NCBI GenBank assembly: GCA_023251255.1
Contig: JAHEZD010000010.1
Coordinates: 10,492-74,491, forward strand
DNA: 64,000 nt
Direction: 5' to 3'
Source: Chitinophagaceae bacterium
GTDB taxonomy: Bacteria > Bacteroidota > Bacteroidia > Chitinophagales > Chitinophagaceae
The notes below the pieces were generated by a model. It did no database searches, had not been told where the DNA came from, and saw nothing but the letters and a program-made list of their open reading frames with translations. Position numbers and translations under genes: made by a program. Shown here in pieces: positions 1 to 64,000 of this stretch. The first letter of the stretch is position 1. Every line of letters begins with the position of its first letter.

Positions 1-1041
1 GGAAAATATTATTTGATCTTTTGCAAATGTTTCGCAGAGACGGAAGGCTGCCTGTGAACGCTGCTGACCTGTACCACCATATAATAGTGATTTGACCTTG
101 GCTTCCTCATCCTTGTATTTCCGCACGTTCTGGAAGTAACCTGTTATGCCGTTGTATGCACCGAACAAAGTGCCCTTGGTTGTTTCCAATTGCTGGGTAC
201 TGTTCCCCATGGCGTATTCAAACGCACTGTCGCAGATATTGGTGTAGCAGGCGGACAATGCATCTTCCTTTCCTTCCTCCAAGTGTTTCATTGTTTCTTT
301 GTTGGGTACAAGTGCCATACGGATCAGCTTCTTTACTTCAGGGTCAGTGATACGGACCTTGGCCCATTGGTTGAAAATGATTTCCATCTCTTGGGAAAGC
401 TGGTTAGAAATACCCATGACCTTATGTGCCTGTTCCAACCTTTCCTTTGCATTAGCAGTATGTCTGATCTTGACGGCGTTGGAATGGTTATGCAATGCAG
501 CATTGAGGGTGTTGTTGCAAACAATCCTAACAGGTGTGAATGCAGCGGTGATGCTGCCGTAACCATCATGCGATGTTGTGAGGAAAAGGTATTTTTCAAT
601 GAGGTCATCATTACCAACCTTGATATAACCGGGCAGTTTTGCCGTGATGAAAATGCGTTCACCTTTACCGAGTGCACCAGCGGTTTCATACTGGATACCA
701 TCGCCTCCAACTATAGCATCGAAGAAAGCAAAGGCATCCGTGTTCTGTACTATTTCGTAATCCTTCCCAACAACGCCAAGGATATCACCAGTATCCTTAC
801 GAATGGTAGCGTAATGTGTTTTTACGCGCTTGTTGAAATCCATGGCCTGGCCGTCACTGTTGAATGAGGTAGTATATAAATCCTCTTTTACTACTTCGTA
901 ATCCAGCCCTGCAAACTGCAACGCCTCTTTACCGGTAGGATAATTGTCTACTACCTGCCCCAATCCATGCCAAGGCTTTTCCTTAACAGAGAAGAAGCTA
1001 TACTGATTCTTCTCTTCATTAAAATTCAATTGATGTGACAT
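1..1041 (-). CDS. DUF932 (phage/plasmid-like) protein, 3' end outside the window
   Basis: An open frame of 347 codons starts at the ATG at 1041-1039 (MSHQLNF) and reaches the window edge without a stop, so the C-terminus is missing. The N-terminal KEKPWHGLGQ stretch and the later TSHDGYGSITAAFTPVRIV region are hallmarks of DUF932, the phage/plasmid-like protein family found on plasmids, prophages and integrative elements. Its biochemical role is not established. It is the last visible gene of a leftward operon with two SSBs and two TnsA-like nucleases (30 bases after the preceding SSB), which suggests a role in replication or recombination of a mobile element. The family call is firm; the function is open. 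Confidence 0.85.
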   Translation of the reverse strand, partial: MSHQLNFNEEKNQYSFFSVKEKPWHGLGQVVDNYPTGKEALQFAGLDYEVVKEDLYTTSFNSDGQAMDFNKRVKTHYATIRKDTGDILGVVGKDYEIVQNTDAFAFFDAIVGGDGIQYETAGALGKGERIFITAKLPGYIKVGNDDLIEKYLFLTTSHDGYGSITAAFTPVRIVCNNTLNAALHNHSNAVKIRHTANAKERLEQAHKVMGISNQLSQEMEIIFNQWAKVRITDPEVKKLIRMALVPNKETMKHLEEGKEDALSACYTNICDSAFEYAMGNSTQQLETTKGTLFGAYNGITGYFQNVRKYKDEEAKVKSLLYGGTGQQRSQAAFRLCETFAKDQIIFS

Positions 1042-1071
1042 AACTCATGATTTTAATAGTGATCAATGGAT

Positions 1072-1458
1072 TTAAAATGGCAGGTCTGCCAATGGTTCGG
1101 TAATTTCTTCAGCAGATGGAGCAACTGCAACAGGAACTGCTTCCTGCTTTACAGATTGCTGCACCTTGATCCTATCTGCATGGCATTGCAGGCTTGCTTT
1201 TGCTTCGCCTTGCATGTCGTTGTATGCATTAGCATAAAGCCTACCTGATACTGTTACAATGGTGCCTTTGGTCAGCAGCTTAGCCACGCCTGTGCCCATC
1301 CACCAGCCCACATTGATGTAGGTAACGAACTCCTTGGTCTCGTTACTGTCCTTTGGTTTGTAACGGTCATTGATGGCCACTGAAAAGTTCACTACTTCCT
1401 TGTCGCCCTTAACTGTGCTGACCTTTGCGTTTGCTGTCAGTCTTCCTGTGAATTCCAT
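1072..1458 (-). CDS. ssb: Single-stranded DNA-binding protein (element-encoded)
   Basis: A 128-residue OB-fold protein. MEFTGRLTANAKV and the following NFSVAIND and FVTYINVGWWMGTG match the SSB fold, and the chain ends in EPLADLPF, a variant of the acidic C-terminal tail that binds partner proteins. An ATG 16 codons upstream would add a non-conserved leader (MIKTPSHHYSS), so the start at MEFTG is preferred. It should coat single-stranded DNA during replication or transfer. It is the second SSB of this operon, and the two differ strongly in sequence, so this is not a recent duplication. It lies just upstream of the DUF932 gene. Confidence 0.88.
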   Translation of the reverse strand: MEFTGRLTANAKVSTVKGDKEVVNFSVAINDRYKPKDSNETKEFVTYINVGWWMGTGVAKLLTKGTIVTVSGRLYANAYNDMQGEAKASLQCHADRIKVQQSVKQEAVPVAVAPSAEEITEPLADLPF

Positions 1459-1500
1459 AACATAAATTTTTAAAGATGAATAATGATGAGAAGGGGTTTT

Positions 1501-1537
1501 TATCAATCCCCTCTCGATAGAGAAGGAGGGGTTGATA
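1501..1537. repeat. Inverted repeat, possible terminator or repetitive hairpin
   Basis: A 13-base arm (TATCAATCCCCTC, 1501-1513) pairs with GAGGGGTTGATA (1526-1537) with one base bulged. It lies in the 173-base gap between the second TnsA-like gene and the distal SSB gene. C-rich/G-rich hairpins of this sort are common between genes in Bacteroidota. There is no convincing T tract on the minus strand, so it may attenuate or process the transcript rather than end it. Confidence 0.4.
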
Positions 1538-1631
1538 ACAAATCCCGATCAGGGCTGGGCATAGATTTACCAGCGGTTACAGGAAGAACAATGAACCGGA
1601 AGATGAACGGAGCGTCGCAACGAAAGACACA

Positions 1632-2156
1632 TCACAGCGATGGTGCCGGAACCAACCCACTTCTTACAAAAAGCCTGTGCTGCTCTTCCTGTATATAGGA
1701 AGAAATTGGTTGGCATTGCCTGTGGTGTTTTGTTTGGCCGGAAAGGATAGAAGATAATTTTCTATACTGTTCGGTGGATAGGTGAATGCTTGCTTCAAAT
1801 ACAACCTTGTACTGCCAGTCATAGCCAAAGGTTTCAATAAAATGGCTGGCTGCTTTTTTCTTTTCAGCGAGCAACCCGTCATCAACATAACGATCGGGTT
1901 TCACTTCAACCAATGTTGCCTGTTTCGTTTTCCAATCACGTATCAAGAAATCAGGAACATATTTCCTTGTACGTTCATACATTTCATCATTGGCAGTAAG
2001 TGACCGCTCCTCATAATAGATTTCAATCCCATCCCTTATATAGGCATGTGTCTCCTCAATCGACAAGAGGAATTTCAGTTCCAGTATTGAATCGAGCTGT
2101 ATGCCCTGGTAACATACAGGTGTTGATCTGCTATATTCAAAACAAGTGTAATCCAT
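1632..2156 (-). CDS. TnsA-like PD-(D/E)XK endonuclease (second of a tandem pair)
   Basis: A 174-residue protein whose N-terminal half reads as a TnsA-type restriction-like nuclease core: E26 in LELKF, D69 in YVPDFLI, and E84/K86 in LVEVKP. TnsA cuts the 5' ends of Tn7 transposons, but stand-alone TnsA-like proteins occur on many mobile elements with no known partner. No TnsB or TnsC is visible here. It begins 9 bases after the preceding TnsA-like gene, and both have E, D, E and K at identical residue numbers, so they are diverged duplicates. The C-terminal 60 residues are basic and unlike the paralogue. The fold is likely; the role is inferred only from the SSB context. Confidence 0.72.
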   Translation of the reverse strand: MDYTCFEYSRSTPVCYQGIQLDSILELKFLLSIEETHAYIRDGIEIYYEERSLTANDEMYERTRKYVPDFLIRDWKTKQATLVEVKPDRYVDDGLLAEKKKAASHFIETFGYDWQYKVVFEASIHLSTEQYRKLSSILSGQTKHHRQCQPISSYIQEEQHRLFVRSGLVPAPSL

Positions 2157-2165
2157 ATTGCTTTT

Positions 2166-2735
2166 TTAGAACGGAAAACATAACTGTTGGGGTGTGCCGA
2201 ACATGACGAACTGGACTTTCCTATTATCGGATGTGCCATTGATCAATGACCGTGCAGCATGACCATATTTTTTGCTGTACTGTTCGAACCAGTTATTCAA
2301 ATCAGTTTTCGTTTTGAGCCTGCAACAATCCTCGAAATCTTCGAGTTGCTCGGCAGATAAAACAATCCCGTTGTCGAAGACCACTTTGTATTCCCAGTCA
2401 TACTTTTTCCAGCGTATATAGTTCTCTGCTACTTCCTTCCGCAAGGCCAGTTGCGGTTGCCCCTGAAATGCACGGGGCTTGATCTCCACAAGAAATGCTT
2501 CCCTTGTCTGTTTGTGGCGTATGAGGAAATCAGGCGTGTAAGGCCTGTAATTACTTTTGGGATTGTCAACAGGCATCCTATTACCAGGATTGTAATAAAT
2601 CACCACCGGCTCACGCAGGAACTCGTATTCATCAGTAATCGAAACGACGTATTTCAATTCGGTCAATGAATCAAACCTGTAGCCCCACCCTTTTATCCTG
2701 CGGGGATTCGTGTATATGAATTTTGCTGTTTTCAT
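2166..2735 (-). CDS. TnsA-like PD-(D/E)XK endonuclease (first of a tandem pair)
   Basis: A 189-residue protein starting at MKTAKFIYTN; an ATG 11 codons upstream would overlap the SSB stop and is less likely. Catalytic-type residues are E26 in LTELKY, D69 in YTPDFLI and E84/K86 in FLVEIKP, the TnsA nuclease signature. It follows the first SSB by 22 bases and precedes its paralogue by 9, so SSB, nuclease, nuclease and SSB are one transcript. Likely substrates are DNA ends or replication intermediates of the host element, but this is inference. A Cys-Cys pair and aromatic-rich stretches in the C-terminal third are not recognised as a domain. Confidence 0.72.
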   Translation of the reverse strand: MKTAKFIYTNPRRIKGWGYRFDSLTELKYVVSITDEYEFLREPVVIYYNPGNRMPVDNPKSNYRPYTPDFLIRHKQTREAFLVEIKPRAFQGQPQLALRKEVAENYIRWKKYDWEYKVVFDNGIVLSAEQLEDFEDCCRLKTKTDLNNWFEQYSKKYGHAARSLINGTSDNRKVQFVMFGTPQQLCFPF

Positions 2736-2757
2736 AACCTGTTTTTTTACGTGGGAA

Positions 2758-3087
2758 TTAACGGTCAAGGTTCATCAAGGTTTTCGCTATCACTTCGGTG
2801 ACATAACGTACATGCCCTGTCCTGTCTTCATAGGTTCGGTATTGCAGCCTCCCTTCAATGCGGATATGGCTACCCTTGATATACTGGTTCTCCACCTGTT
2901 CTGCTGTTTTCTCCCAAACCACTACATCATGCCATACTGTATGGAGTGTTTTTTCATCACCTGCTTCCTTTACATAGTAATGCGTTGCTACCCGCAATGT
3001 TGCTTTCTTCACTCCTTTAGCGGTAGTGGTTATTATTGGGTTCTGCCCGAGATAACCGATCAATTCCACCTTGTTTATTGTTTTCAT
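2758..3087 (-). CDS. ssb: Single-stranded DNA-binding protein (first gene of element operon)
   Basis: A 109-residue OB-fold SSB. MKTINKVELIGYLGQNP is the classic SSB opening, followed by ATLRVATH, WHDVVVWEKTAEQVENQYIKGSHIRIEGRL and YVTEVIAKTL. The start at 3087 is chosen over one 15 codons upstream because it matches the family. The protein stops at MNLDR with no acidic DDIPF-type tail, so it may not recruit the usual SSB partners, unlike the second SSB of the operon. It is the promoter-proximal gene of the leftward operon and lies 71 bases from a large palindrome that probably carries the control site. Confidence 0.9.
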   Translation of the reverse strand: MKTINKVELIGYLGQNPIITTTAKGVKKATLRVATHYYVKEAGDEKTLHTVWHDVVVWEKTAEQVENQYIKGSHIRIEGRLQYRTYEDRTGHVRYVTEVIAKTLMNLDR

Positions 3088-3157
3088 AACCATTTGTTTA
3101 CTAATAGAATTTATTGACAACACAAAGGTCAACAGCCTAGAAAAACTAACTGGTATC

Positions 3158-3199
3158 TTAATCGGGTATATCGGATAGCTATCGATTATAACCGATTAA
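3158..3199. promoter_or_regulatory. 42-bp imperfect palindrome in a divergent promoter region
   Basis: Two 20-base arms (3158-3177 and 3180-3199) flank a central GC and match at 16 of 20 positions. Each arm contains TTAATCGG and an inner ATA block, and another ATCGG follows at 3201-3205. The site lies between the leftward SSB operon (start 3087) and the rightward zinc-finger gene (start 3247), where an operator for a dimeric or tetrameric repressor would be expected. The winged-helix protein at 3723 is one candidate ligand. No function is shown directly. Confidence 0.5.
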
Positions 3200-3246
3200 A
3201 ATCGGCTTGTTGTTTGCTATAAAGGATTGAACGAAATGTATTATTT

Positions 3247-3611
3247 ATGGCCAGAGAATTCGAAAATTGCTTGCAATGCAATAAAAAATTAGTAGGCAGG
3301 GACGACCAGAAATACTGTGACCTTAAATGCAAGAATGAATACCACCGAAAAAACAAAACAAATTTAGAAGAAGCGCAAGAACGCATCATCAAGATACTCA
3401 AGAGAAACCAACAGGTATTAAAGGATGTGCTAGGTGAGAAGAATTCAATGTCCATAGATATGGATAAACTTATTGCACAAGGTTTGACGATGACTACCTG
3501 ACACATATCAAGAAATCAAAAATGAAAGGCTATGATTACTACTATGTTTTTGATTATGGTTACAGAAAAGAGGATGATAGAATGGTGAAAGTGGTTAAAG
3601 CATTTCAATGA
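3247..3611 (+). pseudogene. Small zinc-finger protein gene with a one-base frameshift
   Basis: The first frame gives MAREFENCLQC with a Cys4 site (C8, C11, C24, C28), a basic helix rich in Lys/Asn and the IIKILKRNQQVLKDVL segment. This resembles a family of about 120-residue Bacteroidota proteins with an N-terminal zinc ribbon and a conserved C-terminal Gly-Tyr-Asp-Tyr-Tyr tail. Here the frame stops at 3501 as LTMTT, but the missing tail (FDDDYLTHIKKSKMKGYDYY and onwards to VVKAFQ, stop at 3611) is intact in the -1 frame. One missing T in the TTT at 3483-3485 explains it. Either the gene is broken or the base call is wrong; the restored product would be about 121 residues. Confidence 0.7.
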
Positions 3612-3722
3612 CATAATTTGCTATTGTAGAAGACTCCCTGCTTTTACAGTGATTAAAGAGGGAATAAACTGTGCATACTAACATTGGGATAATACGCAGG
3701 TAACAATTGATTCATTTGGCTG

Positions 3723-4037
3723 ATGTGTTTTTTCATTGCAGCATGGACAGAAGAGACGGTACTTTACAAAGTTCTATACAACATTGTCAAACAGGAAACC
3801 CACCCCACACAGTACCGTTGCACACCCCGCGAAATGATCTTACACTCTACTTTTGATTGGGAATTGATCTCGAAACATTTATCGGTATTGGAAGCTGATG
3901 GACTTGTTGAAGTGCAGCAAGGCGATGCACCAAGTTTTTCGATCACGGAGAAAGGGATTGCCCATCTCCATTTGACTATACCACAACCAGCCAAAATTAT
4001 TTACCCAGAAACGCCTTCCAATTTCACCTCACTTTAA
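3723..4037 (+). CDS. Small winged-helix DNA-binding protein
   Basis: A 104-residue protein. The segment from about residue 15 to 80 reads as a winged helix: a helix with VLYKVLYNIVKQE, the recognition-type stretch FDWELISKHLSVLEADGLVEV, then a beta wing with FSITEKGIAHL. LSVLEADGLVEV followed by ITEKG is typical of MarR/PadR-like or ArsR-like small regulators. No effector domain is present. It sits between the zinc-finger gene and the interrupted coding region at 4075 on the same strand, and could bind the palindrome upstream at 3158-3199. The specific family is not resolved. Confidence 0.55.
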   Translation: MCFFIAAWTEETVLYKVLYNIVKQETHPTQYRCTPREMILHSTFDWELISKHLSVLEADGLVEVQQGDAPSFSITEKGIAHLHLTIPQPAKIIYPETPSNFTSL

Positions 4038-4074
4038 GGTTAATAATATCGGTTCAACTGCCATTAGATATGAA

Positions 4075-4932
4075 GTGTCATTTTCTTCATTGTTTTGCAG
4101 CATGCTTATCGAAAAAATAGACAGGGAAGGTTTCCAGCAAAGACTTGTCTTGCTGCAAAAGGAAATCGAAAATGACCCCAAAGTGAACCTGAAAATTCCC
4201 GAAAGATTGATTGCTGCCGATCCAATGATTGTGGAGCTACATAATAGCTTAACCGAACCAGGCCATTATGTTAATGAAGGATTGGTATCCAAACGCACTG
4301 GGCAGTTGGATGTAGCAGTCAGCCCAGCGAATGTATCAAGGGCCCTTTGTTTTCTTGACACTTTGGTCAAGGCATGGAAAGCAAGGGGACATGGGATTGC
4401 TTTACGCAATGATGAAAGTTACGCCACGTATCAAAAAGAGGAAATACTGATCAAGGTTCGGGAGAAATCGAAAAGGGTACAAGGAAAAGGTGACAGTTAT
4501 AGCCGTAAGCAGCCGACTGGCTTGCTCTATTTCAAGGCTGGTTTTTTCCAGCAAAGGGAATGGATTGATGGGAAGCTGAGGTTGGAGGAACAATTACTGA
4601 AAATACTGACTTGGCTGGAAGTGATGGGCCAACTGGAGGGTGAGGAACGGGTAGCTCGTGAACGACGTAATGCCATCAAGCAACAGGAGGCAGTATCTGT
4701 TCAGGTACTCGTTCAGGCAAAAAAATAGGACGAGGCAGCTTTTCAGTCACTTCTAAAAGAAGCTTCGCAATGGAGACAGTCAAAGGACCTGCGAGATTAC
4801 CTAGAGGTTGCTGAAGCGAAGGCGGTGGCCAGCAATAATGTTACAGCATCATTTACTGCGTGGCTTGCGTGGGCAAAAAAGAAAGCAATGGAGTTAGACC
4901 CGTTGGAGCGTAGCTCAGACATCCATGATTAA
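4075..4932 (+). pseudogene. Unknown element protein interrupted by an in-frame amber codon
   Basis: The frame from ATG 4075 encodes 217 residues to TAG at 4726-4728, then stays open in the same frame for 67 more codons to TAA at 4930-4932. The downstream part (DEAAFQSLLKEASQW, then LRDYLEVAEAKAVA and WLAWAKKKAMELDPLE) is as helical and charged as the upstream part, which suggests a single protein of about 285 residues with one sense-to-stop change. The start may be the internal ATG at residue 10 (MLIEKIDREGF), because the first nine residues look non-native. No known domain is recognised; it reads as a helical coiled protein carried by the same mobile element. Confidence 0.55.
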
Positions 4933-5029
4933 AATTATTTTCAGACAAAACAATATATTCCTACCTTTAAGTTTCCATCCTATAGTCCCGGTTCTGGGAC
5001 TGAGAGTAGCGAAGCTGTAAGAAATTATC

Positions 5030-5494
5030 ATGACGTTCTCTGATTTTGAAACACACACAAAGACCTTAATTTCCAAGAACCTTAAGAAGGAACTAGGAAA
5101 GACTGTGAAAGTGCGGCAACAACATGCATACACTTCTCAGACTGGAAATACATACAAGATAGATGTGTCCTTTCTTGTAAATATTCTTGGGGTTGATTAT
5201 CTCACCTTAGTTGAGTGCAAATACTGGAACAAGCGAGTGGATAGGGAGAAGGTTGGATATTTCAAAGCAATCATCGATGACCTCAAAGCGCAGAAAGGGA
5301 TTATTGTCACGACAAAAGGATTTCAGAAGGGTGCCATCGAGTACGCCCGAAGTCAGAACATAGCACTAATACTGCTAAGAGGCAACAAGCTGGTGGTATT
5401 GTTGTATCTAGACCTCACTGATTTTGAGATAGAACAAATAATGAAAGCTGTTTTGCATGTTAAAAATGAGCTACTGAATATCTGTTATAACTAA
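5030..5494 (+). CDS. Mrr-like restriction endonuclease
   Basis: A 154-residue protein with an Mrr_cat-type PD-(D/E)XK core: D45 in YKIDVSF, E62 and K64 in LVECKYWNKRV, then the family's DDLKAQKGIIVTTKGFQKGA and a helix ending ARSQNIAL. Mrr nucleases cut modified or foreign DNA. Here the catalytic domain stands alone without the usual N-terminal DNA-recognition winged helix, so target choice may lie elsewhere. A strong intrinsic terminator follows within 25 bases, making this a single-gene unit at the left edge of the defence-like region. Confidence 0.82.
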   Translation: MTFSDFETHTKTLISKNLKKELGKTVKVRQQHAYTSQTGNTYKIDVSFLVNILGVDYLTLVECKYWNKRVDREKVGYFKAIIDDLKAQKGIIVTTKGFQKGAIEYARSQNIALILLRGNKLVVLLYLDLTDFEIEQIMKAVLHVKNELLNICYN

Positions 5495-5515
5495 ATAAGA
5501 AAATCATAATTGAAT

Positions 5516-5547
5516 AAAAAAACGCATGACGAGTCATGCGTTTTTTT
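5516..5547. terminator. Bidirectional-looking intrinsic terminator after the Mrr-like gene
   Basis: The perfect stem CGCATGAC/GTCATGCG (5523-5530 and 5533-5540) is preceded by seven A residues and followed by seven T residues. It is a textbook rho-independent terminator, 21 bases past the stop of the Mrr-like gene. The A/T flanks would let it work in both directions. It separates this gene from the next one at 5598. Confidence 0.9.
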
Positions 5548-5597
5548 ATTTTACTTAGTGCCAATTGAAATCTTTAAACAATAAATGCAAATAAATA

Positions 5598-7496
5598 ATG
5601 AATACAGTTTACATGCCCCAAGAAATAAAGGACGGTTACCTATATGTAATGAAGAAGGCAAGGGAAAATCGAGAATGGTTCTTGACTTGGTTACAACAGG
5701 AAATTGAAGAAGCCATTAAGTTGATTAATCAATATGATAAAATATATGTACTTGGATTTCTCGGAAGCAAATTGATTAAGGCGAGTCCTTCTATAAGTAA
5801 TCAATTTCTAGCCAATTATACTGGTGAAGACAAGGACCAAATCAGAGAAGATGAATTGTTGCAAGATGATCCACAAATAGAAACAATGTTGGAATATGCA
5901 ATGAGTATTGCCACTGCGAGCGATAATCATCAGACTGCCACTCCAACCAAAGAAGAGTTGGAAGCTATTTACGAAAAACTATCCTCTATAAAATCTAATG
6001 TAGGATTTTATGAGATGACAGCAGAAATTCCTGCAGAAGGAAATGAAGCGGATCAGTGGTTGAGGTTCATAATCGTAACTGATTCAATGAATGTGCGCGG
6101 GGATGGATATCAAATGCACATTACTCAGGTGTATAAAGAACTCTTTGAACCATTTTCTGGTTTTTTGGAAACAGCTTATGGGTTTAATCATCACGACCTT
6201 TTAAAGGCAATTCTCAAAATGGATACATTGGTAGGGTCCAAAATTGGAAATACAGATGGTACAGCCCAATCACATGCCCGATTAAAAGAATGGATGGAAA
6301 AGAACGGTGAAAACCGGGTTATGGAGATATGGCAGCAAACTGGCAAACATTTTATTCAACAGTTTACTGAAGCAAACCCTGATCTATATAATGCAGAACA
6401 ACATGTTAGTGTATTGATGCATGATCTCAATACTATCGCCAGCTTCCCAACAGTTTTCTGGGTAATTCCGCAGGAAGAAAAGGAAATCAAAATCTTTGAA
6501 AAATTATCCATCTCCTTTGGTGAAAACAATATGTTTTTTCAGCCACCTAAGTTCAGAGCTTTCCCCCTCAATGATACTGAGATCCAGGCGAGGCCGCTAA
6601 TTAAACATGGAGGCAAGTATTTCCATTTCTCTACGACATTGGGTTTTCGAAATATTTTCAAAATAGCAGAAAAATTAATCCGAGATAAAGATGCGGTTTA
6701 CTTTGATAATTATTACAGGAATAACAGTTCTACAAATTCAAGAGATAATTATATTGAATTAAAAACAAAAAGCCTTTTTCAGCAATTACTGCCCCATGCT
6801 AAAATATACCATGGCCTTAAATATGATGTAACTGAAAATGAAGTTATCAAACACAATGAACTTGACCTGTTAGCTCTAACAGCCTCAACAGCATATATAA
6901 TTGAAGTAAAAGCAGGTGAACTGAACGCCAAACACCGCAGGGGTGCCATGAAAGGACTTAAATCCCGTCTGGATGAAACCATCAATAAAGGGTCTTTTCA
7001 ATGCCACCGTGCATTAAAATATTTACAGGATAATGAGAATCCAACCTTCACTTACTCAGAAAAAGGAAAACAGCAGAAATTGATTGTCGATAAAACAAGT
7101 ATCACTGCCTATTACAAGATAGCAGTGACATTTGAGCAATTCTCTGCCATATCTGCCAATTTGCAAAGGCTAATTGATGCGGGTGTTCTCCAAGACGAAT
7201 TCAAATGGAGTTGGATCATTTCTATTTATGATCTTTTTGTATTTGCAGACCTCATTGAAAATGAAACGGATTTTAATGAATACCTAGATTATCGCTTAGG
7301 TTTATACGACAAAGAAAACATAACATTTGAAGACGAGACAGATGTGTTAGGCTATTATTTTGAAGGGAATTTCCCCATTACAACAATTAAAGATGATGAG
7401 CATATCACCATAACAGGATTTAAGGATGAGATTGATGAATACTACACTAAAAAGGGTTTGGGGTTTCCTGGCCTGACTAAACCAAAGAAAAAATGA
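5598..7496 (+). CDS. Large protein with a NERD-like PD-(D/E)XK nuclease domain
   Basis: 632 residues. Around residues 421-465 the sequence ELDLLALTASTAYIIEVKAG, then KHRRGAMKGLKSRLDETINKG, forms a restriction-endonuclease-like core with the D...EVK motif, similar in style to NERD or Mrr-type domains. The N-terminal 400 residues are acidic and helical and not recognised. The C-terminal 130 residues have no clear match. It converges with the seven-gene operon on the other strand, with only 29 bases between the two stop codons. DNA cleavage is inferred from the motif. It may be an independent single-gene defence protein or a partner of the neighbouring operon. Confidence 0.6.
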   Translation: MNTVYMPQEIKDGYLYVMKKARENREWFLTWLQQEIEEAIKLINQYDKIYVLGFLGSKLIKASPSISNQFLANYTGEDKDQIREDELLQDDPQIETMLEYAMSIATASDNHQTATPTKEELEAIYEKLSSIKSNVGFYEMTAEIPAEGNEADQWLRFIIVTDSMNVRGDGYQMHITQVYKELFEPFSGFLETAYGFNHHDLLKAILKMDTLVGSKIGNTDGTAQSHARLKEWMEKNGENRVMEIWQQTGKHFIQQFTEANPDLYNAEQHVSVLMHDLNTIASFPTVFWVIPQEEKEIKIFEKLSISFGENNMFFQPPKFRAFPLNDTEIQARPLIKHGGKYFHFSTTLGFRNIFKIAEKLIRDKDAVYFDNYYRNNSSTNSRDNYIELKTKSLFQQLLPHAKIYHGLKYDVTENEVIKHNELDLLALTASTAYIIEVKAGELNAKHRRGAMKGLKSRLDETINKGSFQCHRALKYLQDNENPTFTYSEKGKQQKLIVDKTSITAYYKIAVTFEQFSAISANLQRLIDAGVLQDEFKWSWIISIYDLFVFADLIENETDFNEYLDYRLGLYDKENITFEDETDVLGYYFEGNFPITTIKDDEHITITGFKDEIDEYYTKKGLGFPGLTKPKKK

Positions 7497-7525
7497 TATC
7501 TCATGAAGCTTATAATAAGTAAGTG

Positions 7526-8611
7526 CTATTGCCCGGCAGGTATATCTTTTCCTGCTTCTGGATCAAAGGTTTGAAGTAATTTCAAATAAAGCCTATGAAG
7601 CAGTTCCAAATTCAAATAGCCTTCCTCTTCATCACTGATAAGTCTCAGCACCGATTCGTTTACTTCATGCAACACATTTATTGTTATCTGCATGGGGTCA
7701 ATTAAATCCTCAAAATCTGGTCTTGAATCTGTTATGTCAACAGCATAAATTTTATTATCAAAAGTTACTTCTTTGAAGACTTCGAAACTGGCATGCGTAT
7801 GTGAAGAAGCCCAAATATAGAACGGCCTGAATTTACCCATGTCCAATACATCTTCTATTGCCCTAAGTGTTGTTTTTTTGCCTTCGAGCTTCTGCACTCC
7901 TTTAATCCAACTGTAATCACCCTCTACAAATTCTTTACCATACAAGTCACTTAGCCGTTGATATGAATCATTGACATTTCTTTGTTCGTCATCGCTAATA
8001 GCTTCAAACCCTGTTTCTGATAACCTTGATTGATAACTATCCATCATTCTTTTGGAATGACGAATGGTATGTTCCGTAAATCTTTTACTTAAATCTTCCG
8101 AATCCTCTTCGGCTATTAACATACAAACGAGGGAAAACTCATAAAAGGCCCGCCATAATACCAATGCGGCATCATCATACCCATTCAATAACATGATGCC
8201 TATCTGGTCAACCTTTCTTAAAAGGTGTGCGTACAATGGTATAACAACATGATCGGTTTGATTGGTCTCAAATTGATCCAATTGTTTTAAAACTTTATTC
8301 AGTATAACATGGCAGGCACTGAGATAGGAGAAATAATAGGTGAAAGAGTCTTTATACGTTTGAGCAATCGCTTTTTGTGTGGCGATGATACTTTTGTGAT
8401 AAGTAGCAAATTTTATTTTATACCGTATGTCTGCATGGGTTTTTATGGCACTCTTTTCGAAAGCGTCTGAATATTCATCAAGTTTTTCTTCATATTTTTT
8501 TGTAAACTCCTCCCTTGATAGTTTTGAACTTTTAAATGCTGCAGTTATAGAATTCTGGTATAGTTCGTCCAGGTTATCATAAAGCAACCCTTTTATTTTT
8601 AATCTTGCCAT
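7526..8611 (-). CDS. DUF5677 protein (last gene of the seven-gene operon)
   Basis: 361 residues. The helical segment from about residue 120 (HLLRKVDQIGIMLLNGYDDAALVLWRAFYEFSLVCML) followed by an ASSHTH stretch near residue 270 is typical of DUF5677, a helical family of unknown function common in defence-rich loci and thought by some to be related to HEPN domains. Here ASSHTHAS may be the equivalent of the conserved late His motif. The start codon lies 2 bases after the stop of the 1259-residue SEC-C gene, so the two are translationally coupled. No membrane segments are seen. Operon membership is firm; function is unknown. Confidence 0.72.
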   Translation of the reverse strand: MARLKIKGLLYDNLDELYQNSITAAFKSSKLSREEFTKKYEEKLDEYSDAFEKSAIKTHADIRYKIKFATYHKSIIATQKAIAQTYKDSFTYYFSYLSACHVILNKVLKQLDQFETNQTDHVVIPLYAHLLRKVDQIGIMLLNGYDDAALVLWRAFYEFSLVCMLIAEEDSEDLSKRFTEHTIRHSKRMMDSYQSRLSETGFEAISDDEQRNVNDSYQRLSDLYGKEFVEGDYSWIKGVQKLEGKKTTLRAIEDVLDMGKFRPFYIWASSHTHASFEVFKEVTFDNKIYAVDITDSRPDFEDLIDPMQITINVLHEVNESVLRLISDEEEGYLNLELLHRLYLKLLQTFDPEAGKDIPAGQ

Positions 8612-8613
8612 AA

Positions 8614-11600
8614 TTAATAAGGAAATGAGTTTGTCTTTAAATCATAAAAGGAGAACATGGGCATCTCAACTGGCTTCAAGTGTTTAAGCGGTAAAATGTT
8701 CTTCGAGATTACTAATGACTTAATAGTCGGCTTGTTGGGAAAAGCCAATTTTATCTGAACCTGCTCAATATTTTCTTCCAGCCATCTGTGCCTTTTGATG
8801 TGCTTTTCTATTAATCCTTCTTTTCCGTCCACTCCTAAATAATTATCCATCTCCATTTTATAATCGTAAGTCAGTTTTGCCTGTATTGTGTTCTTGCACT
8901 CGATAGAGTAGACGATGCCGTTTATTTCATCTATCCCTAGAATATCAATATCACCTTTGTCAATGTCACTAACAAAAAAGCCTTTAGGCTTGATTTTTAC
9001 CTCATGATCAAATACTTTTAGCTTAGTATTTTGTTTTAACCATTCCAGTATCTCGTCACGGTATTCATCCCCTTTAATTTTGTTCCTTTCAGCCAATAAT
9101 TGAATAATCTTCTTATTTGCTTTGTCTACTTTCAATGCACCGTTAAAGAAAAGCGACATGATATTTTCAGAAGCTGTCAACAAGTGTCTTGCACTTAATA
9201 AAAAATATTCTTCCCCATCTTTTTGTAAAGAAATAATTGGTCGAAGCAAATAAGACAGGCGCCTGTTGAATCTCCATGGATACACTTCCCATCCTTCAAA
9301 GCCCGGTGGTGGGGTTAAGGGAGCAGGCCGCTGCAGGAACTTCATTATTTTCAAAAATGAATATATTTTCTCCTGCTGAAAGTCTGTTATGTCCAACATC
9401 CATTTTATAAAATCGTTTTCTGATAACAGTCTTACAGAAGTGTTCTCAGAAAGCAGAACGGAAGCAATCGCATGGCAGGCCATATCTAACTCACCTAAAG
9501 TAAGTCCCCATTCATCGAGGAAAGCCTTGTTCAATTTTTCTGCAAAATGTTTTTGTTGGGGGCTCGATACCTTTTCCTTTTTCTTCCTTTTGAAATATTG
9601 ATGAAAGTCTTCGGTATAAGAATGAATTTCTTCTGCATACACCTGATCCCTGAACCGGCCAATCCCCTTTCTTTCCTCTTTACTTATACCGACCCTGCCT
9701 GACGGCAGTGCGACAATTTCAGGGTCTTCGATTTCATATTTGATAGAATCTGAAAGGCTTGCGTAATTAACCAGTTGTATGATATGGGCAAGTAAAATAT
9801 CTATCTCGTCCTGTGAAGCGATTTTTTGCCCTGTCTCTGGTTCTAACGCAGTAAATTCAATGAGTATCCTTGCAGCAAGGCTTGTTTCAACTAGATCGGT
9901 TTCCGATTCAGAAAATTCCTTATTCACGTCATAGTACTTGGAGTAGCAAAGAAGCTTAGCAGGATAGTTGATATGCCTGAATGCCCTTGCCTGAAGCAGC
10001 GATTCATTTTTTCTCATCACAGTAATGAGTAACTGCTCTTTGTCTAATTCCTTTATTTTATTCGTTATTATTTTATAATGTAATCCAACCAGTTTATTTA
10101 AGAAAGCTATTTTTTCAATAACCTTTTTTAGTGGCTTGTCCAGTGGTGGGTCTAATGCAAGCCAGTCAAGCTGGTTCTCCAATATATAGGAGAGGTCTGC
10201 ATCCGGGATATACCTTTTGGGCGGAATATCGGTCTCGACAACCTTGATATCATTATCACCATTAAAAAGCAGCAGCATTTTTCTAGGGCTTATCGGGATA
10301 TACTTTTCCAGCAAAAAATGTTTCTCTGTCTCATCCATTAAAGTCCCACCCATGGCAACAATTATCTTTCCAAACATATCCAATAGGAAATCAATAAGTA
10401 TCCTCTCTCCACGGTTTTCCGGTCCGGAAAAAAACTGGATCATTTCAATCGGGATAGTAAAAGCTATTTGACGTTTTACCGGGTCAACCCTAAATGGTAT
10501 ATCATGATCAATATCATCATATATCTCTAAATCTTCCAAGCTTTCGAGTTTATAAAACTGTTCGTGAAGTTTTACTTCCACCCTGATTGGTGGTAAACCT
10601 AACTGGTTGAGATAGTCTTTTACACCTTCGTGGATTTCGTTCAACCAGTACATGATAGCATTGATATACAAATCGCCTTTTCTGTCATTTTCTGCTGCTT
10701 CGAACCAGATAGGGCAGGAATACTTCAGCAAACAGGAACGTGCGATTCCGAAATACATTTCCTGTGATATGTATACAGGGTAGTATTCTTCTTTACGTAC
10801 GCACTGCATAAACCCAAATGTCTCTCTGGTGCCGTAACCTATGCCAATTTTATCAAGTTTTGATAACCCTTCCCTTCTCACATTGCCCGCAATGCTGAAT
10901 TCCAGCAGAAGGTGTGTGTACCTTTTATCATCGCTGTGAAAAAAGGATTCCACATGTTCTTTATAATAATGAAAGATTGCCAAATGCGATGTCATTGGCG
11001 CCAGTTCAACCGATTGTTCGGCAAGGGTTAAATATTTTACATATTTCCATAAAGTGAGGCTATTGAATTTCCAGTTTCTCGTCAGCACCAATAATTCAAC
11101 CGTGGTTAGACTGATGAAATAGGTTATGCCTTTAGTCTCACCAAACGCCAACATGGAGTAGCTCACCAGCCCGACTTTCGAAACAATACTTACCAGCATT
11201 ATCTCCACTGTTCCGATTGTCTTCTTCAACTTCTTTATAACATCATCAAATCTCTTTTGCAGAATCCCTGAAAAGACAGGCCCTGCCTTCTCTTTCTCTA
11301 ATGGTGTAAGAATATTTTCAGTCAGGATAACCACATAAGTGAATTTGCCCTCATCTACTTTCCAGATACTTTCATTTAAAAGCATATAATTAGTAGAAGA
11401 ACCATCAAGTGAAGGAAACTCAAAAGATACCTTTGACCACCTCATTCGTGCAAATACAGACATGACCTCCGGCTGGGCAGATAATGCAAATTCTTTGACC
11501 AATAAAGCTGTTGCATTGTATTCACCAGCTTTCTTCAATATAAATTGAATAAGGCTCTGAATTATGGCAGTGGGCATAACAAGCAAAAAGACCCCTTCCA

Positions 11601-12393
11601 CAAATATGAAAGGCTGATGAAACAATTGACTGTCATCATCGTCCCCAAATTCAAGTGCTTGGGTTTGCCATTTAAAAACAAACGCATCCAATGTTTTGTA
11701 TGGTATCTGATAGTTGTCGCAGACTGTTTTGATATCTGTGAAGCTGAAAGCAAGAATGTCTTTGTTTTGAACCAGGTAGTTGTTATCAGGTATGTATAAC
11801 GTATCCTGGTTTGCCTGCTCAAACATCCGATGAGAATGCCCGAGCTTTTTTGCTATCTCCCTTTGTATGGTAAGCAGTAATAGGAGTGCATGGTTACATT
11901 CCGTTAAAAAGTTATCGGGGAAGCCTGTATCGTGGATCAAGGCATTGATGTGATATTGCAATATTTCTACCACATCAATAAAAATGCCCGGGTATACTAC
12001 ATTGTTCCCATTGGCATATACGATATTCTCAGTAAAGAAATTGTCCGGTGGGTCTTCTCTATAATCCTTCGGAAATTCTTTTAGCAGGTCCTTTCTAAAT
12101 TGGTCAATATCTAAAAGAGTATTCTTTTCATTCATTGACTTGATCACTTCTGTAACAGCTACTTCCAGCCTTATATTCTTACCATGATTTTGAGGCTGTA
12201 ATTGCAGTAAGGAAAGGATTTTAAGAACTTCCACAGATGGATGATTATTGCAAATCGAGAGTGTTGATTTTGGGATGTTTTTTTTATTTGAAGAAGCAGT
12301 GCCTAATCGCCATGGTGCGTCGGGCTTGTCTATGCAACACCTTTTATACTGCTTTCCGCTGCCGCACGGGCATTTGGCATTTTTGGCAATCAT
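8614..12393 (-). CDS. 1259-residue SEC-C motif protein with a C-terminal nuclease-like domain
   Basis: The N-terminus carries an SEC-C zinc motif, CPCGSGKQYKRCC (C8, C10, C19 and C20), the metal-binding tail found in SecA and in many nucleic-acid-associated proteins, here placed at the front. About 1100 residues of unrecognised, mostly mixed alpha/beta sequence follow. Near residues 1145-1165 the segment KGDIDILGIDEINGIVYSIE, followed by CKNT, gives a D...ExK restriction-like core with downstream KMEMDNYLG. It is the largest gene of the operon, 44 bases after the HEPN gene and 2 bases before DUF5677. The length and layout suggest the effector or scaffold of a multi-protein complex. The domain ends are recognised; the middle is new to me. 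Confidence 0.65.
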   Translation of the reverse strand: MIAKNAKCPCGSGKQYKRCCIDKPDAPWRLGTASSNKKNIPKSTLSICNNHPSVEVLKILSLLQLQPQNHGKNIRLEVAVTEVIKSMNEKNTLLDIDQFRKDLLKEFPKDYREDPPDNFFTENIVYANGNNVVYPGIFIDVVEILQYHINALIHDTGFPDNFLTECNHALLLLLTIQREIAKKLGHSHRMFEQANQDTLYIPDNNYLVQNKDILAFSFTDIKTVCDNYQIPYKTLDAFVFKWQTQALEFGDDDDSQLFHQPFIFVEGVFLLVMPTAIIQSLIQFILKKAGEYNATALLVKEFALSAQPEVMSVFARMRWSKVSFEFPSLDGSSTNYMLLNESIWKVDEGKFTYVVILTENILTPLEKEKAGPVFSGILQKRFDDVIKKLKKTIGTVEIMLVSIVSKVGLVSYSMLAFGETKGITYFISLTTVELLVLTRNWKFNSLTLWKYVKYLTLAEQSVELAPMTSHLAIFHYYKEHVESFFHSDDKRYTHLLLEFSIAGNVRREGLSKLDKIGIGYGTRETFGFMQCVRKEEYYPVYISQEMYFGIARSCLLKYSCPIWFEAAENDRKGDLYINAIMYWLNEIHEGVKDYLNQLGLPPIRVEVKLHEQFYKLESLEDLEIYDDIDHDIPFRVDPVKRQIAFTIPIEMIQFFSGPENRGERILIDFLLDMFGKIIVAMGGTLMDETEKHFLLEKYIPISPRKMLLLFNGDNDIKVVETDIPPKRYIPDADLSYILENQLDWLALDPPLDKPLKKVIEKIAFLNKLVGLHYKIITNKIKELDKEQLLITVMRKNESLLQARAFRHINYPAKLLCYSKYYDVNKEFSESETDLVETSLAARILIEFTALEPETGQKIASQDEIDILLAHIIQLVNYASLSDSIKYEIEDPEIVALPSGRVGISKEERKGIGRFRDQVYAEEIHSYTEDFHQYFKRKKKEKVSSPQQKHFAEKLNKAFLDEWGLTLGELDMACHAIASVLLSENTSVRLLSENDFIKWMLDITDFQQEKIYSFLKIMKFLQRPAPLTPPPGFEGWEVYPWRFNRRLSYLLRPIISLQKDGEEYFLLSARHLLTASENIMSLFFNGALKVDKANKKIIQLLAERNKIKGDEYRDEILEWLKQNTKLKVFDHEVKIKPKGFFVSDIDKGDIDILGIDEINGIVYSIECKNTIQAKLTYDYKMEMDNYLGVDGKEGLIEKHIKRHRWLEENIEQVQIKLAFPNKPTIKSLVISKNILPLKHLKPVEMPMFSFYDLKTNSFPY

Positions 12394-12437
12394 ATACGTA
12401 CAATCTCATATTTGCGATAAGTAGCTAAAATTAACAA

Positions 12438-13391
12438 TTAGGTTTTATATAACCATTCATACTGCATAACACTTTCTTTGCGATCCGTATCTACCTGATT
12501 TGAATTCAAATAAATAACCTGGTTCTCCTTTGTTGCCTTTTGCCAACTGTCAAGATGTTTCCTATATGTTTCTAAATCCTTGTCTTTGTGGCTTTTTTCG
12601 ATCATAATCAACAACCCATCCCGGGCATCTGTAGCAGTAAAAGAATTCTTCCCTATTTTAACATCGGTAATGAGCAACCTAAATGCTTCGAGGTATTTAT
12701 GTTCTACAAGTGCATTGGAAAAGTTATGGTAGACAGGCATAAGCACAACTAGGTATTTCCATTTATTGTCAATTCTTATTGCTGACACAACCTCACGGCC
12801 TGCTACCAAATAGCGATTGCTTTTGTACGTCAATACCCAAAGACCCTTTGAAAATAATTTGAGAAGAGCAGCCATTCTTTTCCGTTCGTTAAAAAAGGAA
12901 ATAAGTAAATTTTCCGGTATAAAAAGCAGATTGATAATATTCACTATCTCTTGTATGGCAGAATGGATGTTGCCTCCGCTGAATCCATAATCTTTAGGGT
13001 GGGCCAATAGGTTACGGATATTACGGGCCCAGTTTAGCTGGAAATGCATTTGCTTGCCCCGCTCTTTTTTAGTAACATCCTTAATAAGTTTTGATAAAGT
13101 TTTTTCTTTTAAAATCCCTTTGTCAGTCAGTTCTTTCAAAGGAATGTTCAATGCTATGCAGCGCTTCTTTATAGCCATTTCAAAAATACCAGTCAAGCGG
13201 ATCATTGCTTCATCGTACATTGGATAGAAGTAGTAAGCATGTGCCATTATGTATTCGGCAACTTTATAGCTCTTGACAATATCTTCCGGGACGTTTGAAT
13301 GAAAACGGCCTTTTACAACAAAAGTTTCTACATAAGATTCATAGGTCTGGCACCAAATTGACCAAGTGCGATCGGGTTCATGGTATTCCAT
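12438..13391 (-). CDS. HEPN-type protein with RNLLAH motif
   Basis: 317 residues. The motif RNLLAH at residues 126-131, inside the helix NWARNIRNLLAHP, is the R-x4-H active-site signature of HEPN ribonucleases, with the usual polar residue directly after the Arg. It is preceded by helical segments (AMIRLTGIFEMAIKKRCIA) that fit the HEPN bundle. The C-terminal 150 residues are not recognised. Its ATG overlaps the stop of the upstream gene (TGATG), showing translational coupling. HEPN proteins in defence loci often cut RNA, for example tRNA or mRNA, upon infection. RNase activity is inferred from the motif alone. Confidence 0.6.
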   Translation of the reverse strand: MEYHEPDRTWSIWCQTYESYVETFVVKGRFHSNVPEDIVKSYKVAEYIMAHAYYFYPMYDEAMIRLTGIFEMAIKKRCIALNIPLKELTDKGILKEKTLSKLIKDVTKKERGKQMHFQLNWARNIRNLLAHPKDYGFSGGNIHSAIQEIVNIINLLFIPENLLISFFNERKRMAALLKLFSKGLWVLTYKSNRYLVAGREVVSAIRIDNKWKYLVVLMPVYHNFSNALVEHKYLEAFRLLITDVKIGKNSFTATDARDGLLIMIEKSHKDKDLETYRKHLDSWQKATKENQVIYLNSNQVDTDRKESVMQYEWLYKT

Positions 13392-14182
13392 CAGTGTATT
13401 AGGTTTAATATAAAAGGTCTATCATAAGAGAGAGATTCATCCCTACTTGATAGATGCCTTATACGTGCATAAGCCATCACGGTTTTAAACCATAAGCTTT
13501 TAAAAAGCTGCTCTGTCATCAATGCACAGCATAACTTTTTAAAATCAATATCCTGGCGGATAGTATACCAGTTGCCTGCTATAAAGAGGGCAACGCCCGT
13601 AAAACCTTTACTGACAATAAATGCAGAACAGTTTTGTTGATGTTTCACTGGTAACCATCTTAGTTTCTGGGCAATTTTATCTTCAAGCCCTTTCTCTTTA
13701 ATCACCTTGGTAAAATGCGATGTAAGGTTTGCATTAATTTTAACCTTGTTCTTTTTTGTAAAAGCCAATCCTTCCCATTCTGCATACAATAACTTCCCAA
13801 ATTCAGTTTCCTCAAGGTTATCATAAGGCAAATAATATGTGCCATAGTGATAACGGTTCTTTTTCCTGCCAAATCTTTTGAACCTGACCGGGCGTAGCAT
13901 CTTCTCAAAAAAAAGATTAGGCAGATAGCCCGCAATTTCATCCAGTTCCTTTTTACTGATACGTGCAATCTCAATTTTGGGTTTATTGCTGGCATCGCTC
14001 GTGTTACGTGTCAAATGGAGATTGACATCTGGTGAATTATCATTGAAAGCAATAGATATATGCACGTCAGCCTGCATGCCTTCATAAGTGAATGAAACCA
14101 TGTGCCCAGGAAACCTTGCCCAGAAATGATCCTTTAGGCTAAAGGTGTTGATGGTATACTCTGATTTCAGGGAAGAGTTCAT
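13391..14182 (-). CDS. Unknown operon protein
   Basis: 263 residues, no family recognised. The sequence is basic in the middle (RFKRFGRKKNRYHYG) and otherwise of mixed alpha/beta type, without signal peptide or membrane segments. It overlaps the DUF6035 gene upstream by 44 bases and the HEPN gene downstream by one base, which makes it a firm member of the operon. The overlap makes strict co-expression likely, and a structural, RNA/DNA-binding or antidote role for the adjacent HEPN protein is possible. The last idea rests only on gene order. Confidence 0.6.
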   Translation of the reverse strand: MNSSLKSEYTINTFSLKDHFWARFPGHMVSFTYEGMQADVHISIAFNDNSPDVNLHLTRNTSDASNKPKIEIARISKKELDEIAGYLPNLFFEKMLRPVRFKRFGRKKNRYHYGTYYLPYDNLEETEFGKLLYAEWEGLAFTKKNKVKINANLTSHFTKVIKEKGLEDKIAQKLRWLPVKHQQNCSAFIVSKGFTGVALFIAGNWYTIRQDIDFKKLCCALMTEQLFKSLWFKTVMAYARIRHLSSRDESLSYDRPFILNLIH

Positions 14183-15875
14183 ATAGTAATGGAATATATT
14201 TCCTGTTTTGAACTGGTTTGTCGTAATTGAACTGGATCACTTTCTTATTGAATTTTTCGTTTGAGCTATGCTTGCTAAACCTGCCATAGGCATCCAATGC
14301 ATCCATATAAAAATCACCATATTCTTTTCGTGCATCTAAAAAATTATGTGACACCTGTAAAAGGTTCTGAAAGGCAAAACCTATAGGAAAACCGTACTGG
14401 AGTGAAGCAATTGACGATATAACCCTTTCCAATTTGATCGTATCAAAAGCCCACTCCTTGCTCTGGAGATTGGATATGGCCTTGCAGAATGCCCAACGCC
14501 TTATTGCTTCCCTTTCATATTCCGACCCATTCGCAGAATTCTTTTGATATAAACTATCGATAAGTTCTTGGTCCCTGCCAGTGATTACATAACCTTTACG
14601 GAACAGGCAAGCGAGGTAATAATGAAAGTCATCCCGGTTGTCAAGGTTAAGGACCTCTCTTAAAATTGGGTTGTTCTTATACTCAAGAAGGTTGAAATTA
14701 ATTTCGATTCGATCTTCAGCGCATAGAAATTTCAAGAAGCCAGGCTTCGACCTTTCTGTAAAGAACTTGGTAATAAACGGAATATTCTTTCCCGTAAAAT
14801 CAAGCTTCTTGTTGACCTCGATCACAATATCTTCCTGCATGCCAACAAAAGGGTCATCGAGTTCATCAGGCACTGACCCATCAAAAGCATATTGCTCCCT
14901 TACATACCGCACTGCCCAGTCCGCAATTTGTACCTTTTCCTTTTCGGCAATGGCTTTTTGTAATTCTTTTCTTTTACTATTTCCATCCATGAAATAGCAG
15001 TCCATCGATTGCTCATTGAATGTAATATCAGCAAGATTTACAAACCTGTACTGCCATTGACTATCAATAGCATCACCATTTAAAAAATGCTCCTGGTAAT
15101 AACATTTGAAAAACAACCGATTATTTGCTTCCGATTTTTCAATAGCACCCTTATCAAATACAAAAACATTGAAGTTGTTGTTATAGTACACATCTTTTTG
15201 TGTGAATTTTTGTAAATCGGCATTGACTGAAAAACCTGGGAATACCCACAACAGGAATATATTTTGTTGCTTGTAGAACAGGGTTCTTGCAACAATCACT
15301 GACAGAAATGTAGTGCTCAACTGTAATTCAAAAGCAATTTTTCGATTTGTAAACTCAGCTAATACATCCGGTCTTCTCCACTTATGGGAGATTGCTTCGT
15401 CCCTATAAATTTTGTCAATGACAACTTTCTGTATATTTTTTTCCTGTTCAGCATATTGCCCAATCAGCCCTTTTAGTTTGATATGCAAGTCGCTTTCTTT
15501 TTGGGCATTGAATTTAATCCGCCTGACTTCTTCCTCAGTAAAACGGCTAGGGGTTTTGATGACGCAGTCCTTGCTGTTATATGGATGGGTAAAATAAAAA
15601 TGACTATGCAAGTCGTGTGACTTCCTTCCACGAATGGCTACTGCTTGCTTACAAAAAATACAGACATATTGAACCCTGCCCAGCTGGATATGCTTTTCTA
15701 TTTCTGTACGCAATTGGAATATATCCGCTTCTCCCTGAGCAGTCGTATCATGGAACAAGTCATCAGCTTCTATCAGTTCACCCGTTGCTAAGTTGAGAAT
15801 GGTTTGTATGGTTCTTTTATGTTCCGTAAGGGTTAGGTTAGATATGTAAGTAAATATAAAAAACATAGAGTTCAT
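14139..15875 (-). CDS. DUF6035 protein, CoiA-like nuclease
   Basis: 578 residues. The N-terminal part has a zinc-binding pattern (C72, C75 in CIFCKQ, then HFYFTHPYNSKDC with H92, H97 and C104). A competence-CoiA-like nuclease core follows: RRPD at 167-170 and FELQLS with E183 and Q185, giving the D...ExQ arrangement. This fits DUF6035, a family of CoiA-like predicted nucleases. The C-terminal 390 residues are unrecognised. Its ATG overlaps the stop of the upstream nuclease gene (ATGA), and its end overlaps the next gene by 44 bases. The predicted role is DNA binding and cleavage within a complex made by the operon. Confidence 0.68.
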   Translation of the reverse strand: MNSMFFIFTYISNLTLTEHKRTIQTILNLATGELIEADDLFHDTTAQGEADIFQLRTEIEKHIQLGRVQYVCIFCKQAVAIRGRKSHDLHSHFYFTHPYNSKDCVIKTPSRFTEEEVRRIKFNAQKESDLHIKLKGLIGQYAEQEKNIQKVVIDKIYRDEAISHKWRRPDVLAEFTNRKIAFELQLSTTFLSVIVARTLFYKQQNIFLLWVFPGFSVNADLQKFTQKDVYYNNNFNVFVFDKGAIEKSEANNRLFFKCYYQEHFLNGDAIDSQWQYRFVNLADITFNEQSMDCYFMDGNSKRKELQKAIAEKEKVQIADWAVRYVREQYAFDGSVPDELDDPFVGMQEDIVIEVNKKLDFTGKNIPFITKFFTERSKPGFLKFLCAEDRIEINFNLLEYKNNPILREVLNLDNRDDFHYYLACLFRKGYVITGRDQELIDSLYQKNSANGSEYEREAIRRWAFCKAISNLQSKEWAFDTIKLERVISSIASLQYGFPIGFAFQNLLQVSHNFLDARKEYGDFYMDALDAYGRFSKHSSNEKFNKKVIQFNYDKPVQNRKYIPLLYELFPEIRVYHQHL

Positions 15876-17845
15876 TCTTCAACCAGAATATGGGCCGGAT
15901 CAATAGGATATATATTGCTAAAAGATAAAATAGGCAGCCCTTCCATCTTAATTGATGACCACCTGGTTTCAAATTGGCCGGAAAATAATTTTACAACCGG
16001 CTGGTTATGCAGGTAATCTTCAAAATTGTCGCAGAACTCAGTCTCAGTTTTATATAGCAGTATTTCGCCTACCTCTTTTATTTCATGCTCTCCCATTTCC
16101 CTTTTAACCACCCTGTTGGATTGAAAATAAACGGTAAAAAAATTGGCGTCGATGATAGGTATCCCATTGATGGTGGCACCTGTAAAAACAGGAATATTCA
16201 GGATAATAACCTTGATGACTTTTTTTAAGCCAATTGAATCGATAGACTGAAAAAATTGCTGATTGTCTGTAAGGAATTTAGTTTTACGGTTCAGCTGTTT
16301 CTCCGCTTCTACAATACTTTTCGCAAAAATGGATGGGTAATCCCGGGAATACATTGGGTACTTAATACATTTCACCTCAGCTATTATAAAGGTTTTTTCC
16401 GTTTCCAAGATCAAATCGATCTCTTCAGAAAAATCTCGTGCAGTAAAATTATTCTGTTGAATAAGATTAAATTTATTGTTGCCATTATCAGGAGCAGACA
16501 ACAATTTATCCCTAACAAACCTTTCCAAAGCTTTCCCTCTCTTTTCAATGCTTAGTCCTGCCATAGTCAACCAATGGTCAATCAGGTATAAATAATTTGC
16601 ATTTGTAATGGTGAAATATGGAAAATAACAGCACTCTTTATCGTGGATAATAGGGGAGGCATATAAATTTTCTTTTCCTGACCCTTTAAATGTTAGTAGT
16701 TGAATAAATGTGTCCACTTCGACACCTGTACACGTGCTAACATTCAATAAATAATCTTTTAAGTCTGCCTTGGCTATTTTGGGTAGATAATGCTTTGTGA
16801 AGCCTGTAGTCGATTCGTATCCAGCATCAGGTAATGGATTAAGATAAATCTCTTCAATGAGATTCTTTAGTTCACTATGCAGAATGAGTATTTTTGTGAT
16901 TGTCAAACCATTTAAACGCTGTAAAACCTCATTTGTATAAAACGGATAATAGTCATGAATCGTGGCAAGATAATCTATATAAATATGATAGTCATAAGGG
17001 TTTCGATCCCTTAAATTATAAGTAATAAAGCCATTGACCAGCAAAGCTTTGTTCAATATCTTGCTGTTATTGTTTTGAGGGATGTTCTTCTGAAAAGCCC
17101 CGTTCTCCCCCAAGAATTTATAATAAGCTAAACGGTTGAACCGCTGGTTTTCAATAACTGTTGTAGAGGTGGACTGGATAATAGCAAATTCATCAACTCC
17201 TGTATCAAAATGAATTTCTTTATCCTCATCTATCCTGATATCTCCTGCAAAAGAAAGGCAATCACCGTAAAAAGATTTGACCAAGTGGTATTTGTTGACA
17301 CATCTAAAGACATCAAATAATATGTCAAACGTATCTAATTTGTTATCGGTACTAACTGCTGTAAATTCTAGATTGCTCGAATAAATAAAATTGCAAAGCA
17401 GGTTCCCGTATTCTATTAGTTCTTCTGATTGATGAGTAAGATTATTGATCGTATCCTGATGGTCCTTTATTATTTCTGAAGCGTTATGAATATCCCCTGC
17501 TGAAAAAACATCTTTTTGAATGATAAGTTTTTCTTTCTTTTTTCTTATTCCCTGCTGTTGTTGATTCAACAATGCGAGGAATAATGATATAATATCTTCT
17601 TTCTTAAGATGTATTTGAAGAAGTAATACAGAAAGCTGCTTGACAAGGAGAATATGAAAACGTTGATGGAAAATATTGCCTGATTTGATAAGGTTTACAA
17701 TGTTTGTTGCTTCGTTGTTTCCCTGAGCAACTTCTAATAATTGCCTATTCTTTTCTGCATCGAAGCCGAATGAAAAGGGGTTGTAGCCCTTTTCATATCT
17801 TAACTTATTCAAGTATTCATTATTTCCATTAGGGACTTCTATCAT
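15872..17845 (-). CDS. Predicted PD-(D/E)XK nuclease protein (second operon gene)
   Basis: 657 residues. The C-terminal third holds a nuclease-like core: a helix GKALERFVRDKL near 433-445, EEIDLILETEKTFIIAEVKC near 473-490, in the order helix-E, D, ExK expected for this fold. The first 400 residues are helical and unrecognised. It starts 9 bases after the first gene of the operon and ends with an ATGA overlap into the DUF6035 gene. The layout (long helical N-terminus, C-terminal nuclease) parallels that of the first operon gene, so the two could be distant paralogues acting as a pair. Activity is inferred from the motif only. Confidence 0.62.
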   Translation of the reverse strand: MIEVPNGNNEYLNKLRYEKGYNPFSFGFDAEKNRQLLEVAQGNNEATNIVNLIKSGNIFHQRFHILLVKQLSVLLLQIHLKKEDIISLFLALLNQQQQGIRKKKEKLIIQKDVFSAGDIHNASEIIKDHQDTINNLTHQSEELIEYGNLLCNFIYSSNLEFTAVSTDNKLDTFDILFDVFRCVNKYHLVKSFYGDCLSFAGDIRIDEDKEIHFDTGVDEFAIIQSTSTTVIENQRFNRLAYYKFLGENGAFQKNIPQNNNSKILNKALLVNGFITYNLRDRNPYDYHIYIDYLATIHDYYPFYTNEVLQRLNGLTITKILILHSELKNLIEEIYLNPLPDAGYESTTGFTKHYLPKIAKADLKDYLLNVSTCTGVEVDTFIQLLTFKGSGKENLYASPIIHDKECCYFPYFTITNANYLYLIDHWLTMAGLSIEKRGKALERFVRDKLLSAPDNGNNKFNLIQQNNFTARDFSEEIDLILETEKTFIIAEVKCIKYPMYSRDYPSIFAKSIVEAEKQLNRKTKFLTDNQQFFQSIDSIGLKKVIKVIILNIPVFTGATINGIPIIDANFFTVYFQSNRVVKREMGEHEIKEVGEILLYKTETEFCDNFEDYLHNQPVVKLFSGQFETRWSSIKMEGLPILSFSNIYPIDPAHILVEE

Positions 17846-17854
17846 TATACTGTA

Positions 17855-19963
17855 TTAAGAAGGAGTAGTAAGTGTTTTTTTGAGTATAAAGGCATGGTGA
17901 AATTCCGCATAAAAATTACTTGTCCCCAACGTTATATGCCTAGTTGAATACAATGCTTCCTGGAACTCTTCATTGTTGTTGACATGTTTCAGTATTACCA
18001 ACAGTTGAGGGATACTTAGGAACCAGCAGTTAAAGAATGGAAAATGATTGAATTCGGGATCAATGCTGGATAATCTAGCTGCTTGTTCTACCCAAAGTTC
18101 TCTTTTCCTGTTTATTTTTTCAAAAGCAGTTACTAATATCTCATCGTCTTTTTTAATAAGCCCAAGTTCGGTTTTTACCAGTGACTCTAAAATATTATTG
18201 ATGACGAGCCTATCCTGGAAACTTCCATAGTCCCATTGTGTCAAGGCAACCCGTTCTACTTCACGCCCTTCTAATGCAATCTTCGTCGTTGCTTTATTTA
18301 AAGTAAGGTCAACATACCCTTGCGTCCGCAAAAGCAGTTCAGTACGACCCGTTTGTATATGGGCATCCAGGAGACTTGCCGCCAGGTCAATAATCAGGTG
18401 TATATCTGAACCTGTTTTGGCTTTTCTTGTAAGCACCTTTTTCTTCAATTCAATCAGTGTGATGGACTTCGAAGCTTCAATCAGTGCATCTGCCTCCCCG
18501 TTTGGCACTGTACCATCCGCATAATCCCCATGAGAGAACTTGATATTCTTTTCGGCCAGTTTCCTGTATATAAATTCTTCCAGAGCAAGGCCAATTTTAT
18601 TATTGCATTCATCCTTTCTTGTATCCAGGCCCCGGGCCAGTGTTGCAAATACTTCATAAAACCCAAGGGCGCACCAGGATTTGTCGCATAACAGATATTT
18701 TTTTTGTGAAATTTTAATAAATGGCTTAAACCCAAAATCCAACTTTTCATATTCATTAAAGAAAGTGTACCCTTTATTTACAAGACCTTTTTCATGGGAT
18801 AGGTGTTTGAGCATCATTTGTATTTTACCCTCCCCAATTATTGGTAGCGATTTATGAAATGCTTCGATGGAAAATATCACAGGGCCTGTTTCAATTGAGA
18901 ACTGATTGATATAGCTGGTTAATGCAAGAAGTTCTTCCGGTGCAAACCCATATTCTGCCACAAACCTTTCCCTGCTCAACCAGAGAAAAAGATTCTGCAT
19001 TAATTCAAGTATATCCGAAAGATCATATGAAGGAAAGCTGAACGAGGCATCAAACAAGCCTAGCCTACTGATAGATTTCGGAAGATCTTCGGGACCCTGG
19101 TATATTTTCTCAAAAGTGCTGTATACACGCATATCCAATATTGTTCCCAATGCTGTTGCAGTCTTCAATAGCTTGTCATACCTTTTTTGCAATGATTTAT
19201 CGTTTTCTTTAAAGCTGGTTTTGTTTTGGGGATATTTAGCACATAGGTTCAAGAGAAAACCATAAGGCACCATTGGCTTTGCCTGTTCAGGGATCAAACT
19301 TATTTCGTTGAAAATTAGGTAGCGCCTATAGGCAGGGTAATAGCGATGGGTTTCTTTTAAATAACTAAAGAGGGCACGCATTATATTAATGCCACCCAAG
19401 TACAGTATTTCCTTTTCAATACCAGCTATTATTGGTTCAAGAGCGTTTACCTCAAGTACAAGGCCATTCAATTCAACCCTGGCACCCAATGCCATTAATT
19501 CTTTATGAGCAGATCCTATATCGTATTGCCTTGGATAGGCTTCCCGAAGACTAGTATGGTTTATTATATAAGTATTCTCAAATGAATTGAATTCCCTTGC
19601 ATACCCAATCGCCTTTTTCCAGTCATCTTCATATGTGAAATCCTTGATCCGCCTTTCACTACTAAGAATAATTTTTAACAGTGTGAGGTAATAGGAGTTG
19701 TCAATGGACAAAAGGACGGATTCAAAAATCAAGGCATCCTGTAAATCAATCAAGGTAGCTCTCGATGCAAGAACATCTTTAGCGCCTGCAAGCAACGTAT
19801 TGGCTACTCTTTCTTTTAGTTTATCAGTTACCCATGTACGTGCGTATCCATTTGTAAGATCAATATGCAGGTATGCACAAACTTTTTCATGATCATGTCT
19901 AATGGCCTCAATATGATTCTTGGAGGTGTCCGCCCAATTTTTAAATGTTTGTAAAACTGACAT
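17855..19963 (-). CDS. Predicted PD-(D/E)XK nuclease protein (first operon gene)
   Basis: 702 residues. The segment ALEEFIYRKLAEKNIKFSHG near 456-475 followed by GEADALIEASKSITLIELKK near 486-505 is a restriction-like core with E, D and ExK. The N-terminal 440 residues are helical without a recognised domain; the last 190 residues resemble a helical tail. It is the promoter-proximal gene of the seven-gene leftward operon and faces an AT-rich 349-base region shared with the divergent HEPN gene at 20313. As with the other operon nucleases, the substrate cannot be told from sequence. Confidence 0.62.
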   Translation of the reverse strand: MSVLQTFKNWADTSKNHIEAIRHDHEKVCAYLHIDLTNGYARTWVTDKLKERVANTLLAGAKDVLASRATLIDLQDALIFESVLLSIDNSYYLTLLKIILSSERRIKDFTYEDDWKKAIGYAREFNSFENTYIINHTSLREAYPRQYDIGSAHKELMALGARVELNGLVLEVNALEPIIAGIEKEILYLGGINIMRALFSYLKETHRYYPAYRRYLIFNEISLIPEQAKPMVPYGFLLNLCAKYPQNKTSFKENDKSLQKRYDKLLKTATALGTILDMRVYSTFEKIYQGPEDLPKSISRLGLFDASFSFPSYDLSDILELMQNLFLWLSRERFVAEYGFAPEELLALTSYINQFSIETGPVIFSIEAFHKSLPIIGEGKIQMMLKHLSHEKGLVNKGYTFFNEYEKLDFGFKPFIKISQKKYLLCDKSWCALGFYEVFATLARGLDTRKDECNNKIGLALEEFIYRKLAEKNIKFSHGDYADGTVPNGEADALIEASKSITLIELKKKVLTRKAKTGSDIHLIIDLAASLLDAHIQTGRTELLLRTQGYVDLTLNKATTKIALEGREVERVALTQWDYGSFQDRLVINNILESLVKTELGLIKKDDEILVTAFEKINRKRELWVEQAARLSSIDPEFNHFPFFNCWFLSIPQLLVILKHVNNNEEFQEALYSTRHITLGTSNFYAEFHHAFILKKTLTTPS

Positions 19964-20237
19964 GAATTATCTACCTGTTGGTTAGTAAAGCGGGTATAAT
20001 TGTAAAAATAATAATCAACCAAATCAATTAACCTCCCGCAATGATGGTCTTTGATTTTCGATAATGATTCTTAGCGCCAAGGTAACTTTTAATTTATTTA
20101 TCTCATTTGAGCCCGTTTTCTGCAACCATATAAAATTTATTTATAACTTACACGAATAAATAAGCTGCATTATTTTATCTCGATATTAAAGTACTTCCAA
20201 GAGAAGCGTGGACAGGTGTCCGGCCGGTAACGGTTTG

Positions 20238-20262
20238 TTGGGTTCGATTCCCAGCCGAAGAA
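20238..20262 (+). other. tRNA T-arm-like fragment, possible attachment-site relic
   Basis: The stem TTGGG/CCCAG (20238-20242 and 20250-20254) closes the loop TTCGATT, giving the GGTTCGATTCC signature of a tRNA T arm. CCGAAGA and a discriminator-like A follow, as an acceptor 3' strand would. No matching TCTTCGG acceptor 5' strand occurs in the 90 bases upstream, so there is no complete tRNA on this strand. Integrative elements commonly recombine into tRNA 3' ends and leave such copies, so this could mark an old att site. It may also be chance. Confidence 0.35.
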
Positions 20263-20291
20263 TCATCTGTTTTTGATATTCTTCGGCTGGG
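20250..20291. repeat. Perfect 14-bp inverted repeat with 14-base spacer
   Basis: CCCAGCCGAAGAAT (20250-20263) is repeated in reverse complement as ATTCTTCGGCTGGG (20278-20291). The left arm is the 3' half of the tRNA-like fragment. The spacer contains TTTTT. The structure ends 22 bases before the start of the HEPN gene at 20313, so it would fold in that gene's leader RNA. Confidence 0.7.
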
Positions 20292-20312
20292 GTTGACCAA
20301 AATTTCTGAACT

Positions 20313-21170
20313 ATGACTACAATTGAAATTGGACAATATTTTCAGTATCACAATTCAAATATCAAGCTGCTTAAAATAGGATTTGACCAAATTAGAAATC
20401 AAATCAAGGGGCTTTATCTTACTAAGAATAAATCAGGCGATTACATTTTTTCGCTTAATGACAATAACCTAGAAAAAATAGAAACCCGAAGAGTTGAAAA
20501 AGCTCTTTCCAGAATACTTTCGGGGATTCAGGTGTCCTGGGCTGAAGAAAGCATTAAGCGTCTTTTTTATGAGCCAAACCTGTTAACTGACGGACAAAGA
20601 ACATTTTTAATTGAACAGCAAGCTCTCGACCAAAAATGGTACACAACATTGAAAGTGATTTTTTGTATTGCCTATGACTTGGTTCCTGCAACAGATGAAA
20701 CTTGCAGTACAGTTAGGATTGAAAGGGAAAGAAGAAATTTAGGGGATGAACTTGTGGACCAATATTTAGAATTGAGAGATATGATAACAGACCACTTGGT
20801 TCCAAATTTTTCCATCAGAAACAAGGTTCAGCATGGTGAGTGGGAGTTTGCTTTCAAACCAAAATATTCTGCAGAATTCAGTCAAGATATTACAGATAAA
20901 ATTAATAATGAAAACTTCATTACGACAACTTCAAGATATACATTGGTAAACGCTTTTTATCAGATGATAGTAGACCTTGGACGGTTTAAGAGCAACAGAT
21001 TTGCATTGGATTCGATGATGACGCCTTTCGAATTTTTTTACAAAAGCTATATGCGTAAAATTAAATTTGAAGTAGATAAAATTACAAATTCAAATTTGGA
21101 TTCATTCATTAATGAAAAATTGCTGAGAGAAATCCGTGGTCAACACTATAGGTCTTTGGAAAAAGTATAA
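20313..21170 (+). CDS. HEPN-like protein with RNKVQH motif
   Basis: 285 residues. RNKVQH at residues 169-174, within FSIRNKVQHGEWEFAF, matches the R-x4-H HEPN signature and the R..(V)QHGEW context of several stand-alone HEPN-like proteins. The rest is helical with no membrane segments. It is divergent from the seven-gene operon and followed by IS-like repeats rather than a partner gene, so it appears to be a single-gene unit. It could be an abortive-infection type RNase; this is inferred from the motif and neighbourhood. The immediate leader carries the 14-bp inverted repeat at 20250-20291. Confidence 0.55.
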   Translation: MTTIEIGQYFQYHNSNIKLLKIGFDQIRNQIKGLYLTKNKSGDYIFSLNDNNLEKIETRRVEKALSRILSGIQVSWAEESIKRLFYEPNLLTDGQRTFLIEQQALDQKWYTTLKVIFCIAYDLVPATDETCSTVRIERERRNLGDELVDQYLELRDMITDHLVPNFSIRNKVQHGEWEFAFKPKYSAEFSQDITDKINNENFITTTSRYTLVNAFYQMIVDLGRFKSNRFALDSMMTPFEFFYKSYMRKIKFEVDKITNSNLDSFINEKLLREIRGQHYRSLEKV

Positions 21171-21200
21171 CAAATTTTTGAAAACAACTTGCAAGTGCAA

Positions 21201-21290
21201 AATCCAATTGCATTGACCATTGCAATCCGATTTGATGTACCAATGTAATCCGGTTTAGGTTGACCCTTTTGTGCCGGTTCAAATTGACCA
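21201..21290 (+). repeat. Four tandem degenerate 23-bp repeats, IS21-family-like end
   Basis: Units begin at 21201 (AATCCAATTGCATTGACCAT), 21224 (AATCCGATTTGATGTACCAA), 21247 (AATCCGGTTTAGGTTGACCC) and about 21271 (GTGCCGGTTCAAATTGACCA). They are spaced 23-24 bases apart. Multiple short repeats at each terminus are a feature of IS21-family elements, where they bind the IstA transposase. No transposase gene remains here. Confidence 0.5.
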
Positions 21291-21327
21291 GTTGTAATTA
21301 CCTTATTCCAGATAAATAATTCCTCTC

Positions 21328-21357
21328 ATAAATGAATCGCCTCGGCGATTCATTTAT
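21328..21357. repeat. Perfect 14-bp hairpin with a 2-base loop
   Basis: ATAAATGAATCGCC (21328-21341) and GGCGATTCATTTAT (21344-21357) are exact reverse complements around TC. It could act as a terminator for the HEPN gene 158 bases upstream, although no T tract follows, or be part of the decayed insertion element. Confidence 0.7.
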
Positions 21358-21555
21358 GTTTATAGCATTTATGCAAATAAAAGTTACAGCGTCAATTAAA
21401 TAGTTAATCACAAAGCTTCGTATCAGCTAAAACAACTACTTCGATCATGTGATAATATAGCAATGCATTTAAAGATTACAGAGGGGAATAAATCAAGAAA
21501 TCTTGTGTGGTAAGTGAAGAAGGATTTTAAACAACTCTTTGCGATAAAAACTGCT

Positions 21556-21597
21556 GCTCAGTTTGCACCGGAATCAATGGGTCAATTTAACTGGATT
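21556..21597 (-). repeat. Inverted copies of the 23-bp repeat, opposite IS end
   Basis: Read on the minus strand, this contains AATCCAGTTAAATTGACCC followed by ATTCCGGTGCAAACTGAGC, clear relatives of the units at 21201-21290 but in opposite orientation. The inward-facing sets define a relic of roughly 400 bases. Confidence 0.5.
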
Positions 21598-21709
21598 GTG
21601 CATCTTGAATACTTTAACCGCACTTAAAGAAGATTAAAATGATTCAAAATAAACGGAGACAGTACTTTTTGAAAGTAAGAATTTGTATAAACGATTTTTT
21701 AAGCAGCAA

Positions 21710-22357
21710 TCATTTAATTTTTAGTTTCTTGTTTATTTTTGGAAGTATATAAATACTTTTCAATACATTATTGACAATATCGAGAGCGTAATTGAGCTTG
21801 TCCAATGAAATTGCTTTTATCTCATGTGTTGACATGTTTCCAATCAATCTTAGTTTATCGAGAATGGGCAGTTCCGCAGTAGATATCAATCCGGCAGTGA
21901 GAAGGTTCTTTATTTTATCCTGTAAATTCCTGCCCGCTATTTTTTGATGCAGGCACATTGCTTCCACTAAAGTGCGCAAACCAATTCCTGCCAATATATT
22001 TGAACCGTTTTCGAAAGCATTTTTTACTTCTTCGTACAAACTATACAAATCATTCGGTAGCTCCTGTTGATCTTCTCCATTCAAAAAATTAAACTCATCA
22101 TAGAAGTTCGAGTAATCAATGGGATAGTGGTCATCAACGAATGCCATTTTCCCTTCCACCTCGGGATCTTCTATATGTTGCCTCCTTAAAAATGAAACCG
22201 TTTTACATCCCATGCATTCAATTGTCATGAAATCAAAAATGTCAATATCGGATTCATCAAATTGATCTATGTGTTTGACCTTTTTTGAAAATAGTATTTT
22301 CTGATTCGTTTGCCTTTCGCAACCGGCACACTGTGTAAATACGTTTCTTACTTTCAT
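21710..22357 (-). CDS. DUF4145 protein with N-terminal zinc-binding pairs
   Basis: 215 residues. Two Cys pairs (CAGC near residue 10 and CMGC near 49) suggest a small zinc ribbon. The C-terminal half, from SNILAGIGLRTLVEAMCLHQ to LDKLRLIGNMSTHEIKAIS, is a typical DUF4145 domain, a HEPN-related helical family frequent in restriction and defence loci and sometimes fused to type I restriction subunits. The R..GN...HE stretch corresponds to the family's conserved motif. It lies 27 bases after an unknown gene of the same strand, likely an operon. Function is unknown; an RNA- or nucleotide-linked defence role is inferred. Confidence 0.78.
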   Translation of the reverse strand: MKVRNVFTQCAGCERQTNQKILFSKKVKHIDQFDESDIDIFDFMTIECMGCKTVSFLRRQHIEDPEVEGKMAFVDDHYPIDYSNFYDEFNFLNGEDQQELPNDLYSLYEEVKNAFENGSNILAGIGLRTLVEAMCLHQKIAGRNLQDKIKNLLTAGLISTAELPILDKLRLIGNMSTHEIKAISLDKLNYALDIVNNVLKSIYILPKINKKLKIK

Positions 22358-22384
22358 TTTCTTTAGTATTTCAATAATTATCTT

Positions 22385-23740
22385 TTAGCCGCCACCTGGA
22401 TCTTGCTGAGCTTTCCACAGAAAATAAACCGGGTTCAACGCTGATTTATTCTTGTCCCCTCTTACCTCAGCCCAGGTAGATATCATTTTTATCAATCCCC
22501 CTGATCCGAGTAATGCGGTTCCGACATCAGCATAATTGATACCTGCTGTAAACAATCCCATTGAGCCTGTCAATACGACTAAGGGAGTAGCTATCCCATT
22601 AAACCGCCATTTATACTTTGCATTTTCCAATTCAGTTTTCAACAAACGCATTTTAGACTGAATTTCCTTATCAATTGCATATTTCAGTTCTGCTGTGTCG
22701 TCTGTGCTTTTCATTGCCTTGTTGACTATATCATATGCATAGTTCCTGAACTCCAAAAAAGCAGCAGGCATTTCATTTTTGATGTCAAACAGCCTTTCCG
22801 GCGGAATGCCGTGAACATAGGGAACCAAGCAATCATAAACAGTCCTATCCTGTATTTTTGCCGTTTTTTGTTGCTGAGGGGCAGTGAAATTCTTAGCAGC
22901 CAAATAATCCGCTTCCCTATAAAAAAGTGCCGGTGCATTCAGCTTATAACTATTGGCAACCGTCTCCAGAACAAGGTTAATATCGTTGCGGTATTCTTTC
23001 GTGATTGCCTCAAGCATATCAGCTTTTTCCATTGCCATGAAATCCTCTTTAGTAGTCCATTGAAATGGAGTCATAAAATCATAGGAAACACCATTTGTGA
23101 GCTTGCCTTCATCAAACACATGCTGTGGTATATATGTACCCATAGTCCTTACTGCATTGACAAGTCCTTCATATTGAATATCCAGTTGTGTCAAATTATC
23201 AGAAGGGTCATCATTAATCGGCGAAGGCTTCTTTAAAAAAGCGGTCATCTGTTCATAGTTGCTAAGGATTTCTGGTTGCTTGATAAGGCTATCTGTTTCA
23301 ATAGCCATTTGCTCATGATCATCTTTAAGGTAATGGTTGCCAATAAATAAAATGTAACCGCCTTTGACGCTCTGTTCTATGGTTGCCAAGAAAGCCAAGA
23401 GTCTTTGCAGCTGTTCACTTTGATCGCTGAGAGCTATGTCTTTACTGTTGATCAATTGCAGGATAGGGTCGCCAATCACAAGTTCGTCATAATACCAAAC
23501 GACATTCAATGATACACCAAATGCCCACCTGCTATAAGGCAAATGGCAGCGGAAAAGGTTAGGGGTTGTATTGAGGTAACGAAGCAAAGCTGTGTCCCTT
23601 TCACGACAAGCAATGCGGTATTTTTTACAAAAAGAACTGAAAGCACCTTCCGGAAACCCTTTGAGATCACCCGACCTTTCAAACAATCCATGCTCTTTAA
23701 TCAAATCAAAAATGAAAGCAGAGTTATATACATTTTCCAT
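22385..23740 (-). CDS. Unknown protein with a C-terminal hydrophobic region
   Basis: 451 residues, no family recognised. Most of the chain is helical and soluble in character. A hydrophobic, glycine-rich stretch near residues 383-430 (GIATPLVVLTGSMGLFTAGI and following) could form two membrane helices, leaving a short tail ending in KAQQDPGGG. It is preceded by a charged coiled region (KEIQSKMRLLKTELENAKYK). A cytosolic sensor with a membrane-associated tail is a layout seen in abortive-infection effectors, but this is speculation. The gene is 51 bases from the next upstream gene and 27 from the DUF4145 gene, suggesting a three-gene leftward unit. Confidence 0.55.
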   Translation of the reverse strand: MENVYNSAFIFDLIKEHGLFERSGDLKGFPEGAFSSFCKKYRIACRERDTALLRYLNTTPNLFRCHLPYSRWAFGVSLNVVWYYDELVIGDPILQLINSKDIALSDQSEQLQRLLAFLATIEQSVKGGYILFIGNHYLKDDHEQMAIETDSLIKQPEILSNYEQMTAFLKKPSPINDDPSDNLTQLDIQYEGLVNAVRTMGTYIPQHVFDEGKLTNGVSYDFMTPFQWTTKEDFMAMEKADMLEAITKEYRNDINLVLETVANSYKLNAPALFYREADYLAAKNFTAPQQQKTAKIQDRTVYDCLVPYVHGIPPERLFDIKNEMPAAFLEFRNYAYDIVNKAMKSTDDTAELKYAIDKEIQSKMRLLKTELENAKYKWRFNGIATPLVVLTGSMGLFTAGINYADVGTALLGSGGLIKMISTWAEVRGDKNKSALNPVYFLWKAQQDPGGG

Positions 23741-23791
23741 AGTCCTATTGTTTCCTTGTACTTATAAATTAGCAGATGGACTTACACCTGC

Positions 23792-24346
23792 CTACATCTT
23801 CAAAGACCTTTGCCTTATATTGATTTTCTCGACAGGCATATATTCAATACAAGGATGTAGAATGCTCAATTCCCGTAAGACTTCTTCCTGCAACCAAACG
23901 TTTTCAGCAAGTATCCCATAATTCGTATTACCCCGTAAATATATATAACAGTATAACTTGGCACCTGACTTCTGTGCAGTAAAGTCACTATAAATAAGTG
24001 CATTTGAAATGATCAAATATGCTTTACCAGAAAGCCCGCTGAATTCAATTACGGTCACATCATTCAGCAATACAGTTGTTTGTTCTACCAGTTTTGTTAC
24101 TGCATTTTCAAAACGAACCGGTAACGAGAAGGCACCATTTTTTACAACCGTATGTTGTATGATGTCAATGCCGAAATCAAAAGAAATTGATTCCCTATAT
24201 TTCATAATTTCCAGGTCTTCCGGCTCTTTTAGTTGTTTAAAATATTCCTTGTCCTCATCAGGCATATCCAGCCAATCCTGCTCAAATACCTTGATTGTGA
24301 TAATTGTTTGCACATTATTAATTTTAGGGTTGATTACCAATAACAC
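23792..24346 (-). CDS. Unknown small protein
   Basis: 184 residues of mixed alpha/beta sequence with no recognised domain, signal or membrane segment. The start at MLLVINPKINNVQTIITIKV is the first ATG. It is probably the first gene of a leftward unit with the 451-residue protein and the DUF4145 protein. The 292-base stretch upstream (24347-24638) holds no further gene that I can support. Confidence 0.5.
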   Translation of the reverse strand: MLLVINPKINNVQTIITIKVFEQDWLDMPDEDKEYFKQLKEPEDLEIMKYRESISFDFGIDIIQHTVVKNGAFSLPVRFENAVTKLVEQTTVLLNDVTVIEFSGLSGKAYLIISNALIYSDFTAQKSGAKLYCYIYLRGNTNYGILAENVWLQEEVLRELSILHPCIEYMPVEKINIRQRSLKM

Positions 24347-24638
24347 AAGTTCTAAAATTACTAAATATGCCTTATTTAATCACATACTTTTAAATGAGGC
24401 AAAGACAGAAAATACTAAAAATAGATATCCCAAGAAGAGAGGTCATTATTTATAACTATTCGGATTTTTTGTGAATTGCTTACTGCTTTTCGAATAAAGA
24501 ACTAGTTTATGTTTCCGCTTCTGTTACAAATTTTTCTATCCACGCAAGCGAAGCTGTGATGTCCGGCACCTAGCAGGCAGCGTTTTGATTATAAATAATA
24601 AACTTGAAATACTCAGGCCGGTTATTTCAATTATGGAA

Positions 24639-25160
24639 TTATAAGTCTATCCTTTCGCAGTATTGCAAGGCATAGTTGCACCTCCCTTCCAGGCCTGCAT
24701 TACAAAAACTGATTCGTTTGGAAATTTCCATACCAAAATTTGTAGGGTTGGTTATCTTAATTGCACCGACAGCTTTAAAATCACTAATGACCTTATCTGT
24801 AAGGGTTTCGGTAGTGGATAATACGTAACTGTTAAGACCAGCTTCATATTTGAATGCATGCGTGTTGCCATTGCCATCATCAAACCAGCACATGGCATCC
24901 CCTTCTCTGGCATCCCCCTGGATCTCATTTGGATAATGCCTGAATTTATTGAAGCAACTTAGTTGCAGCTCGCCCTTCTCAAAAAAATTGTCGATCCATC
25001 TTTTATCATCCATTAACCTGTAGACCGGGTACCGTTTTGTCCTCCAGAAAAGGGGCGATTGAAAATTGTGTTCTGTATAGTATATCAAAATTTGATAAAT
25101 GAATTTTAGTAGAATGTATTGCTTTACAAGTTTACAATGATTTCTTTTACAGCAACGCAA
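24639..25160 (-). CDS. Unknown protein, perhaps truncated
   Basis: 173 residues in the longest frame. The first 45 (lysine- and tyrosine-rich) look unlike coding sequence, so translation may begin at the ATG of MDDKRWIDNFFEKGELQLSC near residue 50. The VYRLMDDKRWIDNFFEKGEL stretch followed by FRHYPNEIQGDAREGDAM resembles the N-terminal half of a family of roughly 250-300 residue proteins; here the frame stops soon after CNYALQYCERIDL, so the C-terminal half may be lost. It is divergent from the Ymh-family gene, whose start is 36 bases away. Confidence 0.4.
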   Translation of the reverse strand: MRCCKRNHCKLVKQYILLKFIYQILIYYTEHNFQSPLFWRTKRYPVYRLMDDKRWIDNFFEKGELQLSCFNKFRHYPNEIQGDAREGDAMCWFDDGNGNTHAFKYEAGLNSYVLSTTETLTDKVISDFKAVGAIKITNPTNFGMEISKRISFCNAGLEGRCNYALQYCERIDL

Positions 25161-25195
25161 CTACTAAATTCACAATAGATTTATACGTAAGAACA

Positions 25196-25879
25196 ATGGC
25201 AAAAAAGATAAAAGCAAACAAGGCTGAAATAGAAGCAAAGATCGAGTACCAAAAAATCATTGGTGAAGTAAGTAGGGGTGGCTATCAGCCTATCCGGTTT
25301 ACAAGGATTAAATACAAAGCCTCCAACGAAACGCATATTGATATCAGGAAATTCCAGAGAGGCCCAGGTGACTATGATAAGGAAGATTATGAAGATGTAT
25401 ATTACCCTACCAAATATGGTTTCCGTTTCCTCGAGAGGGAGTTTACTAGGGTGATCAAAGAATATACCCTAATGCCTGAAACCTATGTCCATCCTGACAT
25501 TGTAAAAAAGAGCTTCAAGTTATTGGACAGTGGGCAATACGAAAGTGCCGTACTGCAGGCATTCAAATGTATTGAAACACGCATCCGAAAATTGATCAAG
25601 GCAGATGCTGAAGAAGTCGGCATCAAACTTATCCGGAAAGCATTCCATACAGAAACAGGAAAACTGACAGATTATACTTTGCCCATTTCTGAAAGGGAAG
25701 CTTTTGCCAATTACCTAGCAGGTTCATTTGGATACTATAAGAATGCCTGTTCACACAGGGATGTAGAGATGGACCATTTGTCTGCATTTACGAGGATCGT
25801 TGTAGCAAGTGACCTATTGAAAATTATTGATCAATCAGTAAAATCAAAAGGGAAGCCATTCGATGAGCCACCTTTTTAG
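25196..25879 (+). CDS. Ymh/TIGR02391-family HEPN-related protein
   Basis: 227 residues. The C-terminal domain from HPDIVKKSFKLLDSGQYESA, through AFKCIETRIRKLI, VGIKLIRKAF, the SEREAFANYLAGSFGYYKNA stretch and CSHRD, matches the Ymh (TIGR02391) family, a HEPN-like domain seen in phage and defence islands. The family's usual RN..AH motif appears as KNACSH, with Lys in place of Arg, which may weaken any RNase activity. The N-terminal 90 residues carry a charged start (MAKKIKANKAEIEAKIEYQK) and are not recognised. It is a single gene on this strand, with no clear partner. Confidence 0.75.
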   Translation: MAKKIKANKAEIEAKIEYQKIIGEVSRGGYQPIRFTRIKYKASNETHIDIRKFQRGPGDYDKEDYEDVYYPTKYGFRFLEREFTRVIKEYTLMPETYVHPDIVKKSFKLLDSGQYESAVLQAFKCIETRIRKLIKADAEEVGIKLIRKAFHTETGKLTDYTLPISEREAFANYLAGSFGYYKNACSHRDVEMDHLSAFTRIVVASDLLKIIDQSVKSKGKPFDEPPF

Positions 25880-26179
25880 CGACTTGTATAAAGAGATTTT
25901 TGATCTTATGCCTCATTATCACCATGCCTGTTTCCAATAAAGGCACTTGGGCAACATTTTTGGGGATGAATATTGTTATAAAATGAACAGTGAAATTAAT
26001 AAGTCAAAAGATGAAAATAGAAATCAAACCTTATCCGATTTTTTGAATTTAATCCGAAGGTTCAAAACTAAAATAATAGATTGGCAAGAACAATATAATA
26101 AACGAATTAATTAACTAACTAAGAAATTTATAACAGCAGCCGACATAGGTTTTTGCAAACATGCTTTGACAGACAAAAA
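25880..26179. other. Intergenic stretch between the Ymh-family and LodB-like genes
   Basis: 300 AT-rich bases. The only candidate is a 43-codon frame at 25983-26114 listed separately. No strong hairpin or promoter box is evident. Confidence 0.4.
25983..26114 (+). CDS. Possible small Lys/Asn-rich peptide
   Basis: The frame gives 43 residues starting MNSEINKSKDENRNQTLSDF and ending YNKRIN. The second half (LSDFLNLIRRFKTKIIDWQEQY) could form one amphipathic helix. No family is known and no ribosome-binding site is visible, which is usual in this phylum. It may be a small regulator, a remnant of a larger gene, or chance. Confidence 0.25.
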   Translation: MNSEINKSKDENRNQTLSDFLNLIRRFKTKIIDWQEQYNKRIN

Positions 26180-27208
26180 TCAAGTAATAAATAATTCTAG
26201 AAAAACAGCAAAAATGATTCTCCTGACTTTGTAGTAGCTTCTTAGTTGCTCAGCCAGCATTTCAAACCTTTTAAAGTGCCAAGTATCGTATTGTTGCACA
26301 ATGGTTTGTTCTTTGGTTGGTTCATCAATCATTTTTACCGCTGCTTCTGCCGCAATCTTGCCTGTCCACAACGCATTTAAAATACCTTGACCTGCCGCTG
26401 GGTCAAGTACTCCAGCTGCATCTCCTGCTAATAGTATCTTCCCACTATATAACGGTCTGAAAAGGCGCCATCTGGTGTCTGCAGACCTGACACCAGTTTT
26501 ATGATTCTCCATTATTGAAAATGGAGGTGTAAGTGCCGCATGATTAGTGAGGGCAACCCTGGTCCAGCCAGTTAAGCCATTTTCAAGCGGTGCGAGCCAT
26601 GTCCACCCATTTTCTTCCGAGATAAAAGATGCTGCATACGTAGGTATTTGAATATTAATACGATCAATTCCCGACCAGACTGTGAGCCGAGGTGAATAAT
26701 ATTGCCGAGGTAGTTGCAGCAACCTGCCTGCAACCTGTTTTCGCCCGGTACAATCTATTAAATAAGAAGCTGTTAACCGTCGGCCATCGTCTAAAACTAT
26801 AGTTACCTGGTTATTGTCGTTGAATATATTTCTTGCCTTCGTGTCATGAATAATGTTGATGCCAGCGTTGGTCATAACCGATAGCAATTGCGCATTAAAG
26901 ACCCCTCTGTCCAAGTGGATACCGTGCCGCAGGCTATTTCCTGAAAACTTTGTTGGGGTGTATTGCCCGTCACTATAAATACCACCGAAAATGCCTAAGG
27001 AGGCTGTTGCTGCTATAGTCTTGCCGCATATATCATTAATCAGTGTATCTACTACTGGTTCAACACTTTCAATAGTTACTTCACTGCAAACATTATTAAA
27101 AGAATTTCTCGTTATGACCAATGGTTTTTTGCCCGCTTTAAGTAAAGTAAATGCTGCAGCAAAACCAGAAGGCCCGGAGCCGAGAATAATTGTATCAATT
27201 ACATCCAT
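26180..27208 (-). CDS. LodB-like FAD-dependent oxidoreductase
   Basis: 342 residues. The N-terminal dinucleotide-binding motif GSGPSG (residues 10-15) and the later LLAGDAAGVLDPAAGQGILN identify a GR2-class flavoprotein of the tryptophan-halogenase/geranylgeranyl-reductase type. LodB proteins of this class are needed to mature the tryptophylquinone cofactor of LodA-type oxidases. The ATG lies 10 bases inside the end of the LodA-like gene on the same strand, the standard lodA-lodB order with overlap. No signal peptide, so it acts in the cytosol before or during assembly of its partner. The oxidoreductase call is firm; the LodB role follows from the neighbour. Confidence 0.78.
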   Translation of the reverse strand: MDVIDTIILGSGPSGFAAAFTLLKAGKKPLVITRNSFNNVCSEVTIESVEPVVDTLINDICGKTIAATASLGIFGGIYSDGQYTPTKFSGNSLRHGIHLDRGVFNAQLLSVMTNAGINIIHDTKARNIFNDNNQVTIVLDDGRRLTASYLIDCTGRKQVAGRLLQLPRQYYSPRLTVWSGIDRINIQIPTYAASFISEENGWTWLAPLENGLTGWTRVALTNHAALTPPFSIMENHKTGVRSADTRWRLFRPLYSGKILLAGDAAGVLDPAAGQGILNALWTGKIAAEAAVKMIDEPTKEQTIVQQYDTWHFKRFEMLAEQLRSYYKVRRIIFAVFLELFIT

Positions 27209-29886
27209 ACAGGGGTGAGGCTATCATCGGTTAAGCTTAAACTGCAAAATCTTTGGCTGGTTTCATTTACTTGGGCGACAATAATTTCTAAACAGTCTTG
27301 TATGCAGCGTTTTGAATCTAGCTGGCGAGTATAATCACTTTTTGTTTTCACGAACAGAAAGAGGTAACCTGAGCCATTTGAGGTTAAGCGGGAGTTGGTC
27401 GCCCAATTGTTAGAACCTCCAACAAGGCGTTTTGGAATACAATAGCCATGAGCACCAAACGACCAGTCATCTACTTTTTCAACGCCGACTAACCAAAATT
27501 TTTTCTTAAGAGGTCTGTCTTCCCACTGATAGCACCGATTTAGTGCATCCATACGTGCTAAAACTTCCGCTATCGTAAGCCCACGCATTTGTGACATATC
27601 AAATAGACCATCTATAGCGTTATGTACATAATCAGCACGACCAATTTCTACGAAATTGATTACCACGGCATTGGTGTTACTGATACTGATAAAAGGACCT
27701 TCCTCACCATCCCAGCCTTTTATTGCATTCATCCCATAGTCTAAATGGTAAGGAGATTGTGGGTGATATCCGAGTTCTCTGTCTAGTAATGGAATTGCGG
27801 TCGGCGGATAGTTCGAATTGATAACACTTTTACGTACTTTAGTTAGTGAACTACGAAATGTCCGCGCGGCATCTGGAGAGGCTGCCGCCCACATGCCATT
27901 TACTGCCGCACAAAGCTTGGAATCCTCTACGAAGGGTGAACCAAGCCCATAACTGGCATAAAATCTTATGTTTTCAATATTGCCCATTTCCTTCTCACCA
28001 GCATAAGTAATATCCCAACCCGGGAAAAAAATTCTTGTAGCACTATCTGGTAGAAAAGTCGTGCTTGTTAACTGACGATTCTGACGCTTACGAACTTCAT
28101 TGTTCATGCGAAGTAAAAACTCGCTGGGATAACTCACTGCTCGCATAACGGTTTGCGCAACTGTTTCCCTAATATTATTTGCCCCTCCATGAACAGGGAA
28201 AGCTAGCTCGTTGCTTCCTGGCAAAGGAATGTTTGGATTAGCCCTTAGAACACCCCCCGCCATATCTTCTACGCCTCCTACCATGAACATATCCTCATAC
28301 TCTAGTAAATCAGCACTATTTATTAATGGAAAAAAATCTGGCGCAGTCACAACGGAAAACGCAGCAAATACAGGCAAATTATTAAGTTGACTAGCAACCC
28401 CTTTGATTTGTACTGTTACACAACCATCACATATATTGTCCTCAAAAAGTCCTGCAAAATAGGATTGGTCAATTTTGTTTTGCAGGTCATTTTCTTCCGG
28501 ACCCAGATAGTATTCTAGTTCGCCTGTTAATTCATTTACTTGTTCCCGAATGTTTAAAAACATCGGTGCATCCCTAGGGACGTGATAGTTAGTAATCGTT
28601 CTGCCTTTGTACAGGATGGCCGATACAACAGCATCATAAGCATCACGTTTCTGCCCAGGTTTTGGTGTCAGTTTGAAAGATGTATAACGCCTGTTAGTAG
28701 CTTCGAATATATCGGGTTTCTCCACAACCGGTATAGAAACCCGTAAGCGTTCTTTTTTATTATTGACTAATTGATAGGCCGGGCTAACTAGAGGATGTGG
28801 CTGGGAGCATAAAAGGACTGATGAACCCATTGAAACTAGAGAGACCATTGTCTTATCACCTGAAAATACAGATCCGGGTTCTGTTGAAGAGTTACTTATT
28901 TTCTTGAAAGGCGCTTTTTCGGTATTAAAAGATACAGACGCAGGAAGTTTCTGATGCTCTGTTACCCTCTTTAGTTTTTCGTTTAAATGGCACTCCACAA
29001 AAAATATATCTGCATTGTTTAGAAGAGAATCATTTTTAAAAAGCTTTCTTATAGGCAGGAGGAACTGATAAGTGCCTTGCCCATCACTTCTAATTATGTC
29101 TGGAAATTGCGGCATTACATCAACGGACGCACCTGATGTTTTTGTTTTATGTACGCCTGAAAAGTTGACTACTTTGGCTAGGAAAGCACCATATCGCGCA
29201 GGATATACTGCAATGTCTTTTTCCGATCCATGTACAGGTTGGTTCGTATAGCAACGGTTGATTTTATCATACTCGCTCAAAGGCTGGTTACCTACCCTTG
29301 CAAAACCGGTTCGGGCAAATACCATGTCAGCATGGGATAAATGAGGTGTCTTACATGCAGGCCGGTATTCATAGGCGAATACTGCAATAACAGTATTGCC
29401 GTCAACTAAGTTCTTAGTACCCTGTAGACCATAAATTACATTTTCCAACAAATCCAATTGTTCAAGTGAGGGGTAAGTGTTCGAATTTCCTGGTTGCTTT
29501 GATTTGGAAAGTGGATGAGCCATCAGGTGATATAATAAACTTAGCTGTGGCTTACCTGGTTCAATCAACCTTCGGCCGGCAAAATCATTCAACCCTTCAT
29601 TTTGTATCATAGGTGTCACTTCCCTAAACAAACTTTCATGTACAGGATTAGTGGTATTAAGATTAATACCCGTGATGGTACTTATTATTTCATCCCACTG
29701 GTTGTTTTTCATCCAGTTCAACAATTCTATAAAATCATTGCTAATCGCCGGTGACAAAGTTGGCAAAGTGGATGGGTCTATATTGGCTGCCGGGGCTTCA
29801 AAGAATCCAGCGACTTGCCCTATTACACTGGTCTGGGTAAACAGTGCTGCCAGACTGCTCATCTTGATAAATTGCTTGCGGTTCAT
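27199..29886 (-). CDS. LodA-like quinone-cofactor amino-acid oxidase homologue
   Basis: 895 residues with a possible N-terminal signal or membrane anchor (MNRKQFIKMSSLAALFTQTS). LodA-family signs are FARVGNQ near residue 195, a YYLGPEEND stretch, FEDNICDGCVTVQIKG near 480, AFSVVTAPDFFPLINSADLL after it, FFPGWDITYAG near 620 and a Trp at about 665 in AAVNGMWAAASPDA. Lysine-6-oxidase LodA makes a cysteine tryptophylquinone from a Cys just before the FFPG motif and a Trp downstream. Here the Trp seems present, but the expected Cys position (in PDSATRIFFPG) reads Ser/Ala. The protein may use another Cys, another cofactor, or be inactive. At 895 residues it is longer than LodA (about 730). Confidence 0.66.
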   Translation of the reverse strand: MNRKQFIKMSSLAALFTQTSVIGQVAGFFEAPAANIDPSTLPTLSPAISNDFIELLNWMKNNQWDEIISTITGINLNTTNPVHESLFREVTPMIQNEGLNDFAGRRLIEPGKPQLSLLYHLMAHPLSKSKQPGNSNTYPSLEQLDLLENVIYGLQGTKNLVDGNTVIAVFAYEYRPACKTPHLSHADMVFARTGFARVGNQPLSEYDKINRCYTNQPVHGSEKDIAVYPARYGAFLAKVVNFSGVHKTKTSGASVDVMPQFPDIIRSDGQGTYQFLLPIRKLFKNDSLLNNADIFFVECHLNEKLKRVTEHQKLPASVSFNTEKAPFKKISNSSTEPGSVFSGDKTMVSLVSMGSSVLLCSQPHPLVSPAYQLVNNKKERLRVSIPVVEKPDIFEATNRRYTSFKLTPKPGQKRDAYDAVVSAILYKGRTITNYHVPRDAPMFLNIREQVNELTGELEYYLGPEENDLQNKIDQSYFAGLFEDNICDGCVTVQIKGVASQLNNLPVFAAFSVVTAPDFFPLINSADLLEYEDMFMVGGVEDMAGGVLRANPNIPLPGSNELAFPVHGGANNIRETVAQTVMRAVSYPSEFLLRMNNEVRKRQNRQLTSTTFLPDSATRIFFPGWDITYAGEKEMGNIENIRFYASYGLGSPFVEDSKLCAAVNGMWAAASPDAARTFRSSLTKVRKSVINSNYPPTAIPLLDRELGYHPQSPYHLDYGMNAIKGWDGEEGPFISISNTNAVVINFVEIGRADYVHNAIDGLFDMSQMRGLTIAEVLARMDALNRCYQWEDRPLKKKFWLVGVEKVDDWSFGAHGYCIPKRLVGGSNNWATNSRLTSNGSGYLFLFVKTKSDYTRQLDSKRCIQDCLEIIVAQVNETSQRFCSLSLTDDSLTPVWM

Positions 29887-30314
29887 GTTTATAAAGGGTT
29901 ATCTAAAAATGATATTTGTAAGGTATGTAGAAGAATTGATTCTTGCAAGATGTTTACGAAATTTAAAATGAGGTTTTTCTCTATTGCAAAATCCAATTGC
30001 ATTGAACAATGCAATCCGATTTGATGTATGACTTGTCCTAAAAAATCGTGCATTTTCTTTTTGTCTACTTTTAGGTAGTGAAAGATAAAGGAGATGCTTT
30101 TGCAGGATTTTTTTGGGAGGCACTGGTACTTTTTGTTTTGCGGATCGTATACAGGGTACCGGTGATGAACCGGGAGGGATTGTATTGTTCCGAATTGCTG
30201 ATTGGATACTGGTAGAATATTAATAGAATGGTAACCGATCCCCGCTACCCAATCCTGTGGAAAGCAGCTAAGACCTTGTAATTACCGTCTTATTGTTAAC
30301 TGTCAACGGAGGAT
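29887..30314. other. Intergenic region between the LodA-like and sigma-factor genes
   Basis: 428 bases between divergent genes. It contains two units of the 23-bp IS-end-like repeat at 29990-30033. Promoters for the LodA-like gene and the ECF sigma gene should be here, but I could not pick out a convincing box. No credible coding frame. Confidence 0.45.
29985..30028 (+). repeat. Second copy of the IS-end-like repeat (44 bp, 2 mismatches)
   Basis: These 44 bases match 21196-21239 at 42 positions and in the same orientation. They comprise two 23-base units, AATCCAATTGCATTGAACAA and AATCCGATTTGATGTATGAC. ATTGCATTG and CAATGCAAT form an inverted pair inside. With the copy at 21.2 kb they bracket 8.8 kb as direct repeats. 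Confidence 0.75.
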
Positions 30315-30907
30315 ATGTCGAACCTGCTACCCAATGAGCCTGAATTGCTGCAACGCCTGATCGACGGCGATGCGGAGGCATTCCGTAGCGTGTACGAACA
30401 CTACCAGGGCAAGGTCTTTTTGTTCGCCTTCCGTTTCACCAAATCCCATTCACAGGCAGAGGAAACCGTGCAGGAGGTTTTCATCAAACTATGGGAACGC
30501 CGCATGCTGGTGGACCCTGCCAAACGGCTGGAACCCTATATCATCACCATCACCAAGAATTTCCTTTTGGACGGGTTGAAGAAAGCAGCATTGGACAGGG
30601 GCCTGCAGCACAAGCTGTATGAGCAGATGCAGGCATTGCAACACCACTCTGTTGATGAATTGATTGCCAAGGAAATAGCGAGGCTGCAGCAACAGGCGGT
30701 TGACAATTTATCAGGGCAGCAGAAAAGGTTTACCTGCTCAGTAGGGAGGAAGAACTGACCTACGAAGAAATTGCCGCCAAGTTGGGGCTGTCAAAAAATA
30801 CGGTCCGCAGGCATATGGCCGAAGCGCTCTACTCCATCCGCCAGTATTTGGCGAAGCATCCCGACATCGCTGCCATCCTTGTGGCTGCCATCATCAAGGG
30901 CAAGTAA
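30315..30907 (+). pseudogene. ECF sigma factor (FecI-like) gene with a one-base frameshift
   Basis: The first frame gives sigma-70 region 2 (DGDAEAFRSVYEHYQGKVFL, FTKSHSQAEETVQEVFIKLW) and ends at 30758 after RFTCSVGRKN. Region 4 (VYLLSREEELTYEEIAAKLG, then LSKNTVRRHMAEAL) is intact in the -1 frame and ends at TAA 30905-30907. One extra A in the run AAAA at 30723-30726 would join them into a normal 197-residue FecI-type sigma factor. As written the protein lacks the -35 binding domain and should be inactive. It precedes the FecR gene and the SusC/D pair, which it would normally switch on. Sequencing error in a homopolymer is a real possibility. Confidence 0.85.
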
Positions 30908-30975
30908 AAAAATATTTCAAAAATATTTTCCACTGCACTGGTACTCTTTTTCTTTTCAACAGTATACCTTATAAG

Positions 30976-32100
30976 ATGCCTAATCAAGAATTAAAGGAGC
31001 TATTCCAAAAATATTTGGATAACCAACTAACGCCGAAGGAACTGGATAGGTTCCTGAACATGCTGCATGATGCCTCGCATGAAATGGAAGCAAGCGAACT
31101 GATGAGTGCCACCTGGCAGGAAATGTTCGAGGCCACCGGTATCGATGCACGCCCGGCGAAGGTGGTGTCGATGCATAAAACGAAATGGTGGAGGACGATC
31201 GCTGCTGCCATTATTATATTAATACTGGGTGGCGGTGCATTGCTTTACTTCAATAAATCAACTGAAAAACCGATTGCTGTTATGCCCGTGCAACAGGAGA
31301 TAATGCCCGGTGGCAATAAGGCCACGCTGACCGTGGGCAATGGCCAGAAGATCGTGCTGGATGAAACCAAGAATGGCACTGTGAACACGGGTGACAATAC
31401 ACAGGTCACGAAGACCGATGGGCAACTGACCTATGCTACTACTACCCCTGCGGAAGTGAGTTACCACACCATCACCACACCAAGGGGTGGAAAGTATGAA
31501 CTGGTGTTACCTGATGGTACCAAGGTCTTATTAGATGCGGCTTCTTCCTTGCGCTTCCCCACTGCCTTCACAGGCAACGAGCGTGATGTGCAGTTAACAG
31601 GTCAAGGTTATTTTGAAGTGGCGAAGAATGCAGAAAAGCCTTTCCATGTCAATGTAAATGGCATGCAAGTGGAAGTACTGGGCACGCATTTCAATATCAA
31701 TGCCTATGATGATGAGGCAGTCATCAAAACCACTTTGCTTGAAGGCAGCGTGAAGGTCACTAAAGGCAATGAAGCCACGAAGCTGCAACCCGGGCAGCAG
31801 GCACAACTGAACAAGGATGGTAATCTACAATTGATCAAAGAAGCGGACACCGAAGAAGCAACCGCCTGGATCAATGGGGAGTTCCTGCTCAACGGGTCGG
31901 ATGTAGCAGCCTTTATGCGGCAGGTAAGCCGTTGGTACGATGTAGATGTTGTGTATGAAGGCAAGCTGCCAGAGGGGCATTTCAAAGGCAAAACATCCCG
32001 AAGCCTGAACCTCAGCCAAATGTTCAAAGTGCTTGAGTACATGGGCATCAATTATAAAATTGAAGGAAAGAAAATCATTATCAAAGCAGACCAACCATAA
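30976..32100 (+). CDS. FecR-type anti-sigma factor
   Basis: 374 residues. A cytoplasmic N-terminus that binds the sigma factor is followed by one membrane helix at about 73-92 (TIAAAIIILILGGGALLYF) and a periplasmic FecR domain with YHTITTPRGGKYELVLPDGT and LLDAASSLRFPTAF. The C-terminal part (VSRWYDVDVVYEG, GKTSRSLNLSQMFKVLEYMG) is the DUF4974 domain usual in Bacteroidota FecR proteins. It should relay a signal from the SusC-like receptor next door to the ECF sigma factor upstream. It ends 5 bases before the SusC gene, so the two are co-transcribed. Confidence 0.93.
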   Translation: MPNQELKELFQKYLDNQLTPKELDRFLNMLHDASHEMEASELMSATWQEMFEATGIDARPAKVVSMHKTKWWRTIAAAIIILILGGGALLYFNKSTEKPIAVMPVQQEIMPGGNKATLTVGNGQKIVLDETKNGTVNTGDNTQVTKTDGQLTYATTTPAEVSYHTITTPRGGKYELVLPDGTKVLLDAASSLRFPTAFTGNERDVQLTGQGYFEVAKNAEKPFHVNVNGMQVEVLGTHFNINAYDDEAVIKTTLLEGSVKVTKGNEATKLQPGQQAQLNKDGNLQLIKEADTEEATAWINGEFLLNGSDVAAFMRQVSRWYDVDVVYEGKLPEGHFKGKTSRSLNLSQMFKVLEYMGINYKIEGKKIIIKADQP

Positions 32101-32105
32101 CCCTT

Positions 32106-35100
32106 ATGAAACGTTTTTTTGCAACAATATCTATTATACTGCTTCTTGCATTTGCGAACCATACAAGTGCACAGAACGTGACACTGAACGAAAGCGGTGC
32201 AACATTGGAGAAGTTGTTCAAACTGATCGAAAAGCAGACGGGCTACAGTTTTATCTACAAACTGGAAGCCATCAGGGATGCGAAGAAGGTGGATATCAAT
32301 GTAAAGAATACAGCACTCAATACTGTTCTCCAAACGATCTTCCAGGGGCAGCCCTGTGTCTACAACCTTGTGGGCAAAACGATTATCATTAAGGAAGCAG
32401 AGAAAAAAAAAGAAGAGCCACCAACAACAGCACCGTCTGAACCATCACTCATCAATGTACATGGCAAGGTTATCAATGAAAAGGGTGACCCTGTTCCCGG
32501 TATCAATATTGCCATCAAGGGAACAAAAAGGACTTACACTACTGATGATTACGGGGAGTACTTTATCAAAGATGTAGATCCACAAGCTAGCCTCTCTTTT
32601 AAAGCTATCACCATTGAACCTTTTGAAATCAAGGTCAATGGCAGGAAGGAACTTTTTACCTATCCTGCTAAAACCCATACCAGCCAACTAGATGAAGTCC
32701 AAACTATTGCCTATGGCAAAAGAAGTAAACGTTATAATACAGGTGACCAAAACACTATTACAGCCGAAGAAATTGGTAAAATGCCTATTCGCGATCCCCT
32801 GCAAGCAATATCAGGCAAAGTGCCGGGTGTAATTATTACCGAAAACAGCGGTATGCCTGGGGCTAGGATAAATGTACAAATACGAGGACAAAATACTTTG
32901 CCTCTTAGTCTTGCTAATAATCCTTATGATCAGCCATTGTTTATTATTGATGGTGTCATATTTGCACCACAGGATAATAGCATCAACCAGATTAGTTCTT
33001 TAAGTTCTTCAAATGGAACAGCTGATAATATGATGAATTCGAGTGGTAATATGGGGGGGATGAGTGCTATGAGCAGTATCAACCCAGAAGATATTGAAAC
33101 AATAGATGTATTAAAAGATGCGGATGCCACTTCGATCTATGGTTCAAGGGGGGCTAACGGAGTAATCTTGATCACCACAAAAAAAGGAAAAGCAGGCAAA
33201 ACACAATTTAGTTTTAAAGCCAGTACGGGAGCAAGCTTTGTAACCCGCACCATCCCTATGATGAATACACAACAGTATTTGCAAATGAGGCATGAAGCTT
33301 TAAAAAATGATGGGTTAACACCAAATATTACCAATGCTCCTGATTTGTTGATATATGATACAACCGGTTATACAGACTGGCAAAAATATTTTTTTACTAC
33401 GGCGCATAGCACAAACATCAATGCTTCTGCATCGGGAGGTTCAGCTAACACAACTTTTCATGTCGGTGTAGGATATAATCAAACTTCTACAGTATTTCGA
33501 GGAACCAGCCCTACTAGTCTGTTATCCATTAATGCGGGCTTTTCACATCAGAGTTCAGATAAAAAATTAACTGTCGCTTTTTCTACTAATTCTTCCTATA
33601 GTTTAATTAATTCAATGCTAAGCGGAAATTTAACTCAATTACAGAGACCTCCTGATTACCCCCGTTCGCAGCAAAACCCTGATGGAAGTTTTGTTTGGGT
33701 TTATAATGGTGTCCACGTGGGGAACGATTTAGCTTATGCCTTGCGATCATACACATTACAGAATTATAATACCATTGATAATTTAAAATTTACTTATCGC
33801 TTATTGCCGGGCCTATCTGTTGGCACTAGTCTAGGTTATAGTGGCTTTAGTTCGAATGAATATTTCAAGAATCCGGCGAGTTCAAATGATCCTGCTAGTG
33901 GTATTCTTCAGGGGAGTGCCAATTTTGCTACTAATAATCTTAGATCCTGGCAGGTAGAGCCCCAATTAGATTATACCAAAAGATGGGGTAAAATGAGTTT
34001 CGGTTTATTGGCAGGGGCAACCATACAGCAACAATCAAATACTACTAGTAGGATTAGTGCCGGTGGTTATACTAATGATGCATTACTTAGCGGGCTGGCA
34101 GGAGCAACAACTGTAGGTGCAGGTTATGGTTACACGCAGTATAAATATGCAGCAGCTTTTGGGAGGGTAAACATGATATATAATGATAGATATATCATGA
34201 ATATAACCGCCAGAAGGGATGGTAGCAGCCGTTTCGGCCCGGGTAGGCAGTTTGGCAATTTTGCTTCTATAAGTGGTGGCTGGCTGTTTATGCAGGAAAA
34301 ATTTATGAAACAGGCTTTGCCTAGTATAAGTTTTGGTAAACTACGAATCAGTTATGGCACCACTGGTTCTGATAATGTAGGCGATTATCAATATTTGCCT
34401 TTATGGACCGGTAATAGTGCCGGTAATACCTTCCAGGGTTCGTCCACATTTACTCCGCAGATATTGTTTAATCCTGATTTTAGCTGGTCCTTAAATAAAA
34501 AATTGGAAGCAGGGCTGGATTTGGGCTTCTTGCACGACAGGTTATTGTTCAACATCAGTTGGTACCAAAATCGTTCCGGCAACCAATTGATCCAATATCG
34601 ATTACCTTATGCTACTGGTTTCTCAACAGTAACAAAAAATTTTCCTGCTGTTGTTCAAAACAGCGGTATAGAAATCTCCTTAAACTTTACTACTGTTAAA
34701 ACCCAATCATTTACCTGGAGTAGCAATCTCAATTTCAGTATTCCCAAAAACAAATTAATAGCTTTTGATGGCTTGGCTACATCTCCTTTTGCAAGTTATT
34801 TAACAATTGGGAGATCAACAGCTAATGTGCGAGCGTATCATTATCTAGGCATTAATGATACAACAGGAATATACCAATTTGATGATGGGAAAGGAAATCC
34901 AACTTACGCACCAGACATTAATGTAGCATACGGCGCTAGCGTAATTGATATGACCCCACAGTTTCAAGGTGGCTTCAATAACAGTTTTACATGGAAAGGC
35001 TTTCATTTGGATATAACAATGAGTATAAGCAAACAATGGCATAGAAATTATATAAGCGTTCTTAGTAATGGTTACTATGTTGATGGCTCAACCAATTTTC

Positions 35101-35444
35101 CAACCATTTATTTATCTCATTGGCAACAACCAGGTGACAACAGTATTTTCGAAAAATTGACAACCAGTTCTAGTAGTCCTGCGGGTAAAGCTCAAAGTTA
35201 TCTTGCAAATTCAGATGTAACATATTCAGACGATATTTTGATGCGTGTTAGAAATATTTCCCTGTCTTATTCCATAAGCAGCTCTCGTTTTCAAAAAAAG
35301 ACAGGTATACAAAATCTTAACTTCTATATCAATATGCAAAATCCCTTTACCATTACAAGATTTATTGGAAACGATCCTGAATCATTTATAACTGGGGTTC
35401 CTCCATTAAAAACCATAGTTGCAGGATTGCAATTCACTTTTTAA
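32106..35444 (+). CDS. SusC-like TonB-dependent receptor with STN domain
   Basis: 1112 residues. After a signal peptide ending near NHTSAQ comes an STN/secretin-like domain (about 22-100), which in FecA-type systems contacts FecR. Then comes a CarboxypepD_reg-like domain (VHGKVINEKGDPVPGINIAI), a plug with IRDPLQAISGKVPGVIITEN and DADATSIYGSRGANGVILIT, and the outer-membrane beta-barrel ending in AGLQFTF. It imports a large nutrient, probably a glycan or peptide, with the SusD-like lipoprotein encoded next. The STN domain plus FecI/FecR upstream shows that transport and signalling are coupled. The ligand cannot be read from sequence. Confidence 0.95.
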   Translation: MKRFFATISIILLLAFANHTSAQNVTLNESGATLEKLFKLIEKQTGYSFIYKLEAIRDAKKVDINVKNTALNTVLQTIFQGQPCVYNLVGKTIIIKEAEKKKEEPPTTAPSEPSLINVHGKVINEKGDPVPGINIAIKGTKRTYTTDDYGEYFIKDVDPQASLSFKAITIEPFEIKVNGRKELFTYPAKTHTSQLDEVQTIAYGKRSKRYNTGDQNTITAEEIGKMPIRDPLQAISGKVPGVIITENSGMPGARINVQIRGQNTLPLSLANNPYDQPLFIIDGVIFAPQDNSINQISSLSSSNGTADNMMNSSGNMGGMSAMSSINPEDIETIDVLKDADATSIYGSRGANGVILITTKKGKAGKTQFSFKASTGASFVTRTIPMMNTQQYLQMRHEALKNDGLTPNITNAPDLLIYDTTGYTDWQKYFFTTAHSTNINASASGGSANTTFHVGVGYNQTSTVFRGTSPTSLLSINAGFSHQSSDKKLTVAFSTNSSYSLINSMLSGNLTQLQRPPDYPRSQQNPDGSFVWVYNGVHVGNDLAYALRSYTLQNYNTIDNLKFTYRLLPGLSVGTSLGYSGFSSNEYFKNPASSNDPASGILQGSANFATNNLRSWQVEPQLDYTKRWGKMSFGLLAGATIQQQSNTTSRISAGGYTNDALLSGLAGATTVGAGYGYTQYKYAAAFGRVNMIYNDRYIMNITARRDGSSRFGPGRQFGNFASISGGWLFMQEKFMKQALPSISFGKLRISYGTTGSDNVGDYQYLPLWTGNSAGNTFQGSSTFTPQILFNPDFSWSLNKKLEAGLDLGFLHDRLLFNISWYQNRSGNQLIQYRLPYATGFSTVTKNFPAVVQNSGIEISLNFTTVKTQSFTWSSNLNFSIPKNKLIAFDGLATSPFASYLTIGRSTANVRAYHYLGINDTTGIYQFDDGKGNPTYAPDINVAYGASVIDMTPQFQGGFNNSFTWKGFHLDITMSISKQWHRNYISVLSNGYYVDGSTNFPTIYLSHWQQPGDNSIFEKLTTSSSSPAGKAQSYLANSDVTYSDDILMRVRNISLSYSISSSRFQKKTGIQNLNFYINMQNPFTITRFIGNDPESFITGVPPLKTIVAGLQFTF

Positions 35445-35456
35445 ATCTATTGTATC

Positions 35457-36977
35457 ATGAACTGTAATTTTTTTATATCATTCTTACTATACTTCAAAAA
35501 AACTAAACTACCTGCCTTACTATTTTTTTTACTACCATGGGTTTTTATCCAAACTTCCTGTAAAAAATTAGTACAAGTAGATCCACCTATAAATAGTATT
35601 ATTACCCAACAGGTATTTGCAGACAGCGCTGACGCTACAGCTGCGGTAATAGGTATGTATGCGAAATTGGCTAAAAACTATACTACACTTACTACAGGTA
35701 GCATATCTCCAGGTATAGGCTTTCAAACCGGAGGCATCACTTTATATACATCTCTTGCTGCAGATGAGCTATATGCTAATGTTGCCAACAGCTCCTATCA
35801 ACACGAAAGCCCGTTTTATGCTAATGCTATTTTATCCTCCTCTACTTTTAACTATACTAATATGTGGCAAGCAGCTTACACTGTCATATATGATATTAAT
35901 GCTTGCCTAGAAGGGCTAGGTTCGTCTAATACAGCTCTTGTGTTCTCTACTAAAAATCAACTAAGGGCGGAATGTAAGGTAGCTAGGGCGTTTATGTATT
36001 TTAATCTGGTTAATATTTATGGGGATGTGCCCTTGGTGCTCACTACCAACTATGAAACAAATGCTGTATTGCCTAGAGCTTCTGTGAATGATGTGTATGA
36101 GCAAATTATTGCTGATCTTACTTCTGCTCAAACCTCCTTGCCCCAAACTTATCTCACTACAGGCAGGGGGCGGGTTAATTATTATGTAGCTACTGCTTTG
36201 CTTTCCCGTGTATATCTGTATAGAAAACAATGGGCACTCGCAGAAGCCGCAGCTACCCAGATAATCAATGCAGGTCAATACAGTCTTTCGCCCTTAAACA
36301 ATGTTTTTCTTTCTAATATAATAACAACAACTAACAAAGAGCCTATTTGGCAATGGTTCCCGACCAGTGATAAAACTGGGGGCTATGAAACTTATGAAGG
36401 GCAGATTTTTGTAGCGTTGGGCGGTGTTGTACCTAATTATATTATCAGTGATTCTTTATTAAACAGTTTTGAGGTTAATGACCAACGTAAAAACAACTGG
36501 CTAAAAGCCAATACAGTGGGTATAGGAGTGCAAGCCAAAACCTACTATTTCCCTTATAAATATAAACTACAGAACGATGGCACTATCGTACCAAAAGAAT
36601 TATACGTGGTGTTAAGATTAGGGGAGCAATATTTAATTAGGTCAGAAGCAAGGGCGCAACAGGGAACAGATTTAACAGGTGCAGCGAATGATTTAAATAT
36701 GATTAGGACTCGGGCAGGGCTACCCAATACCACAGCTTCAACACCATCCGATCTGTTAACCGCTATTTATCGGGAAAGAAGACTAGAACTATGCTGCGAA
36801 TACGGACATCGTTGGTTTGATTTAAAACGAACAGGCCTCATTAATGCAGTAATGGGTGGCTCCACGGGTGCTTGTGCTACCAAGGGGGGCACTTGGAGCA
36901 CCAATTGGCAATTATTCCCTATCCCCTTCGATGAAATACAACGTAACCCATTCTTAACACAAAACACCGGTTACTGA
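35457..36977 (+). CDS. SusD/RagB-family outer-membrane lipoprotein
   Basis: 506 residues. A lipobox ends at C35 (FIQTSCKK). The TPR-like helices and end features of SusD proteins are present: LRAECKVARAFMYFNLVNIY, RLGEQYLIRSEARAQQGT, and the C-terminal TAIYRERRLELCCEYGHRWF plus LFPIPFDEIQRNP. It caps the SusC channel and binds the substrate at the cell surface. It lies 12 bases downstream of the SusC gene in the same operon. Confidence 0.94.
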   Translation: MNCNFFISFLLYFKKTKLPALLFFLLPWVFIQTSCKKLVQVDPPINSIITQQVFADSADATAAVIGMYAKLAKNYTTLTTGSISPGIGFQTGGITLYTSLAADELYANVANSSYQHESPFYANAILSSSTFNYTNMWQAAYTVIYDINACLEGLGSSNTALVFSTKNQLRAECKVARAFMYFNLVNIYGDVPLVLTTNYETNAVLPRASVNDVYEQIIADLTSAQTSLPQTYLTTGRGRVNYYVATALLSRVYLYRKQWALAEAAATQIINAGQYSLSPLNNVFLSNIITTTNKEPIWQWFPTSDKTGGYETYEGQIFVALGGVVPNYIISDSLLNSFEVNDQRKNNWLKANTVGIGVQAKTYYFPYKYKLQNDGTIVPKELYVVLRLGEQYLIRSEARAQQGTDLTGAANDLNMIRTRAGLPNTTASTPSDLLTAIYRERRLELCCEYGHRWFDLKRTGLINAVMGGSTGACATKGGTWSTNWQLFPIPFDEIQRNPFLTQNTGY

Positions 36978-37005
36978 TTTTTTATTAATTAAGTATTGAA
37001 ATTAT

Positions 37006-38313
37006 ATGAAAAATACCATCATAATAGCCCTTGTATTCTCTGTATTACAGGGTAAGGCTCAAAAAGAAGGCATAAAACCTTTAAATGTTGGCGATAAAGT
37101 ACCCAATATAGCCATCTCCAATATGTTCAATTATCAGGTAAGAGAAAGCCATATATCTGATTTTAAAGGGAAATTATTGATACTGGATTTTTGGGGTATA
37201 CACTGTGCCTCTTGTATTGCAGAAATGCCTAAAATGGAAAAGCTGCAACAGCAATTTGGAGATAGCGTCCAGGTATTATTGGTTACCACGGACTCTAAAA
37301 AGCAGGTGGATGAATTAGCAAAAAAAATTAAGATTATTAGAAATATTAAGCTTCCCATTGTTACATCTGATACATTATTGAGTAGGTTATTTCCATACAA
37401 TGCTTTGGGCTTGCATGTTTGGATTGATGGCAACTCAACTGTCAATCAAAAAACAGATGGTGGAGCTTATGTCGCAGCGGACATAGAGAATTTCCTACAC
37501 AAAAAAAAGGTTTCATTAACTCAACGTAATGATGATGATGGTTATTTTAAAAGAGGTGAGCCTCTTTGGCTGCAAGGCAATGGAAGACAGGTAAAATATA
37601 TAAAATATCATTCTCTTATCAGTGAGGATTTACGTGGAGTTGCTAGTGCTGGCGGCGGTAGGGTTAATGATCCTATTACCCACAAAACAACTCGTATTTA
37701 TGTAATAAATATGCCCATACAGTTTCTATATGAAACAGCTTTTAAAGAATATGGGAAGCATAGCTGGTCACAGATTATTTGGGAGGTGAGTGATAGTAGC
37801 AAATACTTTGTTCCTGAAAATCAGAAGATGAAAAGTTATGAATGGAAAATGACGCATTCTTACTGTTATGAAATACAGGTAGATACTTCTAAATCTGACA
37901 AAATTTACAGCATGATGCAACAGGATTTGGAACGCTACTTTGATGTGACAGGCAGTATTGAAAAACGAAAAATAAAATGTTGGTCGCTGGTAAGAACTAC
38001 GATCTCTGATAGTTTATTTCGTTCAAATAATGAAGGAAAACCCTTTGTGAAACCTGCTGGTCGTGATGATGTTGATTCTATAACGCTACACAAAGCGCCT
38101 CTTAAATCCCTTGTGGAATATTTAAAAAATGAAGAAAACATTCCTGTAATTGATGAAACAGGATATGAAGGGCTTATAGATATTTCAATTCCTTACAAAT
38201 CGGGTTCAGGGAATTATATAGCTACTAAAGCAGCACTTCTAAAATATGGCTTGGACCTGCAGGAAGTACATAGAGATATGGACTGTTTGATTTTGCGGGA
38301 AAAAAAGCAGTAA
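37006..38313 (+). CDS. TlpA-type thioredoxin protein with a DUF3738-like C-terminus
   Basis: 435 residues. A short signal peptide (to about GKAQ) is followed by a TlpA/AhpC-like thioredoxin domain with the CxxC motif at C67-C70 (GIHCASCIAEMPKMEKLQ). From about residue 200 the sequence changes; the end PLKSLVEYLKNEENIPVIDE followed by TGYEGLIDISI is like the DUF3738 (TIGR03435) domain. Such fusions are found near SusC/D pairs in Bacteroidota. It probably handles disulfides in the periplasm. It starts 28 bases after the SusD gene and is likely co-transcribed. Confidence 0.85.
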   Translation: MKNTIIIALVFSVLQGKAQKEGIKPLNVGDKVPNIAISNMFNYQVRESHISDFKGKLLILDFWGIHCASCIAEMPKMEKLQQQFGDSVQVLLVTTDSKKQVDELAKKIKIIRNIKLPIVTSDTLLSRLFPYNALGLHVWIDGNSTVNQKTDGGAYVAADIENFLHKKKVSLTQRNDDDGYFKRGEPLWLQGNGRQVKYIKYHSLISEDLRGVASAGGGRVNDPITHKTTRIYVINMPIQFLYETAFKEYGKHSWSQIIWEVSDSSKYFVPENQKMKSYEWKMTHSYCYEIQVDTSKSDKIYSMMQQDLERYFDVTGSIEKRKIKCWSLVRTTISDSLFRSNNEGKPFVKPAGRDDVDSITLHKAPLKSLVEYLKNEENIPVIDETGYEGLIDISIPYKSGSGNYIATKAALLKYGLDLQEVHRDMDCLILREKKQ

Positions 38314-38388
38314 AAACTGTTGTAACTAAAACCTTGTAATTATTCATAACAAGTATTCATTATTTAATTAAACTTTTAAACTAATTAT

Positions 38389-40131
38389 ATGAAACTAAAT
38401 AAACTTCACTTATCACTATTATTTCTTCTCATATCTGTCATAAGCCTGGCACAATCACCGTTTACTGCTGGTAATCTAGCTGTACTGCGTATAGGTGATG
38501 GGTCGGCTGTTTTTAATAGTTCTAGCAGCTCCCCCAATTATTTTTTGAATGCTTTTCCAGTTTTTATTGATGAGTACACCCCTGCAGGGGCTATAGTACA
38601 ATCAATCTCGTTGCCTACTACCGTAAATGGTGCAAATGCTGCATTCGTATTAGCTCCTTATCAATATTCTGGCATGATGAATTTATCTGGTGATGGCAGG
38701 TTCCTCACCATGGCAGGATTTAATGCTTCTCTTGGTGCAACTGTGGCTTCCTCCTCCTCTTCGCAAGCTTCTGTTATTAATAGAATAGTAGGTTTGATAA
38801 AATATGATGGTACTATTAATACTGCGACAGCATTAAATGACTGCGCATCTTTTAATTATCCAAGTTCAGCCATAACTTCTAATGGCACTGATATATGGGT
38901 GGCCTCTGCTGGCGGTTCGACAGATGCTAATTCAGGTGTGCCAACTAATGGCCTTCGCTATACTACATTAGGTGCAACCGGAGCCTCCGTACAAGTATCT
39001 ACCTCTCAAACAGCTTTACGTTCATTAGGTATTGTATCTGGTCAGTTATATCTCTCTTCTTCTTCTGCTGCTCCAAATGCTAATTTGCTTACTGTGGGTT
39101 CAGGTCTACCTACACAAACAGGGCAAGGCCTTACTGGTCTTACTGGCATAACAGCAGGCAGTGCAATAAACCAATTTGTGTTCTTTGATGAAAACCCTTC
39201 TATACCTGGAGTGGATGTGTTATATTTTTCAGGTAGTGCTGGATTAAGAAAATATTCATATGACCCAATTAATTTCAAATGGGTTTTAAACGGTGTCATA
39301 GGTTCAGGTAGCGATGGGTATATAGGACTTACAGGCACAATAATTGGTAGTACAGTAACCCTGTTCGCTACTCGGGCTGGGTCAAACACTGCAAATAATT
39401 ATACAGGGGGGCAATTAGTTTCTATTACAGACGCAACTGGCTATACTTTAACAGCAAGTACATTTGTTAGCACACCTACTATTTTGGTAGATTTGTTTGC
39501 AAGCAACCCTACTACATTCCCAATAAACAGTTATAGTTTTAAAAGTGTAGCCTTAGTACCACAAAATACCACCTTACCTGTTACCCTCACGACCATTACA
39601 GCTACCAAACAGGTAAATGATATCATCCTCAACTGGCAAACAGCTACAGAAATAAATACTAAGAGTTTTGATGTTGAACGTTCACTCAACACCATCGACT
39701 TTACAAATATTGGCAGTATCAATGCAAAAGGCAGCAGTAACAATTACAGCTTTATCGATGTAAGCGTAATAACTAAAGTACCTGCCAACAGCACTGTGTA
39801 TTACAGGCTAAAAATGGTAGACAATGATGGCAAGTTTACTTATTCAAAAATTATTGCTGTTAAGCTTAATGATAAAAATGTAGAATTAATAAGCACCTAT
39901 CCCAATCCATTTGATGATGCAGTGACAGTTAAAGTAAACGTCACAACTGCAAGCAACGTAAACTTCAGCATCGCAGATGTGACAGGTAGAATAATAAAGA
40001 GATTGCAACTGAATTTACCTGCAGGAAACAATACAGTCTCTATCCCTAACCTGCAGGGATTGAATAAAGGAACCTATATCCTGAAAGCAATGGTGAACGG
40101 CGCTGTATCAACTATCAAAATAATCAAATAA
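38389..40131 (+). CDS. Secreted protein with T9SS type A sorting domain
   Basis: 580 residues. A signal peptide (MKLNKLHLSLLFLLISVISL) leads a Ser/Thr/Gly-rich body with many short repeats of beta-propeller-like character, but no catalytic motif. Near residue 400 a fibronectin-like LNWQTATEINTKSFDVERSL segment appears, then the type IX sorting domain starting YPNPFDDAVTVKVNV and ending KAMVNGAVSTIKIIK. It should be exported by the type IX system and attached to or released from the surface. As the gene after SusC/D and TlpA, it may be a surface binder or enzyme for the same substrate. Confidence 0.85.
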   Translation: MKLNKLHLSLLFLLISVISLAQSPFTAGNLAVLRIGDGSAVFNSSSSSPNYFLNAFPVFIDEYTPAGAIVQSISLPTTVNGANAAFVLAPYQYSGMMNLSGDGRFLTMAGFNASLGATVASSSSSQASVINRIVGLIKYDGTINTATALNDCASFNYPSSAITSNGTDIWVASAGGSTDANSGVPTNGLRYTTLGATGASVQVSTSQTALRSLGIVSGQLYLSSSSAAPNANLLTVGSGLPTQTGQGLTGLTGITAGSAINQFVFFDENPSIPGVDVLYFSGSAGLRKYSYDPINFKWVLNGVIGSGSDGYIGLTGTIIGSTVTLFATRAGSNTANNYTGGQLVSITDATGYTLTASTFVSTPTILVDLFASNPTTFPINSYSFKSVALVPQNTTLPVTLTTITATKQVNDIILNWQTATEINTKSFDVERSLNTIDFTNIGSINAKGSSNNYSFIDVSVITKVPANSTVYYRLKMVDNDGKFTYSKIIAVKLNDKNVELISTYPNPFDDAVTVKVNVTTASNVNFSIADVTGRIIKRLQLNLPAGNNTVSIPNLQGLNKGTYILKAMVNGAVSTIKIIK

Positions 40132-40172
40132 GAAAAACCATCAACAACCTATTATAACCTTATGAGCCCTGT

Positions 40173-40844
40173 ATGGAAAATGCAGGGCTTATAAAAACTA
40201 TACATCCGCAAATGTTTATCCAACAGGTAGAACATGTTAATTGCAAGGAGATAGACCAGGAACAGAGGTCGATAAAAAGGATCATGGATATCTCAATAAC
40301 AATTCTCGTATTACCTATTGCGGCATTACTTGTAGCTATTGCCTGTCTACTTATCAAACTAAGTTCAAAAGGTGAAGTGTTCTTTATCCAGAAACGTGTG
40401 GGCCTAAATGGGAAGATATTCACGCTGTACAAGATCAGAACGATGCAACAAAAAATGGTTGTACAGTTTACCAGTGAAGATTACACTGTCGTAAATGATC
40501 AACGGATCACCGTATTTGGAAGATTCCTGAGGAAAACGAAACTAGATGAATTGCCTCAACTATGGAACGTGATGAAAGGAGATATGAGTCTGATCGGTCC
40601 AAGACCTGAACGGGTAGAGATAGTGAAACGGTTCGAACAATTGCACCCGTTTTATAAAAGCAGACATAGTATCAAACCAGGATTAACAGGACTGGCACAG
40701 GTCAATATGCCGACAGCAACACCCGAAGAGAACCTTTTAAAACTTAAGTACGATTTATATTATATCAATCATGCTTCTATCCCATTGGATATATTGATTT
40801 TACTTAAAACAATTGGGATAATCGCAACAATGAAAAGTCTATAA
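40173..40844 (+). CDS. Undecaprenyl-phosphate sugar phosphotransferase (PglC-like)
   Basis: 223 residues. A single N-terminal hydrophobic helix (SITILVLPIAALLVAIACLL) precedes the catalytic domain with FFIQKRVGLNGKIFTLYKIR, LDELPQLWNVMKGDMSLIGP with RPE, and YKSRHSIKPGLTGLAQVN. These are the signature blocks of the bacterial sugar transferase family. The short one-helix form resembles PglC rather than the five-helix WbaP. It transfers a sugar-1-phosphate onto undecaprenyl phosphate to begin a surface glycan. It stands alone here, without glycosyltransferases nearby; the next gene follows by 8 bases. Confidence 0.92.
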   Translation: MENAGLIKTIHPQMFIQQVEHVNCKEIDQEQRSIKRIMDISITILVLPIAALLVAIACLLIKLSSKGEVFFIQKRVGLNGKIFTLYKIRTMQQKMVVQFTSEDYTVVNDQRITVFGRFLRKTKLDELPQLWNVMKGDMSLIGPRPERVEIVKRFEQLHPFYKSRHSIKPGLTGLAQVNMPTATPEENLLKLKYDLYYINHASIPLDILILLKTIGIIATMKSL

Positions 40845-40852
40845 AAAAACGA

Positions 40853-42577
40853 ATGAAAAAAGGAGTTATTGTAAATGGATTCTTACTGGTATCATTGTTC
40901 TTATCTGCACAAGAAAGGAACTGTACCATTCATGTAAGCACTCAAGGTATGCAAGATGGCCAGCAGATCTTTTTAACTGTTGGAAGCAACACCCATCCCG
41001 CAACCATTCACGATGGTTCTGCAAATTTTAGTGAACAAATAGATAAAGCTAGTACAGGCTATTTGATGTTGAGGGAACCAAAAGGAATAGTTTACAAGTA
41101 CGAATTTAAGTATATCTACTTGTTACCAGGCACCATTGATGTTACTGTTAACGATAAAGATTCCATTTTTAAAGCTACCGTCAAAGGACCTGCTTTAACT
41201 GTTGCTTATGACAGGGAACTGAGGCTGCCGGTTGACAGGTATAATCTGCAAACGTATTTATTGAATATTCAATTGGCTAAAGCAAGAAAAGAGAACAGGG
41301 ATACGACACAATTGAAGGAACAGCTAGAATCAAGTATCAAGGCCTGTTTCAATGTACCACAGGTTTATATCAAAGCAAACCCTAGTTCACCATTATCGAT
41401 TGTCGCATTGGATTTTCTAGGTAATGGCAACATTACAAACCCTGTACATCTTGAGGATTTAGAAAGACTGTACAATTCATTGAGCGATGAAATCAAGCAT
41501 AGTGAAGAAGGACTGAGATATGCAGAAAAGCTGAACAAATTAAAAGCTACCGATAAAATGAAGAAAACAACCAGTACTGATGGGCCTTATCTGTTTTATG
41601 CAAACGACAGTGTAACTGTAAAAAATACCATAGTATCTGGGACATCAACTATCCATGTATTCCCTATTGAAAGTATCAACAAGCAGGTGCTGCATGTCGA
41701 CATAGACAAACATCCTGATTGGGGCTTCACTGTATCATTGAAAAGTGCTTTTATCGTCCCTCCTTCCATCTCTTCAGGACCAGAAAGAGCATTGTACCTG
41801 TCCGATATTGAAGGGGAATTCGCCGTGCTCAGGCAGATACTGCTAGACAATAAGGTAATTGATGAAAACTACCACTGGATATTTGGTAAAGGAGCATTGG
41901 TAATCGCAGGTGACCTGATGGACAGGGGCAATGAAGTCACACAAGTATTATGGTTACTGTATAAACTGGAAGATGAAGCAATCCAACAAGGCGGCAGTGT
42001 ACACGTGATACTCGGTAATCACGAGATCATGAACCTAAGTGGTGACTTTAGATATTTGCAGCCTGCCTATCTGAACAATGCCGCACTCATAAAGGAAAAT
42101 TATGCAAACCTGTATGCTGCCAATACTGAACTGGGAAGGTGGTTAAGGACAAAAAATGTTATTGAGCAGATCGGAAATGTATTGGTTATGCATGGTGGTA
42201 TCTCGCCAGAAGTCCTGCAGTTGCAACTTCCTTTGGACAGCATCAATGCCTTATGCAAAAGCAATTATGCTACGCCTGCAAAAGACTTGCGTAATGCAGA
42301 TACAAGAACAAAGGTCCTGTTTGGTGGAACAACATCTCCATTCTGGTACCGTGGCTATTTTAATGCACCCAAAGCATCAATGAGTTTGGTAGATAGTACA
42401 CTTGCTTTCTATAATTGCAAACAAATTATTGTTGGGCATACCATTGTCGACTATGTATCTTCTTTATATGATGGTAAAGTCTGGGGTATTGATGTAGATG
42501 AACATACCGGTACACATGAAGCATTGTTGAAGGAAGGGGAAAAATGGAAGGTTGTGAAGGTTGAAATGAAAAAGTAA
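40853..42577 (+). CDS. Exported calcineurin-like metallophosphoesterase
   Basis: 574 residues with a signal peptide (MKKGVIVNGFLLVSLFLSAQ). The N-terminal 270 residues resemble the beta-sandwich found in front of TlpA-like proteins of this phylum. The catalytic domain begins near 305: YLSDIEGEFAVLRQIL, VIAGDLMDRGNEV, VILGNHEIMN, VMHGGIS and IVGHTIVD, in the standard order. The first motif reads D-x-E rather than D-x-H. It would hydrolyse a phosphoester in the periplasm. It starts 8 bases after the sugar transferase and is followed closely by a T9SS protein gene. Confidence 0.88.
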   Translation: MKKGVIVNGFLLVSLFLSAQERNCTIHVSTQGMQDGQQIFLTVGSNTHPATIHDGSANFSEQIDKASTGYLMLREPKGIVYKYEFKYIYLLPGTIDVTVNDKDSIFKATVKGPALTVAYDRELRLPVDRYNLQTYLLNIQLAKARKENRDTTQLKEQLESSIKACFNVPQVYIKANPSSPLSIVALDFLGNGNITNPVHLEDLERLYNSLSDEIKHSEEGLRYAEKLNKLKATDKMKKTTSTDGPYLFYANDSVTVKNTIVSGTSTIHVFPIESINKQVLHVDIDKHPDWGFTVSLKSAFIVPPSISSGPERALYLSDIEGEFAVLRQILLDNKVIDENYHWIFGKGALVIAGDLMDRGNEVTQVLWLLYKLEDEAIQQGGSVHVILGNHEIMNLSGDFRYLQPAYLNNAALIKENYANLYAANTELGRWLRTKNVIEQIGNVLVMHGGISPEVLQLQLPLDSINALCKSNYATPAKDLRNADTRTKVLFGGTTSPFWYRGYFNAPKASMSLVDSTLAFYNCKQIIVGHTIVDYVSSLYDGKVWGIDVDEHTGTHEALLKEGEKWKVVKVEMKK

Positions 42578-42611
42578 AATGAAGAACTATTTTATATCAA
42601 AACCAATTATT

Positions 42612-43823
42612 ATGAAAAAGATACTTTTGTTACTGATAGCTTTCGGTGCTGTCACTGTTTTTTCACAGGCACCCTGCCCAGCGGATGCGGGCCCCGGTTT
42701 CAGGACAGCTTGTGAATCGTCACTTTTCTATTCAGGTATTACGCTTGGCCCTGCTTCCCCCAACCCCAGCTTGACCTATTCCTGGTCTCCCAGTACCGGG
42801 CTGGATAACCCCAATATTGCAAATCCCCATGCAGCCGTTTCCGCCACGACGCTGTACACCTTGACCGTATCGGACCCTTCTTCCGGCTGCTCCACAGCAC
42901 AGGGTCAGACGACAGTAAAGGCTGTCGATTCCAATCCGGTTGTACTAGTGGACAATGGGCATAACACGCATGATATTTTAATCTCGAATATTGACTATTA
43001 CTACCAATTCGAAACTACCCAGCATATTACTTTTACGTCCAATTATGATTACGGAAACCTATGGTTGCAAAATGGTATTCCCGTGACAGGTTCAACTGCA
43101 AACACTTTTGTTACCAGTTTTACCGGATCGGGCACTTCGTTTAATTATTACACTTTGCTATCGGAAGACGAGAACCACCATACATGCGGTGGATTCGATT
43201 TTACATGGGAGGTAACTACATATGGCTGCAATGCGCCTAGCGACTGGCCCGGAACCATCACGGGTGCCAACTGTTCCACACAGTTCCCTGTCAGTCTTGC
43301 ACAGGACAACCTGGGCACTACTGCGACCTATGAGTGGGTGACGGAAAACAGCCCTTCCAATTTTTCCTTCAGCAATTTTTCCGGCAATACCTGTGACCTG
43401 AACCTTACCGGCTGCTCCACGGTCTGCACGGACGGTATCTATACCAAAGCAAGGAGGCCTGCTGCACACCTTGTTTTCCCCACGCTTACCTATATGTATT
43501 TTGTAACGGACGGCCTAAACAGCAGCTATACCGGCTGCATGAAGGCAGCACCGCAACCAGTGCAGCTTGCTGCCGTAGATGAGATTGAAAACGCCAAAGT
43601 GAAAGTGTTCCCGAACCCTTCGAGCTCCTATATCACGATAAGTTCAGGCAAGGCCATCAACGCCGTGGAACTGTATGACATGAGGGGGGTACTGGTGAAA
43701 AGGATAACAGGTATGAACTCCTATAGCATCAATACTTCCCTGCTCGGCCTGGCAAAGGGTCTGTACAACTGCAGGGTCTTTACAAAGGGTGGGATACAGA
43801 ACATCAAAGTGTTTAAACAGTAG
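42612..43823 (+). CDS. Secreted protein with PKD-like region and T9SS sorting domain
   Basis: 403 residues from the ATG at 42612, which gives a clean signal peptide (MKKILLLLIAFGAVTVFSQ). An ATG 33 bases upstream would add a non-native leader. The first 110 residues (LTYSWSPSTGLDNPNIANPH, TLYTLTVSDPSSGCS) are of the PKD/gliding-motility repeat type. The body is Cys-rich with no known catalytic motif. The C-terminal 75 residues, KVFPNPSSSYITISS to GGIQNIKVFKQ, are a type A T9SS sorting domain. GC is visibly higher than in the flanking metallophosphoesterase gene. Confidence 0.82.
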   Translation: MKKILLLLIAFGAVTVFSQAPCPADAGPGFRTACESSLFYSGITLGPASPNPSLTYSWSPSTGLDNPNIANPHAAVSATTLYTLTVSDPSSGCSTAQGQTTVKAVDSNPVVLVDNGHNTHDILISNIDYYYQFETTQHITFTSNYDYGNLWLQNGIPVTGSTANTFVTSFTGSGTSFNYYTLLSEDENHHTCGGFDFTWEVTTYGCNAPSDWPGTITGANCSTQFPVSLAQDNLGTTATYEWVTENSPSNFSFSNFSGNTCDLNLTGCSTVCTDGIYTKARRPAAHLVFPTLTYMYFVTDGLNSSYTGCMKAAPQPVQLAAVDEIENAKVKVFPNPSSSYITISSGKAINAVELYDMRGVLVKRITGMNSYSINTSLLGLAKGLYNCRVFTKGGIQNIKVFKQ

Positions 43824-43826
43824 TAT

Positions 43827-44276
43827 ATGAAAAGGAACTTAGTGGTGCTCGTTGGTCTGTTGTTCGGTGTGATGGCTTCCGCACAGGTGCCTGTGCATTT
43901 CACCTACAGTGCAAAGAAAATCGATGCGAAGAATTATGAAGTGCATGTTACCGCAACAGTGGATGAGGGATGGCACCTGTATTCAGGTACGCAGCCCAAG
44001 AGTGCCATTGCATTGCCGACCAAGATCAAGTTTTCTGCAAATCCCTTGATTAAGCCGGTTGGAGCCATTAAAGAAATTGGCAAACGTCAAACCTATAAAA
44101 ATACAGAGATCGGTGTCACGCAGTACCAGTACGAAGGCAAGGTCGATTTTGTGCAGGTGATACAGTTAAAGGCTGTTGCCAAAACAAATATCAACGGGAG
44201 CATTACCTACCAGGTATGCACCAATGAAATGTGTTTGCCACCTGCAACAGTTAAGTTCGATGTAAAGATCGAGTAA
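43827..44276 (+). CDS. Stand-alone DsbD N-terminal-like domain protein
   Basis: 149 residues with a signal peptide to about ASAQ. VHFTYSAKKIDAKNYEVHVT, the DEGWHLYSGTQP stretch and YQVCTNEMCLPPATVKFDV match the N-terminal thiol domain of DsbD, which in full-length DsbD passes electrons to periplasmic partners. The pair C-x4-C in VCTNEMCLPP is the conserved reactive pair. A full DsbD lies 1.8 kb downstream, so this may be an extra periplasmic partner or substitute for its domain. The gene starts 3 bases after the T9SS protein gene. Confidence 0.85.
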   Translation: MKRNLVVLVGLLFGVMASAQVPVHFTYSAKKIDAKNYEVHVTATVDEGWHLYSGTQPKSAIALPTKIKFSANPLIKPVGAIKEIGKRQTYKNTEIGVTQYQYEGKVDFVQVIQLKAVAKTNINGSITYQVCTNEMCLPPATVKFDVKIE

Positions 44277-44403
44277 CTTTTTTCTCATAGTCATTTAGTT
44301 TAGGAATAAAATGACGCAGGGGGTGATGGGGAGCCAAGCATCCCCTGTTTTAAAAGATCAGAGCAACCAAGAAACTGTACCAAGCGATGTGTGCAGTCCA
44401 ACC

Positions 44404-44433
44404 GGGAACCGAAGCGGTTCGGTTCCCATTTTT
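44404..44433 (+). terminator. Intrinsic terminator
   Basis: The perfect 10-bp stem GGGAACCGAA/TTCGGTTCCC with loop GCGG is followed by ATTTTTAA. It lies 128 bases after the DsbD N-domain gene and probably ends the transcript running from the sugar transferase group. Confidence 0.8.
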
Positions 44434-44476
44434 AAGTTCTTATAAACGCTGTTTTTCTCCATGATTCAATGTTGGT

Positions 44477-44505
44477 AAGGGGAAGGATTTGGCCTTCCCC
44501 TTTTT
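44477..44505 (+). terminator. Second intrinsic terminator
   Basis: The stem AAGGGGAAGG/CCTTCCCCTT (44477-44486 and 44493-44502) with a six-base loop ends in a T tract. It follows the first terminator by 49 bases. Either readthrough is being blocked twice, or the segment between them is a short RNA. Confidence 0.75.
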
Positions 44506-44540
44506 GAAAAGGAGTTGACAATAGTTTTTTCGCAAACCAG

Positions 44541-44579
44541 TTAGTTTAGATTCCCAGGCGTTGTGTTTACTCTGCCTGT
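44541..44579 (+). promoter_or_regulatory. Conserved upstream element, copy 1
   Basis: TTAGTTT (44541-44547) is followed after six bases by a 26-base block at 44554-44579 that matches 45992-46017 at 21 of 26 positions, ending in the same TCTGCCTGT. It ends 21 bases before the YdcF-like start codon. Placement and conservation suggest a promoter or operator shared with the DsbD gene. Confidence 0.5.
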
Positions 44580-44600
44580 ATTTTAAAAGATTGCTTAGCC

Positions 44601-45863
44601 ATGAAAAGAACGAAAATATTCCTCACGCTGTTTTTTATGTACCTGTTGTTGGTATGTATGGCGTATGGACAGATGGGGATGAACTATCCCATTAAGCATT
44701 CCAACAATATCCTGATTGATAAGAATTTCTATTTCATCACGGTGCTTTCAAGGGATAAACAGGCTTGCGAAGCTTTGCAGAAAAACAAAGTTCTATCTGC
44801 TTATTTGGATAACCAGAAGCAACAGATAAAGGTGCATAGTACAGATACTTGTATGACTCCTGTTTCCTTGCTCAATGATTTCAAATGGCAGACAGATACA
44901 ACAGCTTTATGCGAAGTGCTGGGCAATATATATGAAGCAAACAAAAATGTTTTTGATGCCATCATTGACAAAGAACTCAGACCATCAGGTTGCTATATTT
45001 TATTCAACACCCGAAGCAATAAAGAATATTTTTTGTCCTGTTGGAAGGAGACATTCAAGGGGGTTAATACAATTATCAATCATTATGGATTGAACAAAGG
45101 CTTCAGGTATCCTTCGATTGATTCGGCGAGTTATGATGTGAACGGTACCTATTATACCCATTACCTGAAAGGCTATCTCCTGTACCAAGCTGGAGCAGTT
45201 AAGGGATTGAAACTTTTCTACCAACCTTCTTTGGAAATAGCATTGGCACTGATGCAGAAAAATGGCAGGACGGAACCAGCGAACTACGAACCATTAGGGA
45301 ACGGCGAAAACAAACAAGCAGTTGTACAGGTCGGGAGGACAAAGTTTGAAAACTATACTTACTCTGTTATACTGGTTCCTGGGCAGGGGCCGGAAATAGC
45401 AGGCGTTGCCATTGACCCTATTGGCAAACAAAGATGTGACCTTGCAGCAATAAGCTACAAGCAAAAGCTTTCACCTTTCATCATCGTAAGCGGTGGCAAT
45501 GTGCATCCTTTCCATACGCCTTACACGGAAGCACTGGAGATGAAAAAATACCTAATGGAACATGACAGCATCCCTGAATCAGCTATCATCATCGAACCGC
45601 AGGCCAGGCATACGACAACCAATTTCAGGAACGCTGCAAGGCTCATGATACGGTATGGGATACCCATAGACAAGAAGGCTTTATGTGTAAGCTCGGAAGA
45701 CCAGGTTGCTTATATCCTGAACGGAAATTTCGATAAACGCAATATCAGGGAAATGGGGTACGTACCCTATACGGGGAAGGAAAAACTATCGGGTACGGGG
45801 GTAGTTTTCTACCCTGTAAGGGACTGCCTGCAGATAGACCCTATTGACCCATTGGACCCTTAA
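44601..45863 (+). CDS. Exported YdcF/SanA-like DUF218 protein
   Basis: 420 residues with a signal peptide (MKRTKIFLTLFFMYLLLVCM). The C-terminal part, from about residue 245, has the DUF218 core: YSVILVPGQGPEI, FIIVSGGNVHPFHTPYTEAL, a MKKYLMEHDSIPESAIIIEP stretch, and ARHTTTNFRNAARLM. Proteins of this family (YdcF, SanA, ElyC) act at the envelope, and some influence peptidoglycan or colanic-type glycan synthesis; the reaction is unknown. The N-terminal 240 residues are not recognised and make this longer than the usual 200-260. It is a single-gene unit between terminators and the next conserved element. Confidence 0.75.
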   Translation: MKRTKIFLTLFFMYLLLVCMAYGQMGMNYPIKHSNNILIDKNFYFITVLSRDKQACEALQKNKVLSAYLDNQKQQIKVHSTDTCMTPVSLLNDFKWQTDTTALCEVLGNIYEANKNVFDAIIDKELRPSGCYILFNTRSNKEYFLSCWKETFKGVNTIINHYGLNKGFRYPSIDSASYDVNGTYYTHYLKGYLLYQAGAVKGLKLFYQPSLEIALALMQKNGRTEPANYEPLGNGENKQAVVQVGRTKFENYTYSVILVPGQGPEIAGVAIDPIGKQRCDLAAISYKQKLSPFIIVSGGNVHPFHTPYTEALEMKKYLMEHDSIPESAIIIEPQARHTTTNFRNAARLMIRYGIPIDKKALCVSSEDQVAYILNGNFDKRNIREMGYVPYTGKEKLSGTGVVFYPVRDCLQIDPIDPLDP

Positions 45864-45976
45864 AAAACAACAGTTCTTATATAAGAGATTCATATAGCTG
45901 GCAGCCCCGTTCATAGTGTTGCCTTGGCTAAGGGGTAACAGTCCTGTTGCCCCAACAAATGTCTCACGTGTATTTT

Positions 45977-46017
45977 TTAGTTTTTGAACAACCAGGTGTT
46001 CTGTCCAGTCTGCCTGT
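45977..46017 (+). promoter_or_regulatory. Conserved upstream element, copy 2
   Basis: TTAGTTT (45977-45983) and the 26-base block 45992-46017 repeat the layout seen before the YdcF-like gene, with eight bases instead of six between the parts. The DsbD start lies 74 bases further on. Confidence 0.5.
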
Positions 46018-46091
46018 CATTGATCGTTGGGTAGCATGATCAATACGGGAAGCAATCGGAAGGTTGCTTCCCTTTATAAAACAATGAACCA

Positions 46092-47984
46092 TTGAAGAAA
46101 CTGATTTTTATATTGCTTGCTTGTCTGTCTGCTCCGGTGCTACATGCACAGGACAATACTGCGGTGCAATGGAAGGTTGCATTGCAACAGATTGACAGTT
46201 CACATTATGTTGTACATGCCACTGCAACACCTTTAAAGGGATGGTATGTGTATGGTGCGAACAAAGTGAATGAAGTGGAAGGGGTAGCGTTTAGCTGGAG
46301 CAACGAAAATGTTGTTGCTGATGGGAAGGTAGAAAGTGATGTGCAACCTGTTTTGATCAAAGACAAAATATTCAATACAACAGTATCAGCATTTGAAGGA
46401 ACAGTCATTTTTTCTCAACAGGTAAAATTGAATGGTAAAATTCCTTCATTCAAACTCAATGTTACAGGGTTTGCGGGTAACGGTGCGGAGTTCCTACCAA
46501 TTGATTACAGTAACATCATTACATTAAATGAAAACACTCCCAGTAATACTGGCAATCAAATTCTGCTTGCCGGTGTTGATGTTGCTCATCCTGTTGCTGA
46601 TTGCGGTAAGACTATTGAAAGGGATAAAGGACTGTTGGGTATCTTTTTCCTAGGTGTTGTTGGTGGGTTGATTGCACTTATAACGCCTTGCGTATTCCCT
46701 ATGATACCAGTAACGGTTTCGTTCTTTACCAATAAGAAAGAGATCAAGGGAACACGTAATGCTATACTCTATGGATTGTTTATTTTCCTTATCTATATAT
46801 CGGCAAGTGTGCCTTTCCATTTGATTGGCAATATTGACCCGCAGATATTCAACACCATTTCCACCAGTGTCGTTGTTAACCTAATCTTCTTTGTTGTCTT
46901 CATTGCCTTTGCACTGTCCTTCTTTGGGGTCTTTGAATTGACACTCCCTTCTTCCATCGCCAACAAAGCAGACAGCAAAGCCGGGCTGCATGTTGGCGGT
47001 ATCTTTTTTATGGCACTCACACTTGCCATTGTTTCCTTCAGTTGCACTGGACCGATACTCGGTTCATTGCTCGTTAGTTCTATTTCATCCGACAAAGGTG
47101 CCTGGCAACTGACTGCTGGTATGGGTGGTTTCGGTTTTGCTCTGGCATTGCCCTTTGCATTGTTTGCACTTTTTCCGCATTGGATGAATAAGTTACCCAA
47201 GAGTGGTGGATGGTTAAGCACCGTGAAGAAAACATTGGCATTTGTGGAACTGGGTTTGACACTCAAGTTTTTAAGCAATGCCGATTTGGTGAAGCATTGG
47301 GGATTGCTCAAAAGGGAAACCTTTATTGGTTTATGGATTGTAATTGCTTCGCTGTTGGCTTTGTATTTATTGGGTGTTATCAAGCTTGGTAAACACAAAG
47401 AAAACATTGGTAACGCAAGGATGATGGCTGGTGCTTTTGTGTTGCTGTTTGCACTCTACCTCACACCTGGATTGACACAGACAAAATATGCCAATCTCAA
47501 ATTGTTGAGTGGTTTCCCACCGCCGTTGAGTTACAGTATTTATGGAAAGGACAATGTTTTAAATAAGGGTGTTGAACCTGATGTCATCAATGACTACGCT
47601 GCTGCTTTAGCCATGTCCAGACAGCAGCACAAACCTATACTCATCGACTTCACGGGATGGGCCTGCGTGAACTGCCGCAAGATGGAGGAACAGGTATGGA
47701 CAAAGCCTGAAGTGGCGGCACTGATCAAAGAAAAGTTCATTCTTGTTTCGTTGTATGTGGATGATCGAAAAACATTGCCAGCAGAGCAACAATTCGTGTA
47801 TGAAGGAAAGGAAGTAAAGACAACAGGTGATTTATATGCTTTAATGGAAAGCGTGAATTTCAAACAGGCAACGCAACCGTTGTATGCCATCATTGGGGAA
47901 GATGGCAAATTGATGAATTGGCCAGTTGGTTATACGCCTGATGCAACGAAGTATGCGGCGTGGCTGGAATGTGGTGGTAAATGA
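46092..47984 (+). CDS. dsbD: Thiol:disulfide interchange protein DsbD
   Basis: 630 residues with all three DsbD parts: signal peptide and N-terminal thiol domain, eight membrane helices with the redox cysteines in LITPCVFPMIP (near 199) and SFSCTGPILG (near 317), and a C-terminal thioredoxin domain with CVNC (near 526-529, GWACVNCRKMEEQVW). It carries electrons from cytoplasmic thioredoxin to periplasmic proteins such as the TlpA-like protein upstream. The start is a TTG at 46092, chosen because it gives a clean signal peptide (MKKLIFILLACLSAPVLHAQ); the ATG 8 bases earlier is followed at once by a stop. Confidence 0.95.
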   Translation: MKKLIFILLACLSAPVLHAQDNTAVQWKVALQQIDSSHYVVHATATPLKGWYVYGANKVNEVEGVAFSWSNENVVADGKVESDVQPVLIKDKIFNTTVSAFEGTVIFSQQVKLNGKIPSFKLNVTGFAGNGAEFLPIDYSNIITLNENTPSNTGNQILLAGVDVAHPVADCGKTIERDKGLLGIFFLGVVGGLIALITPCVFPMIPVTVSFFTNKKEIKGTRNAILYGLFIFLIYISASVPFHLIGNIDPQIFNTISTSVVVNLIFFVVFIAFALSFFGVFELTLPSSIANKADSKAGLHVGGIFFMALTLAIVSFSCTGPILGSLLVSSISSDKGAWQLTAGMGGFGFALALPFALFALFPHWMNKLPKSGGWLSTVKKTLAFVELGLTLKFLSNADLVKHWGLLKRETFIGLWIVIASLLALYLLGVIKLGKHKENIGNARMMAGAFVLLFALYLTPGLTQTKYANLKLLSGFPPPLSYSIYGKDNVLNKGVEPDVINDYAAALAMSRQQHKPILIDFTGWACVNCRKMEEQVWTKPEVAALIKEKFILVSLYVDDRKTLPAEQQFVYEGKEVKTTGDLYALMESVNFKQATQPLYAIIGEDGKLMNWPVGYTPDATKYAAWLECGGK

Positions 47985-48072
47985 TTTTTATGAAAAGCTT
48001 TTTCAAAGCACAGTAGAACAAGGTCAAGGTATTTCCATGCAGGGGCCAGTGTAGATTTTTCTCATATTCACC

Positions 48073-48103
48073 GGCCTGCTGTTTTTACAGCGGGGCCTTT
48101 TAA
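48073..48103 (+). terminator. Terminator-like hairpin after dsbD
   Basis: GGCC, then GCTG, pairs with CAGC and GGCC around the loop TTTTTA, followed by TTTT. It lies about 90 bases past the dsbD stop. Confidence 0.6.
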
Positions 48104-48136
48104 CAGGTGCTGTGCTTTTAAGATATTGATTGCCGA

Positions 48137-48158
48137 ACCACAGTCGGCCGATTGTGGT
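48137..48158. repeat. 22-base near-palindrome
   Basis: ACCACA and TGTGGT flank TCGGCCGA; only two symmetric positions (G opposite T) break perfect symmetry. It may be an operator or the core of a structured RNA. Confidence 0.5.
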
Positions 48159-48200
48159 AAGCATGGCTACTCCGTTAGCTGTGTGCACCCGAGCAATCCG

Positions 48201-48230
48201 CTACCCCCGCAAGGGGGTAGTTTGTTTTGG
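48201..48230 (+). terminator. Intrinsic terminator
   Basis: The perfect stem CTACCCCC/GGGGGTAG with GCAA tetraloop (48201-48220) is followed by TTTGTTTT. No coding frame ends just before it, so it would end a transcript starting within this intergenic region or reading through from dsbD. Confidence 0.75.
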
Positions 48231-48252
48231 GGGCATTTCCAAAAAAATCAAC

Positions 48253-48281
48253 TTGTAGATTGAATGGAATTTTTATATTTG
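48253..48281 (+). promoter_or_regulatory. Bacteroidota-type promoter
   Basis: TATATTTG at 48274-48281 fits the -7 consensus TAnnTTTG, with TTG at 48253-48255 as the -33 box. Transcription would start near 48288, leaving a leader of about 140 bases before the start at 48430. Confidence 0.6.
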
Positions 48282-48429
48282 TGATAGGTGTTTTTGGTAT
48301 GCCTGCTCGTTCGTGCGAAGATTTCATCAACCAATAACAAGATAATATAACCTTCAGAGCTTATTATCCGAACACAGTATACGAACGCAATATCTCAGGA
48401 TGATAGTCTTTGAATTAAAGGATTATATT

Positions 48430-48885
48430 ATGAACACTATCGACTACTTCAAGCTTCAAGCAAAAAACCTACACAGGGATTTCAAGACACAAACCCTAGT
48501 TGTTGACAAAGAGACAGGCGGCCTTCAGTACGAGTACTCGCCGAAGTATTTTCACATTGACCATCTCATTTCAGACTTTGATATCGATGAGGAGAATTTT
48601 ACCCTCATGAACGCACAGCATATCATCGCCAAGATTGCAGACTTTGATCAATGGAATACTCTGATAAAAGTATCTCCGCCAGAATTGGAACTTGCGAAAT
48701 TATTATTTGAGCACCAGGATAAAATTGATTTGACTTCATGGCAATTTTATATTGCCGATGCTCAATCCATGAATGAACAGGAACTCGACGCAGAGATTCA
48801 AGTAGAAATATTCAAACAGGTGGTTATTGAAGAGAATATTTTTGACATGGTCATGGAGAGTTACCTTATCAAGCATGACTATTGA
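48430..48885 (+). CDS. Conserved hypothetical protein
   Basis: 151 residues from the ATG at 48430 (MNTIDYFKLQAKNLHRDFKT). An ATG 30 bases earlier is in frame but adds residues unlike the rest. The opening and the YSPKYFHIDHLISDFDIDEE and NFTLMNAQHIIAKIADFDQW stretches look like a family spread over Bacteroidota and Proteobacteria, often seen beside mobile genes. The protein is acidic and helical, without signal or membrane segment. The promoter and long leader upstream suggest regulated single-gene expression. Function unknown. Confidence 0.65.
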   Translation: MNTIDYFKLQAKNLHRDFKTQTLVVDKETGGLQYEYSPKYFHIDHLISDFDIDEENFTLMNAQHIIAKIADFDQWNTLIKVSPPELELAKLLFEHQDKIDLTSWQFYIADAQSMNEQELDAEIQVEIFKQVVIEENIFDMVMESYLIKHDY

Positions 48886-49029
48886 TGATTACTCTGTAAT
48901 GATTTGATTGATGTTTCGGTGTTGCAGGGTTGCTGCTAACGAACAAGTATTGCTGCTGGTGGGGTATTTGATGCTATGTCTGCCCAATTTGGCAGCAATA
49001 CTTTGTTGTCTGCTGGCTTTTCTGTTGTT

Positions 49030-49722
49030 CTATTTCACAATTATAGATTGACCTTTGAACATTTGGTTATCATCCTTTGAAGTCGGAGAAAGGGTTATCC
49101 CTTTTATTTTAACCTGCTCAGTATTTGAAAAGACTCTATTAAAATCCTTCAGAAAACTAAGCAGAGTTATGTCGGAAGATTGTTGAATATTATTAAAGCT
49201 TCGGATATAGTCGAATAAATTGAATTTACTTCTTATTCTTTTACCCTCCTCTGAATAAATTGTTGTTACACCAGTTACAGCATTGTGACGCACTTCGTGA
49301 TGACCTGTCATAGCTGAAACTCCCCCGACAGGAATCATCGAACTTGGTTTTACGTAAAGCGTTTTCGGTAAAAGATGTTGTCTATGAGTAATTATCTCTG
49401 AAGGCAAATGAAATAACGGTAATGCGTAAAAAACATCCCATCCAAGTAACTCCAGAATATATAATCTTAAATGTTGATCTTGTGTCGCTGTTCTATTAAG
49501 ATGATATAAATATTCTTTTTTCCGCTTCCTATATTCTGCTCTTTTGTATTGTATCAAAAAAGGTTTGCTTGCTCCAGGAAATCCAATTGAAGTATCAAAA
49601 CCGTATGTAGCTTCTTGCGGTTGTGAAGGTGCTAATATATATGGTCTGACACCTGTAACTACATAAAAATAGTTAACTAACTCTGTCGTTAAATTCAGTT
49701 CAACTGTTTTTTCCGAAATCAT
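49030..49722 (-). CDS. Unknown protein with a possible nuclease-like N-terminus
   Basis: 230 residues. After MISEKTVELNLTTELVNYFY the segment YGFDTSIGFPGASKPFLIQY followed by KRAEY has the E, D and QxK spacing of some restriction-like nucleases (acidic residue, D in GFD, then a Q-Y-K strand). This match is weak. The rest is not recognised. It is 231 bases from the start-proximal side of the next leftward gene's end, so it may or may not be co-transcribed with the HEPN-like gene at 49954. The reading frame is intact and codon use looks normal for the AT-rich accessory parts of this window. Confidence 0.5.
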   Translation of the reverse strand: MISEKTVELNLTTELVNYFYVVTGVRPYILAPSQPQEATYGFDTSIGFPGASKPFLIQYKRAEYRKRKKEYLYHLNRTATQDQHLRLYILELLGWDVFYALPLFHLPSEIITHRQHLLPKTLYVKPSSMIPVGGVSAMTGHHEVRHNAVTGVTTIYSEEGKRIRSKFNLFDYIRSFNNIQQSSDITLLSFLKDFNRVFSNTEQVKIKGITLSPTSKDDNQMFKGQSIIVK

Positions 49723-49953
49723 GTTAAGAGTATTAATTTGTTAAGCTTGCAGCCAACGTTCGAGTATTTGCGAAGGCAGGGAATTTATTGATTGTCCAAT
49801 CCGGTATGAATGCCCAATTGAAAATATCTTGCTGAAGTTAAGAGCTAAAGCTGAACATTGAACGTCGAGCTCGAATCGCTACTGATACTTGCACATAATT
49901 GATATTATATTGTCCAACCCTGCTTTTGCAAATAGTTTTGTTGGCGGTAGTAA

Positions 49954-50598
49954 TTACTCATCACAAAGTCTGTCAAACTTTCTTAAGAATGCTCTTTTTC
50001 TATCATCAGATGCTAACAAGTCTGTTTTGTAATGTGTATTTACAAAGTCGGTCAAAGCATTATAGAAATCGTCTCTATAAACTATTATTTCAGTTGCTGT
50101 TGTCTCTGTTAGAATATTTGATGAAGATTTGCCCCAAATTGTCCATTTATTATTTGTTCTTGCCTCGTGCAATAAACCACAACGAACATTACTATAAAAT
50201 GATTCCGTCAATGCATTGTCAAAGTGAGCAGAAAAAGGTTGCCGCTGAGTTAAAAAGTCTACAAATATCTGTCCGCTTGCAGAATATTCAAATTGTCCAA
50301 GCGGTGGGTCGTGTCGCCTAACATATCTGTAATTAATTCCCTGGTAAGTGGTTTCTAAAAATTCAATAAGGGAACATATAATTGTCATAATAGAAAATCC
50401 TTCACCACTATAACAGCCATCTTGTTTTATAGAATTGATTGGGTCTAAGTAACGGTCTTTTAATCTTGTTTTAAAATAGTCATTGAATACAGTATTCCAA
50501 ATTGCTGAATTGGTGAAATCATTCAAAGTCGGTCTAACTGTTAGCCAATCTGAAACTGTTTTTCGTCCTGCGATGTATGTCGTTAATGGTAGTTGCAT
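49954..50598 (-). CDS. HEPN-like protein with RCGLLH motif
   Basis: 214 residues. RCGLLH at 139-144, in SFYSNVRCGLLHEARTNNKW, is an R-x4-H motif of the kind seen in HEPN-domain proteins, with the N..V.RCG..HEA context found in a group of stand-alone HEPN-like proteins. The surrounding chain is helical. No antitoxin-like partner adjoins it; the nearest gene on the same strand is the unknown protein 231 bases downstream. It is AT-rich compared with the envelope genes on either side, consistent with later acquisition. Confidence 0.58.
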   Translation of the reverse strand: MQLPLTTYIAGRKTVSDWLTVRPTLNDFTNSAIWNTVFNDYFKTRLKDRYLDPINSIKQDGCYSGEGFSIMTIICSLIEFLETTYQGINYRYVRRHDPPLGQFEYSASGQIFVDFLTQRQPFSAHFDNALTESFYSNVRCGLLHEARTNNKWTIWGKSSSNILTETTATEIIVYRDDFYNALTDFVNTHYKTDLLASDDRKRAFLRKFDRLCDE

Positions 50599-50780
50599 TT
50601 TTTATTGCATGTCAATTCATGCATTTGTGCAAGTTAGTATTCAAACTTTCACAAAGCAAACTACTGTAAGTGTATTTATGAAACTGCTTTGAACATACCA
50701 TGTTTGCAACAATTGGCTTTACCAATGGGGCTGGCATATATTCGAGACAAAGGGATGTTCAGTGGAAATACCTGAAAAAA

Positions 50781-50811
50781 GGGGAAAAATCCCCATTGCA
50801 GGGGAAAATCC
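50781..50811. repeat. GGGGAAAAATCCCC hairpin with a following partial repeat
   Basis: GGGGAAAAATCCCC (50781-50794) can fold back on itself and is followed by GGGGAAAATCC (50801-50811). It lies 60-90 bases upstream of the retropepsin-like gene at 50870 and could be a regulator site for it. Confidence 0.4.
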
Positions 50812-50869
50812 GGTGAAGTAATTTTAGGATTGTTCTATTGAATAAAATCAACAACCTAAATTTTCAATA

Positions 50870-51919
50870 ATGAAACCCTTACTTACGCTCTTACTTTTTG
50901 CACCTCTTTTATTGCTGGCTCAGCCCAATACAAACCAGTCTTTTGGTGTTTCAACAGATATGTATATTGTCAATGGCAGGTTGCCATATATAGATGTCAA
51001 TATGAAAGGGCACAATTGCATACCTGCAAACCCTAATTGTTTGCAAGGTAAATTTCTGCTTGACTATGGTACCGACACTTCAACAATAGATGTTTACGGT
51101 TTTCCAGGTGACTATATAACTTATGTCCCCAACAAGAATTATACGATCAATCTTTTTCAAACTTCCTTTACCTCTTACTTCTATGATAACCAAGGATACC
51201 ATTACTATAATTTGAATGGGGTCCGACAGGCAGGAATATTGGGTACCGATTTCTTATCACAGCATATTATTACATTGGACTATGACAACAGGAAGGCTTA
51301 TTGCGGAGATACCTCAATGCCCGATTTGCATTTTAATAAATTAAAGAGCCTCGGATTCATTCCAGCTTCAATGAAAGGTTATTTTAGCAACGATGAGAAA
51401 AAGCTTCTTGATCTCAAACTACCTCAAAAGAATAACAACCCAGCTATACCATTGTATATTGGGGAAACTAATAACTATGTGCAATGCCCAGCACAGCTTG
51501 ATCCTGGTTATGATGATAATTTTTACACCAATAAGGGTATTCGTATTACCAATGTAATAAACATAAACAAAGCATATTTTGATACTTTAGTCAAACAGCA
51601 TATTATCAGCGGTGTTGATAAAAATGATCCAATCTTACTAGGTAACCGAAATTCTGCGGATACACTCTACAAGTGTGTGTTTACTGGAAGTTTTGATATT
51701 AAAATTCTTGGGGTAAATGCTGAAAGCATTTTAAAACGGAATTCTTCTCAATGGAATGTGTATTTAAAGATATCATCTCAAGAAGGATTGGCCGCAGGCG
51801 GCATCACAACATTCCCATTTCCTGCTGCACAAATCGGGGCTAGCCTTCTTACTCAATGTTCCAGAGTCATATTTGATCCTTTTTTATCGCTACTCTGGTT
51901 TCAAGAAAAGACTCAATGA
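50870..51919 (+). CDS. Exported retropepsin-like protein
   Basis: 349 residues with a signal peptide (MKPLLTLLLFAPLLLLAQ). KFLLDYGTDTSTIDVYG (D65) and later RQAGILGTDFLSQHIITLDY follow the layout of bacterial retropepsin-like aspartic proteases: a strand with D-x-G-T/S and, about 60 residues later, ILG-x-DFL before a beta strand with DY. The catalytic triad reads D-Y-G where D-T-G or D-S-G is usual, so activity is uncertain. Its neighbours at 51943 and 52573 are also exported, and the three may form a small secretion group. The fold is a reasonable guess; proteolysis is not shown. Confidence 0.55.
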   Translation: MKPLLTLLLFAPLLLLAQPNTNQSFGVSTDMYIVNGRLPYIDVNMKGHNCIPANPNCLQGKFLLDYGTDTSTIDVYGFPGDYITYVPNKNYTINLFQTSFTSYFYDNQGYHYYNLNGVRQAGILGTDFLSQHIITLDYDNRKAYCGDTSMPDLHFNKLKSLGFIPASMKGYFSNDEKKLLDLKLPQKNNNPAIPLYIGETNNYVQCPAQLDPGYDDNFYTNKGIRITNVININKAYFDTLVKQHIISGVDKNDPILLGNRNSADTLYKCVFTGSFDIKILGVNAESILKRNSSQWNVYLKISSQEGLAAGGITTFPFPAAQIGASLLTQCSRVIFDPFLSLLWFQEKTQ

Positions 51920-51942
51920 AAAAAAATAAATGCCCTTGAATA

Positions 51943-52548
51943 ATGATAAAGCAACTATATACAATCCTTTTCTTTTTTTCCTGCATACATGTAGCAAATG
52001 GACAACAAGCATCTGTTCGGTTTGTACTTAATGACACGTTTCAGAGTGTAAAAAGAAATTTTAAGGATTCTGCTTTAAAAGCACTTCGAATCGAAGCAGA
52101 GGTGTTGTCTTCCCAAGAATTTAAAGACTCCTTAATTAAGTACACTTTTAGCTGTAAGAACAACACGGTATCCCCTTGTGACTGTTTACATGAGAACAAC
52201 ACTTGTAACGAAGCAGTTAGGATACCAGGATTGACAGTGTACAATGCCCTATTAAGGGATAGCGTTGTAAATATTAAATTGATTGTTGCGAAAGCAAGCT
52301 TTAGGCTAAGGCATTTTTCCAAAACCTATGGATCATCCTGCCCTTGTTACTACATTACAACAACATATACCTGGTGGCTTGCAAACGATGATCTGCCTTT
52401 GACCTATTATTATGCTGCCCACCTCGCACATGAATACGCCCATATCACAGGATATATCCACGGTGACCAACCTTTATCTGATGACGTTGCTTACGTGGTT
52501 GGGAATATTGTTGAGAATATTTTAAAAAGACGAGCCGGGGTTTTATGA
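51943..52548 (+). CDS. Small exported protein with a metzincin-type zinc motif
   Basis: 201 residues with a signal peptide to about VANGQ. Residues 163-173, HEYAHITGYIH, fit HExxHxxGxxH exactly, the metal-binding motif of metzincin metallopeptidases. Several Cys residues (C71, C79, C81, C88 and CPC near 133-135) suggest disulfides. At about 180 mature residues it is near the small end for such enzymes and I do not see a Met-turn with certainty. It begins 23 bases after the retropepsin-like gene and 24 bases before the GH8 gene, so all three are probably co-transcribed. Confidence 0.6.
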   Translation: MIKQLYTILFFFSCIHVANGQQASVRFVLNDTFQSVKRNFKDSALKALRIEAEVLSSQEFKDSLIKYTFSCKNNTVSPCDCLHENNTCNEAVRIPGLTVYNALLRDSVVNIKLIVAKASFRLRHFSKTYGSSCPCYYITTTYTWWLANDDLPLTYYYAAHLAHEYAHITGYIHGDQPLSDDVAYVVGNIVENILKRRAGVL

Positions 52549-52572
52549 TTTCTAAGACGTAACCATAATTGT

Positions 52573-53940
52573 ATGAAACAAAGCCTATTATTCCTTGCAG
52601 TATTTTCTTTCGCAATAAATGTTCATTCACAGACAGGTATATGTAATATGCCTTTCCCACGTCACACAAAATATGCTACAAGTACTATCTTGCCCCATGC
52701 TGATAAAAAGTTAATGTCGGATAGCACCATGTCCTTTTTTAATCAATGGCAGCGAGCTTATATAAAATATAAAAATTATGGAAATGAATCGTGTGCCTAT
52801 GTGTTTTCTAAGGATACTGCCAAAGAAAAAGATGAAAACAAAGACCAAGATTATGATTGTGTTTCAGAGGCCTTGGGCTATGGGATGATCATCGTTGTAC
52901 AAATGTCAGACAGCAGTAATTCGAAAGCAAACCAGGTACTGTTTAACCAGTTATTCCGATTTTATAAAAGACATCCAAGTATAAGGGATAAAGAAGGGAT
53001 AACAGGAACAGAACAGTCGATATTAATGGGTTATGGCATCCATGTCACAAAAGAGGGAAATGATGTTTATGAAACAGCTGCAGCAAGTGATGGCGATATT
53101 GATATAGCCTACTCCTTATTGCTTGCAGATGCCCAATGGTCGAGTACTGATACTATAAACTATTTAAAAGAGGCTGGTGCATTGATCAAAACAATTTATG
53201 CTCAAGATATTAATAAGCATACGAGACTGATCCTGACATCTAACGAGAATGAAGATGATAATCATATAAAAACTGCTATTAAGCAGAAATACTATGATAT
53301 CCGGACATCCGATTTTATACCATCAGAGTTGAAGGCATTCAATACTGTTTTAAAAGATGGGTGTTTCGGTTCAGTTGTAGATTCTAGTTATAAATATTTT
53401 TTTGCTGTCCAGTCGCTTGGAGATAAGCACACCGGACTGGTACCCGATTTTGTGCAACATATCGGGGATACGATCCAAGGGAAAGGATACCGCATCATCA
53501 TACCCCCCAAGGATTATGAGAAAGAAAAAAATGCCGGTAAGTATTTTTATAATGCCTGCAGGGTGCCTTGGCGTATCGCTACGGACTATATTGTTTCAGG
53601 TGATATCAGGGCGAAAAATTTTGTCGAGCCGATAAATAATTGGATAAGGTCAATATGCAAGGATGATCCCAACAATATCAATGCTGGCTATACATTGGAT
53701 GGGAAGGAAATTCTTAAGGACAAGGAAAGGGATACCCGAATGATGAGCTTTGTTAGCCCGTTTGCAGTTTCTTCCATGGTTGATCAAAAAAATCAGCCAT
53801 GGCTGGATAAGTTGTGGGATAGCATTGTAAAACTGCCACTGACGAATGTTGAAGGCTTGAAATATGGCTATTTTGAGAACACAATCAAAATGCTGGACAT
53901 GATTATTCTTTCGGGGAATTATTGGTCTGTATCAAAATAA
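52573..53940 (+). CDS. Glycoside hydrolase family 8 protein
   Basis: 455 residues with a signal peptide (MKQSLLFLAVFSFAINVHSQ). GH8 motifs are clear: the catalytic acid E99 in DCVSEALGYGMIIVV, the AASDGDIDIAYSLLLADAQW block near 170-190, and PWRIATDYI in the C-terminal half. The family includes endoglucanases, chitosanases, xylanases and reducing-end xylosidases; the subtype cannot be told here. It acts in the periplasm or outside. It closes the short exported group starting at 50870. There is no T9SS domain. Confidence 0.88.
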   Translation: MKQSLLFLAVFSFAINVHSQTGICNMPFPRHTKYATSTILPHADKKLMSDSTMSFFNQWQRAYIKYKNYGNESCAYVFSKDTAKEKDENKDQDYDCVSEALGYGMIIVVQMSDSSNSKANQVLFNQLFRFYKRHPSIRDKEGITGTEQSILMGYGIHVTKEGNDVYETAAASDGDIDIAYSLLLADAQWSSTDTINYLKEAGALIKTIYAQDINKHTRLILTSNENEDDNHIKTAIKQKYYDIRTSDFIPSELKAFNTVLKDGCFGSVVDSSYKYFFAVQSLGDKHTGLVPDFVQHIGDTIQGKGYRIIIPPKDYEKEKNAGKYFYNACRVPWRIATDYIVSGDIRAKNFVEPINNWIRSICKDDPNNINAGYTLDGKEILKDKERDTRMMSFVSPFAVSSMVDQKNQPWLDKLWDSIVKLPLTNVEGLKYGYFENTIKMLDMIILSGNYWSVSK

Positions 53941-54000
53941 AAGACTAATCCTGTTTTTACTTCTATTAAAAGATTGCGAGGCATATAGCGGCAACATTTT

Positions 54001-54627
54001 ATGAAACCAGTATTCTCAAGAAATACAGACATTGACAAGATTGCTTTTTTGAATTGGCGGATTGACAAGGATAACCATATCGTGAACTTGTTGAATATTG
54101 CCGATGGCTTTTTGCTTTCTGCCATTGAACTTGCAAAAGTGTGTTTAGAAGACAATCGAAACAAGAGAGCAGATATTATCATTTTCGCAATCCTGACAAA
54201 TGCAAATCATGGATTGGAACTTTATCTGAAGTCATTGAACTGGACCTTGAATGAACTTCTTTCAAATAATAAGAAAATAGAAGGCAAGCATAACCTGAAA
54301 CAAATATTTCAAACAGTAAAGGCCAAGTTCAAAATTTATAAAGGAACAATCAACTTCAAAGATTTCAAACAAGAAACAAAAGAAATAGAAAGCTACATCA
54401 ACGAACTTTTTGATAAGATCCAATCAACACCTCAAAACGATAAAATGGATTTCTCCCGTTATTCAATTGATAACAACTATGATGACCATTTTTATGTACT
54501 TGATTTGGGAAAAGGAACTATTGATATTGACCTGGAGAACTTTGTGACAAGATTTGAAACAATCCGGAATAAGATAGACAAGCTATGCCGCTATATGTAT
54601 TACAGTGAACTGCACGATGATTGGTAA
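54001..54627 (+). CDS. HEPN-like helical protein of unknown role
   Basis: 208 residues, mainly helical. NANHGLELYLKSLNWTLNEL followed by EGKHNLKQIFQTVK has the pattern of HEPN-related proteins (helix with E-L-x-L-K, then a GH-x-L segment), but the R-x4-H active site is not obvious. There is no signal peptide. It stands between the GH8 gene and a lipoprotein gene, 60 and 118 bases away, and reads as an isolated accessory gene. A nucleotidyltransferase partner, common for some HEPN proteins, is not present nearby. Confidence 0.45.
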   Translation: MKPVFSRNTDIDKIAFLNWRIDKDNHIVNLLNIADGFLLSAIELAKVCLEDNRNKRADIIIFAILTNANHGLELYLKSLNWTLNELLSNNKKIEGKHNLKQIFQTVKAKFKIYKGTINFKDFKQETKEIESYINELFDKIQSTPQNDKMDFSRYSIDNNYDDHFYVLDLGKGTIDIDLENFVTRFETIRNKIDKLCRYMYYSELHDDW

Positions 54628-54745
54628 AGTAAATCTTGGCATGTTTCTCGCTGTGTATTTACCCGCTCGGAAGTACATAGTTTAACATGGAGTATTGATG
54701 CTTTAAGTAACCAGGCCGGATTACTTAACGAAACAAATCAATACT

Positions 54746-56014
54746 ATGAAAAAATTGTTCTTTGCCTGCCTGTTGGCGGCCACTGTTTTCGCATGCAAGA
54801 AAACAGAAAATGTTCCCGTTACCGATCCTTCTTATGTTGCTGTTGTGGAAAAAGCACTACAGGACAGCCTCCCTGCAGTGGATTATGCTTCACTGGACCT
54901 CACCCACGCCATCCAGATGCATATCGACAGTGCCAACATCCACCTCTTGCGTGTACCGATCATGGGGAAAGACATTGCCAAGGATTTTATCGTTGTCAAA
55001 ACCGATGCCGCCGGTCATATCCAACAGGGCAAGTTCATTTCCATCACGAAAGACAATGATGCCAGTTCTTTCAATGGCTCCATTGCCTACCGCAGTTTGA
55101 AAGGAAACCCTGCCAGTACGTTTGCTATCAGGAAGGGGCGTATCAAGCAGCCGCAGGCTTTCCGGACGAACCTGCTGGTGAAGGAGGCCGACCCTGAGAT
55201 GAACGGCGGTGACCTGCCTGAAGTGATCGTGTACAGTTTCGTTGCCGTTGATGGCGGCATCAATTGGAGTGACTGGTACAATTTACTGGCGATGCTCAAT
55301 GCAGGCAATGACGGTGGTGGTGCAGGTGGCGGTAACTGGTATTATCCCGGCGGTGGTGGTGGGGGCGGCGGCACCGCACCAGCGGTGCAGATCGATTTTG
55401 AGAACTGGGACAGTAAGGCCGCCATCGACATCAAAAAATACATGGACTGTTTTGGGACGGTACCCAGCACAAATGCCACTTACACCATCAGCATCTCCAG
55501 CGACATTCCCGTGGATGGCGACCCTTCGGCTTTTTTTGACTGGTCTGAACAATCGCCCGGCCACGCCTTTATTACCATGACGAAATCTTCGGGCAGCAAT
55601 TCAGTGACACAAAACTTTGGCTTCTATCCATCTTCCGGTGTAAAAGCAGCAACCGGTAACAACACCGATGGGAAGATGGTCGATAATGCAGGCCATGAAT
55701 TCAATGCACAGTACACTATCAACATCACCGCCTCACAATTCCAGTCAGCACTGGCTTCCGTGAATACCTACAGCAGTTTCCAGTATATCATTTCTTCTTT
55801 CAACTGCACCGATTATGCACTCAACATCTTCAATGCGGCTGGTGGCAACCTTTCTATTCCTAAATACCAGATCCCCAATTATGGTACACCCAACGGAAGC
55901 AATACGCCGCAGGGATTGTACAATGCCATCAACAGTTTGAAAACGGGTGGTAATACCAATGCTTCGGCCGGTTCTGCGAAACAGTATGCAGGGGGCAGCC
56001 ATGGGCCTTGTTAA
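54746..56014 (+). CDS. Glycine-rich exported lipoprotein, unknown function
   Basis: 422 residues. A lipobox ends at the Cys of TVFACKK (residue 17). The first 170 residues are a soluble domain (ISITKDNDASSFNGSIAYRS), followed by a Gly-rich linker near 195-212 and a C-terminal domain that ends near SSFNCTDYALNIFNAAGGNL. That FNCTDYA stretch resembles the active-site Cys region of NlpC/P60- or CHAP-like amidases, with a possible His in SPGHAFITM, but the order is not certain. GC is clearly higher than in the genes before it. It would sit in the outer or inner membrane facing the periplasm or surface. Confidence 0.6.
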   Translation: MKKLFFACLLAATVFACKKTENVPVTDPSYVAVVEKALQDSLPAVDYASLDLTHAIQMHIDSANIHLLRVPIMGKDIAKDFIVVKTDAAGHIQQGKFISITKDNDASSFNGSIAYRSLKGNPASTFAIRKGRIKQPQAFRTNLLVKEADPEMNGGDLPEVIVYSFVAVDGGINWSDWYNLLAMLNAGNDGGGAGGGNWYYPGGGGGGGGTAPAVQIDFENWDSKAAIDIKKYMDCFGTVPSTNATYTISISSDIPVDGDPSAFFDWSEQSPGHAFITMTKSSGSNSVTQNFGFYPSSGVKAATGNNTDGKMVDNAGHEFNAQYTINITASQFQSALASVNTYSSFQYIISSFNCTDYALNIFNAAGGNLSIPKYQIPNYGTPNGSNTPQGLYNAINSLKTGGNTNASAGSAKQYAGGSHGPC

Positions 56015-56033
56015 CCCCCATCCCTGCCCCCTA

Positions 56034-56049
56034 ACCCCCTGAAGGGGGA
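56034..56049. repeat. ACCCCCT-GA-AGGGGGA intergenic hairpin
   Basis: Part of a C-rich/G-rich stretch (56013-56050) of a kind often scattered between genes in Bacteroidota, with CCCCCT pairing to AGGGGG around GA. It may serve as a terminator of the lipoprotein gene, though no T tract follows. Confidence 0.45.
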
Positions 56050-56076
56050 ATTGATGATTAATTAAAAAATATTCGT

Positions 56077-56433
56077 ATGAAATTTTTAGCGCATCCTGTT
56101 ACGCAGGTTTTAAGTTTCTGTATTGTGCTGATCAATGGCGATGTGGTGGGCTTCCCTTATATCGTGTATGTCTACCATGCTTCGCTGCAGTTTATTCCTT
56201 ATGGAATCCTTGGGGCAGACGGTATGGTGTTGACACTATGCAGTTTGATCGGTCACCATCGTGGGGTACAATTGGCAGGACTTCTTTTGATGTGGGTTTC
56301 GCTGGCCGTGTTTTTTTATAAGAGTTTGCAGAATGTGAGTGGGACGTTTACGACGCCGTTGTGTTTGTTGTTGCTGGTGTTGTTTGTTGTGGTGAGTGCT
56401 GCTGTTGTAACGAGAACCATTTCAAAAACTTAA
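56077..56433 (+). CDS. Small integral membrane protein
   Basis: 118 residues with three or four hydrophobic helices, spanning nearly the whole chain (QVLSFCIVLINGDVVGFPYI, LQFIPYGILGADGMVLTLCS, QLAGLLLMWVSLAVFFYKSL, LLLVLFVVVSAAVV). No family is recognised. It ends 3 bases before the Crp/Fnr regulator gene, so the two share a transcript, and it may be under that regulator's control or sense a condition for it. Confidence 0.65.
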   Translation: MKFLAHPVTQVLSFCIVLINGDVVGFPYIVYVYHASLQFIPYGILGADGMVLTLCSLIGHHRGVQLAGLLLMWVSLAVFFYKSLQNVSGTFTTPLCLLLLVLFVVVSAAVVTRTISKT

Positions 56434-56436
56434 CCC

Positions 56437-57003
56437 ATGCTCAGCCTGCTGCATTACCTGCAATCGATCCATCCCATCACCCCCGAGGCACAACAGTACC
56501 TCGGGAAGGTGCTGCGGAAAAAAGAACTACGCAAGAACGCCTTCTGGCTCAAACAGGGGGAGACCTGCAACCGTATTGCCTTTATTGAAAAGGGCATGGT
56601 CAAGATATTCTTCGAATCGGGCAACAAGGAGATTGCTATCTGGTACAACAAGGAAGATGACGTGATGATCTCGGTCAAGAGTTTCTTTTTTCAAATGCCT
56701 TCGCAACTTGCCATCAAGGCCGTTGAACCAACCACGCTGTATTATATCGAGTATGCCGAACTGCAGGGCATCTACCAGTCATCGCTTGATTTCAATGTCA
56801 ATGGGCGGAAGATCCTGGAGCATTATTACAGCACATTGGAAGAACATACGATGATGATGGCGAAGCCGCCGAAAGAACGGTATGATGACCTCGTGCGGCT
56901 ATACCCTTGGATGAACGATTCGAAACGGTTCAAGGACTATATGCTGGCGGCGTATTTGGGGATTGACCGGACGACACTGAGTAGGTACAAGAATGGAAAG
57001 TGA
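56437..57003 (+). CDS. Crp/Fnr-family transcription regulator
   Basis: 188 residues. The N-terminal cyclic-nucleotide-binding-type barrel is clear (FWLKQGETCNRIAFIEKGMV, FFESGNKEIAIWY), with a shortened C-terminal DNA-binding region; the helix-turn-helix is at YMLAAYLGIDRTTLSRYKNG, near the very end. The cAMP-binding arginine pattern is not visible, so the ligand is unlikely to be cAMP. It lies 110 bases before the ABC transporter operon, whose start carries a 23-bp palindrome, and is a candidate regulator of it. Confidence 0.88.
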   Translation: MLSLLHYLQSIHPITPEAQQYLGKVLRKKELRKNAFWLKQGETCNRIAFIEKGMVKIFFESGNKEIAIWYNKEDDVMISVKSFFFQMPSQLAIKAVEPTTLYYIEYAELQGIYQSSLDFNVNGRKILEHYYSTLEEHTMMMAKPPKERYDDLVRLYPWMNDSKRFKDYMLAAYLGIDRTTLSRYKNGK

Positions 57004-57089
57004 GATAAAGGCTTGCCTTGATCTAAACTACTGTAAATCAAAATAATACATTTTTTGTCTGAAATCGTCTAACCTTATAAACACAAATA

Positions 57090-57112
57090 GCCGTTAGTTT
57101 AAAACTAGCGGC
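57090..57112. promoter_or_regulatory. 23-bp near-perfect palindrome at the start of the importer operon
   Basis: GCCGTTAGTTT (57090-57100), a central A, and AAACTAGCGGC (57102-57112) match as inverted arms at 10 of 11 positions. The ATG of the first permease gene begins at 57114. The position, over the ribosome-binding region, would let a bound regulator or the RNA hairpin block translation or transcription. Confidence 0.6.
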
Positions 57113-57113
57113 G

Positions 57114-58004
57114 ATGATCCTGCAAATTCTTGTAAATAGTATTTTATCAGCAATGCTACTTGCTTTAATTGCCATTGGATTCAACATGATCTTTAATGTA
57201 TCCAAAATTTTCCACCTAGCACATGGTGCATTTTATACATCGGCAGTATATCTTTTTTATGGATTGCGTAGCATAATAGGCAAGCACTTGTCTCTTGTGC
57301 CAACCATCTTAGTTAGTATTGTTACTTCTTTATTAGGCATCGGTCTTTTAATACTACTTGTTGAATATTTTATTTACCGCCCACTTATTAAAAGTAAATC
57401 GAATCCTGTCATTTCATTGATTTCGTCATTGTGTGTTTACTTAGTGATGATAAATATCCTGATCCTGATTTTCGGGAATGATAGTATTACACTGAATCCC
57501 AGTTATGCAATAATAATCGATAACAAATTTTTCAGAATGACAACTGCAGATATGGTCGTTTTTGTTTTCGGAACGATTGTAATTGCCTCTGTTCTTTTAT
57601 TTACACGGACAAATCTTTATAATCAAATAAAGGCAATATCTGATAGCACATTAATAGCAAAAAAATTTGGCATCAACGAACAACGCATAAGAATAATAGT
57701 CTTTTTAGTTGGAACCATTTTGGTAGGGATTGCCGGAATATTGAAAGCTAACCAAACTGCTTTTGAACCAAATCTTGGCCTGACAGCCATATTAACCGCT
57801 TCTGCAGCAGTTATAGTTGGTGGGGTTAATTCATTAACAGGGACGCTCATCGCATGTTTTGTCATTGCTCTGCTTGAAAATTTTTCAGTTGCTATCATCC
57901 CGGCAATATGGAAAGATTCATTGACATATTTCCTTTTAATTATGGTCCTAGTCTTTTACCGGAAAGGGCTTATTTCAATAAAACAAAGAATCGAAACAAG
58001 ATGA
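57114..58004 (+). CDS. Branched-chain amino-acid-type ABC permease (LivH-like)
   Basis: 296 residues with about eight membrane helices, starting MILQILVNSILSAMLLALIA. The loop RTNLYNQIKAISDSTLIAKK followed by FGIN is the conserved cytoplasmic segment of LivH permeases, where the ATPases dock, and VGGVNSLTGTLIACFVIAL the late helix. It pairs with the LivM-like permease that follows by an ATGA overlap. Substrates of the family include branched-chain amino acids, urea and short amides. It is the first gene of a seven-gene operon. Confidence 0.9.
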   Translation: MILQILVNSILSAMLLALIAIGFNMIFNVSKIFHLAHGAFYTSAVYLFYGLRSIIGKHLSLVPTILVSIVTSLLGIGLLILLVEYFIYRPLIKSKSNPVISLISSLCVYLVMINILILIFGNDSITLNPSYAIIIDNKFFRMTTADMVVFVFGTIVIASVLLFTRTNLYNQIKAISDSTLIAKKFGINEQRIRIIVFLVGTILVGIAGILKANQTAFEPNLGLTAILTASAAVIVGGVNSLTGTLIACFVIALLENFSVAIIPAIWKDSLTYFLLIMVLVFYRKGLISIKQRIETR

Positions 58005-58867
58005 ACTGGATGCATATTTTTTTCATGTGCGAAATCTATATAATGCTCTCGTTGAGTGCGAACCTTTCTTCGGGTTATACCGGTTTGCTTTCATTTGCCA
58101 ATGCCGCTTTTTATGGCTTAGGAGCATATGTAACTGCCCTTTGCCTGAAAAAATTATCCCTAACATTTTTCCCATCATTATTAATCGCCATCTTATTTAA
58201 TATGGTGGCAAGTTCAATTATTACTTTTCTTTCAATGAAACTGAAAGAACTTTATTTCACATTGGCAACCCTTTCATTCCAGGTTATCGTTTTTTCAATT
58301 CTTTACAACTGGGAAAATGTAACAGGTGGCAGCTATGGGATTACTGCAATACCGTCTGCAACTATTCTCGGATACAGTTTTACAACTACTGCCTCCTATA
58401 CTTTTTTAGCTGCTATCTTCCTGCTGGCCATTTTTTCTTTTTTTCTTTTTTTTAGGAGGCGACCTTTTTTTGATCTACTAGAATGCATACGGGATACTGA
58501 ACTGGGCGTAGTGTCGTTGGGTAAAAATGTTTTTACAGCCCGGCTTGTTTGTAATGCTATCAGCTGTTCTTTTATGGCTGTAGCTGGAGCCTTGTTTGCG
58601 GTATATAACAGCTATATAGACGCTACCTCCTTTACACTGAATGAAAGCATATTGATTATAAGCATGATATTAATTGGAGGGATGGGAAATATTAAGGGGC
58701 CAGTATTAGGTGCTTGTTTTTATGTAATGCTGCCTGAAATAATAAGACTCATGCCTATTGACAGTTATAAAGGGGCTTGCCTGCAAACTATTATCTATAG
58801 CATAACCCTGATTTTTATTGTTAGGATTAAACCTAATGGCATTTGGGGAAAATTCAAATTCAATTGA
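58001..58867 (+). CDS. Branched-chain amino-acid-type ABC permease (LivM-like)
   Basis: 288 residues from the ATG at 58001, which overlaps the LivH stop (ATGA). An earlier in-frame ATG exists inside LivH but adds non-membrane residues. It has about nine hydrophobic helices, with LSANLSSGYTGLLSFANAAF, YGLGAYVTAL and IRDTELGVVSLGKNVFTARL as LivM signatures. Together with LivH it forms the membrane channel. It ends overlapping the LivG start by one base. Confidence 0.9.
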   Translation: MNWMHIFFMCEIYIMLSLSANLSSGYTGLLSFANAAFYGLGAYVTALCLKKLSLTFFPSLLIAILFNMVASSIITFLSMKLKELYFTLATLSFQVIVFSILYNWENVTGGSYGITAIPSATILGYSFTTTASYTFLAAIFLLAIFSFFLFFRRRPFFDLLECIRDTELGVVSLGKNVFTARLVCNAISCSFMAVAGALFAVYNSYIDATSFTLNESILIISMILIGGMGNIKGPVLGACFYVMLPEIIRLMPIDSYKGACLQTIIYSITLIFIVRIKPNGIWGKFKFN

Positions 58868-59571
58868 TGGATAATAAAATCCTCCATATAAAACACCTAA
58901 GTAAATCTTTCGAAGGGTTGAACCTTTTCGATGATGCCAGTCTTGAGATTTCAGCAGGAACTATCAACGTATTGTTGGGTGGAAATGGTAGTGGCAAAAC
59001 CACACTTTTTAATATGATCAATGGCTATGAAAAACCAGATGCGGGAGAAATCTGGTTTAATGGCTTAAAGTTGCACGGTTTACATGAATACGAAATTGCA
59101 AGGGTTGGAATGGGACGGGTATGGCAATCGCCGATAGTATTTCCGAATCATACTGTGCTTGACAACTTACTTATCAGTAGCCATGAAAGAAAAGGAGAAA
59201 ATATTCTATACTGCTTATTCAGATATCAATCATTTGTCAAAGACGAAAAGCGTTTGAAAAGCAAAGCATTGCTCTTGCTCGAAGAAATCGGTATGCTTTC
59301 TAAAAAAGAGTGTTTAGCCGGAGAATTATCACTTGGCGAAAAAAAGATCTTGGGTATTGCCATGTTGCTCATGAATGATTCAAAATTACTCCTGCTGGAT
59401 GAGCCATACAGTAATATAACTGTATTGATGATTGAAAGGATTTCATCTATTCTAAAGGATATCAGGGAGCAAGGGAAGACGATATTGATGATTGAGCATA
59501 AAGTAATGTATGCACGTGTTATTGCGGATAAGATGTATAATATAAATGACAAAAAAATCGGAGCGAAATAA
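58867..59571 (+). CDS. ABC transporter ATPase (LivG-like)
   Basis: 234 residues from the ATG that overlaps the LivM stop by one base (TGATG). Walker A GGNGSGKTT (38-46), signature LSLGEKK, Walker B LLLLDEP and the H-loop MIEHK are all present. VGMGRVWQSPIVFPNHTVLD is the Q-loop region typical of LivG-type ATPases. It powers the importer with the LivF-like ATPase. Confidence 0.92.
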   Translation: MDNKILHIKHLSKSFEGLNLFDDASLEISAGTINVLLGGNGSGKTTLFNMINGYEKPDAGEIWFNGLKLHGLHEYEIARVGMGRVWQSPIVFPNHTVLDNLLISSHERKGENILYCLFRYQSFVKDEKRLKSKALLLLEEIGMLSKKECLAGELSLGEKKILGIAMLLMNDSKLLLLDEPYSNITVLMIERISSILKDIREQGKTILMIEHKVMYARVIADKMYNINDKKIGAK

Positions 59572-59574
59572 TCA

Positions 59575-60291
59575 ATGAAAACTAATGAAGCTGACATATT
59601 CATTATTAATAACCTTGTGGCGGGCTATCCATCTGCGGTAGTCCTGGAAGGAATAGACATTTCATTTCAAAGAGGTGAAATATGTGGCATTATTGGCGAG
59701 GAAGGTGCAGGAAAATCCACGCTATTGAAGGCGCTTACGGGACAAATTATTCCCAAAGGAAGCATAGTTTACAATGGCAAGGATATTTCAGGATTACCTA
59801 CTCATAAGATCATACAGAACAATATGGATTTTATAGTACAAGGAGGCAATATACTGCCTGCTTTTACCGTGGAAGAGCATCTCCGTCTGGCTGTGTCTGG
59901 CAAAAGTAAAAAAGAAGCGACTGTATTATTAGAGACGGTAGTAGAAACATTCCCGATAATGAAAACTTTAAAAAAACAATATGGAGGTACATTGAGTGGT
60001 GGTGAAAGAACCCTGCTTTCAATAGCATGCGTATTAGCTACCAATAATGACTTACTGATCCTCGATGAGCCCACTGCTGGTCTTTCACCAGAAATGTGTT
60101 GTTCGATTGAAAAATCACTACTATACCTGAAAAAACAAAATAAAACAGTCCTGCTCCTGGAACATAACTACGATTTCGTTTTCGGTGTCGCTGATTCGGT
60201 AGGTGTGTTGAAAGATGGGAAAATGAGCAGGAAGTTTAGGGCGGATGAATTTACTATGGCATCTTTCATTGAAAATGAATTATATCAATAA
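59575..60291 (+). CDS. ABC transporter ATPase (LivF-like)
   Basis: 238 residues. Walker A GEEGAGKST (41-49), signature LSGGERTLL, Walker B LLILDEPTAG and the H-loop LLLEHNYDF are intact. It begins 3 bases after the LivG-like gene. The two unequal ATPases are the usual pair of this transporter class. Confidence 0.92.
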   Translation: MKTNEADIFIINNLVAGYPSAVVLEGIDISFQRGEICGIIGEEGAGKSTLLKALTGQIIPKGSIVYNGKDISGLPTHKIIQNNMDFIVQGGNILPAFTVEEHLRLAVSGKSKKEATVLLETVVETFPIMKTLKKQYGGTLSGGERTLLSIACVLATNNDLLILDEPTAGLSPEMCCSIEKSLLYLKKQNKTVLLLEHNYDFVFGVADSVGVLKDGKMSRKFRADEFTMASFIENELYQ

Positions 60292-60306
60292 ATAAAAATA
60301 AATACC

Positions 60307-61416
60307 ATGAAAAAGAATCTTGTCAGACTAGCATTTTTTGCGTTGGTGGTTGGCTTTTTTATTGTTAGCTGCCAGTCAAATAACCCAAAAAATGATTCCG
60401 TGAAATTTGTGGCAATCGTAGGCCTAACTGGTAATTCCGGATCATTAGGAGAAGACACCAAAAATGGGATACAGTTAGCAATTGATGAACAAAATGCAGT
60501 GGGAGGGATATTGGGCAAAAAGATCATACTTGATGTAAAGGATTCGAAAACAGATGGCAATACCGGAGTAAATATTGCAAAACAAATCCTGGAAGGTCCA
60601 GATGAAAAGCCGATTGGGATCTATACACAATCCAGCGTGGTCAGTATGCCTGTAAAACCGATAGCGGAAAAAAATAAAACCATCATGTTTGCCATTTCTG
60701 GTGCAGATAAATTATTAGAGGATGCTAAGTATACTTTTAGGAATTGGGCCAATCCACAAACTGCAGGGAATAAAATAGTTGCTTTTATAAATGATTCGAT
60801 GAAAAGCAAATCAGTTGGTATTTTTTATTGCAATAATGATTACGGAAGGAGCATGCAGAAATATGTATCAAATAACTGCACTGCAAAAGGCATCACAACA
60901 ATTTTCTCCTCTGCGTTTGATGAAAAAGATGGTGACTACAAATCATTGCTCGCCCAGAACTTGCCGAAGGGTAAGCAACCTGATTGCATTTACACTGTTG
61001 GACTTGGCAGCGGTTTAGGTATATTGACGAAACAAATGAGAGAAATGGGATACGCAGGGAAAATCATAAGTGATATTACTGCCCCTTATCCAAATATATT
61101 AAACGCAGCAGGTGATGCAGGTAAAAATATGTATTACCTTGATTTTGCTTATGATAACAAAAGTACTTCTCCCGACCAGGAAGCATACCATTCCAGCTTC
61201 CTAAAAAAATATAACAAAGAGCCACTAAATTTTTCAGTTGTTTCCTACAGTGCATTAAAACTCTTTTTTAAAGCAATAGCTGCTGCAGGAACATTTGACC
61301 CAGACAAAGTGGCGAATGAACTGAATAAACTAAGAGATGCCCCAGGTGCTTTTGGTAATGTGACCATTGAGAATAATGAGGTAATTTATTCCCTTAACAT
61401 AAAACAAATCAAGTGA
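60307..61416 (+). CDS. ABC transporter substrate-binding lipoprotein (LivK-like)
   Basis: 369 residues with a lipobox at C22 (FFIVSCQSN), so it is anchored in the inner or outer membrane. The mature part is a type I periplasmic binding protein: FVAIVGLTGNSGSLGEDTKN, GIQLAIDEQNAVGGILGKKI, IYTQSSVVSMPVKPIAEKNK, and the VGIFYCNNDYGRSMQKYV segment. It delivers the substrate to the permease. It ends 4 bases inside the next gene (GTGA overlap). The ligand is not determined; LivK relatives bind amino acids, urea, amides or aromatic acids. Confidence 0.9.
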   Translation: MKKNLVRLAFFALVVGFFIVSCQSNNPKNDSVKFVAIVGLTGNSGSLGEDTKNGIQLAIDEQNAVGGILGKKIILDVKDSKTDGNTGVNIAKQILEGPDEKPIGIYTQSSVVSMPVKPIAEKNKTIMFAISGADKLLEDAKYTFRNWANPQTAGNKIVAFINDSMKSKSVGIFYCNNDYGRSMQKYVSNNCTAKGITTIFSSAFDEKDGDYKSLLAQNLPKGKQPDCIYTVGLGSGLGILTKQMREMGYAGKIISDITAPYPNILNAAGDAGKNMYYLDFAYDNKSTSPDQEAYHSSFLKKYNKEPLNFSVVSYSALKLFFKAIAAAGTFDPDKVANELNKLRDAPGAFGNVTIENNEVIYSLNIKQIK

Positions 61417-62900
61417 AGCAAATAGTATTTGATTATAGGACTGGTAAGGGGATGATCTGGAACCTTCAAGAAATTCTCGCAGCATACCCTTTTGGCTTAA
61501 CAGATTCACCATGGAATAAGCCTGGCATAAGCACTACAGACGAAGAATGGATAGACTTATTTGTATATGAGGGCTATAGCCAATATGGAAAGGATTTCCT
61601 TAAATATGTGGAAGGGAGGTTTGCCATAGTATATTATGACAAGGTAAAACATAGAATATTTATTACACGTGATTGGATGGGTGAAATGCCTTTGCATTAT
61701 TTAATTGCTCAAAACGGATTTTATTTGGCGAATACTATCTATAGGATCAAGGAAGCGATGCAGCAGGATTTTACATATGAGAATATACGTGCTTTTCCAC
61801 AAGGGTACTGCCAGGTGATCGAATTAAACAATAGTGACGAAAATAATATAGCTGCCACTTATCGGCCTGATAAGCGCCAACTGTATTATGATTTTGAAGA
61901 AGAAGTTATCTCAAAGAGTAATCTCGAGACGGATATAGAGAAATTCGATTTTCCTGCCCTCTCTGCTTACATCAAGGAAGCGGTACTAAAACGATCAAGG
62001 AATACAAATGGAATCAACTGCCTTTTGCTTTCTGGTGGGCTTGATAGTTTATGCATTGCGGTTGCCATGAAATCGGCTGGAGTCAATTTTGAAACCTTTA
62101 CACTTTCCATAGATGATAAGCTGGGCGAAGCTGATATGGCGGATATTTTCGCCAAAAAATTAGGAGTAAAACATACTGTGATAAATGTAAGCACGGATGA
62201 AATTGTCTCCAGCTTTGATGAAAGTGTCAGGATTGGAGAGGCTTATCATTTATATAATGTGTACTGCACCTTGGGAATGCTATTGTTGGGCAAAAAATTA
62301 GCTGAATTGGGAATTACAAAAGCTTTTTGTGGTGAAGCAATGAATGAAGCCGTTGGGGATTACAAGGATTGGTGTGTATACAATCCAATTCTCAAGAAAA
62401 ATATCCTGCTGCAGAAAATAAACACTGAAAGATTACAGAATATACCAGAAAGGATCCTTTATGTGTGGGGCAACTCTGTAGACAAAGGCAAATACAACCG
62501 GCAACTGGGTACAGGGCTTGCCAAACATGCAAGTGCCCGTATGGTCAAACCATTTATGGCAAATAATATTGACTTACATTGCCCGTATTACCAGCCTTCT
62601 TTTTTGTCCTCCATTGTTGCATTCTCACCAAGGCAACTAAAAGAAATTGGTTATAAGCCTGGACTATTATGGCGAATCTTTAAGAACGACTTTGAGCAGT
62701 ATGGGTTTGATGAAGCGATGATCAAGCAATGCAAAAAGATCCGTTTGCAGGATGCTTCCGAAAATGGCGAGTATGGAATATCTTCAATATTGCTTGCTTC
62801 AGGCGATAACCAGGAAAAGGCATTATCAATATTTAATAACTTCTTCAATACTAATTATAATATAAAAGACAAAACCAAAACATTGCTTTGCACAGCTTAA
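61413..62900 (+). CDS. Asparagine-synthetase-like protein without the glutaminase cysteine
   Basis: 495 residues from a GTG start that overlaps the upstream stop. The N-terminal domain has the fold marks of an Ntn glutaminase (FLKYVEGRFAIVYYDKV, FITRDWMGEMPLHYLIA), but residue 2 is Lys instead of the catalytic Cys. The synthetase domain is intact, with the ATP-binding LLLSGGLDSLCIAVAM near 207-220 and a late basic motif (KQCKKIRLQ). Without glutaminase activity it cannot act as ordinary AsnB from glutamine. Beta-lactam synthetase and carbapenam synthetase share this loss and make intramolecular amide bonds. Its place within an importer operon suggests it modifies the imported compound. Confidence 0.8.
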   Translation: MKQIVFDYRTGKGMIWNLQEILAAYPFGLTDSPWNKPGISTTDEEWIDLFVYEGYSQYGKDFLKYVEGRFAIVYYDKVKHRIFITRDWMGEMPLHYLIAQNGFYLANTIYRIKEAMQQDFTYENIRAFPQGYCQVIELNNSDENNIAATYRPDKRQLYYDFEEEVISKSNLETDIEKFDFPALSAYIKEAVLKRSRNTNGINCLLLSGGLDSLCIAVAMKSAGVNFETFTLSIDDKLGEADMADIFAKKLGVKHTVINVSTDEIVSSFDESVRIGEAYHLYNVYCTLGMLLLGKKLAELGITKAFCGEAMNEAVGDYKDWCVYNPILKKNILLQKINTERLQNIPERILYVWGNSVDKGKYNRQLGTGLAKHASARMVKPFMANNIDLHCPYYQPSFLSSIVAFSPRQLKEIGYKPGLLWRIFKNDFEQYGFDEAMIKQCKKIRLQDASENGEYGISSILLASGDNQEKALSIFNNFFNTNYNIKDKTKTLLCTA

Positions 62901-62901
62901 A

Positions 62902-64000
62902 ATGAGCAACCTTAAAGAAATAACGACCCACATCAACAATGCAGTTTCCCAAGCATTGGTTAAAGAGAACAATACCCTCGAAAAGAAGATGTTTTCTTTC
63001 CTGTCTGCAATGCTGGAAATGAATGAGCAGGGAAAAATGATTTGTGAGAGTATACGCAAACTAAATGAAGATGTGGTATACGTAGTCCTTAATGGAATCG
63101 ACATCCGTAATGACGAAAGGGCATTCGTGACCGGAATCAATTGGTCCAATATTTCCGAAAGGATCATTGAAAAGAAAATTGGAATAGCAGCAATAGAGGG
63201 AGCCACATTGCAAAAACCCTTGGAAGAAGGAAGGACCATTTTATATGCCAGCAAAACTGAGAAACTACAAAACAAGATTGAAGACGCCGCTTACATAAAT
63301 GAGGTCTGGAAAGAAATCTGGTCTAGTTATCTCGTGCTCACAAAAGATGCGCAAAAGGAAGGGTTATTTACACTGAACCATTGGTTATTCAATAAGGTGC
63401 GGAACCCGATGAACATTGGGTTTTACTGGGGAAAACCAATTGAATCAGAAGAAGCAGAAAGTACCTATTTTTTCCTACCTCCAGAAACCCTTCGCAAACT
63501 ATCCATTGATGGGACAAAAAATGAAGACTTCTGTTCCATTGAACTTCCCAGCGATTTTAGTGGCCAAGTTGCTTATGACAGGGCATTGAATGAAATTAAG
63601 AATTATATGGATGACATGGGACAGGACGATCCTGGCATCAATAATTTTACAAACATCGGTTTTGCTATTTATCATATTATCCGCTCGTTTGGTTGCTGGG
63701 GCGGAGAAGCTTTTTACAGCATCCCGGTGAACCTTGGATTTTCTGGGAAGCAAAAAATCGGAATATTATCGATCTGTTCAAAAAAACCCCTTAGCCAAAA
63801 ACAAGCTGAAACCTGGACACTTGTTGCTATGAAGGCAATCAAGGATGTTATTTCACCCGATATAGACCTTTTTAATGAATATGTAAGGCAGAACAAATTA
63901 ATTGAAGCTACTTATGGGATTGGTCACCTGTATGGGAATGCTATCAAAGAAATGGAAACACCTTTCTCACTACTAAAATCGTATCTGGAAAAGGAGAATT
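62902..64000 (+). CDS. Unknown protein, 3' end outside the window
   Basis: 366 codons are open from the ATG at 62902, one base after the previous stop, to the window end. The chain starts MSNLKEITTHINNAVSQALV and has no signal or membrane helix. A segment near 230-300 (FTNIGFAIYHIIRSFGCWGG, IGILSICSKKPLSQKQAETW) resembles a GAF-like sensory domain, and the last visible helix (YGIGHLYGNAIKEMETPFSL) could begin a histidine-kinase dimerisation helix, since GHLYGN resembles an H-box. This would make it a sensor for the operon, but the evidence is thin. The rest of the gene is needed. Confidence 0.5.
   Translation, partial: MSNLKEITTHINNAVSQALVKENNTLEKKMFSFLSAMLEMNEQGKMICESIRKLNEDVVYVVLNGIDIRNDERAFVTGINWSNISERIIEKKIGIAAIEGATLQKPLEEGRTILYASKTEKLQNKIEDAAYINEVWKEIWSSYLVLTKDAQKEGLFTLNHWLFNKVRNPMNIGFYWGKPIESEEAESTYFFLPPETLRKLSIDGTKNEDFCSIELPSDFSGQVAYDRALNEIKNYMDDMGQDDPGINNFTNIGFAIYHIIRSFGCWGGEAFYSIPVNLGFSGKQKIGILSICSKKPLSQKQAETWTLVAMKAIKDVISPDIDLFNEYVRQNKLIEATYGIGHLYGNAIKEMETPFSLLKSYLEKEN

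Follow-up and report, generated by a model that had tools for sequence, protein, structure and literature searches.

A mobile-element-borne operon joining a Liv-type importer and a truncated AsnB-like enzyme to a putative kinase-receiver pair

Introduction

Beta-lactam synthetase and lasso-peptide cyclase are members of the AsnB family that are active without the glutaminase cysteine, and beta-lactam synthetase keeps a full-length N-terminal domain that lacks this residue. The PhyR-NepR-EcfG system brings kinase, receiver and sigma-like parts together in one pathway. A transport component and a histidine kinase acting in one signalling pathway are described for the SLC5-STAC kinases CbrA and CrbS (PMC5715377) and for PstSCAB-PhoR (PMC5775613). 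Among importers, the closest described systems are LivKHMGF and UrtABCDE.

The operon described here lies in a 64,000-nucleotide stretch of a Chitinophagaceae genome (the window). It resembles CbrA/CrbS and PstSCAB-PhoR in having a transport component and a (here predicted) histidine kinase in one pathway, and PhyR-NepR-EcfG in the combination of kinase, receiver and sigma-like parts. It differs from transporter-linked two-component systems by the addition of an enzyme and by a transporter type that varies among loci. CbrA and CrbS carry a transporter domain within the kinase itself, whereas the focal kinase-like protein has no membrane segment. Compared to PhyR-NepR-EcfG, the sigma-like part has a third gene of its own, which occurs in related loci, the focal locus being without a sigma signal. 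A literature search (titles and abstract openings, mostly outside the subscription journals) returned no description of such a cassette.

Results

Organization of the operon

Pfam searches and open reading frames gave the order livH-livM-livG-livF, a lipoprotein binding protein gene, an AsnB-like gene and a gene encoding a 566 aa protein, all on the forward strand. The first gene encodes a LivH-type permease of 296 aa (57114..58004; BPD_transp_2, 3e-27). For the LivM-type permease (58001..58867; BPD_transp_2, 1.6e-31) the start at 58001, which forms an ATGA overlap, was preferred as likelier than 57908 of the ORF list, and for the LivG/UrtD-type ABC ATPase (58867..59571; ABC_tran, 9e-29) 58867 was preferred as likelier than 58843. 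These are followed by a LivF/UrtE-type ABC ATPase (59575..60291; ABC_tran, 2e-30), a LivK-like substrate-binding lipoprotein of the HAAT family (60307..61416; 369 aa, with a Cys lipobox; Peripla_BP_6, 2.9e-44), the AsnB-like synthetase (61413..62900; 495 aa, GTG start) and the 566 aa protein (62902..64000, continuing to 64602 in extended coordinates). In the window the genes are closely packed, with intergenic gaps of -4 to +15 bp and a single gap of 15 bp: -4 between livH and livM, -1 between livM and livG (with the starts judged most likely), +3 between livG and livF, +15 between livF and the binding protein gene, -4 between the latter and the AsnB-like gene, and +1 between the AsnB-like and 566 aa genes. 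The sequence-only reading had described the Liv genes as coupled to the AsnB-like gene, with the next protein starting one base after it; the 4-bp overlap and the +1 gap bear this out. Extension to the right, which that reading had proposed, revealed that the operon runs past position 64000 up to 67035 (extended coordinates). After the end of the 566 aa gene it includes genes for a receiver-like protein of 563 aa (64608-66299; gap +5) and a protein of 244 aa (66301-67035; gap +1), to which no function was assigned. Beyond these lie conjugative tra genes, with TraG about 1.9 kb past the operon, and the operon is carried by a bacterial mobile element.

Importer and binding protein

The importer has the two BPD_transp_2 permeases, two ATPases and one type-I (Peripla_BP_6) binding protein of LivKHMGF and UrtABCDE, a full HAAT set in a single operon by Pfam and gene spacing. 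It differs from both in that all its parts score below the curated NCBIfam Liv and Urt cut-offs, giving no equivalog identity as Liv or Urt (UrtB/LivH are nearest for the first permease; UrtD 165.5 bits against a cut-off of 304 and UrtE 171.7 against 286 for the ATPases), and in that its last gene overlaps an AsnB-like gene, which a signalling-like pair follows. The solved structure closest to the binding protein in a PDB search was 3td9 (1.1e-30), and alignment to solved HAAT proteins gave no ligand assignment. Its own genome holds one further Peripla_BP_6 match, at 39 bits (cut-off 31.7) compared to 153 for the focal protein.

The operon might serve catabolism or salvage of one nutrient, the importer and enzyme metabolising it and the kinase/receiver pair merely regulating the operon's expression, an arrangement common among transporter-linked two-component systems. 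The complete HAAT importer, its standard binding protein and the ordinary placing of a single enzyme step next to import fit such a role, as does a local Crp-family regulator (56437..57003, forward strand; cNMP_binding, 1.8e-8), which lies 110 bp upstream and is possibly part of the focal system. We nevertheless consider salvage unlikely: the operon sits within a conjugative element and holds no further pathway genes, the core stays constant while transporter and enzyme change across all three loci known (see below), and the third gene is sigma-like in both related loci and joined to a deaminase in one of them.

The AsnB-like enzyme

The AsnB-like protein matches Asn_synthase (9e-13) and part of GATase_7 (8.5e-10). 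Residue 2 is Lys, as had been pointed out from the sequence, and a stop codon five codons upstream of the GTG closes the frame, so that there is no upstream start with Cys. The protein was compared with 23 AsnB-family proteins (four copies from its own genome and 19 non-self loci among the matches listed). The Cys column holds Cys in 21 of these 23, and a Met-Cys start is missing near the start of the frame in three (L001, L012 and L024). The frame of L001 is truncated close to the end of its contig, and L024 begins with MSGIAG. In the focal protein about 58 residues of the N-terminal domain are lost: the alignment has gaps at the HRGP, RL and QP columns and KGM in place of NGE, the region around which is mostly gone. 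The glutaminase half is lost, and synthetase activity of the remainder is putative.

With asparagine synthetase B (TIGR01536, 1ct9) the focal enzyme shares the SGGLDS PP-loop (S207-S212), part of the GATase_7 region and the GE...E motif; it differs in the N-terminal losses and in conserved C-terminal columns that are changed or variably aligned. Of the near-invariant columns, D367 is replaced by N and R494 by G, and K521, K541, G543, F544 and P547 fall in gaps, in an end that another alignment places differently. The score against TIGR01536 is 97.5 bits (cut-off 267), and a lasso-cyclase model matches at 2.5e-9 with 36 bits (cut-off 525). The enzyme had been called beta-lactam-synthetase-like. 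This holds insofar as it is a Cys-less member of the AsnB family, but in a PDB search by sequence it is closer to asparagine synthetases (human asparagine synthetase 3.8e-11, E. coli AsnB 5.2e-6) than to beta-lactam synthetase (only 0.14), and its N-terminal domain is truncated, not merely Cys-less. Also in contrast to beta-lactam synthetase and lasso-peptide cyclase, no precursor or partner genes were recognised at the focal locus.

Whether importer and enzyme co-occur had been proposed as a check. AsnB-family matches occur in 215 of 294 genomes of the family Chitinophagaceae, but the top non-self match reaches only 65.9 bits and 27% identity, so that none of them counts as an orthologue of the enzyme, and the two related loci described below carry a transporter and an enzyme of other kinds. 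A tblastn search of plasmids with the AsnB-like protein gave 22 records, all below 60% identity and none covering 80% of the query; among the 15 listed, those with a gene listed are asnB.

Kinase-like and receiver-like proteins

The 566 and 563 aa proteins have no match in Pfam or NCBIfam and are likewise missed by PADLOC. Homologues and profile alignments suggest that the two are a histidine kinase and a receiver, both diverged. Homologues of the 566 aa protein were found in L033 and L138, and homologous core pairs in two further loci, L033 and G268. In a database of 23 proteins, the receiver-like proteins of the three loci match pairwise at 1e-31, 3e-29 and 5e-19; the kinase-like proteins match at 1e-9 (focal and L033) and 5e-4 (focal and G268), with no direct match between L033 and G268.

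A three-row alignment of the kinase-like proteins aligned with a profile of own-genome kinases (n = 30) from H-box to N-box (166 columns, P 0.0087), and the C-terminal part alone gave P 0.0032. None of 60 column shuffles scored as high; the result is marginal and the test rough, since in the cross-pairing of the receiver-like alignment with the kinase profile 30 of 60 shuffles scored as high. One anomalous shuffle score (134.7) was seen in that cross-pairing. H342 (H-box) and N478 (N-box) are in order and invariant in 3/3. Single-sequence kinase scores lie within the control range, with 4, 5 and 11 of 50 control ORFs (among them the core proteins of the focal and G268 loci, with self-hits counted) and 3, 3 and 4 of 20 shuffles as high for the focal, L033 and G268 proteins. 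By hydropathy, the kinase-like proteins lack membrane segments.

The three receiver-like proteins all score above 48 control ORFs (receiver-like members excluded) at the same N-terminal LLIDD/WIED motif, and each exceeds 20/20 shuffles; the margin is small (weakest 22.7 versus 21.4). D11, D107 and T196 are invariant in 3/3 and the acid pair is kept. By eye, the receiver Lys is missing and the kinase G1 box is degenerate, so that phosphotransfer may be lost. AlphaFold models from two-row alignments had a pLDDT of 30 (566 aa) and 34 (563 aa), and when profiles of the core alignments were searched against the PDB, neither a kinase nor a receiver came up (A4 had no match; for A5 the matches were all SKP2 chains, the best at E 0.44).

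Related loci

In L033 the core is preceded by a B12-radical-SAM protein and a TrpX-type ABC importer, and in G268 by an MFS transporter and a methyltransferase-like protein, so that transporter and enzyme differ in each of the three loci. In all three these genes precede the core on the same strand, with gaps of -20 to +26 bp. The two non-self loci come from six overlapping genome draws; a Chlorobiaceae MAG and L033 share one operon, which was counted once, and the count leaves out weak matches in 19 genomes (E 0.003 to 0.52). Distribution of the core is patchy. Neither the core proteins nor the methyltransferase-like protein of G268 had a tblastn match in plasmids, and the viral contigs scanned held no relative.

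One enzyme per locus, of unrelated chemistry and beside a transporter and a sensor, would also suit cell-to-cell signalling, in which the product of the enzyme is a signal, exported or taken up again through the transporter, that informs the core about density or donor/recipient state. The position shortly before TraG agrees with this, and AsnB-family enzymes tailor peptides and small molecules according to PMC13060819. However, two of the three transporters are importers with binding proteins, the operons of which show no exporter, and an unsystematic look recognised no precursor peptide gene. We regard cell-to-cell signalling as the least probable of the explanations weighed.

The third gene

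The third gene of L033 encodes a sigma-region-2-like protein (P 4.7e-5, 0/50 controls as high) fused to a deaminase, and that of G268 shows a weaker sigma-region-2 signal (P 0.01, 1/50 controls as high). The focal 244 aa protein has no such signal (40/50 controls as high), and its reading by eye as a sigma factor was rejected, as profile comparison with controls did not support it. A tblastn search of plasmids with the L033 sigma/deaminase protein gave 89 records; the 20 listed cover just query residues 188 onward and are RibD where annotated.

The L033 deaminase could be one version of an effector gated by a kinase/receiver relay in a biological-conflict system (immunity or abortive infection). 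Histidine-kinase-based immune systems were reportedly described by Burroughs and Aravind in 2020. Receiver domains occur in conflict systems according to PMC8195603. The patchy distribution and mobile location point the same way, as do the sigma-deaminase fusion, a DNA methylase 162 bp upstream of the L033 operon and a Upx-like candidate defence gene on the focal contig. Against this, the focal and G268 operons contain no recognisable effector, importers and metabolite enzymes are atypical for defence operons, and PADLOC gave no specific anti-phage model, its hits being confined to an ATPase overlap of LivG/LivF and a weak match of the 244 aa protein to Cmr3 (E 4.3e-4). A conflict system is quite improbable in our assessment.

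Discussion

Persistence of the sensor pair in two related operons, where transporter and enzyme are of other kinds, points to a modular sensing system not previously described. We propose, with the balance about even, that the focal operon is a small-molecule sensing operon on a mobile element, which imports, modifies and senses, with an exchangeable input module. The HAAT importer and its lipoprotein binding protein would bring in a small molecule, and the AsnB-like synthetase would adenylate a carboxylate and couple it, within one molecule or between two, to ammonia or a different amine, to give the true ligand. The soluble, highly diverged histidine-kinase-like protein would sense this ligand through its variable N-terminal half, His342 may then donate a phosphoryl group to Asp107 on the receiver-like protein, and the long C-terminal half of the latter may act on the product of the downstream gene, sigma-region-2-like in two related loci. 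Transporter and enzyme would form the exchangeable input module, and kinase and receiver the constant core. The earlier suggestion that a particular small molecule is taken up and activated, or that the system is dedicated to sensing, fits with the kinase-like/receiver-like pair directly downstream. Gene content, order and packing, the homology of the core among three loci, their differing transporters and enzymes and the missing glutaminase half are observed directly; the activities of kinase and receiver, the ligand, the reaction of the enzyme, the phosphotransfer, the signalling direction and the output are inferred.

More tentatively, and somewhat short of an even chance, the three loci may represent an undescribed class of signalling cassettes in which a constant core (kinase, receiver, sigma-like output) is combined with a swappable transporter and tailoring enzyme, the cell reading the modified import. 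If true, import, one-step chemistry and phosphorelay signalling would be united in one transferable unit, and the loci would be natural experiments in which input chemistry alone varies. Such cassettes would hint at the ligands of binding proteins and AsnB-like enzymes that have no database names, and would chart kinase-like and receiver-like families missed by Pfam and NCBIfam.

A Crp-like gene is also present 300 bp upstream of the G268 operon and is 22% identical to the focal one.

Organization of the Focal Operon

The two permeases, two ATPases, binding lipoprotein, AsnB-like enzyme and 566 aa protein of the focal operon are all encoded on the plus strand, and the successive gaps from livH to the 566 aa gene are -4, -1, +3, +15, -4 and +1 bp. 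This bears out the tight packing of a Liv-type importer, an AsnB-like gene and a gene for an unknown protein described in the sequence-only reading. Extending the sequence rightwards, as that reading had proposed, completed the 566 aa protein and revealed genes for a 563 aa protein (+5 bp) and a 244 aa protein (+1 bp), followed by a gap of 78 bp. With Pfam and NCBIfam models, none of these three proteins scores above cut-off; the 244 aa protein shows sub-threshold matches to HTH_60 (0.019) and Cmr3 (4.3e-4).

Elsewhere in the genome, Peripla_BP_6 has one match (39 bits, compared to 153 for the focal binding protein). Judging by eye from alignments, the imported ligand may be something other than a standard amino acid. 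An inverted repeat (window 57087-57115; arms of 14 nt with 86% complementarity, separated by 1 nt) runs into the livH start and is possibly an operator or an RNA hairpin.

The AsnB-Like Enzyme

The AsnB-like enzyme was aligned with 23 AsnB-family proteins (4 from its own genome and 19 from related genomes, among a longer list of matches). Position 2 is occupied by Lys, and the frame is closed by a stop five codons above the GTG start, in agreement with the earlier claim that the glutaminase Cys is lacking. In the columns of Cys2 (Cys in 21 of the 23 relatives), HRGP and RL (each conserved in 21-22 of 23) the enzyme has other residues or gaps, and the NGE column reads KGM. Counted to the column that holds its D43, the protein is 58 residues shorter than its relatives. 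The loss of the Cys2, HRGP and RL columns together with this shortening indicates that the amidotransferase half is truncated, beyond mere mutation. SGG-DS (22-23 of 23), E239 and E312 are kept. D367 is changed to Asn and R494 to Gly, and the K521, K541 and GF..P columns are gapped, this end being placed differently in another alignment. These changes would speak against an intact synthetase, with the C-terminal third aligning inconsistently. Amidation, lactam formation and nitrile formation are carried out by AsnB-family enzymes, and canonical members and PesC are able to use ammonia (PMC13060819). Free ammonia or a different amine could thus still serve as a substrate of the focal enzyme. 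An AsnB-family match was found in 215 of 294 same-family genomes, the best non-self match having 65.9 bits and 27% identity.

Related Loci and Their Distribution

A search with the 563 aa protein against 395 genomes of the phylum identified one non-self relative, G568, and a scan of 84,980 species, made with a two-row alignment and limited to two short patterns, returned two relatives among 271 stretches, L032 (Chlorobiaceae MAG) and L033 (a second MAG), the 637 and 409 aa proteins of both being identical as printed. One further relative, G268 (1e-25), came from searching 394 genomes of the family with a profile. No relative was found besides G568 in 98 genomes of its class, besides G268 in six genomes of its genus, or besides the focal genome's own in 395 class genomes; the kinase-like profile found its own locus only in 396 genomes of the order. 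These genome draws overlap with one another, and within the genomes searched the cassette is rare and patchy.

The L033 operon encodes, in order, a B12-binding radical SAM protein, a PF04392 lipoprotein (TrpX model 204.8 bits, cut-off 390), a BPD_transp_2 permease, an ABC ATPase, a 722 aa kinase-like protein, a 637 aa receiver-like protein and the 409 aa protein. An N4/N6 DNA methylase with a SNase-like tail (L033 2-1015) lies 162 bp upstream. In the Chlorobiaceae MAG copy (L031 12991-14514) the kinase-like gene is open for just 507 aa, compared with the 722 aa of L033, and the contig ends shortly past it. The G268 operon encodes an MFS carrier, a methyltransferase-like protein (29 bits and 5e-7 with the PrmC model, cut-off 199), a 498 aa kinase-like protein and a 571 aa receiver-like protein, and includes a 218 aa ORF that shortens to 197 aa when read from its likely start. 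Both the focal operon and the G268 operon have a Crp-family gene upstream (window 56437-57003 and L137/L136, contig 1, reverse-strand extract 10942-11577, respectively); the two proteins are 22% identical and, such genes being common, their positions may be due to chance.

The Core Pair Resembles a Two-Component System

The receiver-like proteins of the focal, L033 and G268 loci are homologous to one another (1e-31, 3e-29 and 5e-19), with D11, D107 and T196 invariant. A receiver profile built from 30 regulators of the focal genome matches all three N-termini at LLIDD/WIED, above the other 48 control ORFs, the weakest by a small margin. Homology of the kinase-like proteins covers parts of the C-terminal halves (focal/L033 1e-9, focal/G268 5e-4), with no direct match between those of L033 and G268. 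When the three kinase-like sequences were taken together as an alignment, a profile from 30 kinases of the focal genome matched it across 166 columns, spanning the H-box to the N-box (P 0.0087; none of 60 column shuffles as high), and H342 and N478 are invariant. The single sequences do not stand out (matched or exceeded by 4, 5 and 11 of 50 controls). The G1 box looks degenerate, and no membrane segment was seen in the kinase-like proteins. AlphaFold models of the 566 and 563 aa proteins were unsuccessful. From these sequence comparisons, the core is likely a two-component pair.

The third gene of L033 shows a clear sigma-region-2 likeness (P 4.7e-5; 0 of 50 controls as high) and that of G268 a weak one (0.01; 1 of 50). 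No such signal was detected in the focal 244 aa protein, with 40 of 50 controls scoring as high, and a sigma output is not claimed for the focal locus. The L033 protein (9174-10403) is an unusual fusion at the operon end, in which a sigma-region-2-like N-terminus (below the Pfam cut-off, E 0.0075) is joined to an Inv-AAD/RibD-like deaminase domain (Inv-AAD 2.6e-16).

Because both transporter and enzyme differ between the loci while the core pair stays, we regard them as the input. A small molecule would be imported by the transporter, altered in one chemical step by the enzyme and sensed in the cytosol, followed by relay and output. Nutrient utilization, a biological conflict system and cell-to-cell signalling are rival explanations. 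Known relatives exist for each part of the cassette, and among the papers listed by a literature search none showed the arrangement, the unrecognized core families or the exchange of inputs. We regard the cassette as a form of transporter-linked two-component signalling, and there is a fair chance that it is a class of its own.

Genomic Setting

The contig is 99,478 bases long and belongs to a 6.1 Mb genome (98% complete); the window covers contig bases 10492-74491. To its left the contig encodes a VirD4-type coupling protein and a MobA/VirD2-type relaxase, adjoined by genes for ThiF and Prok-E2_D proteins (L126 2361-8747), the latter PRTRC-type. To the right of the operon are genes for TraG, TraJ, TraM and DUF4138 proteins, an arrangement found in conjugative transposons of Bacteroidota, and the last operon gene ends approximately 1.9 kb short of TraG, which is on the same strand. 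The operon, we infer, is carried as cargo by a conjugative element. Its genes have a G+C content of 0.33 to 0.39, close to or lower than that of the window (0.39). On the same contig, a 1259 aa SEC-C protein (window 8614-12393, minus strand) matches the PADLOC Upx candidate defence model (3e-26), and its neighbours (to window 19963) include a sub-threshold PglZ-like protein and a CoiA/DUF6035-like protein; together these genes possibly form a defence operon.
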